This document shows positions 1-64,000 of a DNA stretch of 64,000 nt, piece by piece (the first letter of the stretch is position 1; each line of letters begins with the position of its first letter). The stretch is from Zhaonella formicivorans (GTDB lineage: Bacteria; Bacillota; DUOV01; Zhaonellaceae). The notes below the pieces were generated by a model. That model was not told where the DNA came from, did no database searches, and was given only the letters and a program-made list of their open reading frames with translations. The stretch is from the NCBI RefSeq assembly GCF_004353525.1, contig NZ_CP085524.1, positions 2,854,001 to 2,918,000 of the forward strand. Direction: 5' to 3'. A program made the translations under genes and the position numbers.

Positions 1-932
1 TTGAGCAGGCAGGACCTGCCGCCCGGGATGCAACCCTCTATGTAACTTTAGAGCCGTGCAGCCATTATGGCCGGACCCCGCCCTGCGTCAACAAAATAAT
101 TGCAGCCGGGGTAAAAGAAGCAGTGGTTGCTATGACCGATCCGAACCCCCTGGTTAACGGGCGGGGGATAAAAATGCTGCGGGAAGCTGGAATTAAGGTT
201 ATTGTGGGCGTTTTGCAAAAAGAGGCGGAAAAACTTAATGAGGTATTTATCAAGTACATCACCACCGGGAGGCCTTTTGTTGCCCTCAAATGGGCCATGA
301 CTTTGGACGGCAAAATAGCCACTGTTGCAGGAGATGCTAAATGGATTAGCAATGAAGTTTCCCGAGCATATGTCCATACTTTGCGGGATGAGACCGATGC
401 TATTTTAGTAGGCATTAATACTGTCTTAAGCGATAACCCTAGCCTAAATACCAGATTGCCCGGGAAAAAAGGCAAGGATCCAATCCGGGTAATTCTTGAC
501 AGCCGCTTGCGGGTTCCCTTGAATTCCAATGTCGTAAATCTGGATTCTCCGGCCCCTACTATAATTTGTTGTGCTGAAAATGCGGACAAGGAAAAAATCA
601 GCAGACTGGAAGAAAAAGGGGTACTGGTCTGGCAGCTGCCCAGTTCCGCGGGACTCTTGGACCTGTCCTGTTTACTTGACCGCTTGGGAGCAAAAGAAGT
701 TACGAGCTTGTTGGTGGAAGGGGGAGGTACTGTTATCGAGTCCTACCTGCGGCAAAGATTGGCTGATAAACTATACTGTTTTATTGCCCCGAAAATTGTC
801 GGCGGACAACAGGCTAAAACGCCGGTGGAAGGCAGGGGAGTCCAATCTATGGCGGAAGCTTACCGGTTGGCAGAGTTAAATTGCGAGAACATGGCCGGCG
901 ACTTGCTGGTTACCGGCTACTTTAGAAAGTGA
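1..932 (+). CDS. ribD: Bifunctional riboflavin biosynthesis protein RibD, 5' end missing
   Basis: Second and third steps of riboflavin synthesis from GTP: deaminase plus NADPH-dependent reductase. The frame is open from the window edge (first full codon at base 3), giving 309 visible residues; about 50-60 N-terminal residues of the usual 360-370 lie outside. The zinc-binding deaminase signature TLEPCSHYGRTPPC is visible near the edge, followed by the reductase start FVALKWAMTLDGKIA and LLVEGGGTVIESYL further on. The ATG at 123 is internal. First visible gene of the rib operon, 10 bp before ribE. An FMN riboswitch, if present, would lie upstream of the window. Confidence 0.95.
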   Translation, partial: EQAGPAARDATLYVTLEPCSHYGRTPPCVNKIIAAGVKEAVVAMTDPNPLVNGRGIKMLREAGIKVIVGVLQKEAEKLNEVFIKYITTGRPFVALKWAMTLDGKIATVAGDAKWISNEVSRAYVHTLRDETDAILVGINTVLSDNPSLNTRLPGKKGKDPIRVILDSRLRVPLNSNVVNLDSPAPTIICCAENADKEKISRLEEKGVLVWQLPSSAGLLDLSCLLDRLGAKEVTSLLVEGGGTVIESYLRQRLADKLYCFIAPKIVGGQQAKTPVEGRGVQSMAEAYRLAELNCENMAGDLLVTGYFRK

Positions 933-942
933 GTGACCAAAA

Positions 943-1590
943 ATGTTTACCGGAATTATAGAAGAGCTGGGGACAGTGCTGGAAGCAAAGAGATTACAGT
1001 CGAAAAACTATCTCAGAATACAAGCATCGCTGGTGTTAGAGGGAACAAAGCTGGGAGACAGCATCGCGGTCAATGGCGTTTGCCTGACGGTAGTATCTTT
1101 GGATAAATCCTCCTTCACCGTTGATGTAATGCCTGAAACCTACCGCAAAACCACTTTGGAGAAGCTGTCACCAGGCGATAAGGTCAATTTGGAGCGGGCC
1201 ATGTCAGCCCAAGGCAGGTTTGGCGGCCATTTTGTCAGCGGGCATGTGGACAGCACGGGAGAAATCCTGACTATAGCCCGGGAGGAGAATGCTGTACTGC
1301 TTGAAATCGGCGCTCCGCCTTCCACCATGCGCTACATTGTGGAGAAAGGCTCCATTGCTGTTGAGGGGATCAGTTTGACAGTGGCCAAAGTAGACGAAAA
1401 GAGCTTTTGGTTGTCTTTGATTCCCCATACTTATGCCCTTACTAATTTGCAATATAAAAGGAAAGGCAGCCAACTCAACCTGGAAACCGACATGTTAGCC
1501 AAGTATATCGAGAAATTCACCTTGTTAAACCGTGAAGTGCAGCCCAAACGCAAATTAACTCTGAGCTATTTGCAGGAACTAGGCTTCTAA
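943..1590 (+). CDS. ribE: Riboflavin synthase, alpha subunit
   Basis: Dismutation of two 6,7-dimethyl-8-ribityllumazine molecules to riboflavin, the last step of the pathway. 215 residues, the normal family length, beginning with the typical MFTGIIEELG. Two lumazine-binding repeats are visible: the first carries VNGVCLTV (about residues 45-52), the second GHFVSGHVD and VEGISLTV (about residues 95-145). ATG start 10 bp after the ribD stop; ribBA follows 12 bp later behind AAGGAGG, so the genes are probably cotranscribed. Confidence 0.95.
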   Translation: MFTGIIEELGTVLEAKRLQSKNYLRIQASLVLEGTKLGDSIAVNGVCLTVVSLDKSSFTVDVMPETYRKTTLEKLSPGDKVNLERAMSAQGRFGGHFVSGHVDSTGEILTIAREENAVLLEIGAPPSTMRYIVEKGSIAVEGISLTVAKVDEKSFWLSLIPHTYALTNLQYKRKGSQLNLETDMLAKYIEKFTLLNREVQPKRKLTLSYLQELGF

Positions 1591-1602
1591 GGAGGAAACA
1601 AA

Positions 1603-2796
1603 ATGCTGAATTCAATTGATGAGATTATAGCAGATATCAAGCAGGGCAAAATGGTGATTATCGTCGATGATGAGGACAGGGAAAACGAAGGGGATTTGGT
1701 CATGGCTGCTGAGGCCGTAACTCCCGAAGCAATTAATTTCATGATCACTCACGGTAAAGGTTTGGTTTGCCTCTCGCTGGACAAAAAGAGGGCGGATGAA
1801 TTGGAACTGCCTGAAATGGTGCGGGAAAACAGTGACTCCTTACGGACCGCGTTTACTGTTTCCATAGATTTAAAGTATGGGACAACCACAGGAATTTCTC
1901 CCTATGACCGGGCAGCCACCATCAAGCATGCGGTCAACCCTGCCGCTAAACCCGAGGATTTTGCCCGGCCCGGCCATATTTTCCCTTTGCGGGCAAAAGA
2001 GGGCGGAGTTTTGCAGAGGGCCGGACATACGGAAGCTTCTGTTGACTTGGCCAGGCTTGCCGGCTGGAAACCAGCCGGGGTGATCTGCGAAATCATTAAA
2101 GAAGACGGTACCATGGCCAGGCTGCCTGATTTACTGGCATTTGCCGAAAAGCATAATTTAAAAATCGGCACAATTGCCAGTTTAATAGAGTACAGGAGAA
2201 AAACCGAGAAGCTGGTGCGTCGGATTGCCAAAGCCAAACTGCCCAGCCGGTTTGGGACTTTTCAGCTGGTTACCTACCAGAACCTGCTGGACAATTCCAC
2301 CCATCTGGCTATCGTGAAGGGAGAGGTGGCAGGCGATGAACCGGTTTTAGTGAGGGTACATTCCGAATGTTTGACGGGGGATGCTTTGGGTTCCTTGAGG
2401 TGCGATTGCGGGGAACAACTGGAACAGGCCCTGCAGGCTATTGAGGAAGCAGGAAAAGGAGTGGTTCTTTATCTTCGTCAGGAAGGAAGAGGCATTGGTC
2501 TGGCCGCCAAAATGCAGGCTTATGAACTGCAGGACCAAGGATTGGATACAGTGGAAGCCAACGAGGCTTTAGGTTACCCGGCCGATTTGAGGGACTACGG
2601 CATCGGGGCCCAAATGCTGGCTGATCTGGGTGTTAGGAAAATTAAGCTGATGACTAATAACCCACGAAAAATTAAGGGACTCGAGGGCCACGGCCTATCC
2701 ATAGTGGAGCGGGTACCGCTGAAAATACCGCCGAAATGCGAAAACCTGCGTTATCTTAAGACTAAAAAAACCAAGCTCCAACACATGTTAGATTAG
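1603..2796 (+). CDS. ribBA: Bifunctional DHBP synthase / GTP cyclohydrolase II
   Basis: Makes both riboflavin precursors. The N-terminal RibB half (about residues 1-200) converts ribulose 5-phosphate to 3,4-dihydroxy-2-butanone 4-phosphate and shows [17 protein letters not shown] and [15 protein letters not shown]. The RibA half (about 205-397) opens GTP and shows the zinc cysteines in [16 protein letters not shown] and the [11 protein letters not shown] motif. At 397 residues it has the standard fusion length. ATG with AAGGAGG upstream; third visible gene of the rib operon, 13 bp before ribH. Confidence 0.96.
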
Positions 2797-2809
2797 GAGG
2801 AAGAATAAA

Positions 2810-3271
2810 ATGAAGAAAATTGAAGGGAATTTAATCGGTACAGGTCTGAAGTTTTGCATAGTTGCCAGCAGGTTTAATGAATTTATCACCAATAAGTTGA
2901 TTGAAGGGGCTGTTGATTCACTGCACAGGCATGGAGTGCGGGAAGAAGACATAACTCTGGTTTGGGTACCCGGGGCTTTTGAAATACCCATTGCTGCCAA
3001 GAAAGCAGCTGGTTCCCCCGATTATGACGCGGTAATTTGCCTGGGGGCGGTAATCAGAGGCGCCACCCCTCATTTCGACTATGTAAGCGCCGAGGTCAGC
3101 AAGGGCATTGCCCATGTGGGCCTGGATACGGGAAAGCCCGTTATTTTCGGTGTCCTGACTACCGACACCATCGAACAGGCCATTGAGCGGGCCGGCACCA
3201 AAGCAGGCAACAAGGGTTGGGACGCAGCCCTTACTGCCATCGAGATGGCCAATTTGTTTAAAAATATTTAG
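2810..3271 (+). CDS. ribH: 6,7-dimethyl-8-ribityllumazine synthase
   Basis: Condenses the RibB and RibD-derived intermediates to the lumazine substrate of riboflavin synthase; members usually assemble as icosahedral or pentameric shells. 153 residues, family length. Visible signatures are VPGAFEIP and [16 protein letters not shown], which contains the catalytic histidine. ATG preceded by TAGGAGGAAG. Last gene of the rib operon, followed within 20 bp by an intrinsic terminator. Confidence 0.96.
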
Positions 3272-3290
3272 TATTCGACTTGGTATATTC

Positions 3291-3321
3291 AAGGCTTTGC
3301 AAAATGCTGCAAAGCCTTTTT
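3291..3321 (+). terminator. Intrinsic terminator after ribH
   Basis: Perfect 10-bp stem AAGGCTTTGC / GCAAAGCCTT with an 8-nt loop, running into a T tract. It closes the rib operon. Confidence 0.85.
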
Positions 3322-3745
3322 AAACAACAATAAAGTAATACCTGATGGGGAAAAAACGGCGGCGGTTTTCAAGGGACAATATGTGGTATTAAAATAGATT
3401 GACGCACGGCTAAATGGATAATGCTTTTTATATCATACTTGTAATCTTCAGGCAAATGTATTATTTTAAATACAATAGGGTGGTATCCGAAACAGAGCCA
3501 TACCTGCAGATATGCCCATTATAATTCTATAGAAAAAATCGCTTGGATCTTTATGGACCGAGACGGCAATAAGGTAAGGGCTATTTGTGCCTTTTAAGGT
3601 CTCACGGTCAACGTGGGCCTTTTTGCTATTATTATTCATTGCTTGTATTCATTTATTATTTGCTTCTTAGGATTTCATTTTGCCATCCAAGCGACGGTAC
3701 ATTGCTGGATGGCTTTTTTATTTTTGAAGGTTAGGAGGAAACAAT
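3322..3745 (+). promoter_or_regulatory. panB leader with two tandem terminator-like hairpins
   Basis: 424 bp without a convincing gene. A TATAAT at 3520-3525 (poor -35) could start a leader RNA. Downstream is a short hairpin CTTGG/CCGAG around 3542-3561. A stem with one bulged U at 3598-3619 is followed by five T, and an 8-bp stem GCCATCCA/TGGATGGC at 3682-3713 is followed by a long T tract to 3725. AGGAGG for panB begins at 3733. Stacked terminators just before the operon suggest transcription attenuation. A structured RNA called the pan motif is known upstream of panB in several phyla, but I cannot match its consensus by eye. Confidence 0.45.
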
Positions 3746-4579
3746 TTGGGAGGCAAAGTAACTATTACCACTCTTCTGGAAAAAAAGAAGCTAAAAAAGC
3801 CTATTACCATGCTTACCGCTTATGATTTTTCCTTGGCTAAAGCAGTTGACCTCAGCGGAGTAGACTGCATCCTGGTGGGGGATTCCCTGGGAAATGTGGT
3901 TTTGGGTTACGAGCATACTTTACAAGTGACAATGGAGGACATGTTGCATCACGTTCAGGCTGTTGCCCGTGGGGCTAAAAGGGCAATGATCGTAGCCGAT
4001 ATGCCATTTTTATCCTGCCACCTCACTACAGCGGAGAGCATCCGTAATGCCGGCAGCCTAATCCAAGCGGGGGCCCACGCGGTGAAGATTGAGGGAGGCG
4101 GTGCCCAGGTTACCGGCACCGTAGAGGCAATAGTTGAAGCTGGTATCCCGGTAATGGGACATATCGGCCTTACGCCGCAAAGGGTGTTGCAGCTTGGAGG
4201 ATATAAGGTGCAGGGCAAGGAAGAAGCGGAAGCTGGGCTTTTATTCCAGGAGGCTAAGTCTTTGGAAGCGGCAGGAGCATTTGCTGTTGTTTTGGAATGC
4301 ATCCCTGCCCGGCTGGCTGAAAGGATTACAACTGGGATAGGCATACCTACTATCGGCATTGGAGCGGGCCCGTACTGCGACGGTCAAGTCTTGGTAACTT
4401 ATGATCTTTTGGGCATAAACGACACGCCTACGCCTAAATTTGTCAAAAAATATGCCGATCTGCATGCTGCTGTGCAGGAAGCTTTGCAAACCTTTGTTGC
4501 TGAGGTTAACGAAGGTATATTTCCCGACCTGGAGCACTCGTACACCGGCCAGAAGGAAAAAATATGCAAATTATACTAG
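3746..4579 (+). CDS. panB: 3-methyl-2-oxobutanoate hydroxymethyltransferase
   Basis: First committed step of pantothenate synthesis: transfers a hydroxymethyl group from 5,10-methylene-THF to ketoisovalerate. 277 residues, normal length. Visible motifs are TAYDFSLAKAVDLSGVDCILVGDSLG (N-terminal metal and substrate region), GHIGLTPQ in the middle and IGIGAGPYCDGQ late. The start is TTG at 3746, chosen because AGGAGG ends 7 bases before it and no ATG fits. It lies 11 bp before the panC ATG, in the panBCD operon. Confidence 0.95.
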   Translation: MGGKVTITTLLEKKKLKKPITMLTAYDFSLAKAVDLSGVDCILVGDSLGNVVLGYEHTLQVTMEDMLHHVQAVARGAKRAMIVADMPFLSCHLTTAESIRNAGSLIQAGAHAVKIEGGGAQVTGTVEAIVEAGIPVMGHIGLTPQRVLQLGGYKVQGKEEAEAGLLFQEAKSLEAAGAFAVVLECIPARLAERITTGIGIPTIGIGAGPYCDGQVLVTYDLLGINDTPTPKFVKKYADLHAAVQEALQTFVAEVNEGIFPDLEHSYTGQKEKICKLY

Positions 4580-4590
4580 GAGGCAGTTTG

Positions 4591-5436
4591 ATGGAGGTCT
4601 TTCGGAAAGTTGCAGAGATTAAGGAGTTCGTTCGTCAAAAAAAAGCCCAAGGGAAAGTCATCGGCCTGGTACCGACAATGGGGTATTTTCATCTAGGCCA
4701 TTTAGCATTGATGCGTGAGGCCAAAAATAGCGGGGATACCGTTGTAGTGAGTATTTATGTCAACCCCTTGCAGTTTGGGCCGCAGGAAGACCTGGCCAGT
4801 TATCCCAGGGATGAGCAAAGGGACTTGGCGCTTGCCGGGGAGATTGGGGTAGATGCTGTTTTTATACCTGCTGATGCTGAAATGTATCCTAACGGGTTTA
4901 GTACTTATGTGGAAGTAGAACAGCTGACCAGCGGCCTGTGCGGCCAATTTCGCCCGGGACATTTTAAAGGCGTTACTACCGTTGTCCTTAAATTGTTTAA
5001 CATAGTTACACCTGATAGGGCATATTTCGGGCAAAAAGATTATCAACAGCTGGTAGTGGTCAGGAAAATGGCGGAGGACCTTAACCTGGATGTGGAGATT
5101 GTTGGGCTGCCTACGGTGCGGGAGCCGGATGGTTTGGCCCTTAGTTCTCGAAATGTTTACTTGAACCCGGAGGAAAGAAAGGCTGCTCCTCTTTTGCAGC
5201 AAAGCCTGCTTAAAGCGAAGGAAGAGATTGTAAATGGCGAACGCAGCCCTGAAAAAATTAGGGATTTAATTGCCCGTATCCTACAGTCGGAGCCGCTGAT
5301 TAGAACAGAATATATTGAAGTCAGGGAAGCCAGGCACCTGGAACCTTTAGAGTATTTGGAAGGCAGGATAGTGATCGCATTGGCAGCCAGGGTTGGCAAA
5401 GCCCGTTTGATTGACAACATTTTAGTGGAGGTATGA
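4591..5436 (+). CDS. panC: Pantothenate synthetase
   Basis: ATP-dependent condensation of pantoate with beta-alanine. 281 residues. It shows [14 protein letters not shown] with the HxGH nucleotidyl-transfer motif near the N terminus, GQKDYQQL in the middle and LSSRNVYL near residue 185. The ATG at 4591 is preferred to one at 4564 because AGGAGG at 4578-4583 lies 7 bases ahead of it. The stop overlaps the run of ATG codons in front of panD, so the two are translationally coupled. Confidence 0.95.
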
Positions 5437-5438
5437 TG

Positions 5439-5795
5439 ATGTTTATAACCATGTTTAAATCCAAAATTCACCGGGCAAAAGTCACTGGAGCAGATTTAAA
5501 TTACGAAGGCAGCATCACCATTGACAGTACACTTTTACAGGCGGCAAATATTCTACCTAATGAAAAAGTCCAAGTGGTCAATATTAATAACGGAGCCCGG
5601 TTTGAGACCTATGCCATTCCGGGAGAACCTGGCACCGGCGTGATTTGCCTGAACGGGGCGGCGGCAAGACTTGCCCAAGTAGGCGATTTGGTTATCATAA
5701 TTGCTTATTGCCAGCTTACCCCTGCTGAAGCTTTGCAGCATGAACCCGTTGTAATTAAAGTGGATGAGCAGAATAAATGTTTGCAGACTCAGTAA
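5439..5795 (+). CDS. panD: Aspartate 1-decarboxylase (pyruvoyl-dependent)
   Basis: Makes beta-alanine from L-aspartate for PanC. Three in-frame ATGs (5433, 5436, 5439) follow TGGAGG. The third gives [15 protein letters not shown] and puts the self-cleavage pair at Gly24-Ser25, exactly the numbering of characterised PanD, so 5439 is chosen. Cleavage there creates the pyruvoyl cofactor. [14 protein letters not shown] and GDLVIIIAY are also typical. 118 residues. Last gene of panBCD. The hairpin that follows has its T tract on the other strand. Confidence 0.93.
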
Positions 5796-5796
5796 T

Positions 5797-5826
5797 TAAA
5801 AAAACCCAACAGTGTTCTGTTGGGTC
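5797..5826 (-). terminator. Terminator for the minus-strand small gene
   Basis: Stem CCCAACAG/CTGTTGGG. Read on the minus strand it is followed by a run of seven T; on the plus strand no T tract follows. It therefore ends the 48-residue gene that lies just upstream on the minus strand. Confidence 0.7.
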
Positions 5827-5831
5827 ATAAC

Positions 5832-5978
5832 TTAGGCAAATTTTTTTGCTTTTTTGGCGTAGTCTATTTTCCGGCGCACTTCTTTGATTTTAGCGCTGTT
5901 TCTTTCTGGGTTTGTTTTTTTCAGCAGTTGTAGATATGCTTTGCCTTGTTTAATATACAAATCTAAATTATCAGGCAT
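5832..5978 (-). CDS. Small basic protein of unknown function
   Basis: 48 residues, starting MPDNLDLYIKQGKAYLQLL. The start was chosen because GGGAGGGAG stands 6-7 bases before this ATG, while the upstream in-frame extension has no such site. Lysine-rich and probably helical, with no signal peptide or membrane segment; ends KIDYAKKAKKFA. I do not recognise a family. It runs convergently to panD and has its own terminator, which supports a real gene. Confidence 0.6.
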   Translation of the reverse strand: MPDNLDLYIKQGKAYLQLLKKTNPERNSAKIKEVRRKIDYAKKAKKFA

Positions 5979-6060
5979 GTTATCTCCCTCCCTGATAATA
6001 AGTTTTGCCAATTTGCACCGGTTTAAACATCGCTCATAGGAGAAAGATCTCAATTTTCCC

Positions 6061-6088
6061 TTGTTAACGAAAGAAAAGGTAGTATAAT
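6061..6088 (+). promoter_or_regulatory. Likely sigma-A promoter for the QueG-like gene
   Basis: TTGTTA, a 16-bp spacer, then a perfect TATAAT, about 70 bp before the QueG-like start codon. The -35 matches four of six consensus bases. Confidence 0.5.
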
Positions 6089-6160
6089 ATTTAAACAATA
6101 AGTAACACATATTAGCCAAGAGGGTGGTAAGCACATCCTCTTTTGGGGAGGAGAAAACAA

Positions 6161-6904
6161 ATGCCTGATCTGTCTTTGGAGCTAAAGGATTTGCTCAGAC
6201 AGAAAGTCCTAAACGCCAAAAAAGTTACTAAATACCGGGCACCCCTTTTGGGCTTTGTTGCAGCAGATGACCCCGGTTTCAGAGAAATAAAGGAAGTGGT
6301 TACTCCTAACCACCTGTTGCCGCGGGATATCTTGCCGGAAGCGAAAACGGTGCTGGCTTTTTTTGTACCTTTTGCTATCGAACCGATTCGGGCCAACCGT
6401 CGCTCCAAGGAAGTTGCCCGCCAGTGGGCTCTTGCCTATGTTGAAACCAATGCTTTGATAGGGGAGTTATGCCAGGCAATTCATGATTTTTTGGCCCCTT
6501 TGGGGTACAAAACCGGGTGGCAGCCTGCTACCCACAATTTCAATGAAGAAACCTTGGAGTCATTATGGTCGCACCGCAGCGTAGCCTATTTGGCCGGATT
6601 GGGCTCTTTTGGCCTAAACCGGATGCTGATTACGCCCGCAGGCTGCGCCGGACGTTTTGGCAGCGTGGTCACTTCGGCCGAGATTGAGCCCTCGGGGCGT
6701 ATAAGTCAGGAATTTTGTTTGTTTAAGTCAGAAGGAAAATGCAATTTTTGTGTCAGCAATTGCCCTACCGGTGCTTTAACGTTAAGCGGTATAGATAAAC
6801 ATAAGTGCTACAGCCATCTTTTAGAGGTGGCCAAAGATTTTTCCGATTTAGGGCTGTGTGACGTCTGCGGCAAATGCTGTGTAGGCCCTTGTGCTATCAA
6901 GTGA
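6161..6904 (+). CDS. Epoxyqueuosine reductase-like 4Fe-4S protein
   Basis: 247 residues. The ATG at 6161 follows GGGGAGGAG and is preferred over an upstream TTG. The C-terminal third carries two cysteine clusters, CNFCVSNCPTGAL near residues 193-205 and CDVCGKCCVGPC at the very end, typical of the paired [4Fe-4S] domain in QueG-like proteins. It is shorter than true QueG (about 300-380 residues) and stops right after the second cluster, lacking the HEAT-repeat tail. Many such short paralogs occur in anaerobic Firmicutes without an assigned reaction, so a cobalamin-linked reductase role is only a possibility. No queuosine genes are nearby. Confidence 0.75.
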   Translation: MPDLSLELKDLLRQKVLNAKKVTKYRAPLLGFVAADDPGFREIKEVVTPNHLLPRDILPEAKTVLAFFVPFAIEPIRANRRSKEVARQWALAYVETNALIGELCQAIHDFLAPLGYKTGWQPATHNFNEETLESLWSHRSVAYLAGLGSFGLNRMLITPAGCAGRFGSVVTSAEIEPSGRISQEFCLFKSEGKCNFCVSNCPTGALTLSGIDKHKCYSHLLEVAKDFSDLGLCDVCGKCCVGPCAIK

Positions 6905-7283
6905 CACGACGGGTGCAACTAGCCGTGGGCTACCTTCAGCTAATTCTCTATCCAGGCGAGCAACGTAGTTGTTAGCCATCAGCTCTCAGCATCAGCCAGC
7001 CAATGGCTACCAGCCATCAGCTATCAGCTATCAGCTGTCAGCTGTCAGCATTTCCCTGCTGGCTTGATAATTGCTAATGACTAGTGACTAACGGTTTTAC
7101 AAGTCCACAAAAGCTATACATGCAACTAAGGACTAACAACTAGGGACTAACAACTAGGGACTAACGACGCGGTTTCAGCCGATGCTAATGACCAATGACT
7201 CGGCTTAGCCGCTGCTGAAAACTAACGACTAACGACTAAGGACGCGACAGTAGGTCGCTGCTGGTGACTTGGGACTTATAACA
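6905..7283. repeat. Heptanucleotide-period repeat array
   Basis: About 380 bp without a gene. From about 6975 the sequence is built of 7-base units of two kinds: AGCTATC/AGCTGTC, and GACTAAC/AACTAGG/GACTAAG. Between the two kinds lies a conserved core (about 7051-7137) also found near 25743 and 27201. A GCGACAGTAGGTCGC hairpin stands near 7247. Related arrays occur in six other gaps of this window. Confidence 0.85.
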
Positions 7284-7297
7284 AGGGGAGGAACACT

Positions 7298-8926
7298 ATG
7301 CCGACATGGGAAGAATTCTTAGGAAGAATTATCATTTTTGACGGTGCTATGGGCACCATGCTGCAGGCCGCGGGTCTGGATTTGGGTAGATGTCCCGAAC
7401 TGTGGAATCTGGAAAGACCGGAAATAATTCAGGATATCCACCGGGCCTACGTGGAGGCAGGGGCTATGGTAGTAGAAACAAACAGCTTCGGTGGAAATAC
7501 CATTAAACTCAAGGAATACGGCTTGGCAGACAAGACCCAGATGATTAATAGAAAGGCTGCGGAGCTGGCCAAAGAAGCCGTAGGGGGGAAGGCGCTGGTT
7601 GCAGGCTCCGTTGGCCCCACAGGCTTATTAATGGAACCCTATGGCACTGCTACTTTTGATGATTTGTATACAGCCTTTTTTGAGCAGATCCGCGGCTTGG
7701 CCACAGGCGGGGCTGACCTGATCTGCATTGAAACAATGTCTGATTTAGGGGAAATGCGGGCCGCTTTAATTGCAGCCAAGGCTGCCTGTAAGCTGCCTGT
7801 AATTTGTACCATGACTTTCGAGCAGGGCGGCAGCACCATCATGGGCATAAGCCCGGAAACGGCCGCTTATGTGCTCGCTTCTTTGGGAGCTGATGCTATA
7901 GGGGCTAACTGTTCTACCGGGCCGGAAGAATTGCTGCCGGTAATTAAACGCATGGCCCAAGCCAGCAGCCTGCCACTGATTGTCCAGCCTAACGCAGGTT
8001 TGCCTGTAATGCGGGAAGGCCGGGTCTGTTATGACCAAACCCCATCAAGCATGGCCGGTTTCGCCCCTAAATTTGTTGAAGCCGGGGTGCAGATTCTAGG
8101 CGGTTGCTGCGGCACCACCCCTGAGCATATTGCGGCTATTGCCCGGGCCGCTTCAGGTCTAACGCCCGGCATCAGGGAGATTAAAGCCAAGACGGTCTTA
8201 GTGGGAAGGCGGAAGCCGGTTATTATAGATGAATCCCCGGTGCCGGTGGTGATCGGCAGCAGAACCGGTAGTCCGTTTAGGGAGAATTTAACTGCTGCTT
8301 CCACTCTCGAACAAGTGGAAGCCGTTGTGCGGGATGCGTCACTGCAGGTGGAAGCAGGCGCTCAGATAGTAGATATCAATGTGCTTTTCGGTGGCAAGGA
8401 AGAACCGGAAACAATGCGGCAGGCGGTCCTCCAGCTGCAAAGTACCCTTGATGTGCCTGTGGCAATTGATTCCGCTAACCCTGAAGTCGTCCTGGCAGGG
8501 TTGAAGACGGCAAAAGGCAAAGCCCTCTTAAGTGCGGTCACGGGTGAAGAGAGCAACCTATCCCAGCTTTTACCTTTGGCAAAAAAATACGGCGCTGCCG
8601 TTTTGGCTACCGCCGTTGACTCCGGTGTGCGGGCTCAAAATGCTGCGGCAGACAGGACAAAAATAGCTGAAAAAATCGTGCAGAGAGCTAAAGGATGGGG
8701 CATAAACCGGAGTGAGTTAATTATCGACTGCCTGGCCGGCTGGTTTACCCGTGAACTGCCGGAAAAGGAGCTGACCGAGGTAAATGCTTTCTTGAAGGGG
8801 CAGCTGGGGGTTAAAACCTGTTTACGTCTCCCTTTTTCACTCCAGTCTTCCCTGCCCAAAATAGATGAAGAATTTTTACATGGCCTGCGCCGACAGGGTG
8901 TTGACATGATACTCAAGGAATTTTAA
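7298..8926 (+). CDS. Homocysteine S-methyltransferase / pterin-binding domain protein without B12 domain
   Basis: 542 residues with the first two modules of cobalamin-dependent methionine synthase. The homocysteine-binding barrel (about 1-300) shows DGAMGTMLQAAGLD and the zinc ligands in IGANCSTGPEE and GGCCGTTPEH. The pterin-binding barrel (about 318-542) shows DINVLFGGKEE and VAIDSANPEVV. The B12-binding and reactivation modules are absent, so a separate corrinoid protein would be needed. Expected role is methyl transfer from methyl-THF to homocysteine. ATG behind AGGGGAGG; the upstream gap is entirely repeat sequence. Confidence 0.85.
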   Translation: MPTWEEFLGRIIIFDGAMGTMLQAAGLDLGRCPELWNLERPEIIQDIHRAYVEAGAMVVETNSFGGNTIKLKEYGLADKTQMINRKAAELAKEAVGGKALVAGSVGPTGLLMEPYGTATFDDLYTAFFEQIRGLATGGADLICIETMSDLGEMRAALIAAKAACKLPVICTMTFEQGGSTIMGISPETAAYVLASLGADAIGANCSTGPEELLPVIKRMAQASSLPLIVQPNAGLPVMREGRVCYDQTPSSMAGFAPKFVEAGVQILGGCCGTTPEHIAAIARAASGLTPGIREIKAKTVLVGRRKPVIIDESPVPVVIGSRTGSPFRENLTAASTLEQVEAVVRDASLQVEAGAQIVDINVLFGGKEEPETMRQAVLQLQSTLDVPVAIDSANPEVVLAGLKTAKGKALLSAVTGEESNLSQLLPLAKKYGAAVLATAVDSGVRAQNAAADRTKIAEKIVQRAKGWGINRSELIIDCLAGWFTRELPEKELTEVNAFLKGQLGVKTCLRLPFSLQSSLPKIDEEFLHGLRRQGVDMILKEF

Positions 8927-9056
8927 GGAGAAGTTAGGAATTTTTTAAATAATCATTAAAATTGTGTTTAGGAAGTGTTCAAACTGCTAAATACTAGTTT
9001 CGTAAAATGGCAAAGGGGAATATAATGATACTTAAACCACAAGAAAAGGGGGAGCG

Positions 9057-9722
9057 ATGATGGGCACAATTAGGCAAAATTTCACCAATGCATTGAAAAC
9101 GCTGCAAAACGATATTTTACGCATGGGTGGTTTAGTGGAGGAGGCCATCGCCAACGCAGTCCGGTCCCTGGCTAAAAGAGATGTTACCCTGGCAAACCGA
9201 GTGATCGAGGGTGACGCTTTGATTGACCGCTTGGAGTTGGAAATTGAAAGCAAATGCATGATGTTGATCGCAACTCAACAGCCCCTTGCTACTGATCTGC
9301 GCAGAATAGGTGCCGGCTTTAAAATCATTACCGACTTGGAACGGATGGCTGATTATGCGGAAGATATAGCGGAAATAACGACCAGGATTGCTCATGAACC
9401 GTTAATTAAGCCTTTAATTGATATTCCCAAAATGGCTGAGATTACCCAGGGTATGGTTCGGGACAGTTTGGATGCTTTCGTCAGGGAGGATGTCAGCCTG
9501 GTCTACGAAATGGCAAAAAGAGATGACCTGGTCGACTCGTTGCATCGCCAGGTCTTTGAGGAACTGCAAGTATACATGTCCAGAGATCCCAACACCATCT
9601 TCCAGGCCACATACCTGCTCTTTGTCAGCCGCTATCTGGAGAGAATAGCCGATCATGCCACCAATATCGGTGAGCGGGTTATCTACCTGGTTACCGGGGA
9701 AAGGGTGGATTTAAATAGTTAA
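9057..9722 (+). CDS. phoU: Phosphate uptake regulator PhoU
   Basis: 221 residues of two PhoU-type three-helix repeats (about 10-100 and 115-205), seen as MGGLVEEAIANAVRSL and DLERMADYAEDIAE, with the repeat ending RYLERIADHATNIGERV. PhoU links the Pst transporter to a phosphate-sensing kinase and limits phosphate uptake. No pst or pho genes adjoin it here, which is unusual. Two adjacent ATGs (9057, 9060) follow GGGGGAG; either may be used. Its stop codon overlaps that of the convergent gene. Confidence 0.92.
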   Translation: MMGTIRQNFTNALKTLQNDILRMGGLVEEAIANAVRSLAKRDVTLANRVIEGDALIDRLELEIESKCMMLIATQQPLATDLRRIGAGFKIITDLERMADYAEDIAEITTRIAHEPLIKPLIDIPKMAEITQGMVRDSLDAFVREDVSLVYEMAKRDDLVDSLHRQVFEELQVYMSRDPNTIFQATYLLFVSRYLERIADHATNIGERVIYLVTGERVDLNS

Positions 9723-10009
9723 TTTTCGTTAGCATGGCGCGGGTTGTCTTTCACAAGCATTATTGCCCTAGCTAAAGCTGTGTAGACATCAATCCGGTAC
9801 TGTGCTTCCAGAGTTTTGATCCGGGAGTAAAGCTCGCCTTGCTCCCGGACCACATATTTGGGTGGCAACTCATTTAAGGCCAGTGCAACGATGTCATAGC
9901 GGCACGTTTCACAGCGGCATACTTCCGGGTACTTGCTCAAAAGATCGTCTAAAAAGTTCCAGACCACGTCTTCCATATAGTTCTTTAAGAAAACCTTAGC
10001 TTGAGCCAA
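9719..10009 (-). CDS. ComFB-family protein
   Basis: 96 residues from a TTG placed 7 bases after AAAGGAGG (an ATG further upstream overlaps that binding site). The cysteine pattern CRCETCRYDIVALALNELPPKYV is the hallmark of the ComFB (late competence development) family, named for a gene in the B. subtilis comF operon whose role is unclear. The three cysteines may bind a metal. It overlaps phoU tail to tail by 4 bp. Confidence 0.75.
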   Translation of the reverse strand: MAQAKVFLKNYMEDVVWNFLDDLLSKYPEVCRCETCRYDIVALALNELPPKYVVREQGELYSRIKTLEAQYRIDVYTALARAIMLVKDNPRHANEN

Positions 10010-10137
10010 AGGACCCCCTCCTTTATTCATTTGCCAGACATTTCGGCAGCAAGTAAATTAATTCCTGCTTGTGTTCATCTGAATGTTAAAAAAGAGACTG
10101 ACTGCAGGCTCTTTCAGAACGTTCACAAAATATTATC

Positions 10138-10242
10138 AGCCCGCATGTATTATGGAGCTGGACTGGTTTCCCTCTAGGCTGGCAGCTTTGCTGCCGTTAA
10201 CGGCGTGGGAGCTTGTCCAGAACGAAATAATACATGCGGGCT
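10138..10242. repeat. 105-bp palindrome-ended intergenic element, copy 1
   Basis: Ends are exact 16-bp inverted repeats, AGCCCGCATGTATTAT and its complement. The interior includes GGCTGGCAGCTTTGCTG. A second copy of nearly the same length lies in opposite orientation at 55936-56041. It lies in the 400-bp gap between the ComFB-like gene and cphB, where I see no convincing gene. Confidence 0.75.
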
Positions 10243-10412
10243 TTATCTTTCTTTTGACATTAACAAACAATACCGTGACGTAGTCTCCTCTTTAAATACC
10301 ATACCTTGACTTGGCCGGAAATACGCCTTTCATTTTCGTATATTTGCAACAGGGACTGGTAAAAATATGAAATGTGCAATTTCGACACCTTCTTAAAGCA
10401 AGAGGAGGCATT

Positions 10413-11228
10413 ATGGGCGACAAAGTGCAGGGGACGCTGGTTATTATCGGAGGAGCGGAAGACAAGACAGGCAGATGTGAGATCCTGAGAAAAGTGGTAG
10501 AGCTGGCAGGTGGGGAAGAAGCCCGTTTGGTCATTATGACAGCGGCTACCGAGAAGCCGGAAGCGGTAGGAGAAGATTACCGCAGGATATTTAAAAAATT
10601 AAGAGTTAAGGAAATTGAAATTCTAAACATCAGCAGTCGGACTGAGGCTAACCAAAACCGCTACGTACAAATTATTCAAAATTCTACGGGCATTTTTTTC
10701 ACCGGTGGAGACCAATTGAGGATCACCAGTCTTTTGGGTGGGACTGCAGTTTATCAGGCGCTGCAGGAGGCCTATTTGCGGGGGATAGTGATTGCCGGTA
10801 CAAGTGCCGGCGCTTCGGCAATGAGTGAAACCATGATAGTAGAAGGCGACAGTGATGAAGCTCCTAAAAAAAATACTTTAAAAATGGCACCTGGAATGGG
10901 TCTTATAGCCGAAGTGGTAGTAGACCAGCATTTTGCCCAACGGGGACGGATAGGAAGGTTGCTTTCAGCTGTAGCCCAAAACCCGCATACCTTAGGGATA
11001 GGCATAGATGAAGACACGGCTATCGCAGTTGCGGCCAATGGGCTGTTCGAGGTCTACGGCTCACAAACGGTGACAGTAGTGGATGGGCGGCAGATTACTC
11101 ATACCAATGCTTCCGAATCCAGTCCCAGTGAGGCGCTGGCATTAACCAACATTACGCTGCATGTTTTGCCTGCGGGCTATCGTTTTGATTTAAACAGACG
11201 CATCCCGCTGGAGCCGTCGGCTGACTAA
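10413..11228 (+). CDS. cphB: Cyanophycinase
   Basis: 271-residue exopeptidase of the S51 serine peptidase family that cuts cyanophycin (multi-L-arginyl-poly-L-aspartate) to beta-Asp-Arg dipeptides. The nucleophile elbow GTSAGASAMSE puts the catalytic serine at about residue 131; GIFFTGGDQLRI and DQHFAQRGRIGRL are also characteristic. The ATG at 10413 follows AGAGGAGG; upstream codons in frame lie in noncoding sequence. It sits 25 bp before cphA, so synthesis and breakdown of the polymer are encoded together. Confidence 0.95.
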   Translation: MGDKVQGTLVIIGGAEDKTGRCEILRKVVELAGGEEARLVIMTAATEKPEAVGEDYRRIFKKLRVKEIEILNISSRTEANQNRYVQIIQNSTGIFFTGGDQLRITSLLGGTAVYQALQEAYLRGIVIAGTSAGASAMSETMIVEGDSDEAPKKNTLKMAPGMGLIAEVVVDQHFAQRGRIGRLLSAVAQNPHTLGIGIDEDTAIAVAANGLFEVYGSQTVTVVDGRQITHTNASESSPSEALALTNITLHVLPAGYRFDLNRRIPLEPSAD

Positions 11229-11253
11229 CAAAAAGGGAGGACTTTACAGAGTA

Positions 11254-13896
11254 ATGGAAATTAAATCCCTACGGGCTATTGAGTCAATGAACATCTATTG
11301 CTATCGCCCCGTAATCGTACTATTGTTGGATTTAGCGGAATTCAGCCAATGTTACACCAGTGACTTAAAAGATTTTAGCAGGCGCTTACTTAAAATTTTA
11401 CCCGGCTTGGCAGAGCATCATTGCTCCAGGGGAAAACCGGGGGGATTTGTGGAGAGACTCACCGAAGGCACATTGCTGGGGCATGTGGTTGAACACGTGG
11501 CCTTAGAGCTGCAGCACCTGGCGGGTTCCAATGTGGTTTACGGCAGAACCAGGTGGCTGGCTGACCCGGGCCTTTATGAAGTGGTCTACGAGTTTGAGGT
11601 AAAAGAGGGCGGACTCCTAGCTGCCACCCAAGCGGTAAGCTTGGTCAAAGCCATCTTAAATGAACAGCCCTGGGGGTTGGAGGATGAGCTGGAAGAACTG
11701 CGCCGCGTTATAGCCCGGCATGCTTTGGGCCCCAGTACAAAGGCTATCCTTGCGGCGTGCAAAAAAAGAAATATTCCGGTTATGCGCCTTGGTTCCGGGA
11801 GCCTCTTACAGCTGGGGTATGGAGCTAAACAAAAAAGAGTACAAGCTACGCTCACCGTAAATACCTCCTGTATTGCCGTAGATATTGCCGGCGATAAAAC
11901 GCTGACTAAAGAGCTGTTGGCGGAGGCAGGTATTCCTGTTCCCCTGGGAAATATAGCCGAAACATTGGAAGATGCCCTGGGGGAAGCAAAAAAAATCAAT
12001 GGGCCGGTAGTAATTAAGCCCTACAACGGCAATCAGGGGAAAGGCGTTTCTTTAAACCTGCGGACCCCTCAGGAAATAACCACGGCTTTCCAATTAGCCA
12101 AAAACTACAGCGAAAAAATGCTGGTAGAGGAGTATGTGGAAGGCAAACATTACCGGGTGTTGGTGGTAGGGAAGGAAGTAGTGGCCGTAGCGGAGCGGAT
12201 CCCGGCCATTGTAGTTGGTGATGGTAAGCATAACATTCGGGAGCTGATTTATCTCATCAATCAGGATCCTATGCGGGGATATGGTCATGAAAAACCCTTG
12301 ACCAGAATTACTATCGATCCGCAGTTGATTCTTGTATTAACTAAAAACGGGTTGAGTCTCGATTATGTTCCTAAACAAGGGGAAAAAGTAACCCTGCGGG
12401 AAAATGCTAATCTCTCCACCGGTGGGGTAGCTGTAGATGTCACCGATCAAATCCACTACAAAAATGTCAGCCTGGTGCTCAGGGCTGTGCAAACCATAGG
12501 TTTGGATGTGGCAGGGGTTGATTTGGTAACACCCGATATCTCCAAACCAATAGAAGAGGAGGGTGGAGCAATTATTGAAGTTAACGCTGCGCCCGGGATC
12601 AGGATGCACCACTACCCGTTCCGCGGGGAGTCAAGGGATGCTGGAGGAGCTATAGTAAACTCCCTTTTTCCCCAAGGTGAAAACGGCAGAATACCGCTGG
12701 CTGTTGTTACCGGGACCAATGGCAAGACCACAACAACCAGGTTATTAGGTTGGATGCTTAGAAACAGCGGTCACACAGTGGGGTTGGCCACGACTTCCGG
12801 CGTTTACATCAATGATGAATGCATTATCAAAGGGGATACCACGGGCCCTAAAAGCGCTCAGGCGGTGCTGCGTGATAATAGGGTGACGGCTGCCGTTTTG
12901 GAAACAGCCAGAGGAGGCATTGTGCGGGGCGGCCTTGGTTACGACTGGGCCGATGTGGCGGTCATTACCAACATCTCAGAAGACCATTTGGGGCAAGACG
13001 GAATAGACACTCTGAAGGACTTGGCCCACGTTAAGTCCTTGGTGCTGGAGGCTTTGCCCAAGGAAGGTCATGCCGTTTTGAATGCGGATGATCCTCACGT
13101 GGTGGACCTGGTGGGTAGGGTACGCAGTCAAGTCATCTATTTTAGCCAAAAAGCGGAAAATGTGATTGTGAGAAGGCACTTGGGCGTAGGCGGGACTGCT
13201 GCTTTTGTAGTCGGCGGCCAGGTGGTGGTTGCTAAAGGTAATGAGGTCAAAAAACTGCTGGCTGTCAAAGAAATTGCCTTAACCAGGGGAGGACAGGTTG
13301 CGCATAATTTGGAGAATGTCTTGGCTGCTGTAGGGGCGGCCATTGCTTTGGGCATTGGTTTAGGGGAGATAATAAACACTTTAAGATTTTTTGGCATGGA
13401 TCGCAGGCACAACCCTGGCCGCTTAGAAGTATACGAAACCAAGGGAATTACAGTGGTTGTCGATTACGGGCATAACCCGGCGGGATTTGAACAAGTTTTC
13501 CGTTGGGTAAAACGCCTAAATAAAAAGGCTATTCGGGCCGTACTTGGGGTCCCCGGCGACCGCTCCGATGATATTATTCTCAAAGCAGGAGCTGTGGCCG
13601 GAAGCTTTTGTCACTGGGCTTATCTTAAAGAAGACAAAGACCTGCGGGGCAGGCAGCCGGGGGAGGTGGCTGAACTCTTGCGTCAGGGAGTTTTGGCAGG
13701 AAGCGGCGGCAAATTGAAAAACGTGGTGGTGGAATGTGACGAAGTAACAGCATTTAAAAGGGCCCTGGATGATGCACAGCCGGGAGAAGTTGTGCTGATC
13801 TTCTATGAACACCTGGAACCGGTTTTGGAGTGCCTAAGAGCCTGGGCCGGGGAAAAAGTTGAACAATTGCCCTGTTTGGCGGCAGTCGCTGAATAG
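11254..13896 (+). CDS. cphA: Cyanophycin synthetase
   Basis: 880 residues, standard length. Three parts are visible: an N-terminal domain (to about 160), an ATP-grasp domain (about 200-470, with GPVVIKPYNGNQGKGVSLN and IEVNAAPGIRMHHYP) that adds aspartate, and a Mur-ligase-like domain (from about 480, P-loop TGTNGKTTTTRLL near residue 487) that adds arginine. The product is a granular nitrogen reserve. The ATG is 13 bases from GGGAGG, a rather long gap, but no better start is visible. Confidence 0.95.
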   Translation: MEIKSLRAIESMNIYCYRPVIVLLLDLAEFSQCYTSDLKDFSRRLLKILPGLAEHHCSRGKPGGFVERLTEGTLLGHVVEHVALELQHLAGSNVVYGRTRWLADPGLYEVVYEFEVKEGGLLAATQAVSLVKAILNEQPWGLEDELEELRRVIARHALGPSTKAILAACKKRNIPVMRLGSGSLLQLGYGAKQKRVQATLTVNTSCIAVDIAGDKTLTKELLAEAGIPVPLGNIAETLEDALGEAKKINGPVVIKPYNGNQGKGVSLNLRTPQEITTAFQLAKNYSEKMLVEEYVEGKHYRVLVVGKEVVAVAERIPAIVVGDGKHNIRELIYLINQDPMRGYGHEKPLTRITIDPQLILVLTKNGLSLDYVPKQGEKVTLRENANLSTGGVAVDVTDQIHYKNVSLVLRAVQTIGLDVAGVDLVTPDISKPIEEEGGAIIEVNAAPGIRMHHYPFRGESRDAGGAIVNSLFPQGENGRIPLAVVTGTNGKTTTTRLLGWMLRNSGHTVGLATTSGVYINDECIIKGDTTGPKSAQAVLRDNRVTAAVLETARGGIVRGGLGYDWADVAVITNISEDHLGQDGIDTLKDLAHVKSLVLEALPKEGHAVLNADDPHVVDLVGRVRSQVIYFSQKAENVIVRRHLGVGGTAAFVVGGQVVVAKGNEVKKLLAVKEIALTRGGQVAHNLENVLAAVGAAIALGIGLGEIINTLRFFGMDRRHNPGRLEVYETKGITVVVDYGHNPAGFEQVFRWVKRLNKKAIRAVLGVPGDRSDDIILKAGAVAGSFCHWAYLKEDKDLRGRQPGEVAELLRQGVLAGSGGKLKNVVVECDEVTAFKRALDDAQPGEVVLIFYEHLEPVLECLRAWAGEKVEQLPCLAAVAE

Positions 13897-13998
13897 TCCT
13901 TTTTTTTCAGCAGAAAAAGGATTTTTTACAAATTTGTATAATACCTAACTGATTAACCAATCCATTTTAAAGATTTCATTCCGGAGGAGTTCAGACAG

Positions 13999-14847
13999 TT
14001 GGAGGAATTAGCTCTAAACGCATACGCCAAAATCAACCTGACCTTAGATGTTTTAGGGACAAGGCCCGATGGTTTTCACGAAGTGCAGATGGTAATGCAG
14101 TCGGTTGCTTTGGCCGATAAACTTTATTTTCAGCTAGCTCCGGAATTGAGCTTAACTTGTACTGATCCGGAACTGCCGGTCGATGCAACCAATTTGGTGC
14201 TAAAAAGCGCCAGGGTTTTACAAGAGCTCTACCAGGTTAAACGAGGGGCAACTATCCATTTAGAAAAACATATTCCCATGGCTGCGGGACTGGCCGGAGG
14301 CAGCAGCAATGCTGCAGCGACCCTTTGGGGTCTGAATATCTTGTGGGATTTAAGACTTGCTCCCGGGGAACTGCTTAGGATTGGGGCCCAGTTAGGCTCC
14401 GACATCCCTTTTTGCCTAATCGGGGGAACTGCTTTGGCCCAAGGGAGGGGTGAAAGGCTGACACTGCTCCCGCAACTGCCTAAACAATGGCTGGTTTTGG
14501 TCAAGCCTGACTTTGGAGTTGCCACCGGCGAAATATATCAGAAGTGGGATGAAGCCAAAAGGTTGGCGCAGCCCACGAGCCCCCAATTTATTGCAGCTTT
14601 GGAGCAGGGGGCACAGGACAAATTATGGGACTCGTTGGATAATCATTTAGAGGATGTTACCTGCCAGTTATATCCCGAAGTGAGTGTAATTAAGGAGAAA
14701 TTGCTGCAAACCGGGGCGAAAAAGGCAGTCATGAGTGGCAGTGGCCCTACTGTTTATGGCATAATGGAGGGACAGGAGGCAGCGGAGCAGGCTGCACGTT
14801 TACTTAGAAAACAATATTCTCAAGTATTCGTTACTCACACTTTGTAA
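13999..14847 (+). CDS. ispE: 4-diphosphocytidyl-2-C-methyl-D-erythritol kinase
   Basis: GHMP kinase of the MEP isoprenoid pathway. 282 residues beginning AYAKINLTLDVLGTRPDGFHEV, with the ATP-binding loop PMAAGLAGGSSNAAATL near residue 95 and the C-terminal MSGSGPTVYG. Starts at TTG 13999 behind CGGAGGAG. Begins the block that is collinear with the B. subtilis origin region, where ispE also stands just before purR; here two genes intervene. Confidence 0.95.
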   Translation: MEELALNAYAKINLTLDVLGTRPDGFHEVQMVMQSVALADKLYFQLAPELSLTCTDPELPVDATNLVLKSARVLQELYQVKRGATIHLEKHIPMAAGLAGGSSNAAATLWGLNILWDLRLAPGELLRIGAQLGSDIPFCLIGGTALAQGRGERLTLLPQLPKQWLVLVKPDFGVATGEIYQKWDEAKRLAQPTSPQFIAALEQGAQDKLWDSLDNHLEDVTCQLYPEVSVIKEKLLQTGAKKAVMSGSGPTVYGIMEGQEAAEQAARLLRKQYSQVFVTHTL

Positions 14848-14849
14848 CA

Positions 14850-14956
14850 TTGGGTTATAGTCGTTAGTCCTTAGCTGCATGTATGGCTTTTGCGGAAAAA
14901 GCCAGCAGCTAATTGCTAAAAGCTTACGGCTGAAAGCTAACGACTAACGACTAAAT
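14850..14956. repeat. Heptamer repeat element, hairpin-like
   Basis: The left arm holds TAGTCGTTAGTCC, the right arm GCTAACGACTAACGACTA, so the element can fold on itself. The left arm (14864-14895) is the reverse complement of the tail of the conserved core seen near 7100, 25800 and 27270. Confidence 0.75.
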
Positions 14957-14972
14957 ATGGGGGGGCCGGTTT

Positions 14973-15656
14973 ATGAACCAACGTTTATCGCCTGTGAAAC
15001 TGGAGAATTACAAGCCTTTACGTGAAATTGTTTTTGAAACCATGCGGGAGGCCATAATTTCCGGCCAGCTGAAACCGGGTGAACGACTGATGGAAGTGCA
15101 GCTGGCGGAAGAAATGGGTGTAAGCCGTACGCCAGTCCGGGAAGCTATTCGCAAACTTGAATTGGAAGGCTTTGTGGTGATGGTGCCCCGCAAGGGTGCT
15201 TATGTGGCAGATATTTCCACTAAAGACATTGCCGATGTTTTTGAAATCAGGGCAGCCTTGGAAGCTCTTGCCGCGGGGCTCGCTGCCGAGCGAATCACCG
15301 ATGAAGAGTTGGAAGAACTGCAGCGCATTCTGGTCAAAGTGAGTAAAAGCGCGGAAAGCCATGACTTAGAGAACTTGATTCAGGTAGATACGGAATTTCA
15401 TGACGTGCTGTACAAGGCAAGCAGGAATGAAAGGCTGGTACAAATTATTTCCAATTTACGGGAACAGATTCAAAGATTTCGTTCCACCACATTAGCTGCA
15501 CCGGGTAGAATGAAGGATGCTCTGGAAGAACATAAAAAGATAGTTGATGCAATATCGGAGCGCAACGTTGCTTTGGCGGCACAATTAGCGCAAGAGCATA
15601 TTGAAAATGCGGAAAACAGCATGCTGGAAGCTATCCGTAAAATCACCGAAAGTTAA
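14973..15656 (+). CDS. GntR-family transcriptional regulator (FCD type)
   Basis: 227 residues. The N-terminal winged helix shows the GntR signature LRPGERL-like LKPGERLMEVQLAEEMGVSR followed by TPVREAIRKLELEGFV (about residues 35-70). The rest is the helical FCD ligand domain (about 85-215) with DTEFHDVLYKAS and the metal-ligand histidines usual in that fold. FCD regulators commonly sense organic acids. No obvious target gene lies beside it. ATG behind a run of G. Confidence 0.88.
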   Translation: MNQRLSPVKLENYKPLREIVFETMREAIISGQLKPGERLMEVQLAEEMGVSRTPVREAIRKLELEGFVVMVPRKGAYVADISTKDIADVFEIRAALEALAAGLAAERITDEELEELQRILVKVSKSAESHDLENLIQVDTEFHDVLYKASRNERLVQIISNLREQIQRFRSTTLAAPGRMKDALEEHKKIVDAISERNVALAAQLAQEHIENAENSMLEAIRKITES

Positions 15657-15733
15657 TGGTATAAGGCAAATAGAGCGGATAAAAGTCAAATTAATTTTTG
15701 CACTTTGAAATAGCCAAGGGGGGAAGTGGTTGT

Positions 15734-16489
15734 ATGAAGACCGATGCCATAGTGTTAGCCGGAAGTCCAAATCAAGGCCGTTTGCGGGAATGCAGTCCGG
15801 TGGCCAATGAAGCTCTTATCCCAATTGGCAATCGCTTTATGGTAGAATATGTTGTTACAGCTTTGCTTAACTCACAAAGTATTGAGCAAATTGTCATCGT
15901 GGGACCGGTAGACGAACTATTGCCAATATATTGCGGACAGCCCCGGGTTATTTTGACTGAAGCAGGAAAAACGGTGCTGGAAAGCTTGCAAAACGGAGTG
16001 GCTAAGCTACAGACCCCGGGACATGTTTTGATTGCAACTTGCGATATCCCCTTATTGAAAGCGGAGGCGGTAGACGCTTTCTTAGACAAGTGCGGCGATT
16101 TGGAGGCGGACCTGTATTACCCTATAGTGTCCAAGGAAATTAATGAAAAATACTACCCCGGGGTTAAACGTACATATGTTACTTTTAAAGAAGGAACTTT
16201 TACCGGAGGAAACCTTTTTCTGTTTAACCTGGAAGTGCTCCCCCGATGTGCGGCTAAAGGTGAAGAATTGGTCAAGCTGCGCAAAAGTCCGCTGGCCTTA
16301 AGCAAACAAATTGGCTTCTTATTTATAGTTAAATTTTTATGCAAATTACTTACCCTTAAAGAAACGGAAATGCGGTTTTCTCAGTTGCTTGGCCTAAAAG
16401 GCAAAGCAGTTATTTTAGAATACCCGGAAGTGGGTATTGATGTAGATAAGCCCAGCGATTTGGAACTGGCAAGAAAGGTATTGGCATAG
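15734..16489 (+). CDS. Nucleotidyltransferase-fold protein (MobA/GlmU-like N-terminal domain)
   Basis: 251 residues. The N terminus DAIVLAGSPNQGRLRE resembles the sugar-nucleotide and molybdopterin nucleotidyltransferase loop, but the usual GxGTRM glycine-rich loop is altered. ATCDIPLLKAEAVDAFL carries the metal-binding Asp of the fold. Near the C terminus, PEVGIDVDKPSDLELARKV matches the end of many NTP transferases. The substrate is unknown. The ATG at 15734 has GGGGGGAAG upstream. It stands between the GntR regulator and purR, in place of genes found there in Bacillus. Confidence 0.75.
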   Translation: MKTDAIVLAGSPNQGRLRECSPVANEALIPIGNRFMVEYVVTALLNSQSIEQIVIVGPVDELLPIYCGQPRVILTEAGKTVLESLQNGVAKLQTPGHVLIATCDIPLLKAEAVDAFLDKCGDLEADLYYPIVSKEINEKYYPGVKRTYVTFKEGTFTGGNLFLFNLEVLPRCAAKGEELVKLRKSPLALSKQIGFLFIVKFLCKLLTLKETEMRFSQLLGLKGKAVILEYPEVGIDVDKPSDLELARKVLA

Positions 16490-16490
16490 C

Positions 16491-16696
16491 AGCTTTCAGC
16501 TGTCAGCCAAAAGCTATCAGCTTTAACCCTTCGGCTGCATATGATTGGTGGCTAAAGGTTCCATATGTCCATAGTAGAATAAATACAAGTAACGACTAAC
16601 GACTAAGGTCAATGACTCGACCGTAGGTCGCCCCCCTGGGACTCGACAGCAGTACTAGGCTGGCGACCAACTAGTAACCAACAACTATCAACTAAG
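16491..16696. repeat. Heptamer repeat array before purR
   Basis: Begins with AGCTTTCAGCTGTCAGCC-like units and continues with AACGACTAACGACTAAGG. It includes CGACCGTAGGTCGCC, a relative of the short GCGAC...GTCGC hairpin seen near 7247 and 27304. No gene visible. Confidence 0.75.
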
Positions 16697-16712
16697 TGGG
16701 GGGGATGAATCT

Positions 16713-17534
16713 ATGCGCAGGAGTGAGCGAATTGCCATTATTACGAAAATCTTAAGCACTAACCCTCGCACTCATTTTTCTCTGAATTATTTTGCCGGGC
16801 TCCTGGATGCAGCAAAATCAACTATAAGTGAAGATTTGACCTTAGTCAGGGATACTTTTCAGGAATACGGTTTGGGACAAGTAGTTACAATTCCGGGGGC
16901 TGCAGGTGGCGTAAAATTTCTGCCGCTCCTTAGCCTGTCTAAGATTGCTTCCCTCCTGGAAGAGATGTCTGAACGACTGGCAGAACAGGAAAGGATAATC
17001 CCCGGTGGTTACTTGTACATGACCGACCTTATTTTTAACCCTAAGCATGCCGGCGAAATTGGTGAAATTTTCGCTACCGTTTTTAAGGAAATAGAACCTG
17101 ATTATGTGGTCACAATAGAAACAAAGGGAATTCCCCTGGCTATGTCAACGGCCCGGGCTTTCAACGTGCCCCTGGTAATCATCCGGGATGACAGCAAAGT
17201 TACAGAAGGCTCTGCAGTCAGCATCAACTATGTCTCGGGCTCAACCAGGCGCATCCGTACCATGGCCCTGGCCCGCCGATCCATGGCAACCGGCTCCAAA
17301 GTGCTTTTAATTGATGATTTTATGAAGGCAGGAGGCACTGCCCGGGGAATGCTGGAATTGATGGCTGAATTTAAGGCGGAAGTGCTTGGGATGGGAGTAC
17401 TGGTTAGCACTACCGAACCAAAGGAAAAGCTTGTGGATAACTACCTGGCTCTTTTAGAGCTGGAAGCGTTGGATGAAAAAGAAAAGAGGATTTCAATCAA
17501 ACCCGGCAAATGGCTGTATAACTTTACTGGCTAG
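16713..17534 (+). CDS. purR: Purine operon repressor PurR (PRPP-binding)
   Basis: 273 residues of the Gram-positive PurR family, unrelated to E. coli PurR. The N-terminal winged helix (about 1-75, RRSERIAIITKILSTNPRTHF) joins a phosphoribosyltransferase-like domain with the PRPP loop VLLIDDFMKAGGTARG near residue 205. High PRPP releases it from pur operators. ATG behind GGGGGGG. It lies ahead of spoVG as in Bacillus, though yabJ is missing. Confidence 0.95.
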   Translation: MRRSERIAIITKILSTNPRTHFSLNYFAGLLDAAKSTISEDLTLVRDTFQEYGLGQVVTIPGAAGGVKFLPLLSLSKIASLLEEMSERLAEQERIIPGGYLYMTDLIFNPKHAGEIGEIFATVFKEIEPDYVVTIETKGIPLAMSTARAFNVPLVIIRDDSKVTEGSAVSINYVSGSTRRIRTMALARRSMATGSKVLLIDDFMKAGGTARGMLELMAEFKAEVLGMGVLVSTTEPKEKLVDNYLALLELEALDEKEKRISIKPGKWLYNFTG

Positions 17535-17544
17535 GGGTGTTTAC

Positions 17545-17694
17545 ATGAATACAAACCGCCTGGAGTCGCATTCCTGCTGTGATTTTAATGCCCCAGGGAG
17601 CTCCTTTAACAAAAATGACGGTCCCGGTGCATCAAATAAAATTTTTATCACAAATCATGAATTTGTCATAAAAATACGAAAAAACGAGGTATAA
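17545..17694 (+). CDS. Possible small protein after purR
   Basis: 49 residues from an ATG 10 bp after the purR stop, with TAGGGGTG ahead of it. The peptide contains SHSCCDF and is otherwise featureless. Its 3' part overlaps an AT-rich inverted repeat (17641-17675), which argues against a real gene. No family recognised. Confidence 0.25.
   Translation: MNTNRLESHSCCDFNAPGSSFNKNDGPGASNKIFITNHEFVIKIRKNEV
17641..17675. promoter_or_regulatory. AT-rich inverted repeat between purR and spoVG
   Basis: ATTTTTATCACAAAT and ATTTGTCATAAAAAT are inverted copies with one mismatch and a 5-base spacer. It could be an operator for a sporulation or transition-state regulator of spoVG, or a weak purR terminator; there is no GC stem. 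Confidence 0.45.
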
Positions 17695-17730
17695 AAATTA
17701 AGAAACATGTGTAAATTATGATTTAAAAAA

Positions 17731-17759
17731 GAAGGAATTTTATGCCAAATGCCGAATAG
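17731..17759 (+). promoter_or_regulatory. Sigma-H promoter of spoVG
   Basis: GAAGGAATT, an 11-bp spacer, then GCCGAATAG. This fits the sigma-H consensus RNAGGAWWW-N11/12-RNNGAATWW with a single mismatch. spoVG is a classical sigma-H gene in B. subtilis. Confidence 0.75.
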
Positions 17760-17814
17760 GGATTAGTACAAGACAAGCATGTTCATGGGGCTATATGGAA
17801 GGGTGGTGAGCAGT

Positions 17815-18069
17815 TTGAACATTACAGATGTGCGCATTAGAAAAATCAGCCAGGAAGGCAAAATGAAAGCAGTGGTATCGGTAACTTTTGATGATGCGTT
17901 TGTAGTACATGACGTAAAAGTTGTTGAGGGACAAAATGGACTTTTTGTGGCTATGCCGAGCAGGAAGACACCCGAGGGAGAGTATAGGGACATTGCCCAT
18001 CCCATCTCGTCTGATGCCAGGGGTATTATCCAGTCGGCTGTTTTAAAAGCTTACGAAGAAGCCATTTAA
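17815..18069 (+). CDS. spoVG: Septation/sporulation regulator SpoVG
   Basis: 84 residues from TTG 17815, giving the usual N terminus [59 protein letters not shown] are nearly family consensus. SpoVG binds nucleic acid and affects spore septation and envelope gene expression. GGGTGGTGAG lies just ahead of the TTG; upstream in-frame codons overlap that site. It has its own sigma-H promoter and is followed by a terminator. Confidence 0.95.
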
Positions 18070-18110
18070 ATCATAATCCTACCAGTGGGTCAGCCCTTGG
18101 AACAAAAAAT

Positions 18111-18132
18111 AGGAGCTTTGGCTCCTCTTTTT
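18111..18132 (+). terminator. Intrinsic terminator after spoVG
   Basis: AGGAGC/GCTCCT stem with a short loop, then CTTTTT. Confidence 0.75.
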
Positions 18133-18191
18133 GTCTCGGCTATTCAGAAAGTATAAATTTCACGGCGCATAAGGACAACTCTATTAACAAC

Positions 18192-18215
18192 AAAGGCTAG
18201 TTGTAGCCTTTTTTT
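18192..18215 (+). terminator. Second terminator-like hairpin between spoVG and glmU
   Basis: AAAGGCTA/TAGCCTTT stem with a 4-base loop running into a T tract. It may back up the preceding terminator or act in a glmU leader. Confidence 0.6.
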
Positions 18216-18354
18216 GTTGCATAGGAAATTATGCTTGCATGAAATCTGTGGATAGGTATAAAATGCTTTTGTTCCTTTAACTGCATTTAACTGTTTCCCA
18301 AAGATTAAAATGTGGTAAAATATTTTTTGGAAAAACAGATGGTGGAGGTTGTTT

Positions 18355-19737
18355 ATGGGCAGAGTAGCTGCGGTTATTTTGGCTGCAGGCAAGGGCACGC
18401 GGATGCGTTCCCAATTGCCTAAAGTTTTACATAAAGTGGCCGGCAAATACCTGATTCAGCACGTTTTGGATACGTGTAAAAAGCTGTTAGTTGATAAAAT
18501 CATCATCATTGTTGGGCACCAGGGAGAACTGGTGCAGGAGAAAATTGGTCAGGGTCCCATCTATGCCTGGCAGAGGGAACAGCTTGGTACCGGGCATGCT
18601 GTCCTTCAAGCCGGGGATTTTATTACCGAAGATGTAGAGACTGTGCTTTTGGTTTGTGGTGACACTCCTTTGTTAACTGCGGACACTCTGCAAAACCTGC
18701 TGGAAATGCACCAGGGTCAAGGGGCAGCAGCAACGGTGCTGACAACCTGCATGCCCGATCCAACGGGCTACGGACGGATTGTCAGGGATGACCGTAATGA
18801 AGTAGTACGGATTGTGGAACAAAAAGATGCTACCCCGGAAGAACTGGCAATTCAAGAAATCAATTCGGGCTCCTATTGCTTTAATGCCCGCCATTTGAAA
18901 GAGGCGCTGCTACAAATCCGACCGGATAACGCCCAAGGGGAATATTATTTAACGGATGTGATTGCTGTCTTTAAGCAGCAGGGACTGAAAGTACTGGCTT
19001 ATGAGACGGAAGATCCTGAAGAAATCGCTGGTATTAACAGCAGAATACAGTTGGCTCAAGCTGAGGCTGTTTTCAGGCGCAGGATCAATGAGAAATTAAT
19101 GGGGCAAGGAGTAACGATACTTGATCCCGGGAATACCTACATCGAAGGCGATGTGCAAATTGCCCCTGATACAGTTATTTATCCATATACTTTTTTGCAA
19201 GGGCGGACTGTTATTGGCAGGGAATGTGAAATTGGCCCCAACTGTACAATCAAGGACAGTACTATAGCAGCGGGTGTTACTGTTACTCATTCCGTTATAG
19301 TGGAGAGCGAAATAGGCGAGAACTGCCAAATAGGTCCTTACAGTTATTTACGACCAGGTACCCGGTTAGGTCGAGGTGTTAAGGTAGGAGACTTTGTGGA
19401 ACTCAAAAAGACGGTGGTCGGTGAAGGCAGCAAAATTCCCCATTTAAGTTACATTGGTGACGCAGTTGTCGGACAAAAGGTCAACATTGGCGCAGGAACT
19501 ATTACGTGCAATTATGACGGGAAAAACAAATGGTTAACAGAGATCGAGGATGGGGCATTTATCGGCAGCAACAGCAACCTGGTTGCCCCTGTAAAGGTTG
19601 AGCGCAATGCGTATGTGGCTGCCGGCTCTACGATTACGGAAAATGTGCCTGCAGGAGCGTTGGGAGTAGCCAGAGGGAGGCAGGCCAATATCCCCGGCTG
19701 GGTGAAAGAAAAGAAAAAACAGCTGGAGGAAAAATAG
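18355..19737 (+). CDS. glmU: Bifunctional UDP-GlcNAc pyrophosphorylase / GlcN-1-P acetyltransferase
   Basis: Last two steps to UDP-N-acetylglucosamine, precursor of peptidoglycan. 460 residues. The uridyltransferase domain (about 1-230) opens with [25 protein letters not shown]; the left-handed beta-helix acetyltransferase domain (from about 250) shows hexapeptide repeats and [16 protein letters not shown] with the acetyl-CoA site. The ATG at 18355 follows GGTGGAGGT. Pairs with prs, 14 bp downstream, as in Bacillus. Confidence 0.97.
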
Positions 19738-19751
19738 GATGGAGGTATATT

Positions 19752-20699
19752 ATGTCTACATCTAGACAGAGGTTAAAAATATTTACAGCTAATGCCAACC
19801 CTGGCTTGGCAGAAGAAATTGCAGATTATCTGGGGGTCAGTCTGGGTGCCTGTAAAGTTAAAAGGTTCAGTGACGGTGAAATCAGCATCGCCATCGATGA
19901 AAGCGTGCGGGGCGCTGATGTTTTTATTATCCAACCTACCTGCAACCCGGTTAACGATAATCTGATGGAACTTTTAATCATGATTGATGCCATGCGCCGG
20001 GCGTCGGCCCGTAGAATTACTGCTGTCATGCCTTATTACGGGTATGCGCGGCAGGAAAGAAAAGCGCGGGCCAGAGACCCCATCTCGGCCAAGTTGGTGG
20101 CCAACCTCCTGACTGCCGCCGGGGCGCGCAGAGTAGTGGCCATGGACTTGCATGCCAGCGCCATACAGGGTTTTTTCGATATTCCTGTGGACCACCTGCC
20201 CGGTGTACCTATTCTGGCCGAATATTACAAAAGTAAAAACTTGCAGGACGTGGTAGTAGTTTCCCCCGATATCGGAGGTGTTACGCGGGCCAGGAATTTG
20301 GCCGGCCGCATCGGCGCGGAACTTGCAATTATTGACAAGAGAAGGCCCCAGCCCAATGTCTCCGAAATTATGCATATTATCGGTAATGTACAGGATAAGA
20401 CTGTGATCATGATCGATGATATCATTGACACGGCGGGAACCATTACTCAGGGGGCTCAGGCTTTGCTGGAGCGGGGCGCCAAGGAAGTGCTGGTATGCTG
20501 TACCCACCCGGTGCTTTCCGGACCGGCAGTCAGCCGTTTGGCAGATTCCATCATCAAAGAGGTTGTGGTCTGCAATACTATACCCGTTCCCCAGGAAAAA
20601 ATGATACCGAAAATGAAAGTCCTGTCGGTAGCGCCCCTTTTAGGTGAAGCAATTATCCGCATTCACGAGGATCTGTCAGTAAGCAAACTGTTTGACTAG
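19752..20699 (+). CDS. prs: Ribose-phosphate pyrophosphokinase (PRPP synthetase)
   Basis: Makes PRPP, the effector sensed by PurR and the precursor of nucleotides, histidine and NAD. 315 residues, class I length. [19 protein letters not shown]-binding [19 protein letters not shown], metal-binding [11 protein letters not shown] and the PRPP loop [14 protein letters not shown] (near residue 220) are all present. ATG behind GGATGGAGG. Confidence 0.97.
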
Positions 20700-20721
20700 C
20701 TAATACAAAAAGTTGATCATT

Positions 20722-21468
20722 TTATGCATTGGTTTTTGGGTGGTTTGTCCCATCCTCAGTATTTTGCGCATTCTGAACACTGGCCTCCCCGGGCAGTTCT
20801 GCTTTGTCCTGGGGAGGTTTTGTTTCCTCTTCTTCGTCGGAGGTGAACTTTTCAACCGATTTAGTGAGCTGCTCTCCTAATCGTTTTGTGGTTTCGACTG
20901 TGGATGCCCACATTTTTGTTCCAGCTTCTTTTACCGTTTTCATAGTTTCCTGGAGCCCTGAGTCCGAACGTTCTAATTTTTGCTCAGCTCCTTCCTGGAC
21001 AATTATGGCATGTTTGCCGAGTGTAACAATTGCTTCCGTAGGAAGGTAGGCTTTTCCCTTAAAAAGCGAGTCCAGGAGCCTTCCGCTGATTTCCAACGAA
21101 GTAATCCGTCCGGTAACGGGATCAAACATGAACTCTTCAACTGTACCCAAAAGACTTCCGTCCTGGGTTAACACCTTGGCCCCGATAACTCCCACTCCGC
21201 TTTTCATCAGCTGCATGATTTGCGGTAAAGCGCTGGCTCTTTCCGCATACTTCGTATGCCCCACAGTAACAGCGTGCTCACCGGCGCTTTTAATATGTTC
21301 AAAGGAAATAACTCTTGCCTCTTTAAACCATACCCCCTTTTGTTCCAGAACCAGCGCGGCAATGTTTAAGCCTTGCGGATCCAAGATCAACCCTTTTACC
21401 TTGCCGATTTGTTCCCCGTTTTCCAGGCTTACTATAGGCATGCCCAACAGCTTTTTGCTAGGCCGCAC
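20722..21468 (-). CDS. PRC-barrel domain protein
   Basis: About 248 residues with two PRC-barrel domains: residues 1-80 (SLENGEQIGKVKGLILDPQG) and about 90-165 (AKVLTQDGSLLGTVEEFMFDP). A charged, low-complexity tail rich in Glu and Lys follows (about 175-248). Such proteins are common near sporulation genes in Clostridia; exact role unknown. Start: GTG 21468 has AAAGGGTGAT 5 bases upstream; another GTG at 21477 overlaps that site. Convergent with prs. Confidence 0.8.
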   Translation of the reverse strand: MRPSKKLLGMPIVSLENGEQIGKVKGLILDPQGLNIAALVLEQKGVWFKEARVISFEHIKSAGEHAVTVGHTKYAERASALPQIMQLMKSGVGVIGAKVLTQDGSLLGTVEEFMFDPVTGRITSLEISGRLLDSLFKGKAYLPTEAIVTLGKHAIIVQEGAEQKLERSDSGLQETMKTVKEAGTKMWASTVETTKRLGEQLTKSVEKFTSDEEEETKPPQDKAELPGEASVQNAQNTEDGTNHPKTNA

Positions 21469-21485
21469 AGCAATCACCCTTTCTT

Positions 21486-21661
21486 TTAAGTAGTTGTTAG
21501 TTGTTAGTTGCTGGTTGTTAGTTAAAGATGGATGAAGTTATGAATGTAAGAAAGATTAATACTGACAGGGTTACGGGAAGTTGTTAGACTGTCGGGTATT
21601 GTAAAAGACATGCAAAATGCATTGCACTAACTAACAACTAAAAACCAACAACTAACAACTT
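21486..21661. repeat. Heptamer repeat arms forming a long inverted repeat
   Basis: Left arm (21489-21523) is built of AGTTGTT/GGTTGTT units; right arm (21628-21661) of AACTAAC/AACAACT units, its reverse complement. About 100 bp of ordinary sequence lies between them. It sits between two divergent genes, the PRC-barrel gene and the ger operon. The remaining bases to 21791 show no gene. Confidence 0.8.
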
Positions 21662-21791
21662 CCGGAAAGGAATACCCGAGAATTTGTCCTGGTAGACAAT
21701 ATGCAGCTATCCGGAGTAATATACCTGTATGTTGGAAATAATAGGGATAAAATAAATCCATGCCAAATTATATGGAAACGGTGATGCCCTG

Positions 21792-23375
21792 TTGCGTTAT
21801 CCAAAAAAAATCAGCAGAAAACCTGCACGTTTTGAGGACATAAAACAAGAGGAAAGGCCTTTAAAGCAGCTTAAAGTTTCAAGCAGTTTAGAAGAGAATT
21901 TGCGCATACTCAAAGCAAGCTTTAAAAACTGCAATGACGTTATTTTCCGGGAATTTGAGATTGGCCTGGGCAGGATCCCTGCTGCTGTTATTTACGTTGA
22001 CGGACTGGTCAACAGACTAATATTAGATAATCAAATTTTAAAATCGCTGATGTTGCAGGCTCCCGTATTTGACCTCAATGGGGGGGAGGAGCATGTTGTG
22101 GGCGCTTGTCTCCTTTCCCGCATCAAAGAACGGGGGCTAACTGCAGGTGAAGTCAAAGAAAGCGAGGAACTGCAAGAATTAGCTAATGCTATTCTTTCTG
22201 GCGATGTGGCTTTCTTTGTTGATGGCATTGCCCTGGCGTTGATTATCGGCGCCCGGGGCTGGGCCAGCCGGAATGTGGGGGAACCTGAGACGGAATCACT
22301 GGTCAGAGGTCCCAGGGAGGGTTTTACCGAAACCCTGCGCATTAATACTGCCCTCTTGCGCCGGAGAATGAAGAGTCCTGATCTAAAGATGGAAGCTTTG
22401 CAAATAGGCACCAGGACAAAAAACGATGTAGTGCTGGCTTATGTTGATGGGTTAGTCAATCAGGAGGTGCTGCAAGAGACTAAAAGGCGTTTGCAGACGA
22501 TTGAGATAGACGGTGTGCTGGAAAGCGGTTATATTGAACAGTTGATTGAAGACAGCTTCCTTTCTCCTTTTCCGCAGATGCAGTATACAGAGCGGCCCGA
22601 TAAAGTGATAGCGGCATTGTTGGAAGGGAGGATAGCCATAATCTTGGACGGCACTCCTTTTGTGTTGATTGTGCCGGCAACTTTCCCCCAGTTTTTTCAA
22701 AGTCCGGAGGATTATTATGAACGTTGGATCATAGGCTCTTTTACCAGAGCGCTGCGGATTGTGGCCTCTTATATTGCCACTTTTATGCCAGCTATTTACA
22801 TTGCTGCAGTATCCTACCATCCCGGACTGATACCCACCAAGTTGCTTTTAGCTATAGCGGCTTCCAGGGAAGGAGTGCCTTTCCCCCCCATCGTGGAAGC
22901 TGTAATGATGGAACTGTCCTTTGAACTTTTCCGGGAAGCGGGCGCCCGCTTGCCTAAACCTATCGGGCAAACCATCGGGATAGTAGGCGGTATTATTATC
23001 GGCGATGCCGCCGTGTCTGCCAATCTGGCCAGCCCCATCATGATTATTGTAGTGTCTGTCACCGCCATAGCGTCTTTTACAATTCCTGCCTACAACCTGG
23101 CTATTGGCTTTAGGCTTATCCGTTTTCCGCTGATGGTGGCTGCCGCTGTCCTGGGATTATACGGGGTAATGCTGGGATTTATTATTATCAACATTCACAT
23201 GGTCACCATGAAGACTTTTGGAGTCAGCTATTTGTCTCCGATAGTTCCTTACCAAACCAGGGACTGGAAAGATTTGATCTTAAGAGGGCCTCTCAGAGCT
23301 TTGCTCACCCGCCCTGTAATTACCGGGCCCCAGGATAGTACACGCCAAGCCAACAGGAAAGAAAAGGGGTGGTAA
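21792..23375 (+). CDS. Spore germination receptor subunit A (GerA/GerKA family)
   Basis: 527 residues. The soluble N-terminal half (about 30-280, EENLRILKASFKNCNDVIFREF, VIYVDGLVNRLIL) is followed by four to five membrane helices (about 300-470) and a short tail with SYLSPIVPYQTRDWKDLILRGP. It forms the germinant receptor in the inner spore membrane with the B and C subunits encoded next. TTG start with GGTGAT just upstream. First gene of a tight three-gene operon, expected to be expressed in the forespore. Confidence 0.93.
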   Translation: MRYPKKISRKPARFEDIKQEERPLKQLKVSSSLEENLRILKASFKNCNDVIFREFEIGLGRIPAAVIYVDGLVNRLILDNQILKSLMLQAPVFDLNGGEEHVVGACLLSRIKERGLTAGEVKESEELQELANAILSGDVAFFVDGIALALIIGARGWASRNVGEPETESLVRGPREGFTETLRINTALLRRRMKSPDLKMEALQIGTRTKNDVVLAYVDGLVNQEVLQETKRRLQTIEIDGVLESGYIEQLIEDSFLSPFPQMQYTERPDKVIAALLEGRIAIILDGTPFVLIVPATFPQFFQSPEDYYERWIIGSFTRALRIVASYIATFMPAIYIAAVSYHPGLIPTKLLLAIAASREGVPFPPIVEAVMMELSFELFREAGARLPKPIGQTIGIVGGIIIGDAAVSANLASPIMIIVVSVTAIASFTIPAYNLAIGFRLIRFPLMVAAAVLGLYGVMLGFIIINIHMVTMKTFGVSYLSPIVPYQTRDWKDLILRGPLRALLTRPVITGPQDSTRQANRKEKGW

Positions 23376-23376
23376 A

Positions 23377-24474
23377 ATGCCGCGCGGACAGGATAAAGTA
23401 ACTCCCAATCAAGTAGCCATCGGTCTAATTTCCACGGTCATAGGGGTACAAATTTTGGCTATGCCTAGGGATTTGGCGGAAGCCGCCGGGCGTGACGGTT
23501 GGATATCGGTTATTTTAGGTGGATTAATAGTCGGGGTTATTATTTATTTTCTTACAGTTTTGGGCGCGATGTTTCCCGGAAAGAGCATTGTAGAGTACAG
23601 CCAGGAGATACTGGGCAGGATTTTGGGTATTCTTTACAGTCTAATTGTATTTGCTTTTTATGCTTTGGTGGCTGCTTTTGTAGTGCGGGAGTTTGCTGAT
23701 ATTTTAAAGCTTTATTTGTTGGATAAGACACCGGTGGAGGTAATAATTTTAAGCATGCTTTTTGTCAGTGCCTATCTGGTAAACCACGGTGTTAATTCGC
23801 TGGTCAGGGTAATGCAGGTATTTTTCCCTCTCCTGGTGCTGCCGTTGCTGTTATTATTTGTAATGGTAACGCCCATGGCTGATTTTAAACAGTTGCTTCC
23901 GCCGTTGCAAAAAGGGGTGCTGCCCGTGTTAAAAGGAGTCACTGCCGGGTTTACCATTTACAGTGGCTTTTCGGTGATTGGATTTCTAATACCATTTATG
24001 GAGGAACCACGGAAAGCCATTAAAGTCTGCCTGCTTGCCCAGGGTTTGATAATGGCGGTTTACCTGGCGATGTTCATTATGTCGTTGGGTGTTTTTGGGC
24101 CTGTGGATATGACTCACCTCCTTTTTCCTGTTAATGACCTGGTAAGGACAATAGAAGTTCCCGGCACATTTATCGAAAGGTTTGATGTTTTCCTTTTAAG
24201 CATTTGGATTTTGGCTGCATATACTACAGTTACTGCCGCATACTTTTTGACGACTCTCAGCTTGAGCCAAATAACAGGGTTAGGTGAGCCTCGCCCTCTG
24301 GTTTATCTTGTGTTGCCGGTTATTTACGTGGTTGCGATGCGTCCGCAGGATATTACCGCCCTCGATGCATTTGGGCGAGTTGCCGGTATGGTCAGCATGG
24401 GCCTGTCTTTGACGGTGCCTTTGCTGTTAATCGTTGCACTGCTTAAAGAAAAGGGGAAAGACAAAAATGAGTAG
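23377..24474 (+). CDS. Spore germination receptor subunit B (GerAB/GerKB family)
   Basis: 365 residues, ten predicted membrane helices, of the APC transporter superfamily; the B subunit binds the germinant (amino acid or nucleoside). Opens with KVTPNQVAIGLISTVIGVQILAMP, typical of the family. ATG one base after the A subunit stop, with GGGGTGG overlapping its end. Overlaps the C subunit gene by 8 bp. Confidence 0.92.
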   Translation: MPRGQDKVTPNQVAIGLISTVIGVQILAMPRDLAEAAGRDGWISVILGGLIVGVIIYFLTVLGAMFPGKSIVEYSQEILGRILGILYSLIVFAFYALVAAFVVREFADILKLYLLDKTPVEVIILSMLFVSAYLVNHGVNSLVRVMQVFFPLLVLPLLLLFVMVTPMADFKQLLPPLQKGVLPVLKGVTAGFTIYSGFSVIGFLIPFMEEPRKAIKVCLLAQGLIMAVYLAMFIMSLGVFGPVDMTHLLFPVNDLVRTIEVPGTFIERFDVFLLSIWILAAYTTVTAAYFLTTLSLSQITGLGEPRPLVYLVLPVIYVVAMRPQDITALDAFGRVAGMVSMGLSLTVPLLLIVALLKEKGKDKNE

Positions 24475-25678
24475 GCCCGCTAAGGTTACTGCCCGTTGGT
24501 TGCTTATGATCTGCATGACAGCTTTGGCTCTCCTTATGACTACAGGGTGCTGGGACCGGTGGGAATTAGAGGAACGGGGAATGGTGCTGGGTATTGGCCT
24601 GGATGAAGCCGAGAAGGCGCCTCCCATTCCGGGCGTGGAAGGAGAGTTAGACGCCAGGGGAGAGCCAGTTTTGAATGTAACCTTCCAAATGGTAGATCCC
24701 GGCCAGGTAGCAGGTGAAAAAAAAGGCGGTGGGGAAAAGGGTTCTCCCTATTGGAATCTTACCGTAGAGAGCGCGGGCAGCGTTTTTGAGGCCATCAGAG
24801 AAGCGTCCACCCGCGCCAACCGGTCGCCCTATCTGGAACATGTTCAGGTTTTGGTCATTGGAGAAGACCTGGCTCGGCAGGGCCTGAATAAGGTGTTGGA
24901 CGCACTTTTTCGGGAGAACGAGATCAGGAAACGGGTCCTGGTCTACGTTACCCCGGCTACTGCTCAAGAAGTATTGGCGGTCAAGCCGCGGCAGGAAGGA
25001 GTTAATGCGGTTTACCTGGCCAGTTTACAGGAAAACTCCAAAAAAACGTCCCATTTTCCTCCGCGGGTGGATTTAGGAAAGCTCTCCAGAAATATCCACG
25101 AAGGAGGTTCTTATCTCCTGCCCCGGATTATACCTGCTAAGGAGGAAGTAAAGCTCATTGGGGCCGGCGTTTTTAAAGAGGACAAGTTAATTGGCTGGCT
25201 GGGCGGTTTTGAGTCTCAAGGAGTGCGTTTGGTCACGGGCCAGGTTAAGGGAGGCTCCGTGGAAGCTGTCTCTACCCGTTCCGTGCCGGGAAAAAAGAGT
25301 TTAGACGTATATGAATTTATGGAACTACAAAGCACTGTGAAACCCCAAGTTCAAGGGGGGCAAATAGCCTTTACCGTGCAAATCCAAACTGAAGGCCGCT
25401 TGGTGGAACACCAAAATCCGGCAGATACGCTGGATGAACAGCATTTAAAAGACATGGAAAAAGAATTTGCCCGGGCCATTGAAAAGCAGGCCCGTTTGAC
25501 TATTGAAAAAATGCAGCGGGATTTCCAAGCCGATGTTTTCAACTTTGGACGGGCTTTGGAGGAAAGATATCCCCAGGTGTGGGAGCAAGTGAAAAATAAT
25601 TGGAGTGAAGTATTTGCTGCCGCTCAGGTTGAAGTAAAAGCGCAAGTAAATATCCGGCGTGTGGGAATTAGCAGGTAA
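24467..25678 (+). CDS. Spore germination receptor subunit C, lipoprotein (GerAC/GerKC family)
   Basis: 403 residues. The N-terminal signal ends in a lipobox before Cys (LLMTTGCWDRWELEERG); GCWDR is the family hallmark. The rest is the exposed C-subunit fold, with VLVIGEDLARQGLNKVLDALFR and a long helical region near the C terminus (EKEFARAIEKQARLTIEKMQ). ATG 24467 follows AAAGGGGAAAG. Last gene of the ger operon. Confidence 0.92.
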   Translation: MSRPAKVTARWLLMICMTALALLMTTGCWDRWELEERGMVLGIGLDEAEKAPPIPGVEGELDARGEPVLNVTFQMVDPGQVAGEKKGGGEKGSPYWNLTVESAGSVFEAIREASTRANRSPYLEHVQVLVIGEDLARQGLNKVLDALFRENEIRKRVLVYVTPATAQEVLAVKPRQEGVNAVYLASLQENSKKTSHFPPRVDLGKLSRNIHEGGSYLLPRIIPAKEEVKLIGAGVFKEDKLIGWLGGFESQGVRLVTGQVKGGSVEAVSTRSVPGKKSLDVYEFMELQSTVKPQVQGGQIAFTVQIQTEGRLVEHQNPADTLDEQHLKDMEKEFARAIEKQARLTIEKMQRDFQADVFNFGRALEERYPQVWEQVKNNWSEVFAAAQVEVKAQVNIRRVGISR

Positions 25679-25830
25679 GCCATCAGCCGTCAGTTGTTAG
25701 CGGTCAGCTGTCAGCCAACAGCTATCAGTCCTCAGCAATTAGCCGTTGGTTTAATAATCACTAATGACCAGTGACTAATGGTTTTATAATCCACAAAAGC
25801 CATTCATGCAACTAAGGACTAACGACGAGA
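25679..25830. repeat. Heptamer repeat array with core copy
   Basis: CATCAGC/CGGTCAGC/AGCTATC-type units followed by a copy (25743-25823) of the core also found at 7051-7137 and 27201-27287, ending in GGACTAACGAC. It separates the ger operon from the small membrane gene. Confidence 0.8.
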
Positions 25831-25916
25831 CCATGGATATCAACGTTTACATTTTGCTGCTGGTTCTGCTGGAGCAGCATGAAGGTCTGGCGATTATAGA
25901 AAAGGAGTTAAAACAG

Positions 25917-26141
25917 ATGTTGGGAAAGGTTTTTGAAACGTTGCAAAGCATTTTTTCGGTTTGGGCTGTGGTGGTGATTACCATCTGCGGTGCCTGGTCA
26001 TTCTTAATGGTCAACCCTGCTTTAGCGGAGCGGGGGTTAAAAAGAGAGGCTGAAGTGGCTAAATGGGGCGGATTGCTCTATTTTATAGGAGGCATAAGCA
26101 TTTTTTTAATCCTGAAAGTTGTTGGATTTTTTATTGGATAG
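25917..26141 (+). CDS. Small two-helix membrane protein (CLC_0170-like)
   Basis: 74 residues from an ATG with AAAGGAG 9 bases upstream. Two membrane helices, FSVWAVVVITICGAWSFLM and GGLLYFIGGISIFLILKVV. It resembles small clostridial proteins often found near germination genes (assignment from memory, uncertain). The frame is open further upstream to an ATG at 25833 (MDINVYILLLVLLEQ); that one lacks a binding site and lies against the repeat, but its sequence looks protein-like, so a longer product is possible. Confidence 0.6.
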   Translation: MLGKVFETLQSIFSVWAVVVITICGAWSFLMVNPALAERGLKREAEVAKWGGLLYFIGGISIFLILKVVGFFIG

Positions 26142-26282
26142 AAGCATTAACTGTAAATGGCGAAAGGCATAAAAATGCTTTTGTCCTCGGTTGATAAGTG
26201 CAGCAGGTAAAAAAGCTTTTCGGGCAGAATATTAGGGAGAGTTGAGAGATTAGCTTTTTCAGGTACAGAAAGTGGGGGTACG

Positions 26283-26843
26283 ATGAAACTGATTGTTGGT
26301 TTGGGCAATCCCGGTCCCCGTTATGAAACCACCAGGCATAACGTGGGCTTTATGGCAGCAGACCTTATCGCTGATAAACTGGGTATTGATTTTAAAAGTT
26401 CCAAGCATGAGGCTCTGATAGCCGAAGGCAGCTTAAACGGTGAAAAAATTTTGCTCTGTAAACCGCAAACCTATATGAATTTGAGCGGCCAGGCTGTCCG
26501 GTCGGTGGTACAATGGTACAAGCTAGGCGCTGAAGATATACTGGTAATTTACGACGATATGGACCTTGCGGTGGGCAGGCTGCGGATCCGCGCCAGCGGC
26601 AGCGCCGGCGGACAGAAAGGTATGGCTAACATCATTCAACTGCTCGGTACCGAACAGTTAAAAAGGATAAGGCTGGGCATTGGCCGACCGCCTCTAGGCT
26701 CACAGGCTGCGGATTTTGTGCTTAGCCCTTTCTCCGAGGCGGAATGGGAGGTCCTGAGGGAGCTGTTGCCTAAAGCAGCAGAGGCAGCATTAGCTGTCTT
26801 TGCAGACGGGGTGGAGGCTGCGATGAATAAGTACAACTGCTAG
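26283..26843 (+). CDS. pth: Peptidyl-tRNA hydrolase
   Basis: 186 residues. Recycles tRNA from stalled peptidyl-tRNA. N-terminal VGLGNPGPRYETTRHNVGFM contains the catalytic histidine and Asn; KPQTYMNLSGQAV and YDDMDLAVGRLRIRASGSAGGQKGM are family motifs. ATG behind GTGGGGG. In B. subtilis the equivalent gene (spoVC) lies between prs/ctc and mfd, as here. Confidence 0.96.
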   Translation: MKLIVGLGNPGPRYETTRHNVGFMAADLIADKLGIDFKSSKHEALIAEGSLNGEKILLCKPQTYMNLSGQAVRSVVQWYKLGAEDILVIYDDMDLAVGRLRIRASGSAGGQKGMANIIQLLGTEQLKRIRLGIGRPPLGSQAADFVLSPFSEAEWEVLRELLPKAAEAALAVFADGVEAAMNKYNC

Positions 26844-27331
26844 GTAGACACCAATGCTGCTGTCGCAGCACCAGCAGTACAGTGAAAATTAGGTCAACGA
26901 TTATGTCCGTGGAAGCGACCTTTGTCCGAATTTTATAGTACCCTGGGAAGCTGATGGCTGAAAGTGGCCGGAGGACAGGACGTCCGTAGAGCGGTGGAGC
27001 GACAGGACGTCGCGTCACCGCGGGCCGCTGAAAGCCAAAAGCTGAGCAGATGGTACTCTTAATTCGGACAACGGGAGCGACAGGACATAGACGTTATAGC
27101 TATTTTCGAGAAAGCTTCAGGGCTGCGGTCTTGTTCAGTTATCAGAAAGCTGCGACGTCGTCAGCTACAGCTGTCAGCCATCAGCTCTCAGCTATCAGCA
27201 ATTCCCTGCTGGCTTGATAATTGCTAATGACTAGTGGCTAATGGTTTTATAAGTCCACAAAAGCCATACATGCAACTAAGGACTAACGACTAAGGACTAA
27301 AGACGCGACCGCAGGTCGCTACCGGGGACTG
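26844..27331. repeat. Intergenic repeat region between pth and the PrsW-like gene
   Basis: 488 bp without a gene, made of two parts. First, a 150-bp element bounded by inverted TTGTCCGAATT...AGTACC ends (26922-26942 and 27052-27071), with GGAGCGACAGGACGTCG inside and a near copy just after. Second, heptamer units CAGCTAT/CAGCTGT from about 27160, a core copy at 27201-27287, GACTAAC units and a GCGACCGCAGGTCGC hairpin near 27304. Confidence 0.8.
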
Positions 27332-27751
27332 ATGACCCGAGCGAATGGAGGTATTACCATAGAGTTGCTATCTGGTACACTTGCTGCCGTACTTGCATGG
27401 CTTTTCAACTCGTTTTTAATTGCCAGGTGGGGAAAGGAGGCCATTTGGCTGGCTGCTCCCCTGGTTGAGGAGTCATTAAAAACGGGCTTAGCCCTTTTAC
27501 TGGGTACTTCTTTATTTATATCCCATTTGCTTTTCGGGTTAGCGGAGGGGATTTTTGATGTCTTACGTCCCGGCAGGGATGACTTGCCGGCGGGCCTCTC
27601 AGGGCTAATCAGCCATGGTATCTATGGCTGGCTGACCCAAACCGTTTGGTTGGCTTCGGGAAATATTTGGCTGGGAGTTGCGGCGGCCATGGTTGTTCAC
27701 ATGCTGTGGAACGCTGCAGTGGTATTGCTGGCGCGGCGCCGACAACATTAG
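27332..27751 (+). CDS. PrsW-like membrane protease family protein
   Basis: At most 139 residues with about four membrane helices. It shows the spaced motif set of the PrsW glutamic protease family: EESLK (about residue 50), FGLAEG (about 70) and HMLWN near the end. B. subtilis PrsW starts site-1 cleavage of an anti-sigma factor, but substrates differ and this copy is short. The ATG at 27332 lies inside repeat sequence; GGAGG falls within the frame, so the true start may be TTG 27365. Confidence 0.6.
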   Translation: MTRANGGITIELLSGTLAAVLAWLFNSFLIARWGKEAIWLAAPLVEESLKTGLALLLGTSLFISHLLFGLAEGIFDVLRPGRDDLPAGLSGLISHGIYGWLTQTVWLASGNIWLGVAAAMVVHMLWNAAVVLLARRRQH

Positions 27752-27870
27752 CTATCAGCTGCCAGCTATTAGCTATCAGCCTATTGTACTGTTCAAAGGC
27801 CGTAGAGTATGGTAAGCTTTTATTAATTGTGAGGTATGATTATTAGGGGGCCAATGGCTGACGGCTGTTG
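27750..27870. repeat. Heptamer repeat units before mfd
   Basis: AGCTATCAGCTGCCAGCTATT-like units, beginning inside the stop codon of the preceding gene, then TGGCTGACGGCTGTTGGCTGAG around 27855. Bases 27871-28032 up to mfd show no gene; the frame is open there but has no binding site. Confidence 0.65.
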
Positions 27871-28032
27871 GCTGAGAGCTTAAAGCTACTAGTGGGGGTC
27901 CTTTGGGGCGTCCATCTTTTGGCGTTTCCCTGCTGGAGAGGGACCCGTTTCTCTCAGGAAAATTTTCACAAATTAAAGCTGAAGGCCGGAGGCTTTTGGC
28001 TAACATGCATTAGACATGCAGTGGAGGTATTT

Positions 28033-31000
28033 ATGGTTTACCACCGGGGACTGTTAGAAATGTTATACGAGGACCAACAGTTTAAAAATATGTTGGAGGG
28101 ACTGGAGCGAGGGCTGAAGAGCCAGGTGGTATACGGTTTGGTCAGTTCTCAAAAAAGTTTCTGGATTGGGGCTATTGCACTGGCGGCCAAAGAGCCGCTC
28201 TTAGTGATAGCACCGGATGCTGAGACAGCCAGGGGGCTGGCTGCCGAGCTGGCCATCTTTTTGCCGGAAAGGGTGGATTACTTTCCTCCGCGGGAAATGC
28301 TGCCTTATCAGGTTTTTGCCCACAGCAACGAGATCCAGGCCAGGCGCTTAAATGTGATGGCCAAGATTCTAAACGGGAGCCTTACCTGTCTGGTAACTAC
28401 CGGTGAGGCTATATTGCAGCAACTTATTCCTAAACAGGTCCTGGCGGGAAGTTTTTTCAGCTTAAAACAGGGAGATGTGGTCCAGTGGGAATTGCTGCTG
28501 GATAAGATTTCCCGGCTTGGTTTTGAGCGGGTCGATCTGGTTGAAGCTCCGGGTCAATTTTCAGTTAGGGGTGGGCTGATTGATCTTTATCTTTTGACTG
28601 AAGTGAGTCCCGTAAGAATAGAGTTTTTTGATGATGAAATTGACTCTATCCGCTATTTTGACCTGGAAAGCCAGCGTTCAATTGCAGAAATAGAAAGCAT
28701 TACACTGACTCCTGCCCGTGAGTTGCTCTTGACTTCCGAAGCAAAAGCTTTGGGACAGCAATTAATAGAGAAAGAATGGGCCGTGACGCGCAAACGCCTG
28801 GAGAAACTGCAGAAAAAAGAAGCTGTGGATAACCTGGACGCCAAGATTTCCGGCGATTTGGAGAAACTGGCCCAGGACTTGTGGACGGAAAGTTTGGAGA
28901 GATTTCAGCCTTTTTTTTATCCTGAGCAGCAGTCAATTAGTGACTATTTCCGGCGCAAACCCTTAATCATTGTGGATGAAATCAACCGGGTAATGGAAAG
29001 CATGGAACGGGCTGAACTTGAAAGGGCAGAATCTTTTGCGGATTTAACCGAGGCCGGAGCGGTGCTGCCCTCCCAGGCCAAAATTTACGCTGCGGTAAGC
29101 AGCTTTCCTGAGATTGTAGGAAAATTCCAGGCTTGTTACTTCAGCGCCTTGCCGCAAAAATTAAGCGGTGTCCAGCCTCAAAACATCTTAAGTGTCAACA
29201 CCAAAACCATGCATCCTTTTATGAGCAAGTTTAATCTTTTGGCGGAAGAGGTTGAGCTTTGGAAGAAAAACAAATACAAAATAGTATTTATGGTGAGCAA
29301 CCAGGAGAGGGCTAAATTTTTACAAGGACTTTTGTCTGATCACCGTATTGAAGCTGCTGTTATTCCCGGACTGGACAAACGGCCCGGCCCAGGGGTAACT
29401 ATAACTGTGGGGGCTTTGCTCCAAGGCTTTGAATACCCTGATTTAAAGCTTGTGCTGGTCACCGAGCAGGAGGTATTCGGGCAGCGCAAGCGCAAAAAAC
29501 CCCGTCAGGCTTTTAAAGAGGGCAGCAAAATCGGTGTTTTCAGCGATTTAAAAGTAGGGGATTATGTGGTCCATGTCCATCATGGCATTGGGCGCTATCT
29601 GGGTATAGAGCAGTTAGAGGTAGGCGGGGTGTACAAAGATTACTTGCTTATCCAGTATTCCGGGGAGGATAAGTTATACATCCCCACGGACCAAGTTGAG
29701 CTGATTCAAAAGTACATTGGGGCGGAAGGACACGTTCCCAAGCTGAACAAGTTAGGCGGCAACGAATGGAACAAGGTGAAAAGCAGGGTTAAAGCCTCTG
29801 TGCAGGATATGGCCAAAGAGCTGTTGCAGCTCTATGCAGCCCGGGAAGCGTCCGTTGGCTTTGCTTTTTCTCCCGATACAGTTTGGCAGAAAGAATTTGA
29901 AGAGGCCTTTCCCTATACGGAAACCCCCGATCAGCTCCAAGCTATTATCGATGTCAAAAAGGATATGGAAAAGCCAAAGCCCATGGATAGGTTGCTGGTG
30001 GGTGATGTAGGCTACGGCAAAACAGAAGTAGCTCTCCGGGCTGCATTTAAAGCCACCATGGATTCCAAGCAGGTGGCTGTGCTTGTGCCTACCACTGTTT
30101 TAGCACAGCAGCACTACAACACTTTTTCCCAGCGCTTCAGCAATTATCCTATCAAAATAGGATTGTTAAACCGTTTTAAAAGCCCAAAAGAACAGCAAGC
30201 GGTGCTGCAAGGATTAAAAGATGGCAGTATAGATGTAGTCATAGGAACCCATCGCCTGCTTTCTTCCGATGTAAAGTTCAAAGATCTGGGCCTGGTGATT
30301 GTCGATGAGGAGCAGAGGTTCGGAGTAGCCCACAAGGAACGTTTAAAACAGATAAGGGAAAGCGTCGATGTATTGACCTTGACTGCTACGCCCATACCCA
30401 GGACGCTCCATATGTCCCTTGCCGGCACCCGGGATATGAGTATTATCGAGACCCCGCCGGAGGAGCGTTACCCTGTGCAAACTTACGTAGTAGAGTACAG
30501 TCCCGAGTTGATCCGGGATGCCATCAGGCGGGAACTGAACCGGGGCGGGCAAGTATACTTTATCCATAACCGGATTGCTGATCTGGACCGGGTGGCTAGT
30601 TTCTTGCAACAGTTGGTACCAAACGCCAGGATTGCCATTGCCCACGGACAAATGAAAGAAGATGAACTGGAAGAAGCCATGCTTGGCTTTATAGAAGGGG
30701 AATACGACGTACTGCTATGCACCACCATTGTGGAAAATGGCCTGGATATAAGCAATGTTAATACATTGATCGTGGATGAGGCTGATCATCTGGGCTTGGC
30801 CCAGCTTTACCAGCTAAGAGGCAGGGTTGGCCGGAGCAACAGGTTGGCTTATGCCTATTTTACCTATCGCCCGGACAAGGTTTTAAATCCTGTGGCGGAA
30901 AAGAGGTTAAGGGCTATTAGGGAGTTTACCGAGTTTGGTTCCGGTTTTAAAATTGCCATGCGGGATTTGGAAATCAGGGGTGCAGGCAACCTCCTGGGGC

Positions 31001-31551
31001 CGGAGCAGCATGGACATATGCTGGCAGTTGGCTTTGACTTGTACTGTCGCCTGCTGGAGGAGGCTGTGGCCCAGCTTAAAGGGGCTACAAAAGCCCGAAC
31101 TGAGGTCCAGCCGGTACTTGATATTGATGTTAATGCTTACATCAGCGATGCCTATATTGGCAACTCGGGTATTAAAATGGAGTTTTACCAGCGCTTGGGA
31201 GAAGCGGGCAGCGAAGAGGAAGTACAGGAGATTATTGATGAGCTGATTGACAGGTTTGGCGATCCCCCTCAACCGGTAGTTAACCTGGCCCAAATTGCGG
31301 TTTTGCGCACTTTGGCTAAACAGACAGGGGCGAAAGCAATTAAAGCCAAAAAGAACGAGGCTAAATTAGAATTCCGTGAAAGCCCGCTGGGAGGGGAGAA
31401 GCTCTTGGAGTTAGACCGTGAATTCAGGCGCAGGCTCACTTTCGCCGTATCGGAGGGGCTCACCATAACGGTGAAGATCAGTCCGAGAGAGCACGAAAAC
31501 CTGTTAAACCTGCTGGTAAGTATTTTCAGAAAGATTAAAAGCCTTGCTTAA
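28033..31551 (+). CDS. mfd: Transcription-repair coupling factor
   Basis: 1172 residues, normal for Mfd. Removes RNA polymerase stalled at DNA damage and recruits UvrA. It has a UvrB-like N-terminal part, a CarD-like polymerase-interaction domain (about 500-570, KVGDYVVHVHHGIGRYLGIE), then superfamily 2 translocase motifs: Walker A GDVGYGKTEVALRAAF near 655 and DEEQRFGV near 758, LTATPIPRTLHMSL after it. The ATG at 28033 has GGAGG 5 bases upstream; an open extension upstream lies in noncoding sequence. Confidence 0.97.
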   Translation: MVYHRGLLEMLYEDQQFKNMLEGLERGLKSQVVYGLVSSQKSFWIGAIALAAKEPLLVIAPDAETARGLAAELAIFLPERVDYFPPREMLPYQVFAHSNEIQARRLNVMAKILNGSLTCLVTTGEAILQQLIPKQVLAGSFFSLKQGDVVQWELLLDKISRLGFERVDLVEAPGQFSVRGGLIDLYLLTEVSPVRIEFFDDEIDSIRYFDLESQRSIAEIESITLTPARELLLTSEAKALGQQLIEKEWAVTRKRLEKLQKKEAVDNLDAKISGDLEKLAQDLWTESLERFQPFFYPEQQSISDYFRRKPLIIVDEINRVMESMERAELERAESFADLTEAGAVLPSQAKIYAAVSSFPEIVGKFQACYFSALPQKLSGVQPQNILSVNTKTMHPFMSKFNLLAEEVELWKKNKYKIVFMVSNQERAKFLQGLLSDHRIEAAVIPGLDKRPGPGVTITVGALLQGFEYPDLKLVLVTEQEVFGQRKRKKPRQAFKEGSKIGVFSDLKVGDYVVHVHHGIGRYLGIEQLEVGGVYKDYLLIQYSGEDKLYIPTDQVELIQKYIGAEGHVPKLNKLGGNEWNKVKSRVKASVQDMAKELLQLYAAREASVGFAFSPDTVWQKEFEEAFPYTETPDQLQAIIDVKKDMEKPKPMDRLLVGDVGYGKTEVALRAAFKATMDSKQVAVLVPTTVLAQQHYNTFSQRFSNYPIKIGLLNRFKSPKEQQAVLQGLKDGSIDVVIGTHRLLSSDVKFKDLGLVIVDEEQRFGVAHKERLKQIRESVDVLTLTATPIPRTLHMSLAGTRDMSIIETPPEERYPVQTYVVEYSPELIRDAIRRELNRGGQVYFIHNRIADLDRVASFLQQLVPNARIAIAHGQMKEDELEEAMLGFIEGEYDVLLCTTIVENGLDISNVNTLIVDEADHLGLAQLYQLRGRVGRSNRLAYAYFTYRPDKVLNPVAEKRLRAIREFTEFGSGFKIAMRDLEIRGAGNLLGPEQHGHMLAVGFDLYCRLLEEAVAQLKGATKARTEVQPVLDIDVNAYISDAYIGNSGIKMEFYQRLGEAGSEEEVQEIIDELIDRFGDPPQPVVNLAQIAVLRTLAKQTGAKAIKAKKNEAKLEFRESPLGGEKLLELDREFRRRLTFAVSEGLTITVKISPREHENLLNLLVSIFRKIKSLA

Positions 31552-31636
31552 GCTTTCGCCTGACTGCTATAATTGAATTTAGTTTAGTGCAAGCGCACAG
31601 TTCATTTATTTCAAAGAGGAGAAAGGTCGTGAAGCC

Positions 31637-32662
31637 GTGAGGAAGCTGCGCAATCTATGGAAAGTATGCGCTATATTGGTAGTTGTTATTTTTGTTCTTG
31701 CCGGCTGTGGAAAGAAAAAAGATGTGGTAGCCACGGTAAACGGGCAGGACATCACCCGGCAAGAGTTTAATGAAAAAATGGAGGGCGCCAAAGCCGCCAT
31801 GGAACTCCAGGGTATGAAGTTTGACGGCGAGCAGGGCAAAGTAATTCTTAAAATGCTTGAGCAGGAAGTATTGAACCAGATGATTCAGGAAGCGGTGATT
31901 ACCCAGGACGCAGAGAAACAGGGGATCAAAGTTGAGCCCAAGAAGGCCAAGGAACAGCTAGATCAGATGAAAAAGGCATATGGGGAGGAAGCATTTAAAA
32001 AGATGCTGGAAGCCCAAAAGACCAATGAAGAAAAACTTACAAAATACATCCTTTTTGGGCTTACAGCTGATGAGCTGTACAAAAAAGTAACCGCAGACGT
32101 GAAAGTTACTGAGGAAGAAGCCAAAGATTACTTTGCGAAAAATAAAGAGGACCTGGTTCAGGTCAAAGTAAGCCATATTCTGGTAGAGGCTAAAGAAGGA
32201 GAGGCTACCCCGGAACAGGTTAAAAAAGCTGAGGCTAAAGCGAAAGAGCTGATTGCGCGGCTTCAGGACGGGGCTGACTTTGCGGAGCTGGCTAAAAAGG
32301 AATCTGATGAGCCCATGGCTAAAACCACCGGAGGGGCGTTGGAGGGTTACTTCTCCAAATCTGACAGCATGTATGTGCCTGAATTTACTGAAGGAGCCCT
32401 TAAAATTGCCAAGGGAACGGTCGGCGCGGAACCGGTCAAGAGCCCGTTTGGATTTCATGTAATTAAAGTAGAGGACCGCAAAGATACTTTTGAACAGCTG
32501 AAAGAAGACTTGATTGCCAAGTTAACTGCGGATAAAAAAGGGCAGAAGTGGCAAGAATATTTAAGCGAACTCATGAAGAAAGCTAAAATAGAAAACAAGC
32601 TGGAAGAAGAAGCTAAAAAAACTGAGGCCACCCAGGGTAATATAGACAAGAAAAAAGAGTAA
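31637..32662 (+). CDS. PrsA/SurA-type peptidyl-prolyl isomerase lipoprotein
   Basis: 341 residues. The signal ends at a lipobox (VIFVLAGCGKKK), then an N-terminal SurA-like chaperone domain (VATVNGQDITRQEFNEKMEG) and a parvulin domain (about 175-265, VKVSHILVEAKEGEATPEQ, KSPFGFHVIKVEDR). It helps exported proteins fold outside the membrane. GTG start behind AGAGGAGAAAGG. A possible promoter (TTGCTT, 18 bp, TATAAT) lies at 31544-31573. It replaces yabK/fin of the Bacillus order. Confidence 0.88.
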   Translation: MRKLRNLWKVCAILVVVIFVLAGCGKKKDVVATVNGQDITRQEFNEKMEGAKAAMELQGMKFDGEQGKVILKMLEQEVLNQMIQEAVITQDAEKQGIKVEPKKAKEQLDQMKKAYGEEAFKKMLEAQKTNEEKLTKYILFGLTADELYKKVTADVKVTEEEAKDYFAKNKEDLVQVKVSHILVEAKEGEATPEQVKKAEAKAKELIARLQDGADFAELAKKESDEPMAKTTGGALEGYFSKSDSMYVPEFTEGALKIAKGTVGAEPVKSPFGFHVIKVEDRKDTFEQLKEDLIAKLTADKKGQKWQEYLSELMKKAKIENKLEEEAKKTEATQGNIDKKKE

Positions 32663-32668
32663 GTATTT

Positions 32669-32758
32669 TAGGGACATACAAGAGTATGTCCCTAAAAAAT
32701 GACGCAAGAACCTAATTTTACAAGGACAAGTACAAAAATTAACTTTTTTTGCGTCATT
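32669..32758. repeat. Two adjacent hairpins upstream of spoVT
   Basis: Stem AGGGACATA/TATGTCCCT with a 6-base loop, directly followed by a wider inverted repeat AATGACGCAA...TTGCGTCATT enclosing about 40 bp. Neither has a proper T tract after it on the plus strand. It may be a mobile REP-like element or a regulatory fold. Confidence 0.6.
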
Positions 32759-32770
32759 ATGGAAAAAAAT

Positions 32771-32800
32771 GAATAATCTCTCCTGTGCTGATATATACTA
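32771..32800 (+). promoter_or_regulatory. Sigma-G promoter of spoVT
   Basis: GAATA, 18-bp spacer, TATACTA. This fits the sigma-G pattern GHATR-N18-CATWMTA with one mismatch; spoVT is a known sigma-G gene. Confidence 0.6.
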
Positions 32801-32852
32801 ACAATGAAAACTGACTCACCAGAATTTTAGGCAAAAAGGAGGGATAAAGTTC

Positions 32853-33416
32853 ATGAAGGCAACCGGTATTGTGAGGCGTATTGATGATTTAGGTAGAGTT
32901 GTTATCCCCAAAGAGATACGCAGGACCTTGCGCATCCGCGAAGGTGACCCTCTTGAGATCTTCGTGGATCGTGAAGGAGAGGTAATTCTAAAGAAATACT
33001 CTCCGATTGGTGAATTGGGAGATTTTGCTAAAGAATATGCTGATTCGTTATACGAAGCAATTGGTCATATAGCTTGTATTTCTGACCGCGATAGTATTAT
33101 AGCAGTGGCGGGGGCTCCGAAGAAAGAATTTTTAAATAAACCTATCAGTGCTGCAGTGGAAAAAGTAATGGAAGAGCGTAAGACCGTGCTTATCAATGAA
33201 CCCGGCCAGCACGTACTGTGCAAAGGCTGTGGCCCCATGGAAAACGGTGAGGAATGCAAATTTAGTTCTGAAGTTATTGCTCCGATTATTGCCGAAGGAG
33301 ATCCGATTGGTGCAGTAATTTTATGTTCTAAGGAACCAAATGTACGCATGGGTGACATGGAGGTTAAACTGGCGGAAACTGCTGCAGGATTTTTAGCAAA
33401 ACAAATGGAACAATAA
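32853..33416 (+). CDS. spoVT: Stage V sporulation protein T, AbrB-type regulator
   Basis: 187 residues. N-terminal swapped-hairpin AbrB domain (about 1-50, MKATGIVRRIDDLGRVVIPKEIRRTLRIREGDPLEI) and a C-terminal GAF-like domain (about 55-180). It modulates late forespore genes, both up and down. ATG behind AGGAGG, under a likely sigma-G promoter. Confidence 0.96.
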   Translation: MKATGIVRRIDDLGRVVIPKEIRRTLRIREGDPLEIFVDREGEVILKKYSPIGELGDFAKEYADSLYEAIGHIACISDRDSIIAVAGAPKKEFLNKPISAAVEKVMEERKTVLINEPGQHVLCKGCGPMENGEECKFSSEVIAPIIAEGDPIGAVILCSKEPNVRMGDMEVKLAETAAGFLAKQMEQ

Positions 33417-33457
33417 GGGCGCATAGGCGCTCTTTTCTTTTTGCTGCAGTAGAAAGT

Positions 33458-33524
33458 GAGTCAGGGGACGGTTCTCTGACTCACTCTTCGCAACAACATG
33501 AGTCAAGGAACCGTCCCCTGACTC
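33458..33524. repeat. REP-like palindrome (GGGGACGGTTC family)
   Basis: Outer arms GAGTCAGGGGACGGTTC and GAACCGTCCCCTGACTC are perfect 17-bp inverted copies; inside is a second pair TGACTCA/TGAGTCA. Very similar GGGGACGGTTC palindromes are scattered in many bacterial genomes next to REP-associated transposases. It fills most of the spoVT-spoVB gap. Confidence 0.75.
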
Positions 33525-33631
33525 TCCGGCAACCTCTAAACGAATTATTGCAATTAACAAAAACAATACTAAAATAGCATTTGCTGGTATAATATAGAAA
33601 CATAAAGCCATGGGTGGGAGAGGGTCTCGAG

Positions 33632-35221
33632 GTGACGGGAGAAAGGTTCTTACAGGGAGCGATTATACTTAGTGTTGCAGGCATGGTTAGCAAATTGTTG
33701 GGCGCTTTATACCGCATTCCCCTGGCCCGGATCTTAGGCGGCGAGGGTATGGGGCTCTACCAGATGGCCTATCCTATCTATACCAGCATCCTTGCTCTGT
33801 CTACAGCGGGTATTCCGGTGGCCATTTCGATTTTAGTGGCGGAAAAACTGGCGAACGGGGATTACAGGGGTGCCAAGAGGGTATTTACAGTTTCTTTAGC
33901 CTTGTTGTCTTTAACCGGATTGATCTTCGCCTACCTGGTTTTTTCCGGCGCGAGTTTTTTGGCTCATATTGTGCTACAGGAGCCCCGGGCATTGTATCCC
34001 ATAGCCGCTATTGCCCCTGCTATTTTTTTCACGGCGGTGGTGTCTGCTTTCCGGGGTTATTTCCAGGGCTACCAGGTGATGGTGCCTACAGCTGTTTCTC
34101 AGGTCGTAGAGCAATTAGCAAGGGTAACCACAGTTTTAACCGGAGCTATTGTGCTTTTGCCCTACGGCATCGAATTGGCAGCCGGAGCTGCAACCTTCGG
34201 GGCTGTAACCGGTGGAGCCGCAGCGCTCGTGGTTTTGGCCGTATTCTTCTTAAGAATGCCTCAAAGAAGAGGGGGCGAGGGCTTCCGTAGATTCCAGGAG
34301 GAATCAACCTGGAGCTTGGTTTCCAGGATAATTAAAATAGCATTGCCTTTATCGGTCGGGGGTTTAGTAATGCCGATGATGCAGGTGGTGGATGCATTGA
34401 TTGTGCCCATTAGGCTGCAAGCTGCGGGAATGACGGCTTCCAGAGCTACCGAATTGTTTGGCCAATTAACGGGCATGGCAGGCAGCTTGATTAATCTCCC
34501 CACAATTATTACTATTTCTTTAGCAGTTAGTTTAGTTCCCGCTGTCTCTGAGGCTGTGGCTAAAAGGCGGCGCCCGCAAGCCATTTCCCGCATCGCCGCC
34601 AGCCTGCGCATTACAATCCTGTTATGTCTGCCTGCTGCAGCTGGTTTAGCTGTGCTGGCCAAGCCTATCAGCGTGCTGCTCTACGACGTAGCCGAGGTGG
34701 GTATCCCTCTCGCCTATCTTGCGCCGGGAATTCTTTTTCTGGGTTTGTACCAGACTACCTCCGGCGCTTTGCAGGGCTTAAGCAAAACATTTATCCCGGT
34801 TACTAACCTGCTTATTGGTTTGGTTTTGAAGAGTTTTTTGAATTATTATCTCACGGCAATTCCGGGAGTAGATGTCAGGGGTGCCGCCATTGCCACTGTC
34901 AGTGCCTTTTTCTTGGCATTTTTGCTCAATTTCTTTGCTTTACGCCAATTGATAGGTTTGAAACTTGCAGCTATGGATAGTCTCTTTTTGCCGGGATTAG
35001 CTACCGGTTTAATGGCTGTGGCGATTAAACATCTGTACCAATTTAGCCTTGGTTTTGTCCCAGGAAGTTTTGCTACTTTAGCTGCTGTTTTTGCTGGGAT
35101 CTTCATTTTTTTCTTTAGCCTCCTCATGCTGGGGGGGCTTACCGTCGAGGATGTTGCCATGGTCCCCGGTGTCGGTAAAAAGGTGGCAAGTTTTTTGCAG
35201 AAAATACGTCTTTTGAGGTGA
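33632..35221 (+). CDS. spoVB: Stage V sporulation protein B, MOP-family flippase
   Basis: About 529 residues with some 14 membrane helices, of the MOP/MATE superfamily (polysaccharide and lipid II flippases). N-terminal FLQGAIILSVAGMVSKLLGALYRIPLARILGGEGMGLYQMA is the family signature. In Bacillus SpoVB is needed for spore cortex and may flip cortex lipid II. GTG 33632 is chosen because GAGAGGG precedes it at a good distance; GTG 33614 overlaps that site. An extended -10 (TGGTATAAT, 33585-33593) stands upstream. Confidence 0.92.
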   Translation: MTGERFLQGAIILSVAGMVSKLLGALYRIPLARILGGEGMGLYQMAYPIYTSILALSTAGIPVAISILVAEKLANGDYRGAKRVFTVSLALLSLTGLIFAYLVFSGASFLAHIVLQEPRALYPIAAIAPAIFFTAVVSAFRGYFQGYQVMVPTAVSQVVEQLARVTTVLTGAIVLLPYGIELAAGAATFGAVTGGAAALVVLAVFFLRMPQRRGGEGFRRFQEESTWSLVSRIIKIALPLSVGGLVMPMMQVVDALIVPIRLQAAGMTASRATELFGQLTGMAGSLINLPTIITISLAVSLVPAVSEAVAKRRRPQAISRIAASLRITILLCLPAAAGLAVLAKPISVLLYDVAEVGIPLAYLAPGILFLGLYQTTSGALQGLSKTFIPVTNLLIGLVLKSFLNYYLTAIPGVDVRGAAIATVSAFFLAFLLNFFALRQLIGLKLAAMDSLFLPGLATGLMAVAIKHLYQFSLGFVPGSFATLAAVFAGIFIFFFSLLMLGGLTVEDVAMVPGVGKKVASFLQKIRLLR

Positions 35222-35225
35222 AAAA

Positions 35226-36692
35226 ATGCTTAAAGGAAAAATAGTTGTGCTGGGTTTAGGCCCCGGGGGGGTAGGTCTGATTCCGGCCCAGAATTTGGAA
35301 TTGCTGAAAAAAGCCGAATACATACTGGTGCGGACGGCCAAACACCCCGCCGTAGAGGAACTGCAAGGACAGGGGATTAAGTTTGCTTCTTTTGATTATC
35401 TTTACGAACAGCTCCCAACCTTTGAAGAAGTATACCAGACTATAGTGGACAAGCTAATAGCCGCTGCCGCCAAGTACCCGCAGGTCATCTATGCTGTTCC
35501 GGGACATCCCCTGGTAGCCGAGAGTACCGTGCCGCTTCTGTTACAGGCCGCTTCCCGGGAGGGTGTGGAAACGGAAGTACTGCCTGCTATGAGCTGCCTG
35601 GATGCTGTTTATGCAGCTTTGCATTTGGACCCCACTGCCGGCATGTTGGTCAAAGATGCCCTGCTGTTAAAGAGCGAGGAACTGGTTCCGGCGGTGGGTT
35701 TAATATTGACTCAGCTCTACAACCGGCAAATCGCGTCGGATGTCAAGTTGACACTGATGGAGGTTTATCCTGACGATCATTTGGTTAAATTGGTCCGGGG
35801 CGCCGGTGTTAGCAGGCTGGAGCGCATGGAAACAATACCCCTTTTCCAGCTGGACCGGATTGACTGGATTGATCACCTGACCAGCCTTTACGTTCCGCCG
35901 GCACAGCAAAGACAGGGTACAGCAGGCTTCCCGCTGGACCCGCTGGTCGATGTGATGCAGGAGCTTTTGGGCGAAAACGGTTGCCCTTGGGACAGGGAAC
36001 AAACCCATGACTCTTTAAAGCGCTATTTGATTGAGGAATGTTACGAAGTTATTGAGGCTATAGAAGACCGGGATATGTATAAATTATGCGATGAATTGGG
36101 AGACTTACTATTGCAAATAGTTTTCCATGCGGAGTTGGCAAGCTGTTCCGGATACTTCAACATCAATGATGTAATAGCAGGAATAACGGAAAAAATGATT
36201 CGCCGTCATCCCCATGTTTTTGGTGACATCCGGGTGGATAATTCCACCCAGGTTTTGGCCAACTGGGATGAGATTAAAAGGCAGGAAAAGGAGAACAGCG
36301 GCTTAAAAACGGTGATGGATATTCCACGGGGCCTGCCGGCCCTCTATCGGGCTGAAAAAGTTCAGAACCGGGCTGCCAAAGTTGGTTTTGATTGGCCTGA
36401 CATAGAAGGACCTTGGGCGAAGTTTCATGAGGAAATCAAGGAATTAAAGGAGGCCCTGGCAAAAAAAGAATTTAAACATACGGAAGAAGAAATGGGTGAT
36501 ATCCTGTTTGCTGCAGTCAATATCAGCCGCTTTCTCCATATTGATCCCGAAGAGGCGTTACAGAAAACTGTGGCCAAATTTGTGAAGCGTTTCCGCTTTA
36601 TTGAGCAACAGGCAAGGCTTAAGGGCAAAGAATTGAGAGAGATGTCGCTGGAGGAAATGGACAAGCTTTGGGAAGAAGCCAAAAATCGCTAA
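35226..36692 (+). CDS. mazG: MazG-type nucleoside triphosphate pyrophosphohydrolase with methylase-like N-terminal domain
   Basis: 488 residues, the YabN architecture. The tetrapyrrole-methylase-like domain (about 1-220, VVLGLGPGGVGLIP) has no known substrate. Two MazG domains follow: the first with LLGENGCPWDREQTHDSLKRYLIEECYEVIEAI near 260 and the second with EEMGDILFAAVNISRFL near 425. It hydrolyses noncanonical NTPs. Starts 4 bp after spoVB, as in Bacillus. Confidence 0.94.
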   Translation: MLKGKIVVLGLGPGGVGLIPAQNLELLKKAEYILVRTAKHPAVEELQGQGIKFASFDYLYEQLPTFEEVYQTIVDKLIAAAAKYPQVIYAVPGHPLVAESTVPLLLQAASREGVETEVLPAMSCLDAVYAALHLDPTAGMLVKDALLLKSEELVPAVGLILTQLYNRQIASDVKLTLMEVYPDDHLVKLVRGAGVSRLERMETIPLFQLDRIDWIDHLTSLYVPPAQQRQGTAGFPLDPLVDVMQELLGENGCPWDREQTHDSLKRYLIEECYEVIEAIEDRDMYKLCDELGDLLLQIVFHAELASCSGYFNINDVIAGITEKMIRRHPHVFGDIRVDNSTQVLANWDEIKRQEKENSGLKTVMDIPRGLPALYRAEKVQNRAAKVGFDWPDIEGPWAKFHEEIKELKEALAKKEFKHTEEEMGDILFAAVNISRFLHIDPEEALQKTVAKFVKRFRFIEQQARLKGKELREMSLEEMDKLWEEAKNR

Positions 36693-36810
36693 GAAAGTGG
36701 AAAATTTTTCACCTGAATCAGAGCAAAAAGCAGGAGATTGTAGGATAGTAGCGAATTTAGCTTAGATAGTATGTTGAATCATGAGTCTATTTTTATTAGG
36801 AGGGATTCAG

Positions 36811-37086
36811 TTGAATAAGACGGACCTGGTTAGCAGCGTGGCAGAAAAAGCCGAATTTACCAAGAAGGATGCTGAAAAAGCTGTTAATGCAATTTTTGCC
36901 AGCATCGAAGAAGCCCTGGCAAAGGGGGATAAGGTCCAGTTAGTTGGTTTTGGGACTTTTGAGGTACGCGAGCGCGCTTCCCGCACCGGCCGCAACCCGA
37001 AAACAGGGGAAGAAATCAGCATTCCGGCAACAAAAGTTCCTGCTTTCAAGCCCGGCAAGGCATTGAAAGACGCTGTTAGTAAATAA
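36811..37086 (+). CDS. hup: HU-family DNA-binding protein
   Basis: 91 residues from TTG 36811, which follows AGGAGGGATT; gives [29 protein letters not shown]. The beta-arm signature [24 protein letters not shown] is complete. HU bends and compacts DNA. It lies between mazG and the yabO-like gene, and is followed by a strong terminator. Confidence 0.95.
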
Positions 37087-37100
37087 AGCTGCGCAAGTAC

Positions 37101-37133
37101 AATCAGGTTCAGGTGTGAACCTGATTTTGCTTT
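37101..37133 (+). terminator. Intrinsic terminator after hup
   Basis: Perfect 10-bp stem AATCAGGTTC/GAACCTGATT with a 6-base loop, then TTGCTTTC. Confidence 0.75.
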
Positions 37134-37191
37134 CTGCTGCTTCGTTATAACCCCGGGACCAGGGCCCGGGATGCGGTAAACAGGAGGGTTT

Positions 37192-37455
37192 ATGCGACTG
37201 GATAAATATTTGAAAAATTCCCGGATTATCAAAAGAAGGACTGTGGCCAAGGAAGTGTGCGACAGCGGCAGGGTAATGCTGAACGGCAGGGCTGCCAAAG
37301 CGGGTTCTGAAGTAAATGCCGGCGATATTTTGACCATTGATTTGGGAGTAAAGGTGCTGGAGGTAAAAATTCTTGCCACTCCGGAAGTTGTTAAGGCTAA
37401 TGAGGCCAAAGACCTTTACGAGCTGATCAGAGAACAAAACAAAGACTTAGCCTGA
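37192..37455 (+). CDS. S4-domain RNA-binding protein (RqcP/YabO-like)
   Basis: 87 residues, MRLDKYLKNSRIIKRRTVAKEVCDSGRVMLNGRAAK being a whole S4 domain. Members (HslR in E. coli, RqcP/YabO in Bacillus) bind 50S subunits with stranded peptidyl-tRNA in ribosome quality control. ATG behind CAGGAGGG. It holds the yabO place; yabP should follow directly but lies about 10 kb downstream. Confidence 0.9.
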   Translation: MRLDKYLKNSRIIKRRTVAKEVCDSGRVMLNGRAAKAGSEVNAGDILTIDLGVKVLEVKILATPEVVKANEAKDLYELIREQNKDLA

Positions 37456-37597
37456 AAAACGCTATGACGAGCCATAGAGCGCTCTGCGCAGAGTTTGACC
37501 GTAAGTGACCTCTGTCCGACCGAGCGGCATGGATAAAAAACTCCCTCCCGGCTAAGAATAAGATCAAAATTGTAACGTTAAAGCTGGAGGGAACAAA

Positions 37598-38560
37598 ATG
37601 TATAAATTCAATCAGCAAAGGCTGCTTTACGGTTGTTTGCTTTTACTGGTAATGTTGCTTTTAACGGCTTGCCCCGGCCCGGCAGGGCGCCCCGGACCAA
37701 ACGGAGACGACTTTGGCCGGATAAGGAAGGAACCGACCATCTCCCTATATGTAAACGAGACAGGGGAAAAAAAGAAAATTAAGCTTGAGGAGTACCTGCA
37801 GGGCGTAGTTGCTGCGGAAATGGACCCCACTTGGCCTGATGAGGCGCTGGCAGCCCAGGCGATTTTGGCAAGGACATTTACCTTGAAGAAAATTCAGGAA
37901 GGTGGGGTTAAGGCGCGCGGTACCGATGCTTCAACCAGCGTGGAAGAATTTCAGGCCTACGATCCCCAAAAGATCAACGACAAGGTCAGGAATGCCGTGC
38001 AACGGACCCGGGGGGAAGTAGTCACCTACCGCGGGCGCTACATCAACGCCTGGTTTTTCGCTGACGGCGGTGGCCAAACTTCGGCTTCGGCAGCGGAAGG
38101 GTTAGGCTATTTTAAAGAAAAGACACCCTACATCCACAGCGTAAAAGACCCGGGCTTTGCGATTACGGTGCCGGAAAACAAGTCCTGGACCGCAACTTTT
38201 CCTCTTTCCCAAGTTAGAGCAGCGGTAAAGAAACTGACCGGCCGGGATATAGGAAAGGCCACCAGCGCCGCCATAGTGGAAAAAGGGCCCTCGGGCAGGG
38301 CGACCAAGGTTAAAATCGGGCACGTGACGCTGGGAGCTCCCGCTCTTCGTTTGGAGCTGGGCAACGATCAGATGCGCTCTACCCTCATCGACACCTTTGC
38401 CATTAAAAACGGCAACCTGGTGATCCACGGCAAAGGCTACGGACACGGAGTCGGGATGAGCCAGTGGGGAGCCAGGGCCCTGGCGGAGCAGGGCAAAAAG
38501 GCGGAGGATATTGTAATGTATTTCTTTAAAGGAGTAAAAATAGAAAAGATGTGGAAATAG
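37598..38560 (+). CDS. SpoIID/LytB-domain lipoprotein
   Basis: 320 residues. Signal with lipobox (LLMLLLTACPGPAG), then the SpoIID domain: EEYLQGVVAAEMDPTWPDEALAAQAILARTF with the catalytic Glu, QTSASAAEGL, and C-terminal GKGYGHGVGMSQWGARALAEQGK. SpoIID is a lytic transglycosylase that cuts peptidoglycan during engulfment. As the lipid anchor is unusual for true SpoIID, this is probably a paralog active on the cell surface. ATG behind CTGGAGGG. Followed by a terminator. Confidence 0.88.
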   Translation: MYKFNQQRLLYGCLLLLVMLLLTACPGPAGRPGPNGDDFGRIRKEPTISLYVNETGEKKKIKLEEYLQGVVAAEMDPTWPDEALAAQAILARTFTLKKIQEGGVKARGTDASTSVEEFQAYDPQKINDKVRNAVQRTRGEVVTYRGRYINAWFFADGGGQTSASAAEGLGYFKEKTPYIHSVKDPGFAITVPENKSWTATFPLSQVRAAVKKLTGRDIGKATSAAIVEKGPSGRATKVKIGHVTLGAPALRLELGNDQMRSTLIDTFAIKNGNLVIHGKGYGHGVGMSQWGARALAEQGKKAEDIVMYFFKGVKIEKMWK

Positions 38561-38569
38561 TGCTAAAGC

Positions 38570-38593
38570 GCTTCGGTTATCCGAAGCTTTTTT
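38570..38593 (+). terminator. Intrinsic terminator after the SpoIID-like gene
   Basis: GCTTCGG/CCGAAGC stem with a 4-base loop and six T. Confidence 0.85.
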
Positions 38594-38712
38594 AGTTTTT
38601 GTTAATATTTACCTGGAAGGATTTTACTTTAGGTTATTGAATTCAGTATACAGAAATAGAGTAATTAAGGGGCGGGAATTTATAACAGAAAACTTGGGTA
38701 GGAGGGGGTTGC

Positions 38713-39975
38713 ATGGAGCAGTTCAGGGTTCCGACGGAAGAAGAAATACGGGGCATAGTGGAGACCTATAAAATCGCTACCGGTACCAATTGTGCTGCCT
38801 TTAACCTGGAGGGAGAAATCATCACCGGCGGTGATTACGGGAAACGCTCCTCCTTTTGCCGGCTGGTGCAGCAGTACGATCAGAAAAAAAGCTGCAAAAA
38901 GTCTTATATTTACGGGGGGCTGCAGTCGGAAAAATTAGGCGATGCCTATATTTATTTTTGTCCCTATGGTTTAGTGAACTGGACGGTACCGGTGATGGGC
39001 AATAATGAGGTTGTATTTTTTCTGGTGGGCGGCCCCGTTTTACTCCATAAGGTTGACAGTCTGTTGGTTGAGGAAATTATTCGCCAGCTTCCTCAGCTCG
39101 GCACAAATTTTCACCATGTTGGAACGACCCTGAACGAACTGCAGGTATTTGACCCGGTGCGGGTAAACCATCTGGCCGGGCTGTTAATGCTGGCGGCCAA
39201 AAGCCTGAGAGCGACCGACGTGTTTTTGGAGGGCAAGCGTAACAGGGCTAATATCAATGCTAACGTGGCCAGGGTTATCCAGAATTTAAAAAAGGAGATA
39301 TTTACCCATAAGATCGGGGAGGGTGCAGGAAAACCATATCCCTTTGAAAGGGAAAAGGAGCTGATAGCTAAGGTTCGGCTGGGCGACAGGCAGGGTGCGA
39401 AAGAGATTTTAAACGATATTATCGGTTACATGTTTTTTTACAATAGATTTGAGCTTGTCAAGTTGGTTGCCGTCAGTTTGATGGTGGTTTTAGCACGGGC
39501 CGCCCTTGAGGTGGGCGTTGATTTGGAAATCCTTTTCGGAGCGGAATATTTGCAGCTCAGGAGGATTTTTGACTCTACTGATATTAACGAGCTTTCGGTG
39601 GAACTGACAAAAGCCATTGACTGGTTTATCGATTGTACTTTTCCTGTGGTTAATATTAAGAACCGCAACGTCATTTTTAAAGCCATGAGTTACATCCGGG
39701 AGAATTACAGCCAGATTTGTCTGGAGGCTGTAGCGGGGGAGGTGGGCCTGAGCGCCGCCTACTTCAGCAAATTGTTTAAAGAAGAAACGGGCAGGTCTTA
39801 TAGCGAATATTTAAACAGGGTAAGGATAGAAGCCAGCAAAGAACTTTTAAAAAAGGGACTGCCACTGGTGGAGATTGCACAAATGGTGGGATTTAACGAC
39901 CAGAGCTACTTTACGAATATCTTTAAAAAGTATGAAGGCGTTTCCCCCCGAAAATGGAAACAAAATGGGGACTGA
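38713..39975 (+). CDS. PocR-domain AraC-family transcriptional regulator
   Basis: 420 residues. The N-terminal PocR sensory domain (about 10-170) has FCRLVQQYDQKKSCKKS and CPYGLVNWTVPVM with conserved cysteines, a fold that binds small ligands such as short diols or methylated compounds. The C-terminal AraC-type double helix-turn-helix (about 320-415) shows AAYFSKLFKEETGRSYSEYLNRVRIEASKELL and YFTNIFKKYEGVSPRKWK. It stands 143 bp before mttC-mttB, so induction of that operon by a methylated amine is a reasonable inference. ATG behind GGAGGGGG. Confidence 0.85.
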   Translation: MEQFRVPTEEEIRGIVETYKIATGTNCAAFNLEGEIITGGDYGKRSSFCRLVQQYDQKKSCKKSYIYGGLQSEKLGDAYIYFCPYGLVNWTVPVMGNNEVVFFLVGGPVLLHKVDSLLVEEIIRQLPQLGTNFHHVGTTLNELQVFDPVRVNHLAGLLMLAAKSLRATDVFLEGKRNRANINANVARVIQNLKKEIFTHKIGEGAGKPYPFEREKELIAKVRLGDRQGAKEILNDIIGYMFFYNRFELVKLVAVSLMVVLARAALEVGVDLEILFGAEYLQLRRIFDSTDINELSVELTKAIDWFIDCTFPVVNIKNRNVIFKAMSYIRENYSQICLEAVAGEVGLSAAYFSKLFKEETGRSYSEYLNRVRIEASKELLKKGLPLVEIAQMVGFNDQSYFTNIFKKYEGVSPRKWKQNGD

Positions 39976-40118
39976 GCCAAAAAGGCAAAAAATTATAAAA
40001 CAGCTAAAATAATTGCAAGACCTGAATTTTGTTTTTTTTTAAAATTATAAATAGTAAAAACATTTGTGGTGTAAACGGAGGTAGTCGGATGGGTTAAATA
40101 AGGAGGTAGTTGCCGGAC

Positions 40119-40904
40119 ATGGATATTTTGCGGGAAATTAGCGGTTACTTGGAAAATGGTGATGCCGGCAATGTCATCGCCAGCGTCCAAACCGCCTTGG
40201 ACAACGGATATCACCCGGAGGAAATCTTAAAAAGCGGCCTTTTATGCGGGATGGAGATAGTGGGAGAAAAATACAAAAACAACGAAATTTACATTCCTCA
40301 CGTGCTCCTTGCGGCAAGGGCGATGAATGCAGGGCTGGAGGTCCTAAGGCCCAGGCTGACAACGGCAACCGGCGGCTTTATAGGAGGAAGGGCATTAATC
40401 GGCACCGTTAAGGGCGATTTACATGACCTAGGCAAAAATATGGTTAAAGCAATGCTGGAGCGGGAAGGTTTTGAGGTTTACGACCTGGGCAGGGATGTTG
40501 GTGAAGAGGAATTTGTCAACGCAGTCAGGGAATACCGGCCCCATGTGTTAGGTATTTCTGCTACCATGACTACCACCATGGGCGGCATCAGGGATGTAAT
40601 TAAAGCTTTGGAAGGGGCGGGGCTGAGGAATGAGCTGCTGATCATGATTGGCGGCCTGCCTGTTACCGATGTTTTTGCGCAGGAAATCGGGGCGGATATC
40701 TGTTCAATTGACGCAGGCGAAGCTGCTTATCTTGCCAGAAGGCAATTTTTATCCGCCATACAAGCGGAAAAAACCAGGCGCGGGGAGGTGGTGGCAAACC
40801 CCAAAGGGGTGAAAAAAGCTGTTATTGCCGGAACTTTTACATTGAAATCGAAAGGAGGAGTGAATGAACATGGTAATAAGGGGTGCAAGGGCACACTACC
40901 CTAA
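40119..40904 (+). CDS. mttC: Trimethylamine corrinoid protein (MttC-like)
   Basis: 261 residues. An N-terminal helical cap domain (about 1-90) is followed by a Rossmann cobalamin domain with the cobalt-ligating histidine in GDLHDLGKNMVKAMLEREGFEVYDLG (His at about residue 102) and TMGGIRDVI. It carries the methyl group between MttB and a second methyltransferase not present here. Families normally end near residue 215; here about 45 extra residues run on over the mttB start, overlapping it by 41 bp. ATG 40119 is 12 bases from AGGAGG; TTG 40110 is only 3 away. Confidence 0.88.
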   Translation: MDILREISGYLENGDAGNVIASVQTALDNGYHPEEILKSGLLCGMEIVGEKYKNNEIYIPHVLLAARAMNAGLEVLRPRLTTATGGFIGGRALIGTVKGDLHDLGKNMVKAMLEREGFEVYDLGRDVGEEEFVNAVREYRPHVLGISATMTTTMGGIRDVIKALEGAGLRNELLIMIGGLPVTDVFAQEIGADICSIDAGEAAYLARRQFLSAIQAEKTRRGEVVANPKGVKKAVIAGTFTLKSKGGVNEHGNKGCKGTLP

Positions 40905-42342
40905 AAAAGAAGGATTTAGTATTAACATGTTTACGCAGGAGGAGCTCCAGCAAATTCATTTTGCCACCCTGGAGGTTTTATGGCAGGAAGGGGTTCATGT
41001 GGGATCCGAGGAAGCACTGGACATTTTTGAAGATGGCGGGGCGATTGTGGACCGCAGCAGTCACGTGGTGAGGATTCACCCTTATATGGTTGAAGAAGCT
41101 ATCAGGTCGGCCCCCAGCACGATCACTCTGGCCGGTCGCAACCCTAAAAACGATTGCGTTTTGGAAGGCAGCAGGGTTAATTTCACCACTTTTGGCGCCG
41201 GTGTCAAGATAGTTGATGCTTTTACAGGTGAACTGCGCAACACAACAAAGGCGGATGTGGCTGGGACAGCTTTAGTCGCCGATTATTTGGACGGCGTTGA
41301 CGTTTATTCCCATGCAGTGTCAGCCAGGGACTGCCCTAAGTCTTCGGTTGATCTTCATGAAGCGGAGGCCTTTTTGACCAATACCACCAAGCACTGCCAG
41401 CACATCGATTTAACCTGCGGCGCCAATGCCAAGAAATATATTGCAATGGCAGCAGCCATTGTCGGCGGAATGGATGAACTGCGTAAGCGGCCCATTATTT
41501 CGGCGCTTACATGTCCACAGAGCCCGCTTCAACTGCACCGTGAGAGCTGTGAGATTATTATTGAATTTGCCAGAGCAGGCATTCCGGTGAACGTCTTATC
41601 CATGGCCATGTCCGGCGCTACTACTCCCGTCACCATCGCCGGGACTTTAGTGGTCCATAACGCTGAAGTTTTAACAGGTATCGTATTATCCCAGTTGACA
41701 TGTAAAGGGGCGCCGGTAATCTACGGCAGTTCCACCACTACCTTTGACCTGCAGTATGCCACTGCTCCCGTAGGCTCGCCGGAACTGGGCATCTGCAATG
41801 CCGGTGTTGCTGCATTGGCCCAATTCTACCTGCTTCCCAGCTATGTAGCAGGTACCTAGGCTGACAGTAAAGTTTGTGATGTGCAAGCTGGCCATGAAAA
41901 AACCATAACTGCCATCTTACCAGCCTTGGCAGGAGCTAACTTGATTTACGGCATGGGCATGCTGGAGTTAGGGGTTACTTTTAGCTATGCTCAACTGGTT
42001 GTAGATAATGACATTGCGAAAATGGTAAAAAGAGTGGTAAGAGGTGTTGAGGTGAACGATGCCACCCTGGCAGTTGACCTGATTAAAAAAGTGGGTGGGG
42101 GCAGCGGAAAACATTACCTGACCGAAAGACACACCATTGACTATATGCATGCGGAACAATCCAGAGCAGGCATTTTTGACAGGAGGATGCGGCAGACTTG
42201 GGAAATTGAAGCCGGTGGCAAGGACTGCGCCCAGCGTGCTGCTGAGAAAGCCAGGGAAATTTTAAACGAGCATAAGCCGGAGCCCCTGGATGCCGATGTA
42301 AAAGCCCAGTTGCGCAAGATAGTAGAAAGCGCTGAAAAATAA
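40864..42342 (+). CDS. mttB: Trimethylamine methyltransferase MttB, with in-frame UAG read as pyrrolysine
   Basis: Transfers a methyl group from trimethylamine to the Co(I) corrinoid of MttC. The frame holds a single interruption, TAG at 41857-41859 (codon 332). The same frame then continues for 160 codons to a TAA, giving 492 residues, the known length of MttB. Before the TAG stands LLPSYVAGT, after it ADSKVCDVQAGHEKT, the family context of the pyrrolysine residue, followed by ALAGANLIYGMGMLELGVTF. The ATG follows AAAGGAGG. A shared stop at 41857 would remove the conserved C-terminal third, so readthrough is the better reading. Needs pylS, pylBCD and tRNA-Pyl, not in this window. A strong terminator follows. 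Confidence 0.93.
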
Positions 42343-42350
42343 CCCCGGAA

Positions 42351-42394
42351 AAAAGATTGGAGAGAATGTAGGTGCATTCTCTCCAATCTTTTTT
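42351..42394 (+). terminator. Strong terminator after mttB
   Basis: A 17-bp near-perfect stem, AAAGATTGGAGAGAATG with its complement, with a 6-base loop and six T. It ends the mttC-mttB unit and separates it from the DUF4153 gene. Confidence 0.9.
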
Positions 42395-42478
42395 AAATCC
42401 GGGAACGACTGCTGCAAAAATCTCGTCTATCTTATATAAATTCGGAACCGAAAATAAAATTTGAATTGAGGTGTACAA

Positions 42479-44224
42479 GTGGGTCTGAAGATTGTTGCGT
42501 TAGGCAAGGATGTGCTGCACAAGCTTGCTGCCAGCCTCAAACGTTTTCCTGAAGCCGTTCTGCTGGCTGCAGCGGCCACCGTCATTCTGATTGCCATGAA
42601 CCATATCAACTTCATGCAAAGTGGCTTGGAAGAGATCCTTGGGCGGGTGGTGATGGCTCTGGCGCTGGGTATTCCTTTGTCACTCTGCCTCAAAATGCTT
42701 TTTGAGCGCGCCCGGAACATCAAACTGGGTGTCAAGCTGCTAGTTTACGGCATTGCCGCCGCAGTGCCGGTGCTGTATTATTTTTACCTGTTGCCTGACT
42801 TGGGCATGGTCCCGGTTACCCGTTATATTTCGCTGACTTTGGCCTTGTATTGCGTTTTTACGTTTATTCCGTACTTTGATGGGAAACCGGGTTATGAGCA
42901 ATATGTGGTTGCACTTATTAGGCAGTTTTTAATTACTGCCCTTTATGCCGTTGTGTTGTTTCTAGGTCTGGCAGCTATGGTATTTACCATAGACCGGTTG
43001 CTTTTTAACCTGCCTGAAAAACTCTATTTAGATCTATGGCTGATTGTTGTGGGATTATTTGCCCCAGCCTTTTTGTTATCGGAGGTGCCGGCTTACGGTA
43101 CAGATCTTTCGGATACAGATTATTCCAAAGTTTTAAAGGCTTTGCTATTCTATATTGTTATGCCCATCATTGCTGCCTACACGGTGATACTCTATCTGTA
43201 TTTCGCCAAAATTTTAATTACCAGGCAGTGGCCGGTGGGGATGGTTTCTCATCTGGTCCTTTGGTATGCGCTGCTTAGCACCTTTGTCATGTTTATTATT
43301 TATCCGTTACGCCCCGCTAATCAGTGGGTACGAAGCTTTCTATCGTTTGTACCCAAAATAATTCTACCCCTATTGGTGATGATGTTTGTAGCAATGGGCA
43401 TCCGGATCAATGCTTACGGCATTACGGAAAACCGTTATCTGGTCGTGGCGGCAGGTATCTGGGTTACGTGCTCCATGCTGTATTTCCTGTTCTGTAAAGA
43501 AAAGAAAAACGTCTACTTGGCATTTTTCTTGGCTGCTGTCGCTATATTAACGGTGTTAGGTCCCTGGAGTTCCTATAGTGTCTCAAAATACAGTCAAAAT
43601 GCCAGGTTCGAGCGCCTGTTACAAAAAAACCAAATGCTGCAAAATGGTGCCATTACGCCGGCGCCTCAGACCATCTCAGAAGTTGATAAGAACGATATAC
43701 GTTCTATTATTCTATATTTTGACCGCTATCATGGTCTGGAGGAATTAAAATACCTACCAGAAGACTTTACGATTGAAAACATGAAAAACACCTTCGGGTT
43801 TGAGATGGACTATAATGTGGGTGGTGAACAATACTTTTCTTACCATGTGCAAAATGATAATATGCTGATCGCTATAGGGAGCTATGAGTACTTCTATAAT
43901 GCTGGTTTTGGCAAGCGGTCGGATAGCAGCCTGCTAAAAAGCAGCCCCTTAGAAGTATCCTATAACCGGGAAGATAAAAGGTTAAAAATAGCAGAGCAGG
44001 GTAAAGTGATTTACGACAAAAACATTGATGACGTAGCGCTCAAGATTCACAGCCGGAATAAAGGAAAAACTAATCTTAGCCACTCGGATATGAGTTTTAC
44101 CGATGAAAATGAGAGCCTCCAGGTGCTATATGTTTTCAAATATCTCAGCGGTCGCGAGGAGAGTTCAACAGGCAAGGTTAATATCGACCCGCCGGAGTTT
44201 TATATTTTTATCAAAGTAAAGTAA
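42479..44224 (+). CDS. DUF4153-type membrane protein
   Basis: 581 residues. About 11 membrane helices in the first 370 residues, with the GITENRYLVVAAGIW segment common to DUF4153 proteins, then a soluble C-terminal region (about 390-581, likely outside the membrane) without a known motif. Function unknown for the family. GTG start behind GAGGTG. It is separated from mttB by a terminator, so it is probably not part of the methylamine unit. Confidence 0.75.
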   Translation: MGLKIVALGKDVLHKLAASLKRFPEAVLLAAAATVILIAMNHINFMQSGLEEILGRVVMALALGIPLSLCLKMLFERARNIKLGVKLLVYGIAAAVPVLYYFYLLPDLGMVPVTRYISLTLALYCVFTFIPYFDGKPGYEQYVVALIRQFLITALYAVVLFLGLAAMVFTIDRLLFNLPEKLYLDLWLIVVGLFAPAFLLSEVPAYGTDLSDTDYSKVLKALLFYIVMPIIAAYTVILYLYFAKILITRQWPVGMVSHLVLWYALLSTFVMFIIYPLRPANQWVRSFLSFVPKIILPLLVMMFVAMGIRINAYGITENRYLVVAAGIWVTCSMLYFLFCKEKKNVYLAFFLAAVAILTVLGPWSSYSVSKYSQNARFERLLQKNQMLQNGAITPAPQTISEVDKNDIRSIILYFDRYHGLEELKYLPEDFTIENMKNTFGFEMDYNVGGEQYFSYHVQNDNMLIAIGSYEYFYNAGFGKRSDSSLLKSSPLEVSYNREDKRLKIAEQGKVIYDKNIDDVALKIHSRNKGKTNLSHSDMSFTDENESLQVLYVFKYLSGREESSTGKVNIDPPEFYIFIKVK

Positions 44225-44414
44225 GCGTGTTGGTAATTAACGCTTTAAAGTGCCGTTTTGACATGGGCAAACCATATAATTATAATAAACACTAGGGTAT
44301 ATCTACCAATAATACAATCTAATATTTTGATGATTTAAAGTTTATAAAATGTCTCCATATTATTTCATGATGAAATAAATGGCAAGCTTTTATTAAGCTT
44401 TAGTTCATCTCTAT

Positions 44415-44447
44415 GCTAACGGGAGACATTGTCTCCCGTTAGCTTTT
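44415..44447 (+). terminator. Terminator after the DUF4153 gene
   Basis: Perfect 13-bp stem GCTAACGGGAGAC/GTCTCCCGTTAGC, then TTTT. The other bases of the 319-bp gap 44225-44543 are AT-rich and show no gene. Confidence 0.85.
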
Positions 44448-44543
44448 AATGAGGGTCCAGAGGGGCCCAGCGTAGGAGGTGAATATGTCCCGGGTATTGG
44501 CGTAGTTCCACAGGCTAGATTATTTGAAAGGAGTGAACAGGCA

Positions 44544-45746
44544 ATGAAAAAAGGTGCGTTAGAAGTACATAATTCAAAATTTATTCCAACTCAGCTTACT
44601 ATAGTGCTGCTCGCTTTGTTAAGCTTAACTTTGATCTGTCCCCTGCAGCCTGCTGCAGCTCAAAAAGTGCTGGAATTATCAACCCCATATCCTAGCATCA
44701 GCGGTTCTGCGGGAGAAAATATTACTTTCCCCCTGACTATAAAAAATAACAGCAGTTCGAGCCAAGTAATTAACCTGGAAATCAAAACAAGACCGGATAA
44801 TTGGGTGGTAGCCTTAAGAGGTGACGGCAGGGAGATTCAGCAGGTCTTTGTAAGTGGTAATGGCACTGCTTCTGCTGACTTGAAAGTAAAAATCCAAGAT
44901 AACCCTAAACCGGGGGACTATGGCATTACTGTCTGGGCCTTTAGTGACGGAGGAACACGGGACGTTTTAAAGTTAAATGTAAAAATTGCCAAAGATAGGC
45001 AGGGCGAAGATGAACTGGCAGCCCAGTACTCTGAACTCAAGGGGCCCAGTAACGCCACCTTTAATTTTAAACTTGATTTGATCAACAATGGAAGTACGGA
45101 GCAGATTTATAGCCTGGGGGCCCGGGCTCCGGAGGGATGGCAGGTAACATTTAAACCTTCATACGAAAATCAACAGGTAGCAAGTATTAGTATTAAACCG
45201 GGAGAAAGCAAAGGGCTGGATGTGGCAGTAACGCCTCCGGCCAGTGTGCAGGCAGGAGAATATGTAATTCCGGTGGAAGCTGTAAGTGCAGCCGGAAAAG
45301 TGGCGAAGGAACTTAAGCTGATAATTACCGGCACTTATGATTTGGAGCTGAATACCCCTTCCGGCAGATTAAATGCAGAGGTGGTGGCGGGTAAAGAGAA
45401 AAAACTCAATTTAGTGGTGAAAAATAACGGCAGTGCCGTTATCAACAACATTACTCTTTCATCCCGCCAGCCGCAAGAGTGGTCGATGAGCTTTGAACCT
45501 AATACAATTGATACCCTTCAACCTGGAGAAAGCCGCCAGATTACAGCAACCATTACTGCTGGAAGCAAGGCGATAGCCGGGGACTATGTGGTTGCGGCTA
45601 CTGCTTCCAGTCCGGAGGTCAGCAGTACGGCAGAACTAAGGGTAACCGTTAAAACCTCCACTCTGTGGGGCATTGTAGGCATAGCAATTGTGTTACTGGT
45701 ATTAGTAGGCGTTTACAAAGTATTTCAAACCTACGGGAGGCGATAG
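44544..45746 (+). CDS. NEW3-domain surface protein
   Basis: 400 residues. Signal peptide ([22 protein letters not shown]), three tandem beta-sandwich NEW3 repeats (about 45-150, 165-265 and 270-370, each ending in [18 protein letters not shown] or GDYVVAATA), and a C-terminal membrane helix ([21 protein letters not shown]). Repeats like these often sit beside ABC-2 exporters of unknown cargo. ATG behind AAAGGAGTG. The ABC ATPase gene starts 2 bp after it. Confidence 0.82.
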
Positions 45747-45748
45747 GT

Positions 45749-46720
45749 TTGAATGTGGAAAAACGTATCTTGGTAGAAACCATAGGCTTAACCAAGCGTT
45801 ATGGAGAAATTACAGCTGTAGATAATTTAAGCCTCAAGGTGGAAGAGGGCACAATTTACGGTTTACTGGGCCCTAACGGTGCTGGCAAAACTACTACTAT
45901 CCTGATGATTCTGGGGCTATGTGAGCCTACAGCGGGACAAGCGCTGGTTGCGGGATATGACGCTGCCCGCAATCCGTTGCTTGTCAAGTCCATGGTTGGC
46001 TATTTGCCTGACAACGTAGGTTTTTACCAAGAATTGACAGGGCGTGAGAATTTACGCTATACTGCGGCGTTGAACGGGCTTCCCAAGAAAACTGCGGAAG
46101 ATAGAATTGAAGATGCTATAGAAAAGGTGGGGTTGAGGGAAGCGGTGGACAGAAAAGTTGCACAATACTCCCGCGGTATGCGCCAAAGGCTGGGAATTGC
46201 CGATATTCTGATTAAGGATCCTAAGTTAATCATTTTAGATGAACCCACCTTGGGGATCGACCCTGAAGGTGTGCAGGAGCTTTTGCAGCTTATCAAAGGC
46301 TTAGCTAAAGAGGAAGGACGGACCATATTAATTTCTTCCCACCATCTTCATCAAATACAGCAAATTTGCCATCGGGTTGGGATTTTTGTTAAAGGAAAAT
46401 TAATAGCCAGTGGCACGATTGCAGAACTGGGTGAACAACTCCTGCAAGGTAAGCCTTGGCTGTTAGAGTTAAAGGCTGAACCAGGCGGCGAGGCGCTATT
46501 GCAATTATGCAACAGTATTTCCGGTGTGGAAAAAATTGAAAAGCTAGCAGACACCTTTGTCCTGCATTGCAGCCGCGATGTTCGTCCTGAATTGGTTAAA
46601 AGCTTGGTGGAAAAAGGTTTTAACCTGCTGCACCTTTACCTGCGCGGAATATCGCTGGATAGCATTTACCTAGAATATTTCGAAAGGGAGGGGTATTATG
46701 GGCAAACCCTCTCCGCTTAA
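45749..46720 (+). CDS. ABC transporter ATP-binding protein (ABC-2 type)
   Basis: 323 residues from TTG 45749, 8 bases after GGGAGG. All motifs are visible: Walker [14 protein letters not shown]-loop replaced by [18 protein letters not shown], signature [13 protein letters not shown], Walker [17 protein letters not shown]-loop SHH. The C-terminal 100 residues form the regulatory extension usual in CcmA/NatA-type ATPases. It pairs with the permease gene, which it overlaps by 23 bp. Confidence 0.92.
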
Positions 46721-47699
46721 TATAGAGGCTAAAAAACTAGGGGAAGTATTACAAGCCAACAAGGGATTGCGGGCAGTTGTCCGTAAAGAGTTGGCTGATC
46801 ACTTGAGTGGAAAGCGTTTCTTAATACTGTCTCTTTTAGTAGCGGTTACTTCTCTGGCTGCACTCTATGTTGCCGTAGCTACCTTGAGGACTACGCTGGA
46901 GCAGGAAACGGCTGATTTCATCTTTTTACGCTTGTTCACCACCTCTGGCTCCTCACTGCCTTTTTCTTTTGTCTCATTTGTGTCATTCCTAGGGCCACTG
47001 GTGGGGTTAACTATGGGATTTGATGCTATTAACGGTGAACGGGATCGAAGTACCTTGAGTCGTATTTTAGCTCAGCCTATTTACAGGGATGCATTGATAA
47101 ACGGTAAATTTATTGCCGCCGTTGCAGTTTTGGCACTGGTTATTTTCAGTTTAGGGCTGTTGGTCACTGGGCTGGGTCTGTTATTAACTGGAATCCCACC
47201 AACCATAGAAGAGGTATTGCGTTTGCTGGCATATTTAAGTTTAAGCGTGATTTACATCTCGTTTTGGCTTGGGCTTGCCATGTTGTTCTCTGTTTTGTTC
47301 AGACAAACAGCTACCTCAGCTTTAGCAGGGATAGCATCATGGTTATTCCTCGCTGTATTTGCGGGATTGCTGGCGGGAATGATAGCCAGTGCAGTTTACC
47401 CGGTGACAGATTCGTCCGATGCAGTTCAAATTTTGGCGCAATCTCGCTTGGAGCAGGCTTTAAGCAGAGTGTCTCCCGCTACCTTATATGATGAAGCAAT
47501 AACTACTTTGCTTAACCCTTCGGTCCGCACTCTGGGGCCGGTGTTGGTAATGCAGGTTTACGGGGCAATTCAAGGTCCCCTTTCTTTTACTCAAAGCCTG
47601 CTGCTCATCTGGCCTCATCTGGTAGGGTTGATTGCTGCTACTTTGCTATGTTTTGCTGTAGGCTACATCGCTTTTATGCGCCAGGAAATCAGAGCTTAA
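46698..47699 (+). CDS. ABC-2 family permease
   Basis: 333 residues, six membrane helices. The second cytoplasmic segment [33 protein letters not shown] is typical of ABC-2 (NosY-like) permeases. With the ATPase and the NEW3 protein it forms a three-gene unit like those seen in bacitracin/lantibiotic-type or NosDFY-type exporters; cargo unknown. ATG behind AAAGGGAGGGG. Confidence 0.88.
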
Positions 47700-47734
47700 G
47701 CTGCCTTTTGAAGGCGGCTTTTTATTTATTTTTT
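47700..47734 (+). terminator. Terminator after the ABC permease gene
   Basis: GCTGCCTT/AAGGCGGC stem, one G-T pair, 3-base loop and a long T-rich tract. Confidence 0.8.
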
Positions 47735-47757
47735 GACCAAACCTATATAGGTCAAAG

Positions 47758-47787
47758 GCATATTTGCTATCCCTGCTGCATATCAAT
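47758..47787 (+). promoter_or_regulatory. Likely sigma-E promoter of yabP-yabQ
   Basis: GCATATT, 14-bp spacer, CATATCAAT. This is close to the sigma-E pattern KMATATT...CATACAMT. yabP and yabQ are mother-cell genes under sigma-E in B. subtilis. Confidence 0.55.
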
Positions 47788-47810
47788 CCTAATGAGAGGG
47801 GGTATGAGCC

Positions 47811-48083
47811 TTGATACAAGAGAAACAGCACCAGGTAAAGTTAGAGGATCGCCGTCAGTTGGTTATAACCGGTGTAGTGCATGTGGATAATTACGACGAC
47901 TCGGAAATCACTCTTCAGACCACTTTAGGGGTTTTGGTTATCAAAGGCGAAGATTTGAATATAAGTGTGCTCAATTTGGAGAACGGCACCTTAAATGTAA
48001 GCGGTCAAGTTAACCAGCTGGCATACTCCGATGCTGCGGGAGGGAAAAAAGGTAAAGGTCTGCTGCAAAAACTTTTAAAATAA
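47811..48083 (+). CDS. yabP: Sporulation protein YabP
   Basis: 90 residues from TTG 47811, behind GAGAGGGGG. Contains RRQLVITGVVHVDNYDDSEITLQTTLGVLVIKGEDLNI, the YabP/YqfC beta-rich fold. Mother-cell protein needed for spore cortex formation. It stands 22 bp before yabQ. Confidence 0.93.
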   Translation: MIQEKQHQVKLEDRRQLVITGVVHVDNYDDSEITLQTTLGVLVIKGEDLNISVLNLENGTLNVSGQVNQLAYSDAAGGKKGKGLLQKLLK

Positions 48084-48104
48084 GTTGCTGCAAGGTGGTG
48101 CCCA

Positions 48105-48614
48105 ATGACTCCCGTATATGTACAGATAAAAATTTTTTTAAACACTATAGCCATAGGTTTGATTATGGGTATAGTGTTTGATTTTTACCGGGCTTTGCGT
48201 GGGCTGGTTCGACCGAAAAAGTGGACTACAGGGCTTTCCGATTTAATCGTCTGCCTTTTTTTGACCTGTCTGGTATTTCTGCTGCTGATTTTTAGCAACT
48301 GGGGCGAGGTCAGGGTATATGTATTTTTAGGTTTAGCTATTGGTCTTGCTATCCATTTTAAATACTTAAGCGATCTTATTCTGCAGTTTTGGTACAATTG
48401 GTTTGCTTTTCTGGGAAAAAGCTTGCGGCTAATGTTGAAAACAGCCTTATTACCTTTCGTTTTCGTCAAAATGGTTTTGGCATTTCCTTTAGGTGTCATC
48501 AGCTTGTTGCTTTTTAAGCTTTCGGAATTATTTAAACCCTTTTTTGGCAAGCTGCTGAAAAAAACTGCTCGGTGGCTTAAGACCCCGTTCTGTTGGCGTA
48601 GGCCTAAAGAATAG
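48105..48614 (+). CDS. yabQ: Spore cortex biosynthesis protein YabQ
   Basis: 169 residues. Four to five membrane helices; N-terminal VQIKIFLNTIAIGLIMGIVFDFYRALRG is typical. YabQ sits in the membranes around the forespore and is required for cortex synthesis. ATG behind AAGGTGG. Followed by a terminator. Confidence 0.92.
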   Translation: MTPVYVQIKIFLNTIAIGLIMGIVFDFYRALRGLVRPKKWTTGLSDLIVCLFLTCLVFLLLIFSNWGEVRVYVFLGLAIGLAIHFKYLSDLILQFWYNWFAFLGKSLRLMLKTALLPFVFVKMVLAFPLGVISLLLFKLSELFKPFFGKLLKKTARWLKTPFCWRRPKE

Positions 48615-48638
48615 GGCGGTGACAGCAGCACGGGTTTC

Positions 48639-48841
48639 TGTGAATAACCGCCGAATGTAATAAATTTGTGGATAACAGGTCAGCTCTTTGTGCTTTATGA
48701 GCTGACCTGTTGTTTTTGCCCCAATCCTTTTTTTCAAAGAACTTGAAGGATGAGGGAGGATTATTGTCATAAGCGTAGAATCTAACTATGTACAAAATTT
48801 GTAAATAATTTATCCACAATTTGTGGATAACATGTGGATAT
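48639..48841. promoter_or_regulatory. Cluster of five DnaA boxes between yabQ and the HTH gene
   Basis: Matches to TTATNCACA: 48639-48647 (reverse), 48667-48675 (reverse), 48810-48818 (forward), 48822-48830 (reverse), all perfect, and 48833-48841 with one mismatch. The last three are packed tightly in AT-rich DNA just ahead of the HTH gene. Confidence 0.75.
48674..48717 (+). terminator. Terminator after yabQ
   Basis: Perfect 13-bp stem AACAGGTCAGCTC/GAGCTGACCTGTT, then TGTTTTT. Confidence 0.85.
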
Positions 48842-48877
48842 GTTTGGGGATTACACTCCGGTAAAGGGTAGATTCTC

Positions 48878-49111
48878 TTGAAAATGGAAATCAGAGGCGT
48901 GGAAAAATTAAGTTTTAGAGAGAGACAGGTAGTGGCTCTGAAGGAATCCGGGCGATCTACTGAGCAGATTGCTAAACAGTTGGGTTTAAGCGCCAGTACC
49001 GTTTCCACCCTGTACCACCGGGCGAGGGGTAAAGGCTACGAGGTGGTAATTGTAGTGCCAGGCGATGCCCTGGGCTTATTTACTGCCGGAATTGAGGAAG
49101 AAGGTGAATAA
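48878..49111 (+). CDS. Small helix-turn-helix protein
   Basis: 77 residues. [42 protein letters not shown] is a sigma-70 region 4 / LuxR-type helix-turn-helix, filling the first two thirds. The tail is short and acidic. Target unknown. TTG 48878 is 7 bases after AAAGGG; ATG 48884 is an alternative. It overlaps divIC by one base, so both probably share a transcript, and DnaA boxes stand just upstream. I know of no equivalent here in Bacillus. Confidence 0.75.
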   Translation: MKMEIRGVEKLSFRERQVVALKESGRSTEQIAKQLGLSASTVSTLYHRARGKGYEVVIVVPGDALGLFTAGIEEEGE

Positions 49112-49521
49112 TGTTGTCTCATTTACCTAAAGTTTATGATGCTTTAGAGCTTGGTTACAGGGAATATGTGCCGAAACCGGGACGCAAAACTACGATTAAG
49201 AGAAGAGTTCGGTTTAAGGGCAGGGCTCTGCTTTTTGGAGCTGTCATTTTTTACGTGCTGCTTTTGTTTGGCTACTGGCATTATAAAATTAATCAGGTTG
49301 AGGCGGAGATTCAAGCGCTGGAAGCACAAAAAAATGCCATCCTGGCCGAACAGGCACGCTTAAAGGAACAGAAAAAGCTGGTGATGAGCAAGGAGTATGT
49401 GGAACGGGCTGCCAGGGAAAACCTGGGGCTGGTTAAACCGGGGGAAACCGTGCTGCTCTTTGCTGAACCAGGCAAAGTAAGGCCCCTGAAATTGAAGGAT
49501 AAGTCGGAAATCTACGATTAA
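49111..49521 (+). CDS. divIC: Septum formation initiator DivIC/FtsB
   Basis: 136 residues. A basic cytoplasmic head (about 1-38), one membrane helix (ALLFGAVIFYVLLLFGYWHY, about 39-58), a coiled coil (about 60-90) and the conserved end YVERAARENLGLVKPGETVLLF. DivIC joins DivIB and FtsL in the divisome. ATG overlaps the stop of the HTH gene. The gene ends in an AGCTGC/GCAGCT hairpin. Confidence 0.92.
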   Translation: MLSHLPKVYDALELGYREYVPKPGRKTTIKRRVRFKGRALLFGAVIFYVLLLFGYWHYKINQVEAEIQALEAQKNAILAEQARLKEQKKLVMSKEYVERAARENLGLVKPGETVLLFAEPGKVRPLKLKDKSEIYD

Positions 49522-49539
49522 GCTGCGTGGCAGCTTGTA

Positions 49540-49568
49540 TTGACAGCAGTTATGGCCTCCAGTATAAT
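49540..49568 (+). promoter_or_regulatory. Consensus sigma-A promoter of yabR
   Basis: TTGACA, 17-bp spacer, TATAAT: both hexamers and the spacing are perfect. It starts yabR independently of divIC. Confidence 0.9.
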
Positions 49569-49605
49569 GTTATCATGTATTAATGTTAGGAGGAATTTTC
49601 TCAGT

Positions 49606-50001
49606 ATGTCAATTGAAGTAGGCAGCATTATTGAAGGCGTGGTCACCGGGATCACCAAATTCGGTGCATTTGTGGAGCTTCCCGGAGGTGTGACCGGCCT
49701 GGTGCATATTTCAGAAGTTGCAGACGCCTACGTTAAAGATGTTAAGGATTACCTAAAAGAAAAAGATCGTGTGCTTGTCAAGGTAATTAACGTAGACGCC
49801 CAGGGCAAGATAGGTCTATCTATCAAGCAAGCCAGCCCCGATTATGACGCCGCGCAAAAAAGCCGCCGTCAAAATCGCTCCAGCCAAGCTTCTTTCGAGG
49901 AGAAGTTGGCTAAATTCCTAAAAGATAGCGACGAACGGTTGCAGGAAGTAAGGCGCAATACTGAAGCTAAACGGGGAGGCAGGGGCGCCAGTCGATATTA
50001 A
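49606..50001 (+). CDS. yabR: S1-domain RNA-binding protein YabR
   Basis: 131 residues. S1 domain in the first 75 residues (GSIIEGVVTGITKFGAFVELPGGVTGLVHISEVA), then a basic, flexible tail. ATG 49606 is 12 bases from AGGAGG. It follows divIC as in Bacillus; its role may be in translation or RNA turnover. It has a perfect sigma-A promoter and its own terminator, so high expression is expected. Confidence 0.9.
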   Translation: MSIEVGSIIEGVVTGITKFGAFVELPGGVTGLVHISEVADAYVKDVKDYLKEKDRVLVKVINVDAQGKIGLSIKQASPDYDAAQKSRRQNRSSQASFEEKLAKFLKDSDERLQEVRRNTEAKRGGRGASRY

Positions 50002-50012
50002 ATAGATGGAAG

Positions 50013-50042
50013 GGTACTCACAACGAGTACCTTTAAATTTTT
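50013..50042 (+). terminator. Terminator after yabR
   Basis: GGTACTC/GAGTACC stem with a 5-base loop, then TTTAAATTTTT. Confidence 0.75.
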
Positions 50043-50130
50043 GGAGATACTCTATGTCTGATGATCTGTGTTCAAATTCGAACTGCAACATTGGTCAGCG
50101 ATCTAAAGTAACAATTTGGGGTGGGAAAAG

Positions 50131-51012
50131 ATGTATGGAGCCATAGACATAGGTACTAATTCAGTCAGGTTGTTAATAGGCCAGGTAGAGGAACGGAAAG
50201 TAAAGCCCATTTACCGCTCTCTTTGCACCACCAGGCTCGGTGAAGGTGTGCAAAGCTCGGGGCGGATTAAGGAAGAGGCTGTACAAAGGACCGTCAAAGC
50301 TCTGGCCAAATTCAAGCAGTCTCTTCAGGAATTTGGAGTCCCGGTTTATAGAGCGGTAGCCACCAGCGCAGCGCGGGATGCGGATAACAGCTCCTTGTTG
50401 ATATCCGCAGCTAAAGCTTACGGGATTGAAGTGGAAATCATTACAGGGCAGGAGGAAGCCAGCTTAAGCTATGCCGGAGCTGTGAGCGTCCATAGGGGCC
50501 TCGAAAACCCGGTAGTTGTAGACATCGGTGGGGGCAGTACCGAAATTATCAATTTGGACAACGAGGGCAAGGTACAAACCACCAGTACCAACGTTGGGGC
50601 CGTGCGCTGTACAGAGGCTACTTGGCCTGAGAGCCAGATTGTCCAAGCGCTCAAGCCTGCTTTGCAGCATTTACCAAAAGAGCTGCCTCTGAACCTGGTT
50701 GGCGTTGGCGGGACTATAACCACTCTCGCTGCTATTGACCAAAAGCTGGAGCTGTACGATCCGGAAAAGGTCCAAGGGTACAGGTTGGAAAGCAAAACTG
50801 TTGAAAGCATATTAAAAAAATTGGAGGCCCTTTCCCCGGAGGAACGGAAAAAAGTCCCCGGTCTTAGGCCGGAACGGGCAGATATAATTTTGGCAGGTAT
50901 CCGGATTTTAAGCGTAATTTTAAATGAGCTCTCCCTGCATGATTTGCTGGTTTCCGAAAGCGATCTGCTGGACGGAATTATCTTGGCATTAAATGGCTGC
51001 ACCGTGGATTGA
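50131..51012 (+). CDS. Exopolyphosphatase / pppGpp phosphohydrolase family (Ppx/GppA)
   Basis: 293 residues, the short two-domain ASKHA form. AIDIGTNSVRLLIG (phosphate 1 loop), ATSAARDADN, and VDIGGGSTEI (phosphate 2 loop) are present. It hydrolyses polyphosphate or pppGpp; which one cannot be told. ATG 50131 follows GGGGTGGG. A hairpin at the end (GCTGCACC/GGTGCAGC) spans the stop and may serve both convergent genes. Confidence 0.9.
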   Translation: MYGAIDIGTNSVRLLIGQVEERKVKPIYRSLCTTRLGEGVQSSGRIKEEAVQRTVKALAKFKQSLQEFGVPVYRAVATSAARDADNSSLLISAAKAYGIEVEIITGQEEASLSYAGAVSVHRGLENPVVVDIGGGSTEIINLDNEGKVQTTSTNVGAVRCTEATWPESQIVQALKPALQHLPKELPLNLVGVGGTITTLAAIDQKLELYDPEKVQGYRLESKTVESILKKLEALSPEERKKVPGLRPERADIILAGIRILSVILNELSLHDLLVSESDLLDGIILALNGCTVD

Positions 51013-51019
51013 GGTGCAG

Positions 51020-51418
51020 CTATCTTCGTAAGTAATAATCTTCAAATAGTTCTGCTTTACCGCTGAAAATGTGCTCCAATTCCCGGACGGCGCTCTGCAC
51101 TTCTTCTTTGGAAGAATATTGCTGGGGGTTAATCCTGTAATACCTGTCCAGCGCCGTGAAATAAGGAGTCGGACTGAACTCTTTTTCTGCTTCGGCAATC
51201 CATGCTATGATCTCCAGCGACTTTTTGGCCAGTTCACGGCTCATCGCATATTCCAAAAAGTTCGGGTCAACATCAGCAGTAGCAGCACAAGCATCAATCC
51301 CCAGGCCATAGTGGCTGCCTGCTTCCTTTGTGCCGTACATCATTTCGAGGTACTTCACATATTTGTCATAAGATCCTTCAGCTTTGAGAGCCTCCAAAAG
51401 CTCTTGGTAATTGTTCAT
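51020..51418 (-). CDS. Conserved hypothetical protein, helical
   Basis: 132 residues, MNNYQELLEALKAEGSYDKYV onwards, mostly alpha-helical and acidic, no membrane segment or signal. I do not recognise the family. ATG 51418 follows GAAGGAGGGAGG and overlaps the stop of the L,D-transpeptidase gene by 4 bp, so the two are cotranscribed and coupled. Longer versions of the frame overlap that gene and are rejected. Confidence 0.7.
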   Translation of the reverse strand: MNNYQELLEALKAEGSYDKYVKYLEMMYGTKEAGSHYGLGIDACAATADVDPNFLEYAMSRELAKKSLEIIAWIAEAEKEFSPTPYFTALDRYYRINPQQYSSKEEVQSAVRELEHIFSGKAELFEDYYLRR

Positions 51419-52395
51419 TGCCTCCCTCCTTCGGGTAAAATCAGGTTCCAGGTAGACTGATCCACCTGGCCGGTGGCGGGCAGGCCGTTTAACAGTTGGT
51501 AAAGTTTTAGAGCGCGTTCGGTTGCTGGGCCGAATCGACCGTCGGCAGGGGTCCAAAGGAGTTTCTCTTCCCTAAGTTTTAACTGCACAATGACCACATC
51601 TTGACCGGTTGCTCCGACTTTAAGTGGCCTTTTGCTTAATCCGTGGACTGTGCCCTTTACTATGACAGGAGTGCCAATCTTTACCCAAGGGAAAATCTCT
51701 TCCACATGCCTGTTGAACATGCGAAAACAGCCGTGGGAGGCAGCTGTTCCTATGGACCAAGGCTTATTGGTGCCATGAATACCGTAGATCCCCCAGGGAA
51801 CATTCAATCCCAGCCAGCGGGTTCCAAAGCCTGTGCCCCACCCTACAGCCTTATGGATTATCCTCCACTCACCGATAGGGGAAGGAGTTTCACTCTTGCC
51901 TATAGCAACGGGGTACTCCTTATAGGGTTTTCCGTCAGCATAGACGGTCAATTTTAAGGTGTCGTGGTCAATTACGATTTTTACCGCTCCTTCCGGTGGA
52001 GGGGTTTTTTGGCTGGAAACTTGGCGCTCACAATTTTCCCCCAGGGCTTCCCAAGTGGACATAGTGACCACACCGGACGGTTCTAATTTTTTTTCTTTTT
52101 GAAACATCTGCACGGCAGCTTGGGTTTGGCGGTCAAATACGCCGTCAACTTTTCCCGGATCGAAGCCTAACTGCATGAGCCGCTGTTCTAATTCCAGGAT
52201 ATCATCTCCGCTCTGGGGCGGGTTTGTCAACTGTAACTGGCGGTAGATGTCACCGCATCCCCAGACTTTCCCCAAAACATTTTCTGAGAAATTTAAAGCA
52301 TCAGTATTAGTTGTGCTTGTCAAGATAACCAGGATTAAAGTCAAGAAAAATATATAAAAATTTCTTAAATAGGATATCCTGCGGATCAACTTCAT
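51415..52395 (-). CDS. L,D-transpeptidase (YkuD) with two peptidoglycan-binding domains
   Basis: 326 residues. Signal or anchor helix (about 8-30), a PG_binding_1 domain (about 60-115, ELEQRLMQLGFDPGKVDGVFDRQTQAAVQMFQ), the YkuD catalytic domain (about 130-255) with HGTNKPWSIGTAASHGCFRM carrying the catalytic Cys and His, and a second PG_binding_1 domain (about 265-325). It makes 3-3 cross-links in peptidoglycan or in the spore cortex. ATG behind AAAGGGAG. Confidence 0.92.
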   Translation of the reverse strand: MKLIRRISYLRNFYIFFLTLILVILTSTTNTDALNFSENVLGKVWGCGDIYRQLQLTNPPQSGDDILELEQRLMQLGFDPGKVDGVFDRQTQAAVQMFQKEKKLEPSGVVTMSTWEALGENCERQVSSQKTPPPEGAVKIVIDHDTLKLTVYADGKPYKEYPVAIGKSETPSPIGEWRIIHKAVGWGTGFGTRWLGLNVPWGIYGIHGTNKPWSIGTAASHGCFRMFNRHVEEIFPWVKIGTPVIVKGTVHGLSKRPLKVGATGQDVVIVQLKLREEKLLWTPADGRFGPATERALKLYQLLNGLPATGQVDQSTWNLILPEGGRQ

Positions 52396-52568
52396 CTCCC
52401 TTTCTGTGGTTTTTGCTATTTATTAGAGTGCCGAATAAAGTTTATGCTTATTCCAGAAATAAATCCCATGGCCTGGAGCACATAAATTAACTGCACTGAA
52501 TTTATACTAAAATGTGCTATATTCTTTAAATCTTTAAATTGAATAACCGTCTGATAAGGAGAATTTTT

Positions 52569-53018
52569 ATGTCTTTGACAGGTTCGTTATTTGCTTTGAT
52601 TATTGCGGCTGTGGCAGGCGTGACCATGGCGTTACAGGGCGCCATGAATTCAGGCCTCGGAAAGGTAATTGGTTTGCTGCAAGCAACTCTGGTGGTGCAT
52701 CTTACGGCAACCATAGCTGTGCTGATTTTAATTTTTGGGCTGCGCGTCGGCGATGGCGATTTTGGTAAATTTGCTCAGGTTCCGTGGTATTATTATCTTG
52801 GCGGGCTGCTGGGTGTTTTGATTACTTACGGGGTGGTGGCCAGCATGCCCAAAGTGGGGGTGGCTAATGCCACTGCCGCAATTATAGTGGGGCAGGTTTC
52901 CGCCGCTTTTATCATAGATTGCCTGGGTATGTTCGGTTTGGAAAAGGTCGCATTCGCCTGGTTCAAACTGGTTGGTTTAGGCCTTTTGGCTGCTGGGGCA
53001 AAGATCTTATTAAATTAG
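52569..53018 (+). CDS. DMT-family transporter (YdcZ/DUF606)
   Basis: 149 residues, five membrane helices, of the half-size YdcZ branch of the drug/metabolite transporter superfamily (AAVAGVTMALQGAMNSGLGKVIG, PKVGVANATAAIIVGQVSAAFIID). Such proteins usually act as dimers; the substrate is unknown. ATG 52569 has AAGGAG upstream. Confidence 0.82.
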   Translation: MSLTGSLFALIIAAVAGVTMALQGAMNSGLGKVIGLLQATLVVHLTATIAVLILIFGLRVGDGDFGKFAQVPWYYYLGGLLGVLITYGVVASMPKVGVANATAAIIVGQVSAAFIIDCLGMFGLEKVAFAWFKLVGLGLLAAGAKILLN

Positions 53019-53118
53019 ACTCAAATGTATTGCCAGCGACAGTAAAAGTTAAATAATACCCGGCAATAAGGCTTGACAACAGCCATTTTCTAAGACATAA
53101 TAATAAAGTAACTTTCGT

Positions 53119-53194
53119 CGCGGGGTGGAGCAGCTGGCAGCTCGTCGGGCTCATAACCCGAAGGTCGATGGTTCAAATCCATCCCCCGCAACCA
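53119..53194 (+). tRNA. Initiator tRNA-fMet (CAT)
   Basis: Cloverleaf of 76 bases with encoded CCA. The anticodon stem has three G-C pairs around CTCATAA, and the first base C is unpaired against A72. Both are marks of the initiator tRNA. T arm GGTTCAAATCC. Confidence 0.95.
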
Positions 53195-53203
53195 ATTGAA
53201 CCT

Positions 53204-53280
53204 GGCGGTGTAGCTCAGTTGGTCAGAGCATACGGTTCATACCCGTAGTGTCGTTGGTTCAAATCCAACCACCGCTACCA
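53204..53280 (+). tRNA. Elongator tRNA-Met (CAT)
   Basis: 77 bases with encoded CCA, acceptor GGCGGTG, anticodon loop TTCATAC. Close to the B. subtilis elongator tRNA-Met near spoIIE. A lysidine-modified tRNA-Ile2 also has CAT, but this acceptor fits Met. It is 9 bases after tRNA-fMet, so both share a transcript. Confidence 0.93.
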
Positions 53281-53290
53281 CACAAAAAAG

Positions 53291-53312
53291 AAGCCTGTCA
53301 AAGGCTTTTTTT
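53291..53312 (+). terminator. Terminator of the tRNA pair
   Basis: AAGCCT/AGGCTT stem with a short loop, then a T tract. Confidence 0.8.
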
Positions 53313-53350
53313 GTTTCTGGAGCATCTGCCTGCATTTTTTACTGCTTTTT

Positions 53351-53357
53351 TGTCGAA
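53351..53357 (+). promoter_or_regulatory. Spo0A box upstream of spoIIE
   Basis: Perfect TGTCGAA. A TATAAT lies at 53410-53415, which would put the box about 65-70 bp before transcription start, a normal place for Spo0A~P activation. No sigma-A -35 stands at 17 bp, as at the Spo0A-driven spoIIE promoter of Bacillus. Confidence 0.6.
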
Positions 53358-53466
53358 ACAATACAGTCGCTGACCGCCTAAAGCTACAAAGATTTCACCC
53401 TGCTTGTACTATAATCATGCTAAAAGTGGATCCAGATGCTAATCGAAACTTGTGGGGTGCTTTGTA

Positions 53467-55908
53467 GTGCAGGAACAGTTGCATATTTATCCTTACCGGC
53501 GTTTGAACACTGATGATACCCCTGGAAAGGAGAAGTTAAGAAAAGACAGGCATAAAGGCGGAGGGAGACTGAAGGTTTTTTTACCGGTACACTGGTTTTC
53601 CCTGGAAGGCCTTTTTTTCTTTACTACTTGTTTTGTTTTGAGCAAAGCCCAAATTTTAGGAGGTATTTCCCCTTTTGGCCTTGCTTTTTATGCGGCAGCA
53701 GTCTCTTCTTACCGGAGGTACCTGTGGCCTATGTTTTTTGCCCTGTTATTAGGACAGGCCGTGGTGTACCAGGATCTCAGGTGGGGCATCAATGCAGCGG
53801 TTTTCACTCTTTTTACATTTTGGCAAGTAATTTTTCCCGTCAATTTTACAAAAAGATGGATTATTCTACCTGTTGGCGTCTTTTTAATTACAGCGCTTGT
53901 GAAAGCTGGTTGGGTACTGCTTAGTTCCTTTGTGCTCTATAAGATTATTGCCGTCCTGGTGGAAGGTGTGTTAGCGGCTGGTTTGGTGGCTGTATATTTT
54001 TCCTGCCTCAACACTTTACAGGCTAAAAAAATACCTTTCGGGTTAAGCAGTGAAGAAACCGTTTGTGCAGTTATTTTCTGTTTAAGCTTCTGCGCCGGTA
54101 TTTTGGATGTCGTTTTTCGGGACTTATCGTTAGGAAATATTGTTAGCCGGTATTTGATCCTGGCAACTGCCCTGATTGGCGGGGGAGGCGCAGGAGCTGC
54201 CCTTGGTTCCGTCTTGGGCATAATGCCCAGTATAATTACAATTAACGCTCCTGTGCTGGTTGGGATCTACGCTTTTTCCGGGCTGCTGGCAGGCGTCTTG
54301 GCCCAGTGGAACAAAATTGGCGCCGGTATCGGCTTTTTACTGGGTAATCTGCTGCTGTCAGTTTATCTCTTGGACCAGCAGACAATTACCACCGCTTTCA
54401 GCGAAAGCGCCATAGCGGTCATTTTGCTGTTTTTAACGCCAAACCGGCTTATTCTGCGTTTGCGTTCTGTTTCCACATGGAAAGGAATGCCTGCAGCAGT
54501 TGGTGATTACAGACGATACGGTGATCTTCTGCGCTTAAGGATCTTAGATGTGGTCAGGACTTTTGAAGAACTTTCCCATTCTTTTTTACAGCATGCCCCT
54601 GCTCCCCACCGGGTAGAAGAAGAAAAAATTCAGGGTTTGTTTAACGCTGTAGCCAAAGGGGTATGTGAGCGTTGTCCCATTTATACGGTCTGCTGGGAAA
54701 AAGATTTTTACAATACATACAAGAGTATTCTGTCAGCCTTTGGGTTGGTGGAAACCGGGGGTATTATAACGCCGGAACAGCTCCCGCCCGAATTATCCCG
54801 CCGTTGCACCCGCGGCAGGGAAATGGCGGCTACTTTAAGCTGCCTTTACGATACTTACCGGGTAGAGCGTTTTTGGCGCAGGAAAATTGCAGAAAGCCAA
54901 AATCTAATGGCCGTTCAGCTGCAGGGAGTTGCCGGAGTATTGAAAGCCACTGCGGAGGACATCAGATCTGAGGGTTATTTCCATGAGGAACTGGAAGTGA
55001 GCATCGCCGATACCTTAGAAAAAGCAGGCTTTCATTTAGAAGATGTACAAGTTTGGAAGGAAGCCCGGAGAGGGAACCTTGAGATCAACCTGAACCTGGC
55101 TGCTTGTCCCGGGGGCAATCCCTGTGAATATACAATTCTACCCTTGCTTTCCGATTTGGTGGGGCACCCCCTAATGCTTGAACGGCGCCAGTGCGGGAGT
55201 GCGGCGGGTAGCCTGAATTGTGAACTGCGCCTTCTACCTCTTCCTTCCCTACGGGTTGTCACCGGTTTTGCCCAGGAGGCTAAAAATCAGCGGCAGATCT
55301 GCGGTGACAGCTGCGCCATGTTTGATTTGCCCGGGGGTAAATTTGCCTTAATTTTAAGTGACGGCATGGGTGTGGGAGCCAAAGCCGCCAGGGAAAGTGA
55401 AACAGCGGTTTTAGTGCTGGAACGGCTATTGCTTACCGGATTTCAGCATTGCGTCGCGGTGCAAATGCTAAATTCTTTGCTCCTTCTCCGGGCTGAGGAA
55501 GAAACATTTGCTACTGTTGATTTAGCAATTATCGACCGCTATACCGGTGAGACTGAATTTTTAAAAATCGGCAGTGCACCCTCTTTTGTAGTGCGCAAAA
55601 ATAAAGTATGGGCTATTAACAATTCCACTCTGCCTGCCGGAATAATAACTAACATACCTTTGGAGCCAACGGTGGAGATGCTCCAGGCCGGGGATATTTT
55701 GGTGATGTTGACAGACGGACTGTTGGAGGCAGATAAAAAAGCGGTTAATCAGGAAGAATGGCTGGTAGGGATTTTACAAAATAACGTAAAAGGGACTCCA
55801 CAGCAAATTGCGGAGCAAATATTGCGACAGGTAAAAATAAGCGCTCAGGAAAGGCGCAGCGACGATTTGAGTGTATTAGTGGCGCAAATTGAATGGGAGA
55901 CCGCGTAA
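53467..55908 (+). CDS. spoIIE: Stage II sporulation protein E, PP2C phosphatase
   Basis: About 813 residues. The N-terminal half has some ten membrane helices (to about 330), a central FtsZ-interacting region, and the C-terminal PP2C phosphatase domain (about 600-810) with GDSCAMFDLPGGKFALILSDGMGVG and LTDGLLEADKKAV. SpoIIE dephosphorylates SpoIIAA to activate sigma-F and helps move the septum to the pole. GTG 53467 has GGGGTG 7 bases upstream; the GTG at 53452 has no such site. Confidence 0.95.
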   Translation: MQEQLHIYPYRRLNTDDTPGKEKLRKDRHKGGGRLKVFLPVHWFSLEGLFFFTTCFVLSKAQILGGISPFGLAFYAAAVSSYRRYLWPMFFALLLGQAVVYQDLRWGINAAVFTLFTFWQVIFPVNFTKRWIILPVGVFLITALVKAGWVLLSSFVLYKIIAVLVEGVLAAGLVAVYFSCLNTLQAKKIPFGLSSEETVCAVIFCLSFCAGILDVVFRDLSLGNIVSRYLILATALIGGGGAGAALGSVLGIMPSIITINAPVLVGIYAFSGLLAGVLAQWNKIGAGIGFLLGNLLLSVYLLDQQTITTAFSESAIAVILLFLTPNRLILRLRSVSTWKGMPAAVGDYRRYGDLLRLRILDVVRTFEELSHSFLQHAPAPHRVEEEKIQGLFNAVAKGVCERCPIYTVCWEKDFYNTYKSILSAFGLVETGGIITPEQLPPELSRRCTRGREMAATLSCLYDTYRVERFWRRKIAESQNLMAVQLQGVAGVLKATAEDIRSEGYFHEELEVSIADTLEKAGFHLEDVQVWKEARRGNLEINLNLAACPGGNPCEYTILPLLSDLVGHPLMLERRQCGSAAGSLNCELRLLPLPSLRVVTGFAQEAKNQRQICGDSCAMFDLPGGKFALILSDGMGVGAKAARESETAVLVLERLLLTGFQHCVAVQMLNSLLLLRAEEETFATVDLAIIDRYTGETEFLKIGSAPSFVVRKNKVWAINNSTLPAGIITNIPLEPTVEMLQAGDILVMLTDGLLEADKKAVNQEEWLVGILQNNVKGTPQQIAEQILRQVKISAQERRSDDLSVLVAQIEWETA

Positions 55909-55935
55909 AAAACCCAGTGACACACCTTTGGTTTC

Positions 55936-56041
55936 AGCTTGGCATGTATTATTTCGCTCTGGCCAAGCTCGCACGCGTTGACCTTTAGCATAGCTGCCAG
56001 CCTGGAGCGAAACAAGTCCCGCTCCATAATACATGCGGGCT
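55936..56041. repeat. 105-bp palindrome-ended element, copy 2 (inverted)
   Basis: Reverse-complement relative of the element at 10138-10242, matching in length, ends (ATAATACATGCGGGCT) and interior. Its left end has drifted (AGCTTGGCATGTATTAT). It occupies the spoIIE-tilS gap. Confidence 0.75.
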
Positions 56042-56064
56042 TAGGAGTATTTGTCGACGTCTGT

Positions 56065-56087
56065 AACCCGGGATTACCTGGGTTTTT
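56065..56087 (+). terminator. Terminator between spoIIE and tilS
   Basis: AACCCGGG/CCTGGGTT stem with a 4-base loop, then TTTTT. A short run of heptamer-like units (GCTGATAGCTTTTGGCTGAC) lies just after it at about 56098-56132; the rest of the gap to 56260 is AT-rich and empty. Confidence 0.7.
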
Positions 56088-56260
56088 ACTTTATATAAAG
56101 CTGATAGCTTTTGGCTGACAGCTGAAAGCTGCTTCATGTATATTTTTCCAGCTGGGAAGTTAAGCTAGAGAAAGGGAAAAAATACAAATTTCTTGCAGGA
56201 GAAAGACGAAAAGATGCCGAAAACTAGCCAATATCCATTTTGATAAGGATTAGGTCTGAA

Positions 56261-57658
56261 ATGCTGAACAAAGTCAAAGAAGCTATTAGGCAGTATCAAT
56301 TGCTGGACAAGGGAGATAAAGTTGTTATTGGGGTTTCCGGCGGGCCGGACTCCATAACGCTTTTATATCTGCTGAAAATGCTGCAGTCTGAATTTGACCT
56401 GATTTTGCACGTAGCCCATTTTAACCACATGTTCAGAGGGCAGGAGGCGGACGAGGAGGCTGAATTTGTCCGGGAAGTAGCTGCACGGTTGGGTCTGCCA
56501 TGTACAGTCAAAGCCCAGGATGTCCCCCGTTTTGTGGCTGAGTACAACCTTTCTCCCCAGGAGGGGGCCAGAATTTTGCGTTATAGATTTTTTTACGATT
56601 TGGCAGCACAGTTAAAGGCCAGCAAAATCGCCCTGGGACACCATGCCGATGATCAGGCGGAAACGGTACTTTTGCATCTCTTTAGGGGCAGTGGGACTGC
56701 AGGGTTGGCAGGGATGAGCCCTAAGCGGGGCAAAGTGATTAGGCCCTTATTAGGTATTACCAGGCAGCAAATTGAGGATTACTGCCGGGAAAAGGGCCTG
56801 CCCACCAGGACCGATCCCTCCAATTTCAAATCAATTTACACCCGCAATAAAATCAGGCTGGAGTTGTTACCGCTGCTTAAAAAGGACTATAATCCTAACG
56901 TGGTAGAAAATCTTAACCGGACAGCTGAAATACTCAGGGTAGAAAATGAATTTTTGGAGAAAATTACGGAAGAGGTTTTTTTAAGGATTGGACGCTCGAC
57001 TGCTTGCGAGGTTGTATTGGAAAAGAGCGGCTTCGGTGAGCTTCATCCCGCCTTGCAGCGCAGGCTCATCAGGTTTAGCTTTAAGCGTTTGGCCGGTGAG
57101 GAAAAGAGCCTTAATTATTCTTATGTCCGTGCAGCCCAAACTTATCTTTCGACCCAAAGGGGAGGTAAAAAATTAGGCCTGCCAGAAGGAATTGTACTGA
57201 AAACAGGGAAGGAGACTATAATATTTAGTAAGCTTCAGGTTGTTCCTGATTCTCCAGGATATAAAATTACCTTGGACTTGCCGGGAACGGCCCGTTTGCC
57301 GGGAGGGCTGGTTTTGACCGCCGAAGAAGTGGAGCCGGCATTTGCCAGGCAGAACTACCGCCAGGCTAAAAATTGGGAAGCATACTTGGATTTAGGGCGT
57401 ATCAAGCTGCCCCTTACTGTTCGCCCCAGAAAACCTGGTGATATTTTCCGGCCTCTCGGGCTGGGCGGCTCTAAAAAGAAGCTGAAAGACTTTTTGATTG
57501 ATCTCAAGGTGCCGCAGGCCGGGCGCAACCTCATTCCGGTGGTCACCGATGCAACGGGGCAGATTATTTGGGTTGGGGGGTACAGGATAGACGAAAATTA
57601 TAAGCTGAGAGAACAGACAAAGCGAGTCGCATATTTGAGGCTGAGCTATACCGAATAA
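56261..57658 (+). CDS. tilS: tRNA(Ile)-lysidine synthase
   Basis: 465 residues. ATP-pyrophosphatase domain with the P-loop GVSGGPDSITLLYLL near residue 30, HFNHMFRGQEADEEAEFV and LGHHADDQAETVLLHLFRGSG, then the TilS substrate and C-terminal domains (GDIFRPLGLGGSKKKLKDFLID). It changes the CAU anticodon of tRNA-Ile2 to lysidine-AU. ATG 56261 is chosen; the frame extends to TTG 56240. As in Bacillus it precedes ftsH, but hprT is missing from between them. Confidence 0.95.
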   Translation: MLNKVKEAIRQYQLLDKGDKVVIGVSGGPDSITLLYLLKMLQSEFDLILHVAHFNHMFRGQEADEEAEFVREVAARLGLPCTVKAQDVPRFVAEYNLSPQEGARILRYRFFYDLAAQLKASKIALGHHADDQAETVLLHLFRGSGTAGLAGMSPKRGKVIRPLLGITRQQIEDYCREKGLPTRTDPSNFKSIYTRNKIRLELLPLLKKDYNPNVVENLNRTAEILRVENEFLEKITEEVFLRIGRSTACEVVLEKSGFGELHPALQRRLIRFSFKRLAGEEKSLNYSYVRAAQTYLSTQRGGKKLGLPEGIVLKTGKETIIFSKLQVVPDSPGYKITLDLPGTARLPGGLVLTAEEVEPAFARQNYRQAKNWEAYLDLGRIKLPLTVRPRKPGDIFRPLGLGGSKKKLKDFLIDLKVPQAGRNLIPVVTDATGQIIWVGGYRIDENYKLREQTKRVAYLRLSYTE

Positions 57659-57668
57659 TGAACAAAAT

Positions 57669-57697
57669 TTGATAATTAAACGGAATTGTGTTAAAAT
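57669..57697 (+). promoter_or_regulatory. Sigma-A promoter of ftsH
   Basis: TTGATA, 17-bp spacer, TAAAAT: five of six matches in each hexamer, 48 bp before the start codon. Confidence 0.7.
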
Positions 57698-57744
57698 GGT
57701 TAATTATGGAGTGAGTGTACCCGATCCCGAGAGGAGGATGATGA

Positions 57745-59661
57745 TTGAACCGTATTTTTAGAAACCTGGCAATTTATTTGCTGGTAGTTTTAATTATAGT
57801 ATCTTTAATTCGCATAACCACACCGGAACAACCCCAAGTCAAAGAGCTGGCTTTTTCCGAATTTTGGCAGTTAGTTCAGCAAGGTGAGGTCAAGGAAGTA
57901 ACATTGGTAGCCGAAGAAAGGGATACTTACGCTATTGCCGGTACTTTGAAAAATGGCGAGAAGTTTACAACTACCGCTGTCAGAGGAGAAGGCAACTTAC
58001 AATTGGAGCTGGCTAATAGAGGGATCAAAGTAAACTCTAAGGCTGCCGCGGGGCCCCCCTGGTGGACTAACCTTCTGGGGACATTGCTGCCTATCTTGCT
58101 CCTGGTTGGACTTATCTTCTTCATGATGCAGCAAACCCAAGGCGGCGGAAGCAGGGTAATGCAGTTTGGCAAGAGCCGTGCAAAGCTGCATACGGATGAA
58201 AAGAAGCGAGTCACCTTTGATGATGTGGCCGGGGCCGATGAGGTAAAAGAGGAATTGGAAGAAGTCGTGGAGTTTTTAAAAAACCCAAAGAAATTTAATG
58301 AGTTGGGAGCTAAAATTCCTAAAGGGGTGCTGCTCTTTGGGCCTCCCGGGACCGGAAAGACGCTTTTGGCCAGAGCGGTGGCCGGTGAAGCCGGCGTACC
58401 TTTTTTCAGCATCAGTGGTTCCGATTTTGTGGAAATGTTTGTCGGTGTAGGCGCTTCCAGGGTACGGGACTTATTTGAACAGGCCAAAAAGAATGCACCT
58501 TGCATCGTGTTTATAGATGAAATTGACGCTGTGGGACGGCAAAGGGGCGCCGGCCTGGGTGGCGGACATGATGAACGGGAGCAAACATTGAACCAGCTGC
58601 TGGTTGAGATGGACGGGTTTAATGCTAACGAAGGCATCATAATTATTGCTGCAACCAACCGACCGGATATTTTGGATCCAGCTCTTTTAAGGCCGGGCCG
58701 TTTTGACCGGCAAATTGTGGTTGATGTGCCTGATGTGCTAGGACGAGCTGAAATTCTGAAAGTACATGTTAAAGGCAAGCCGTTGGCCGATGAGGTCAAC
58801 CTGGATGTCCTGGCTCGCCGCACGCCGGGTTTTACCGGGGCAGATTTGGCCAACCTGGTTAACGAGGCTGCGCTGCTGGCGGCACGCAGAGGAAAAAAGA
58901 AAATTGAGATGGCTGAGCTGGAAGATTCCATTGAACGGGTAATTGCAGGCCCGGAGAAGAAGTCCAGGGTAATCAGTGATTACGAAAAGAAACTGGTTGC
59001 TTATCATGAAGCGGGCCATGCTATCGTAGGCCATTATTTGCCGCATACCGACCCGCTCCATAAAGTTTCGATCATACCCAGGGGTAGGGCAGGCGGCTAT
59101 ACGTTGCTTTTGCCTAAAGAAGACAGACGCTTTATGACTAAATCGCAGATCCTCGATCAAGTGGCCATGCTGCTTGGGGGACGGGTTGCTGAAGCACTTG
59201 TCTTAAAAGAGATTAGTACCGGTGCTCAAAACGACTTGGAAAGGGCAACCGGCCTGGTTAGAAAGATTATTACCGAATACGGCATGTCAGAAGAACTGGG
59301 CCCGCTGACATTTGGGCATAAGCAGGAGCAAGTTTTTCTTGGCCGTGATATAGCCAGAGACCGCAATTACAGCGAAGCGGTGGCGTTTTCCATTGATAAA
59401 GAAGCAAGGCGCATCATGGATGAAAGCTATAACAGAGCTAAGCAGATTTTGGAACAGCATATGGACGAGTTGCATCTTATTGCCAAGACGCTGATGGAAA
59501 AAGAAACTCTGGAGGCAGAGGAATTTGAGGAATTGCTAAACGGCAAGACGCAGTCGGTGCAGGCGGCGGAGAACAAAGAGCAAAAAACAGAGGAAGCAGG
59601 CTCGGGCCAAATTGACCCGACATTGCGTTTTAACTACTGGCGCAGTTTTGATTTCTCATAA
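57745..59661 (+). CDS. ftsH: ATP-dependent zinc metalloprotease FtsH
   Basis: 638 residues. Two membrane helices (about 7-25 and 112-130) flank an extracytoplasmic domain; then the AAA+ module (Walker [14 protein letters not shown] near 198, Walker [39 protein letters not shown]) and the peptidase domain with HEAGH at about 421. It degrades membrane and regulatory proteins. TTG start behind GAGGAGGATG. The last 40 residues are a poorly conserved tail. Confidence 0.97.
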
Positions 59662-59674
59662 GGGGGAGCGGAAA

Positions 59675-60124
59675 TTGGAAAGAACTTATGCGATGATTAA
59701 ACCTGACGGTGTACAACGGAATCTGGTGGGGGAGATTGTCCGCCGGATTGAAGCCAAGGGTTATAAGATTGTGGCCATGAAAATGCTGCAGTTAACCAAG
59801 GAAATGGCGGAAGAACACTACCGTGAGCATGTGGGTAAACCCTTTTACCCCGGTTTGGTGAGTTATATTACTTCCGGCCCGGTAATTGCCATGGTTTTGG
59901 AAGGGAAAAATGTGGTTAAAGGTATGCGCACCCTCATGGGGGCCACTAATCCGGCTGATGCCTTACCAGGTACCATCAGGGGGGATTTTGGCCTTGATGT
60001 TGGCCGTAATGTGATTCATGGCGCCGATTCGGTAGAAAGTGCTGCCAGAGAAATGGCAATCTATTTTAAACCTGAGGAGTTACTCTCTTACTCTAAGGCG
60101 GTGGAAGGCTGGCTTTACGAGTAA
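59675..60124 (+). CDS. ndk: Nucleoside diphosphate kinase
   Basis: 149 residues from TTG 59675, which follows GGGGGAG. Gives [44 protein letters not shown] and [20 protein letters not shown], with the phosphorylated histidine at about residue 115. Balances NTP pools. 13 bp after ftsH. An ACCCGGCA/TGCCGGGT hairpin without a clear T tract lies at about 60157-60179. Confidence 0.95.
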
Positions 60125-60223
60125 CGGAGAGAGACATATGCATCTACGTAAACATTACCCGGCAGCTTTTGTGCCGGGTAGCTTGCTATTATTGGAACCT
60201 GATCGCGATTTGGGGGTGGTTTG

Positions 60224-60739
60224 ATGGATACGGAAGGGCGCAGGAAAAAGATGATTGAGATTTTGCTTGCGTCGAAAGCGCCTGTAACCGGTACCGCATT
60301 AGCAAAAGAGCTGGGTGTTTCCAGACAGGTTATTGTGCAGGACATAGCGCTTTTACGGGCAGGAGGTGTGGATATAATGGCCACTCCTCAAGGATACCTG
60401 ATGCTTAGGCCTTCTGCTTGCGCCAAAGTCAGAAAGACATTTGCTTGCTTACATGATCAGACCAAGTTGGAGGAGGAACTGCTGGCCATTGTAGATTGTG
60501 GCGGCACGGTAGTGGATGTTATCGTGGAGCATCCTCTCTACGGGGATTTGCGTGGAAGCCTGAACCTTAAATCCCGTTACGATGTACAGCTTTTTCGTGA
60601 GCGGTTAGCTGAGTCACGCGCACAGCCATTGTCAATTTTAACCGGAGGCGTCCATTTACATACGGTGGAGGCAGACAATGATCAGATTATGGCGGCCATC
60701 GAGCAAAAACTCAAGGAGGTAGGGGTACTGCTCGAGTAA
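60224..60739 (+). CDS. niaR: NiaR-type (YrxA) repressor of NAD biosynthesis
   Basis: 171 residues. N-terminal HTH_11 domain (about 1-60, ILLASKAPVTGTALAKELGVSRQVIVQDIALLRAGG) and C-terminal 3H domain (about 75-170) with conserved histidines in VDVIVEHPLYGDLRGSL and TGGVHLHTVEA, the nickel/nicotinate site. Nicotinate is the corepressor in characterised members. ATG 60224 follows GGGGGTGG. No NAD genes adjoin it in this window. Confidence 0.9.
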   Translation: MDTEGRRKKMIEILLASKAPVTGTALAKELGVSRQVIVQDIALLRAGGVDIMATPQGYLMLRPSACAKVRKTFACLHDQTKLEEELLAIVDCGGTVVDVIVEHPLYGDLRGSLNLKSRYDVQLFRERLAESRAQPLSILTGGVHLHTVEADNDQIMAAIEQKLKEVGVLLE

Positions 60740-60835
60740 TCTTAAGTGCACATTTCCTTATTTTTTACCAGGAATAACAAGGAAAATTATTTCCATAACC
60801 GTCATTTTTGGCTATGATGACAGATGGAGGTCAAA

Positions 60836-61000
60836 ATGCAAAGCGTGGGTTACCAAATAACCTTCCAGACTGATGACTTGCGTGTTGCCCAGCATATCTC
60901 CAAGGTTTTAAGAGAAAAATATGGCAAGAGTATACGAGCGAGCCGAGCCGAAGTTGTAGCTGGTTCTGCCGCTGTTACCTTGATTTCAATACTTCCTTAA
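60836..61000 (+). CDS. Small protein of unknown function
   Basis: 54 residues, MQSVGYQITFQTDDLRVAQH onwards. ATG has ATGGAGG 5-6 bases upstream, a good site, and codon use looks normal. No membrane segment. Mixed helical pattern, family not recognised. It may be a truncated gene left by the IS insertion that follows. Confidence 0.5.
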   Translation: MQSVGYQITFQTDDLRVAQHISKVLREKYGKSIRASRAEVVAGSAAVTLISILP

Positions 61001-61140
61001 GCTGGAAGCTCCGGAACCTGATCAGGTGTCATAGGTGGGTAAAAAATTTAGGGTAGATAAAAATTTTAGCTGCTATTTAAGTATTTTTTTAAAGAGAAGG
61101 AGCATTCCTGTAATGAATTAAAATGAGCTTTGAAAAAAGA

Positions 61141-61213
61141 AGTACCTCCTGTTAACATACGAGGTGTCGAGGTGTCGATTAACTAGCGACCCTTAAATAA
61201 CAGAGGAGGTACT
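61141..61213 (+). promoter_or_regulatory. Hairpin masking the transposase ribosome binding site
   Basis: AGTACCTCC-TGTTA (61141-61154) pairs with TAACA-GA-GGAGGTACT (61198-61213). The latter contains the Shine-Dalgarno sequence of the transposase, so the site would be closed in transcripts reading in from outside. A tandem GAGGTGTC repeat lies in the loop. Confidence 0.65.
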
Positions 61214-61217
61214 CAAT

Positions 61218-61610
61218 ATGAAGTATAACCAGAACTCAAGAATTTTGCAAATAACAGAAAAGACTTTAATCATTGGTGTAGATGTAGCTAGCGAGACAAA
61301 TTACGCCAGAGCTTTCGATTACAGAGGCGTAGAACTAGCTAAGCTACTAAAATTCAATAATGACAACAACGGCTTCAAGACATTTTCTGAGTGGGTAAAA
61401 AGTGTGGCAAAACAACAGCAGAAGCAGCAGGTAATGGTTGGGATGGAGCCTACGGGACACTATTGGTTTACCTTTGCCCAGCATCTTAAGGATCACCAGC
61501 TGAAAATAGTACTAGTGAATCCGTTTCACGTAAAGCGAAGCAAAGAATTGGATGATAATAATCCGACCAAAAATGACCGAAAGGACCCAAAACCATTGCC
61601 ATGCTGGTAA
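61218..61610 (+). CDS. IS110 transposase, N-terminal part (frame interrupted)
   Basis: 130 residues of the RuvC-like DEDD domain: IIGVDVASETNYARAFDYRG (first Asp), VGMEPTGHYW (Glu) and KNDRKDPK (Asp pair). The frame then leaves the family sequence at 61590 and ends in PLPCW and a stop. The matching continuation is in the -1 frame (IAMLVKDGRY). ATG behind GAGGAGG. Together both parts make about 427 residues, a normal IS110 length. Confidence 0.85.
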   Translation: MKYNQNSRILQITEKTLIIGVDVASETNYARAFDYRGVELAKLLKFNNDNNGFKTFSEWVKSVAKQQQKQQVMVGMEPTGHYWFTFAQHLKDHQLKIVLVNPFHVKRSKELDDNNPTKNDRKDPKPLPCW

Positions 61611-62500
61611 AAGACGGTCGATACATGGAACCGTACATTCCCGAAGGAATTTACAGCGATTTACGAAATGCAATGGAAACCCGCTTAAGATTAGTGAAGC
61701 AGCTTAACAGCATCCGAAACAGAGTTAAACGCTGGATAAGCATATATTTCCCGGAGTTCAACAGAGTCTTTGGGGATTGGGAAGGCAAAGCAGCAATAGT
61801 AACGCTAAAAGAGTTTCCAACACCGGATAAAGTACTTGAAAAAGGCGTCGAAGGCATAGTTGCCAGCTGGAGAAAAGAAATCAGCAGAGCTGTTGGAGTT
61901 AGACGAGCCAGCCAACTAGTTGAGGCAGCAAAGATATCAGTAGGAGTACGAGAAGGATTAAGAGCAGCTCAAAATGAACTTGCCACACTACTAGAAGAAT
62001 ATGAAATGCTGCAGAGGCAATATGAAAGGACAATGGCTCTAATAGAAGAATTAGCCATGCAGATTCCCGGTATTGAAGAAATGCTAAAAATCAAGGGAGT
62101 AGGCCTCATAGCAGCAGCAGGGTTTATAGCTGAAGTAGGGGATATTACAAGGTTTGAACATCCAAAGCAGGTACAGAAGCTGGCGGGACTAAGCCTGAAA
62201 GAAAATAGCTCAGGAAAGCATAAGGGCCAAACAACTATTAGCAAACGAGGGCGAAAAAGGCTAAGATCGTTGTTATTTCAAGGGATTATGCCCATAGTGG
62301 CTAAGAACAACGAATTTAAAGAACTACACCAGTACTACACAACAAGGCCACAGAACCCGCTCAAAAAGAAACAGTCGCTAGTACTCTTATGCTGTAAGCT
62401 CATAAGGATATTTTACACCTTACTGAGAAAAGGCGTAGCTTATGACCCACAAAAAATGATGAGTGATATAAGAAGGCAAGAATTACAGGAAGCCGCCTAA
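61601..62500 (+). CDS. IS110 transposase, C-terminal part (-1 frame)
   Basis: 299 residues. A long coiled helical linker (about 110-155), then the Tnp_20 domain with IKGVGLIAAAGFIAEVGDITRFEHPKQVQKLAGLSL and SSGKHKGQTTISKRGRKRLRSLLFQ, which includes the serine proposed as second nucleophile in IS110 recombinases. It has no binding site of its own, so it is made only by frameshifting or is dead. Confidence 0.8.
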   Translation: MLVKDGRYMEPYIPEGIYSDLRNAMETRLRLVKQLNSIRNRVKRWISIYFPEFNRVFGDWEGKAAIVTLKEFPTPDKVLEKGVEGIVASWRKEISRAVGVRRASQLVEAAKISVGVREGLRAAQNELATLLEEYEMLQRQYERTMALIEELAMQIPGIEEMLKIKGVGLIAAAGFIAEVGDITRFEHPKQVQKLAGLSLKENSSGKHKGQTTISKRGRKRLRSLLFQGIMPIVAKNNEFKELHQYYTTRPQNPLKKKQSLVLLCCKLIRIFYTLLRKGVAYDPQKMMSDIRRQELQEAA

Positions 62501-62505
62501 AAAGC

Positions 62506-62626
62506 GCACCGCAACTGACAATGTTACATTTCATCCGTTTGCCAGTCAAGGGTAAAGACTGCGTCGCCGCTATCGCGGCCCCTTGACAGTCAAACTCCTG
62601 CAATGTAACAAGCAATCAAGCGGTGC
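62506..62626 (+). ncRNA. Candidate structured RNA downstream of the IS110 transposase
   Basis: Four nested perfect stems: GCACCGC/GCGGTGC (62506-62512 with 62620-62626), TGTTACATT/AATGTAACA (62522-62530 with 62602-62610), TCAAGGG/CCCTTGA (62546-62552 with 62580-62586) and GCCGC/GCGGC (62566-62570 with 62575-62579). Internal loops are symmetric (9+9 and 15+15 bases). IS110 elements encode bridge RNAs in noncoding ends, so this is a candidate; it could also be only the element's right end. Confidence 0.45.
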
Positions 62627-62640
62627 TGGAAATGTAAAAA

Positions 62641-63129
62641 AACCTTGCTTAATTAAAGATTACGTTCATTGACAAAGCGAGCCGGAATAGTCAGGTTGAA
62701 ATTTATCCATAAGGGCATTTGACCCAGCAAAGGAGCAAGGCTGACATCCACCTCATGGGCAGGCAGTACGAAGGAATTTAGGGGCACAGACCCTGTGAGA
62801 CATGGGAGGTTTGCCACCGGAGAACAAGTGGATTACATGGCCGAAATACGTTTAAAAGACGCATATTCTGTCGGTATACACTTGTTAATCCAGATATATA
62901 CAAAAATAGGCATATTGTCCAAGAGGATTGACTTTGTACAAATGAAAATCTAAGATTAAGCGAGATTTTCAAAGAAAATTAAAGATTATAGAGGGAGGAA
63001 TTTTTAAATTAAAAGAGAATTTAAAAATTATCTGTCATCTTAAGAGTGGTTTAATTTACGGAGACAGCAGTTGTTCCGGTAAGGAACAGCAAAAAATTAA
63101 GAAATTAATTAAGATAGGAGTGAAAGTCA
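62641..63129. other. Gap between IS110 and fhs
   Basis: About 490 bp. No frame of useful length, no terminator and no clear promoter. From about 62950 the sequence is strongly AT-rich up to the fhs binding site (TAGGAG, about 63115), as in a leader region. A small hairpin GTTCC/GGAAC stands near 63074-63088. The earlier part may be decayed gene remnants, but I cannot identify any. Confidence 0.5.
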
Positions 63130-64000
63130 ATGTCTAAAGTGCCAAGTGATATCGAAATTGCCCAAGCGGCGAAAATGAAGCCTATTGTTGAGATCGCTAA
63201 GCAGCTTGGTCTTAGTGAGGACGATATTGAACTATACGGCAAATACAAAGCCAAGATCTCCATGGATGCTATTAAGAGACTGCAGGACAAGCCAGACGGC
63301 AAGCTGATTCTGGTAACTGCCATTAACCCAACCCCTGCCGGGGAAGGTAAAACAACCACCAGCGTTGGTTTAACCGATGGCTTGGCTAAACTGGGTAAAA
63401 AAGTTATAGTCTGCTTGCGGGAGCCTTCCTTAGGACCTAGCTTCGGCGTAAAAGGCGGTGCCGCCGGCGGTGGTTATGCTCAAGTTGTGCCTATGGAAGA
63501 TATTAACCTCCACTTTACAGGTGACTTACACGCAATTACATATGCCCACAACCTGCTGGCTGCCATGATCGATAACCATATCCACCAGGGCAACGCTTTG
63601 AACATCGATCCGCGTACCGTGGTTTTCCGCAGGGTTATCGACCTAAATGACCGGGCGCTGAGAAAGTGCGTCATCGGTTTAGGCGGACGCACAGAAGGTG
63701 TACCTCGCGAGACCGGTTTTGATATTACAGTGGCTTCTGAAGTTATGGCTATTCTTTGCCTGGCTGACAGCTTGATGGATATGAAGGAGCGTTTCAGCAA
63801 GATAGTTATCGGTTATACCTATGACGGCAAGCCCGTTACAGCTGCTGACTTGGAAGCTCAAGGATCCATGACCCTGCTGATGAAGGATGCCATTAAGCCA
63901 AACCTGGTTCAAACTTTGGAAAACACACCTGCTTTCGTTCACGGCGGTCCTTTCGCCAATATCGCCCACGGCTGCAACAGCTTAACAGCTACTAAGACTG
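63130..64000 (+). CDS. fhs: Formate-tetrahydrofolate ligase, 3' end outside window
   Basis: 290 residues visible of about 555. Activates formate with ATP and THF to 10-formyl-THF in the methyl branch of the Wood-Ljungdahl pathway, and in reverse during methyl oxidation. [19 protein letters not shown] is the usual start; ATP-binding [18 protein letters not shown] is near residue 65, then [25 protein letters not shown] behind TAGGAG. The gene could receive C1 units derived from methylamines via the mtt system. Confidence 0.96.

Follow-up and report, generated by a model that had tools for sequence, protein, structure and literature searches.

An mttB gene with an in-frame TAG codon and the pyrrolysine genes of Zhaonella formicivorans

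In the stretch of Zhaonella formicivorans DNA analysed here (64,000 nucleotides, hereafter the window), the gene at 40864-42342 almost certainly (probability about 0.97) encodes a pyrrolysine-containing trimethylamine methyltransferase, MttB, whose incorporation of pyrrolysine, substrate and regulation we infer from the known families. This reading is based on the mttB gene itself, the conserved TAG codon within it, the presence of all pyl genes in the genome and the selection acting on both halves of the gene. With a stop codon serving as a sense codon, automatic annotation would split an enzyme which is key to methylamine use in this species. Moreover, a pyrrolysine species is added from an order of which three genomes were compared, two of them without the system.

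The mttB gene, its TAG codon and its neighbours

The features of the locus, in window coordinates, are the following:

38713..39975, + strand: AraC-type regulator with a PocR sensory domain (PocR 85.9 bits, HTH_18 78.4 bits)
40119..40904, + strand: mttC-like cognate corrinoid protein with B12-binding_2 and B12-binding domains (start at TTG 40110 or ATG 40119)
40864..42342, + strand: mttB, trimethylamine--corrinoid protein Co-methyltransferase, 492 aa on decoding of the UAG as pyrrolysine (TIGR02369 profile match)
41857..41859, + strand: in-frame TAG, predicted pyrrolysine site at codon 332, context YVAGT-O-ADSK (alignment of orthologues, paralogues and 7xcl)
41857..41956, + strand: stretch matching Rfam PYLIS_3 (85.1 bits)

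The mttB frame runs from the ATG at 40864 to the TAA at 42340-42342 and, as the original prediction held, is otherwise continuous, with the TAG at 41857-41859 as its sole interruption and the 160 codons after it open to the TAA. The standard reading gives two fragments of 331 and 153 residues, the two broken genes that a plain caller had been expected to report. The read-through product matches NCBIfam TIGR02369 with 756.9 bits (cut-off 525) over the whole profile (positions 1-469 of 469), and Pfam MTTB with 324 bits. The nearest solved proteins are MttB 7xcl and 7xcm, in which the residue at codon 332 aligns with one printed as X and with lysine, respectively, a pattern that would be expected for a deposited non-standard residue.

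An open frame beyond a stop is unremarkable on its own: in a sample of 464 kb of the genome, with mechanical gene calls, at least 60 open codons followed 9 of 96 genes ending in TAG, versus 18 of 238 ending in TAA or TGA. The eight other TAG-ended cases, considered as further pyrrolysine genes, were rejected as they look like ordinary neighbouring genes, the starts after their TAGs being, by eye, HemC-, UbiE-, phosphoglycerate mutase-, ABC transporter-, dihydrolipoamide dehydrogenase-, ATP synthase-, TatD- and RelE-like. The mttB read-through frame is taken as real because one protein family spans the TAG, the TAG is present at the same codon in all nine orthologues from other genomes, and the two halves of the gene are under like selection. 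The orthologues (63-78% identical) come from Desulfosporosinus, Thermincola, Peptococcaceae and Synergistaceae, as well as from further Firmicutes, and since a freely varying codon would not remain TAG across such distances, the codon is best regarded as a sense codon. In the comparison with the nearest orthologue (78% identical), nonsynonymous differences per site amount to 0.135 upstream of the TAG and 0.151 downstream, with synonymous sites near saturation (0.785 and 0.791, respectively); purifying selection is thus alike on both sides. The original prediction would have been undermined by close homologues with a sense codon at this place together with signs of decay; none of the nine orthologues carries a sense codon there, and the gene, with selection kept on both halves, shows no decay.

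Within the genome, 19 genes of the MttB family were found, four of which (mttB at 40864 and three paralogues) carry one TAG each, always at the same aligned position, while in the other 15 this position is a codon for Cys, Ile, Leu, Met, Val or Thr. The four TAG-bearing genes and the orthologues form one clade (support 100/100), apart from the 15 sense-codon paralogues, so that the TAG is a property of one MttB branch. One dimethylamine methyltransferase gene, MtbB, also contains an in-frame TAG, and at one locus (L031:8907-12564) MtbB with its TAG, a corrinoid protein and a TAG-bearing mttB stand in a row, upstream of which lysine 2,3-aminomutase and CoA-transferase-like genes are found. The genome search yielded three RACo-type activator genes and no gene for the monomethylamine enzyme MtmB. 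The chemistry expected here, as established for these families, is the stepwise conversion of trimethylamine to dimethylamine and monomethylamine, with methyl transfer to corrinoid proteins.

A linked cognate corrinoid protein is encoded by the mttC-like gene directly upstream of mttB, the last 41 bp of which overlap mttB. It scores 192.7 bits against TIGR02370, slightly under the cut-off of 215.3, and shares only about 40% identity with the corrinoid proteins of the relatives, so that the mttB/corrinoid substrate pair is to be read as presumptive. The mttC-like frame (40119-40904) extends some 54 residues beyond its homology, into the start of mttB. As regards control, the position of the AraC/PocR-type gene makes it a likely local regulator of mttCB; a homologue lies near the mttB orthologue in one relative's locus (L047) and, in part, in another (L039). 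Elsewhere in the window (7298-8926), a 542-aa protein matches only the N-terminal half of MetH, with the homocysteine and pterin domains and without the B12 part.

Pyrrolysine genes and the reading of UAG

The host had been predicted to carry pyl genes elsewhere in its genome, and their absence would have spoken against pyrrolysine. A search of the genome (a single contig of 3,314,304 bases, 99% complete) recovered the full set. pylB (at about 698.4 kb), pylC and pylD span 698.4-701.6 kb, and the tRNA-Pyl gene (pylT), pylSc and pylSn are located at 2592.8-2594.2 kb on the opposite strand. All five proteins exceed the curated cut-offs (PylB 512.6, PylC 468.3, PylD 288.9, PylSc 389.0 and PylSn 143.2 bits), and PylSc is very close to the solved stand-alone PylSc 3dsq (433 bits over residues 11-287). 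The tRNA-Pyl beside pylSc, detected by ARAGORN, has a CUA anticodon, folds as a cloverleaf (-33.7 kcal/mol) and aligns with the tRNA-Pyl genes of nine relatives. Furthermore, all nine genomes with an mttB orthologue have pylS and pylB over the cut-off. Two other genomes of the host's order contain neither a pylS over the cut-off nor any MttB match, which might reflect either acquisition by transfer or loss from those two.

The proposed mechanism follows the known families. PylB, PylC and PylD would make pyrrolysine from lysine, and PylSc together with PylSn would charge it onto tRNA-Pyl, whose CUA anticodon would read the UAG at codon 332, so that the complete MttB of 492 residues would be made, carrying pyrrolysine at the active site. 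The enzyme would then pass a methyl group of trimethylamine on to the corrinoid protein whose gene directly precedes mttB. The pyrrolysine site proposed at codon 332 agrees with the conserved TAG, the 7xcl alignment and the full pyl set.

As an alternative, a structured element (PYLIS) in the mRNA downstream of the TAG was considered, which would direct insertion at the mttB UAG only. The stretch starting at the TAG does match Rfam PYLIS_3 with 85.1 bits, but it folds no better than its shuffles (z = +0.88), and in an alignment of 11 sequences few compensatory changes and a consensus energy of only -4.5 kcal/mol were obtained. A conserved RNA structure after the UAG was consequently rejected and such an element is considered very unlikely; the PYLIS_3 match is explained by protein-level coding conservation, with no sign of a site-specific signal.

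Still less probable is a product made without pyrrolysine, either by readthrough of the UAG by near-cognate tRNAs or by assembly of two separate fragments. An internal GTG at 41881 could serve as start for the downstream fragment, but the genome has a dedicated, pyrrolysine-type tRNA with a CUA anticodon, together with its synthetase, and codon 332 falls on the non-standard residue in the alignment with a solved MttB. Finally, a decaying mttB in which the TAG arose by nonsense mutation or through a sequencing error, as the two fragments of a plain gene caller might suggest, is ruled out for practical purposes by the shared position of the TAG in nine orthologues from distant genomes and three paralogues, by the like purifying selection on either side of it and by the complete pyl machinery.

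TAG as a stop codon and the layout of the pyl genes

TAG remains in use as an ordinary stop. The four examples given originally (panB, purR, glmU and prs) proved correct, and in the mechanical gene calls TAG ends 95 of the 333 sampled genes of at least 150 residues, mttB not counted (about 28%), so that both uses of the codon, alongside a full pyl set, are found in one cell as predicted. Upstream of panB, the window also contains an Rfam pan motif (3477-3570, 53.1 bits). With constant suppression of UAG, such a share of TAG stops would come at a cost to the cell, which counts against the pyrrolysine reading; for some TAG-ended genes, readthrough would produce a fusion with the gene that follows. 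Bacteria that use pyrrolysine, unlike methanogens, have been described as relying on regulation to cope, rather than on avoidance of the codon (PMC3941956), a pattern which Zhaonella formicivorans fits. UAG elsewhere would still terminate, most likely because charged tRNA-Pyl is scarce unless methylamines are available.

A single pyl cluster is usual, although not obligatory. All nine orthologue-bearing genomes have pylS and pylB on one contig, less than 9 kb apart, whereas in Zhaonella formicivorans the pylT-pylSc-pylSn unit (2.593 Mb) and pylBCD (0.698 Mb) are at least 1.4 Mb apart (1.89 Mb as measured on the linear contig, or 1.42 Mb on the assumption of a circular chromosome). This split is a mild oddity, and a literature search on unlinked pyl genes returned nothing specific. 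The tRNA/synthetase unit, far from the biosynthesis unit, has as neighbours an mttB with an in-frame TAG and the gene of a sigma-54-type regulator, and it is conceivable, albeit doubtful, that UAG decoding is gated by two independent switches; if true, this would explain why about 28% of genes still end in TAG. As a separate observation, the Desulfosporosinus genome UBA8487 has, in addition to two fuller pyl clusters, a stretch (L096:1253-3724) in which a tRNA-Pyl gene immediately precedes pylB and pylC and no pylS is seen.

Comparison with known systems

Among bacteria, anaerobic Firmicutes included, pyrrolysine use is a familiar phenomenon (PMC6778437, PMC7593587, PMC3941956). The dichloromethane fermenter DCMF, a Peptococcaceae anaerobe, has pyrrolysine and selenocysteine genes, a pyl gene cluster and 82 mttB, part of these paralogues with pyrrolysine (PMC6778437); Zhaonella formicivorans likewise has numerous mttB copies, some of which contain a probable pyrrolysine codon, but only 19 in number and with a split pyl set. 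A second expanded code may also be used by its genome: a formate dehydrogenase alpha subunit gene about 2 kb upstream of the window (genome 2849323-2852004; L029:11323-14004) contains one in-frame TGA at codon 352 (context CARL-U-HSS), a probable selenocysteine site, and its read-through product matches TIGR01591 with 897 bits.

In bacteria, the pyrrolysyl synthetase is split into PylSc and PylSn (PMC3941956). All six parts of the bacterial cassette (pylT, pylSc, pylB, pylC, pylD and pylSn), including the split synthetase, are shared by Zhaonella formicivorans, which departs from it in the distance between the two units. With the pyrrolysine MttB proteins (7xcl/7xcm/7xcn, and those of Desulfosporosinus and Thermincola), the mttB product shares whole-length homology and the position and context of the TAG; in Desulfosporosinus and Thermincola, as here, pyl genes are found in the genome and a corrinoid gene nearby. 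This mttB differs from the known pyrrolysine genes by ordinary divergence only and, with its TAG, is an ordinary, well-explained case of a known phenomenon, in a genome whose pyl layout is modestly unusual.
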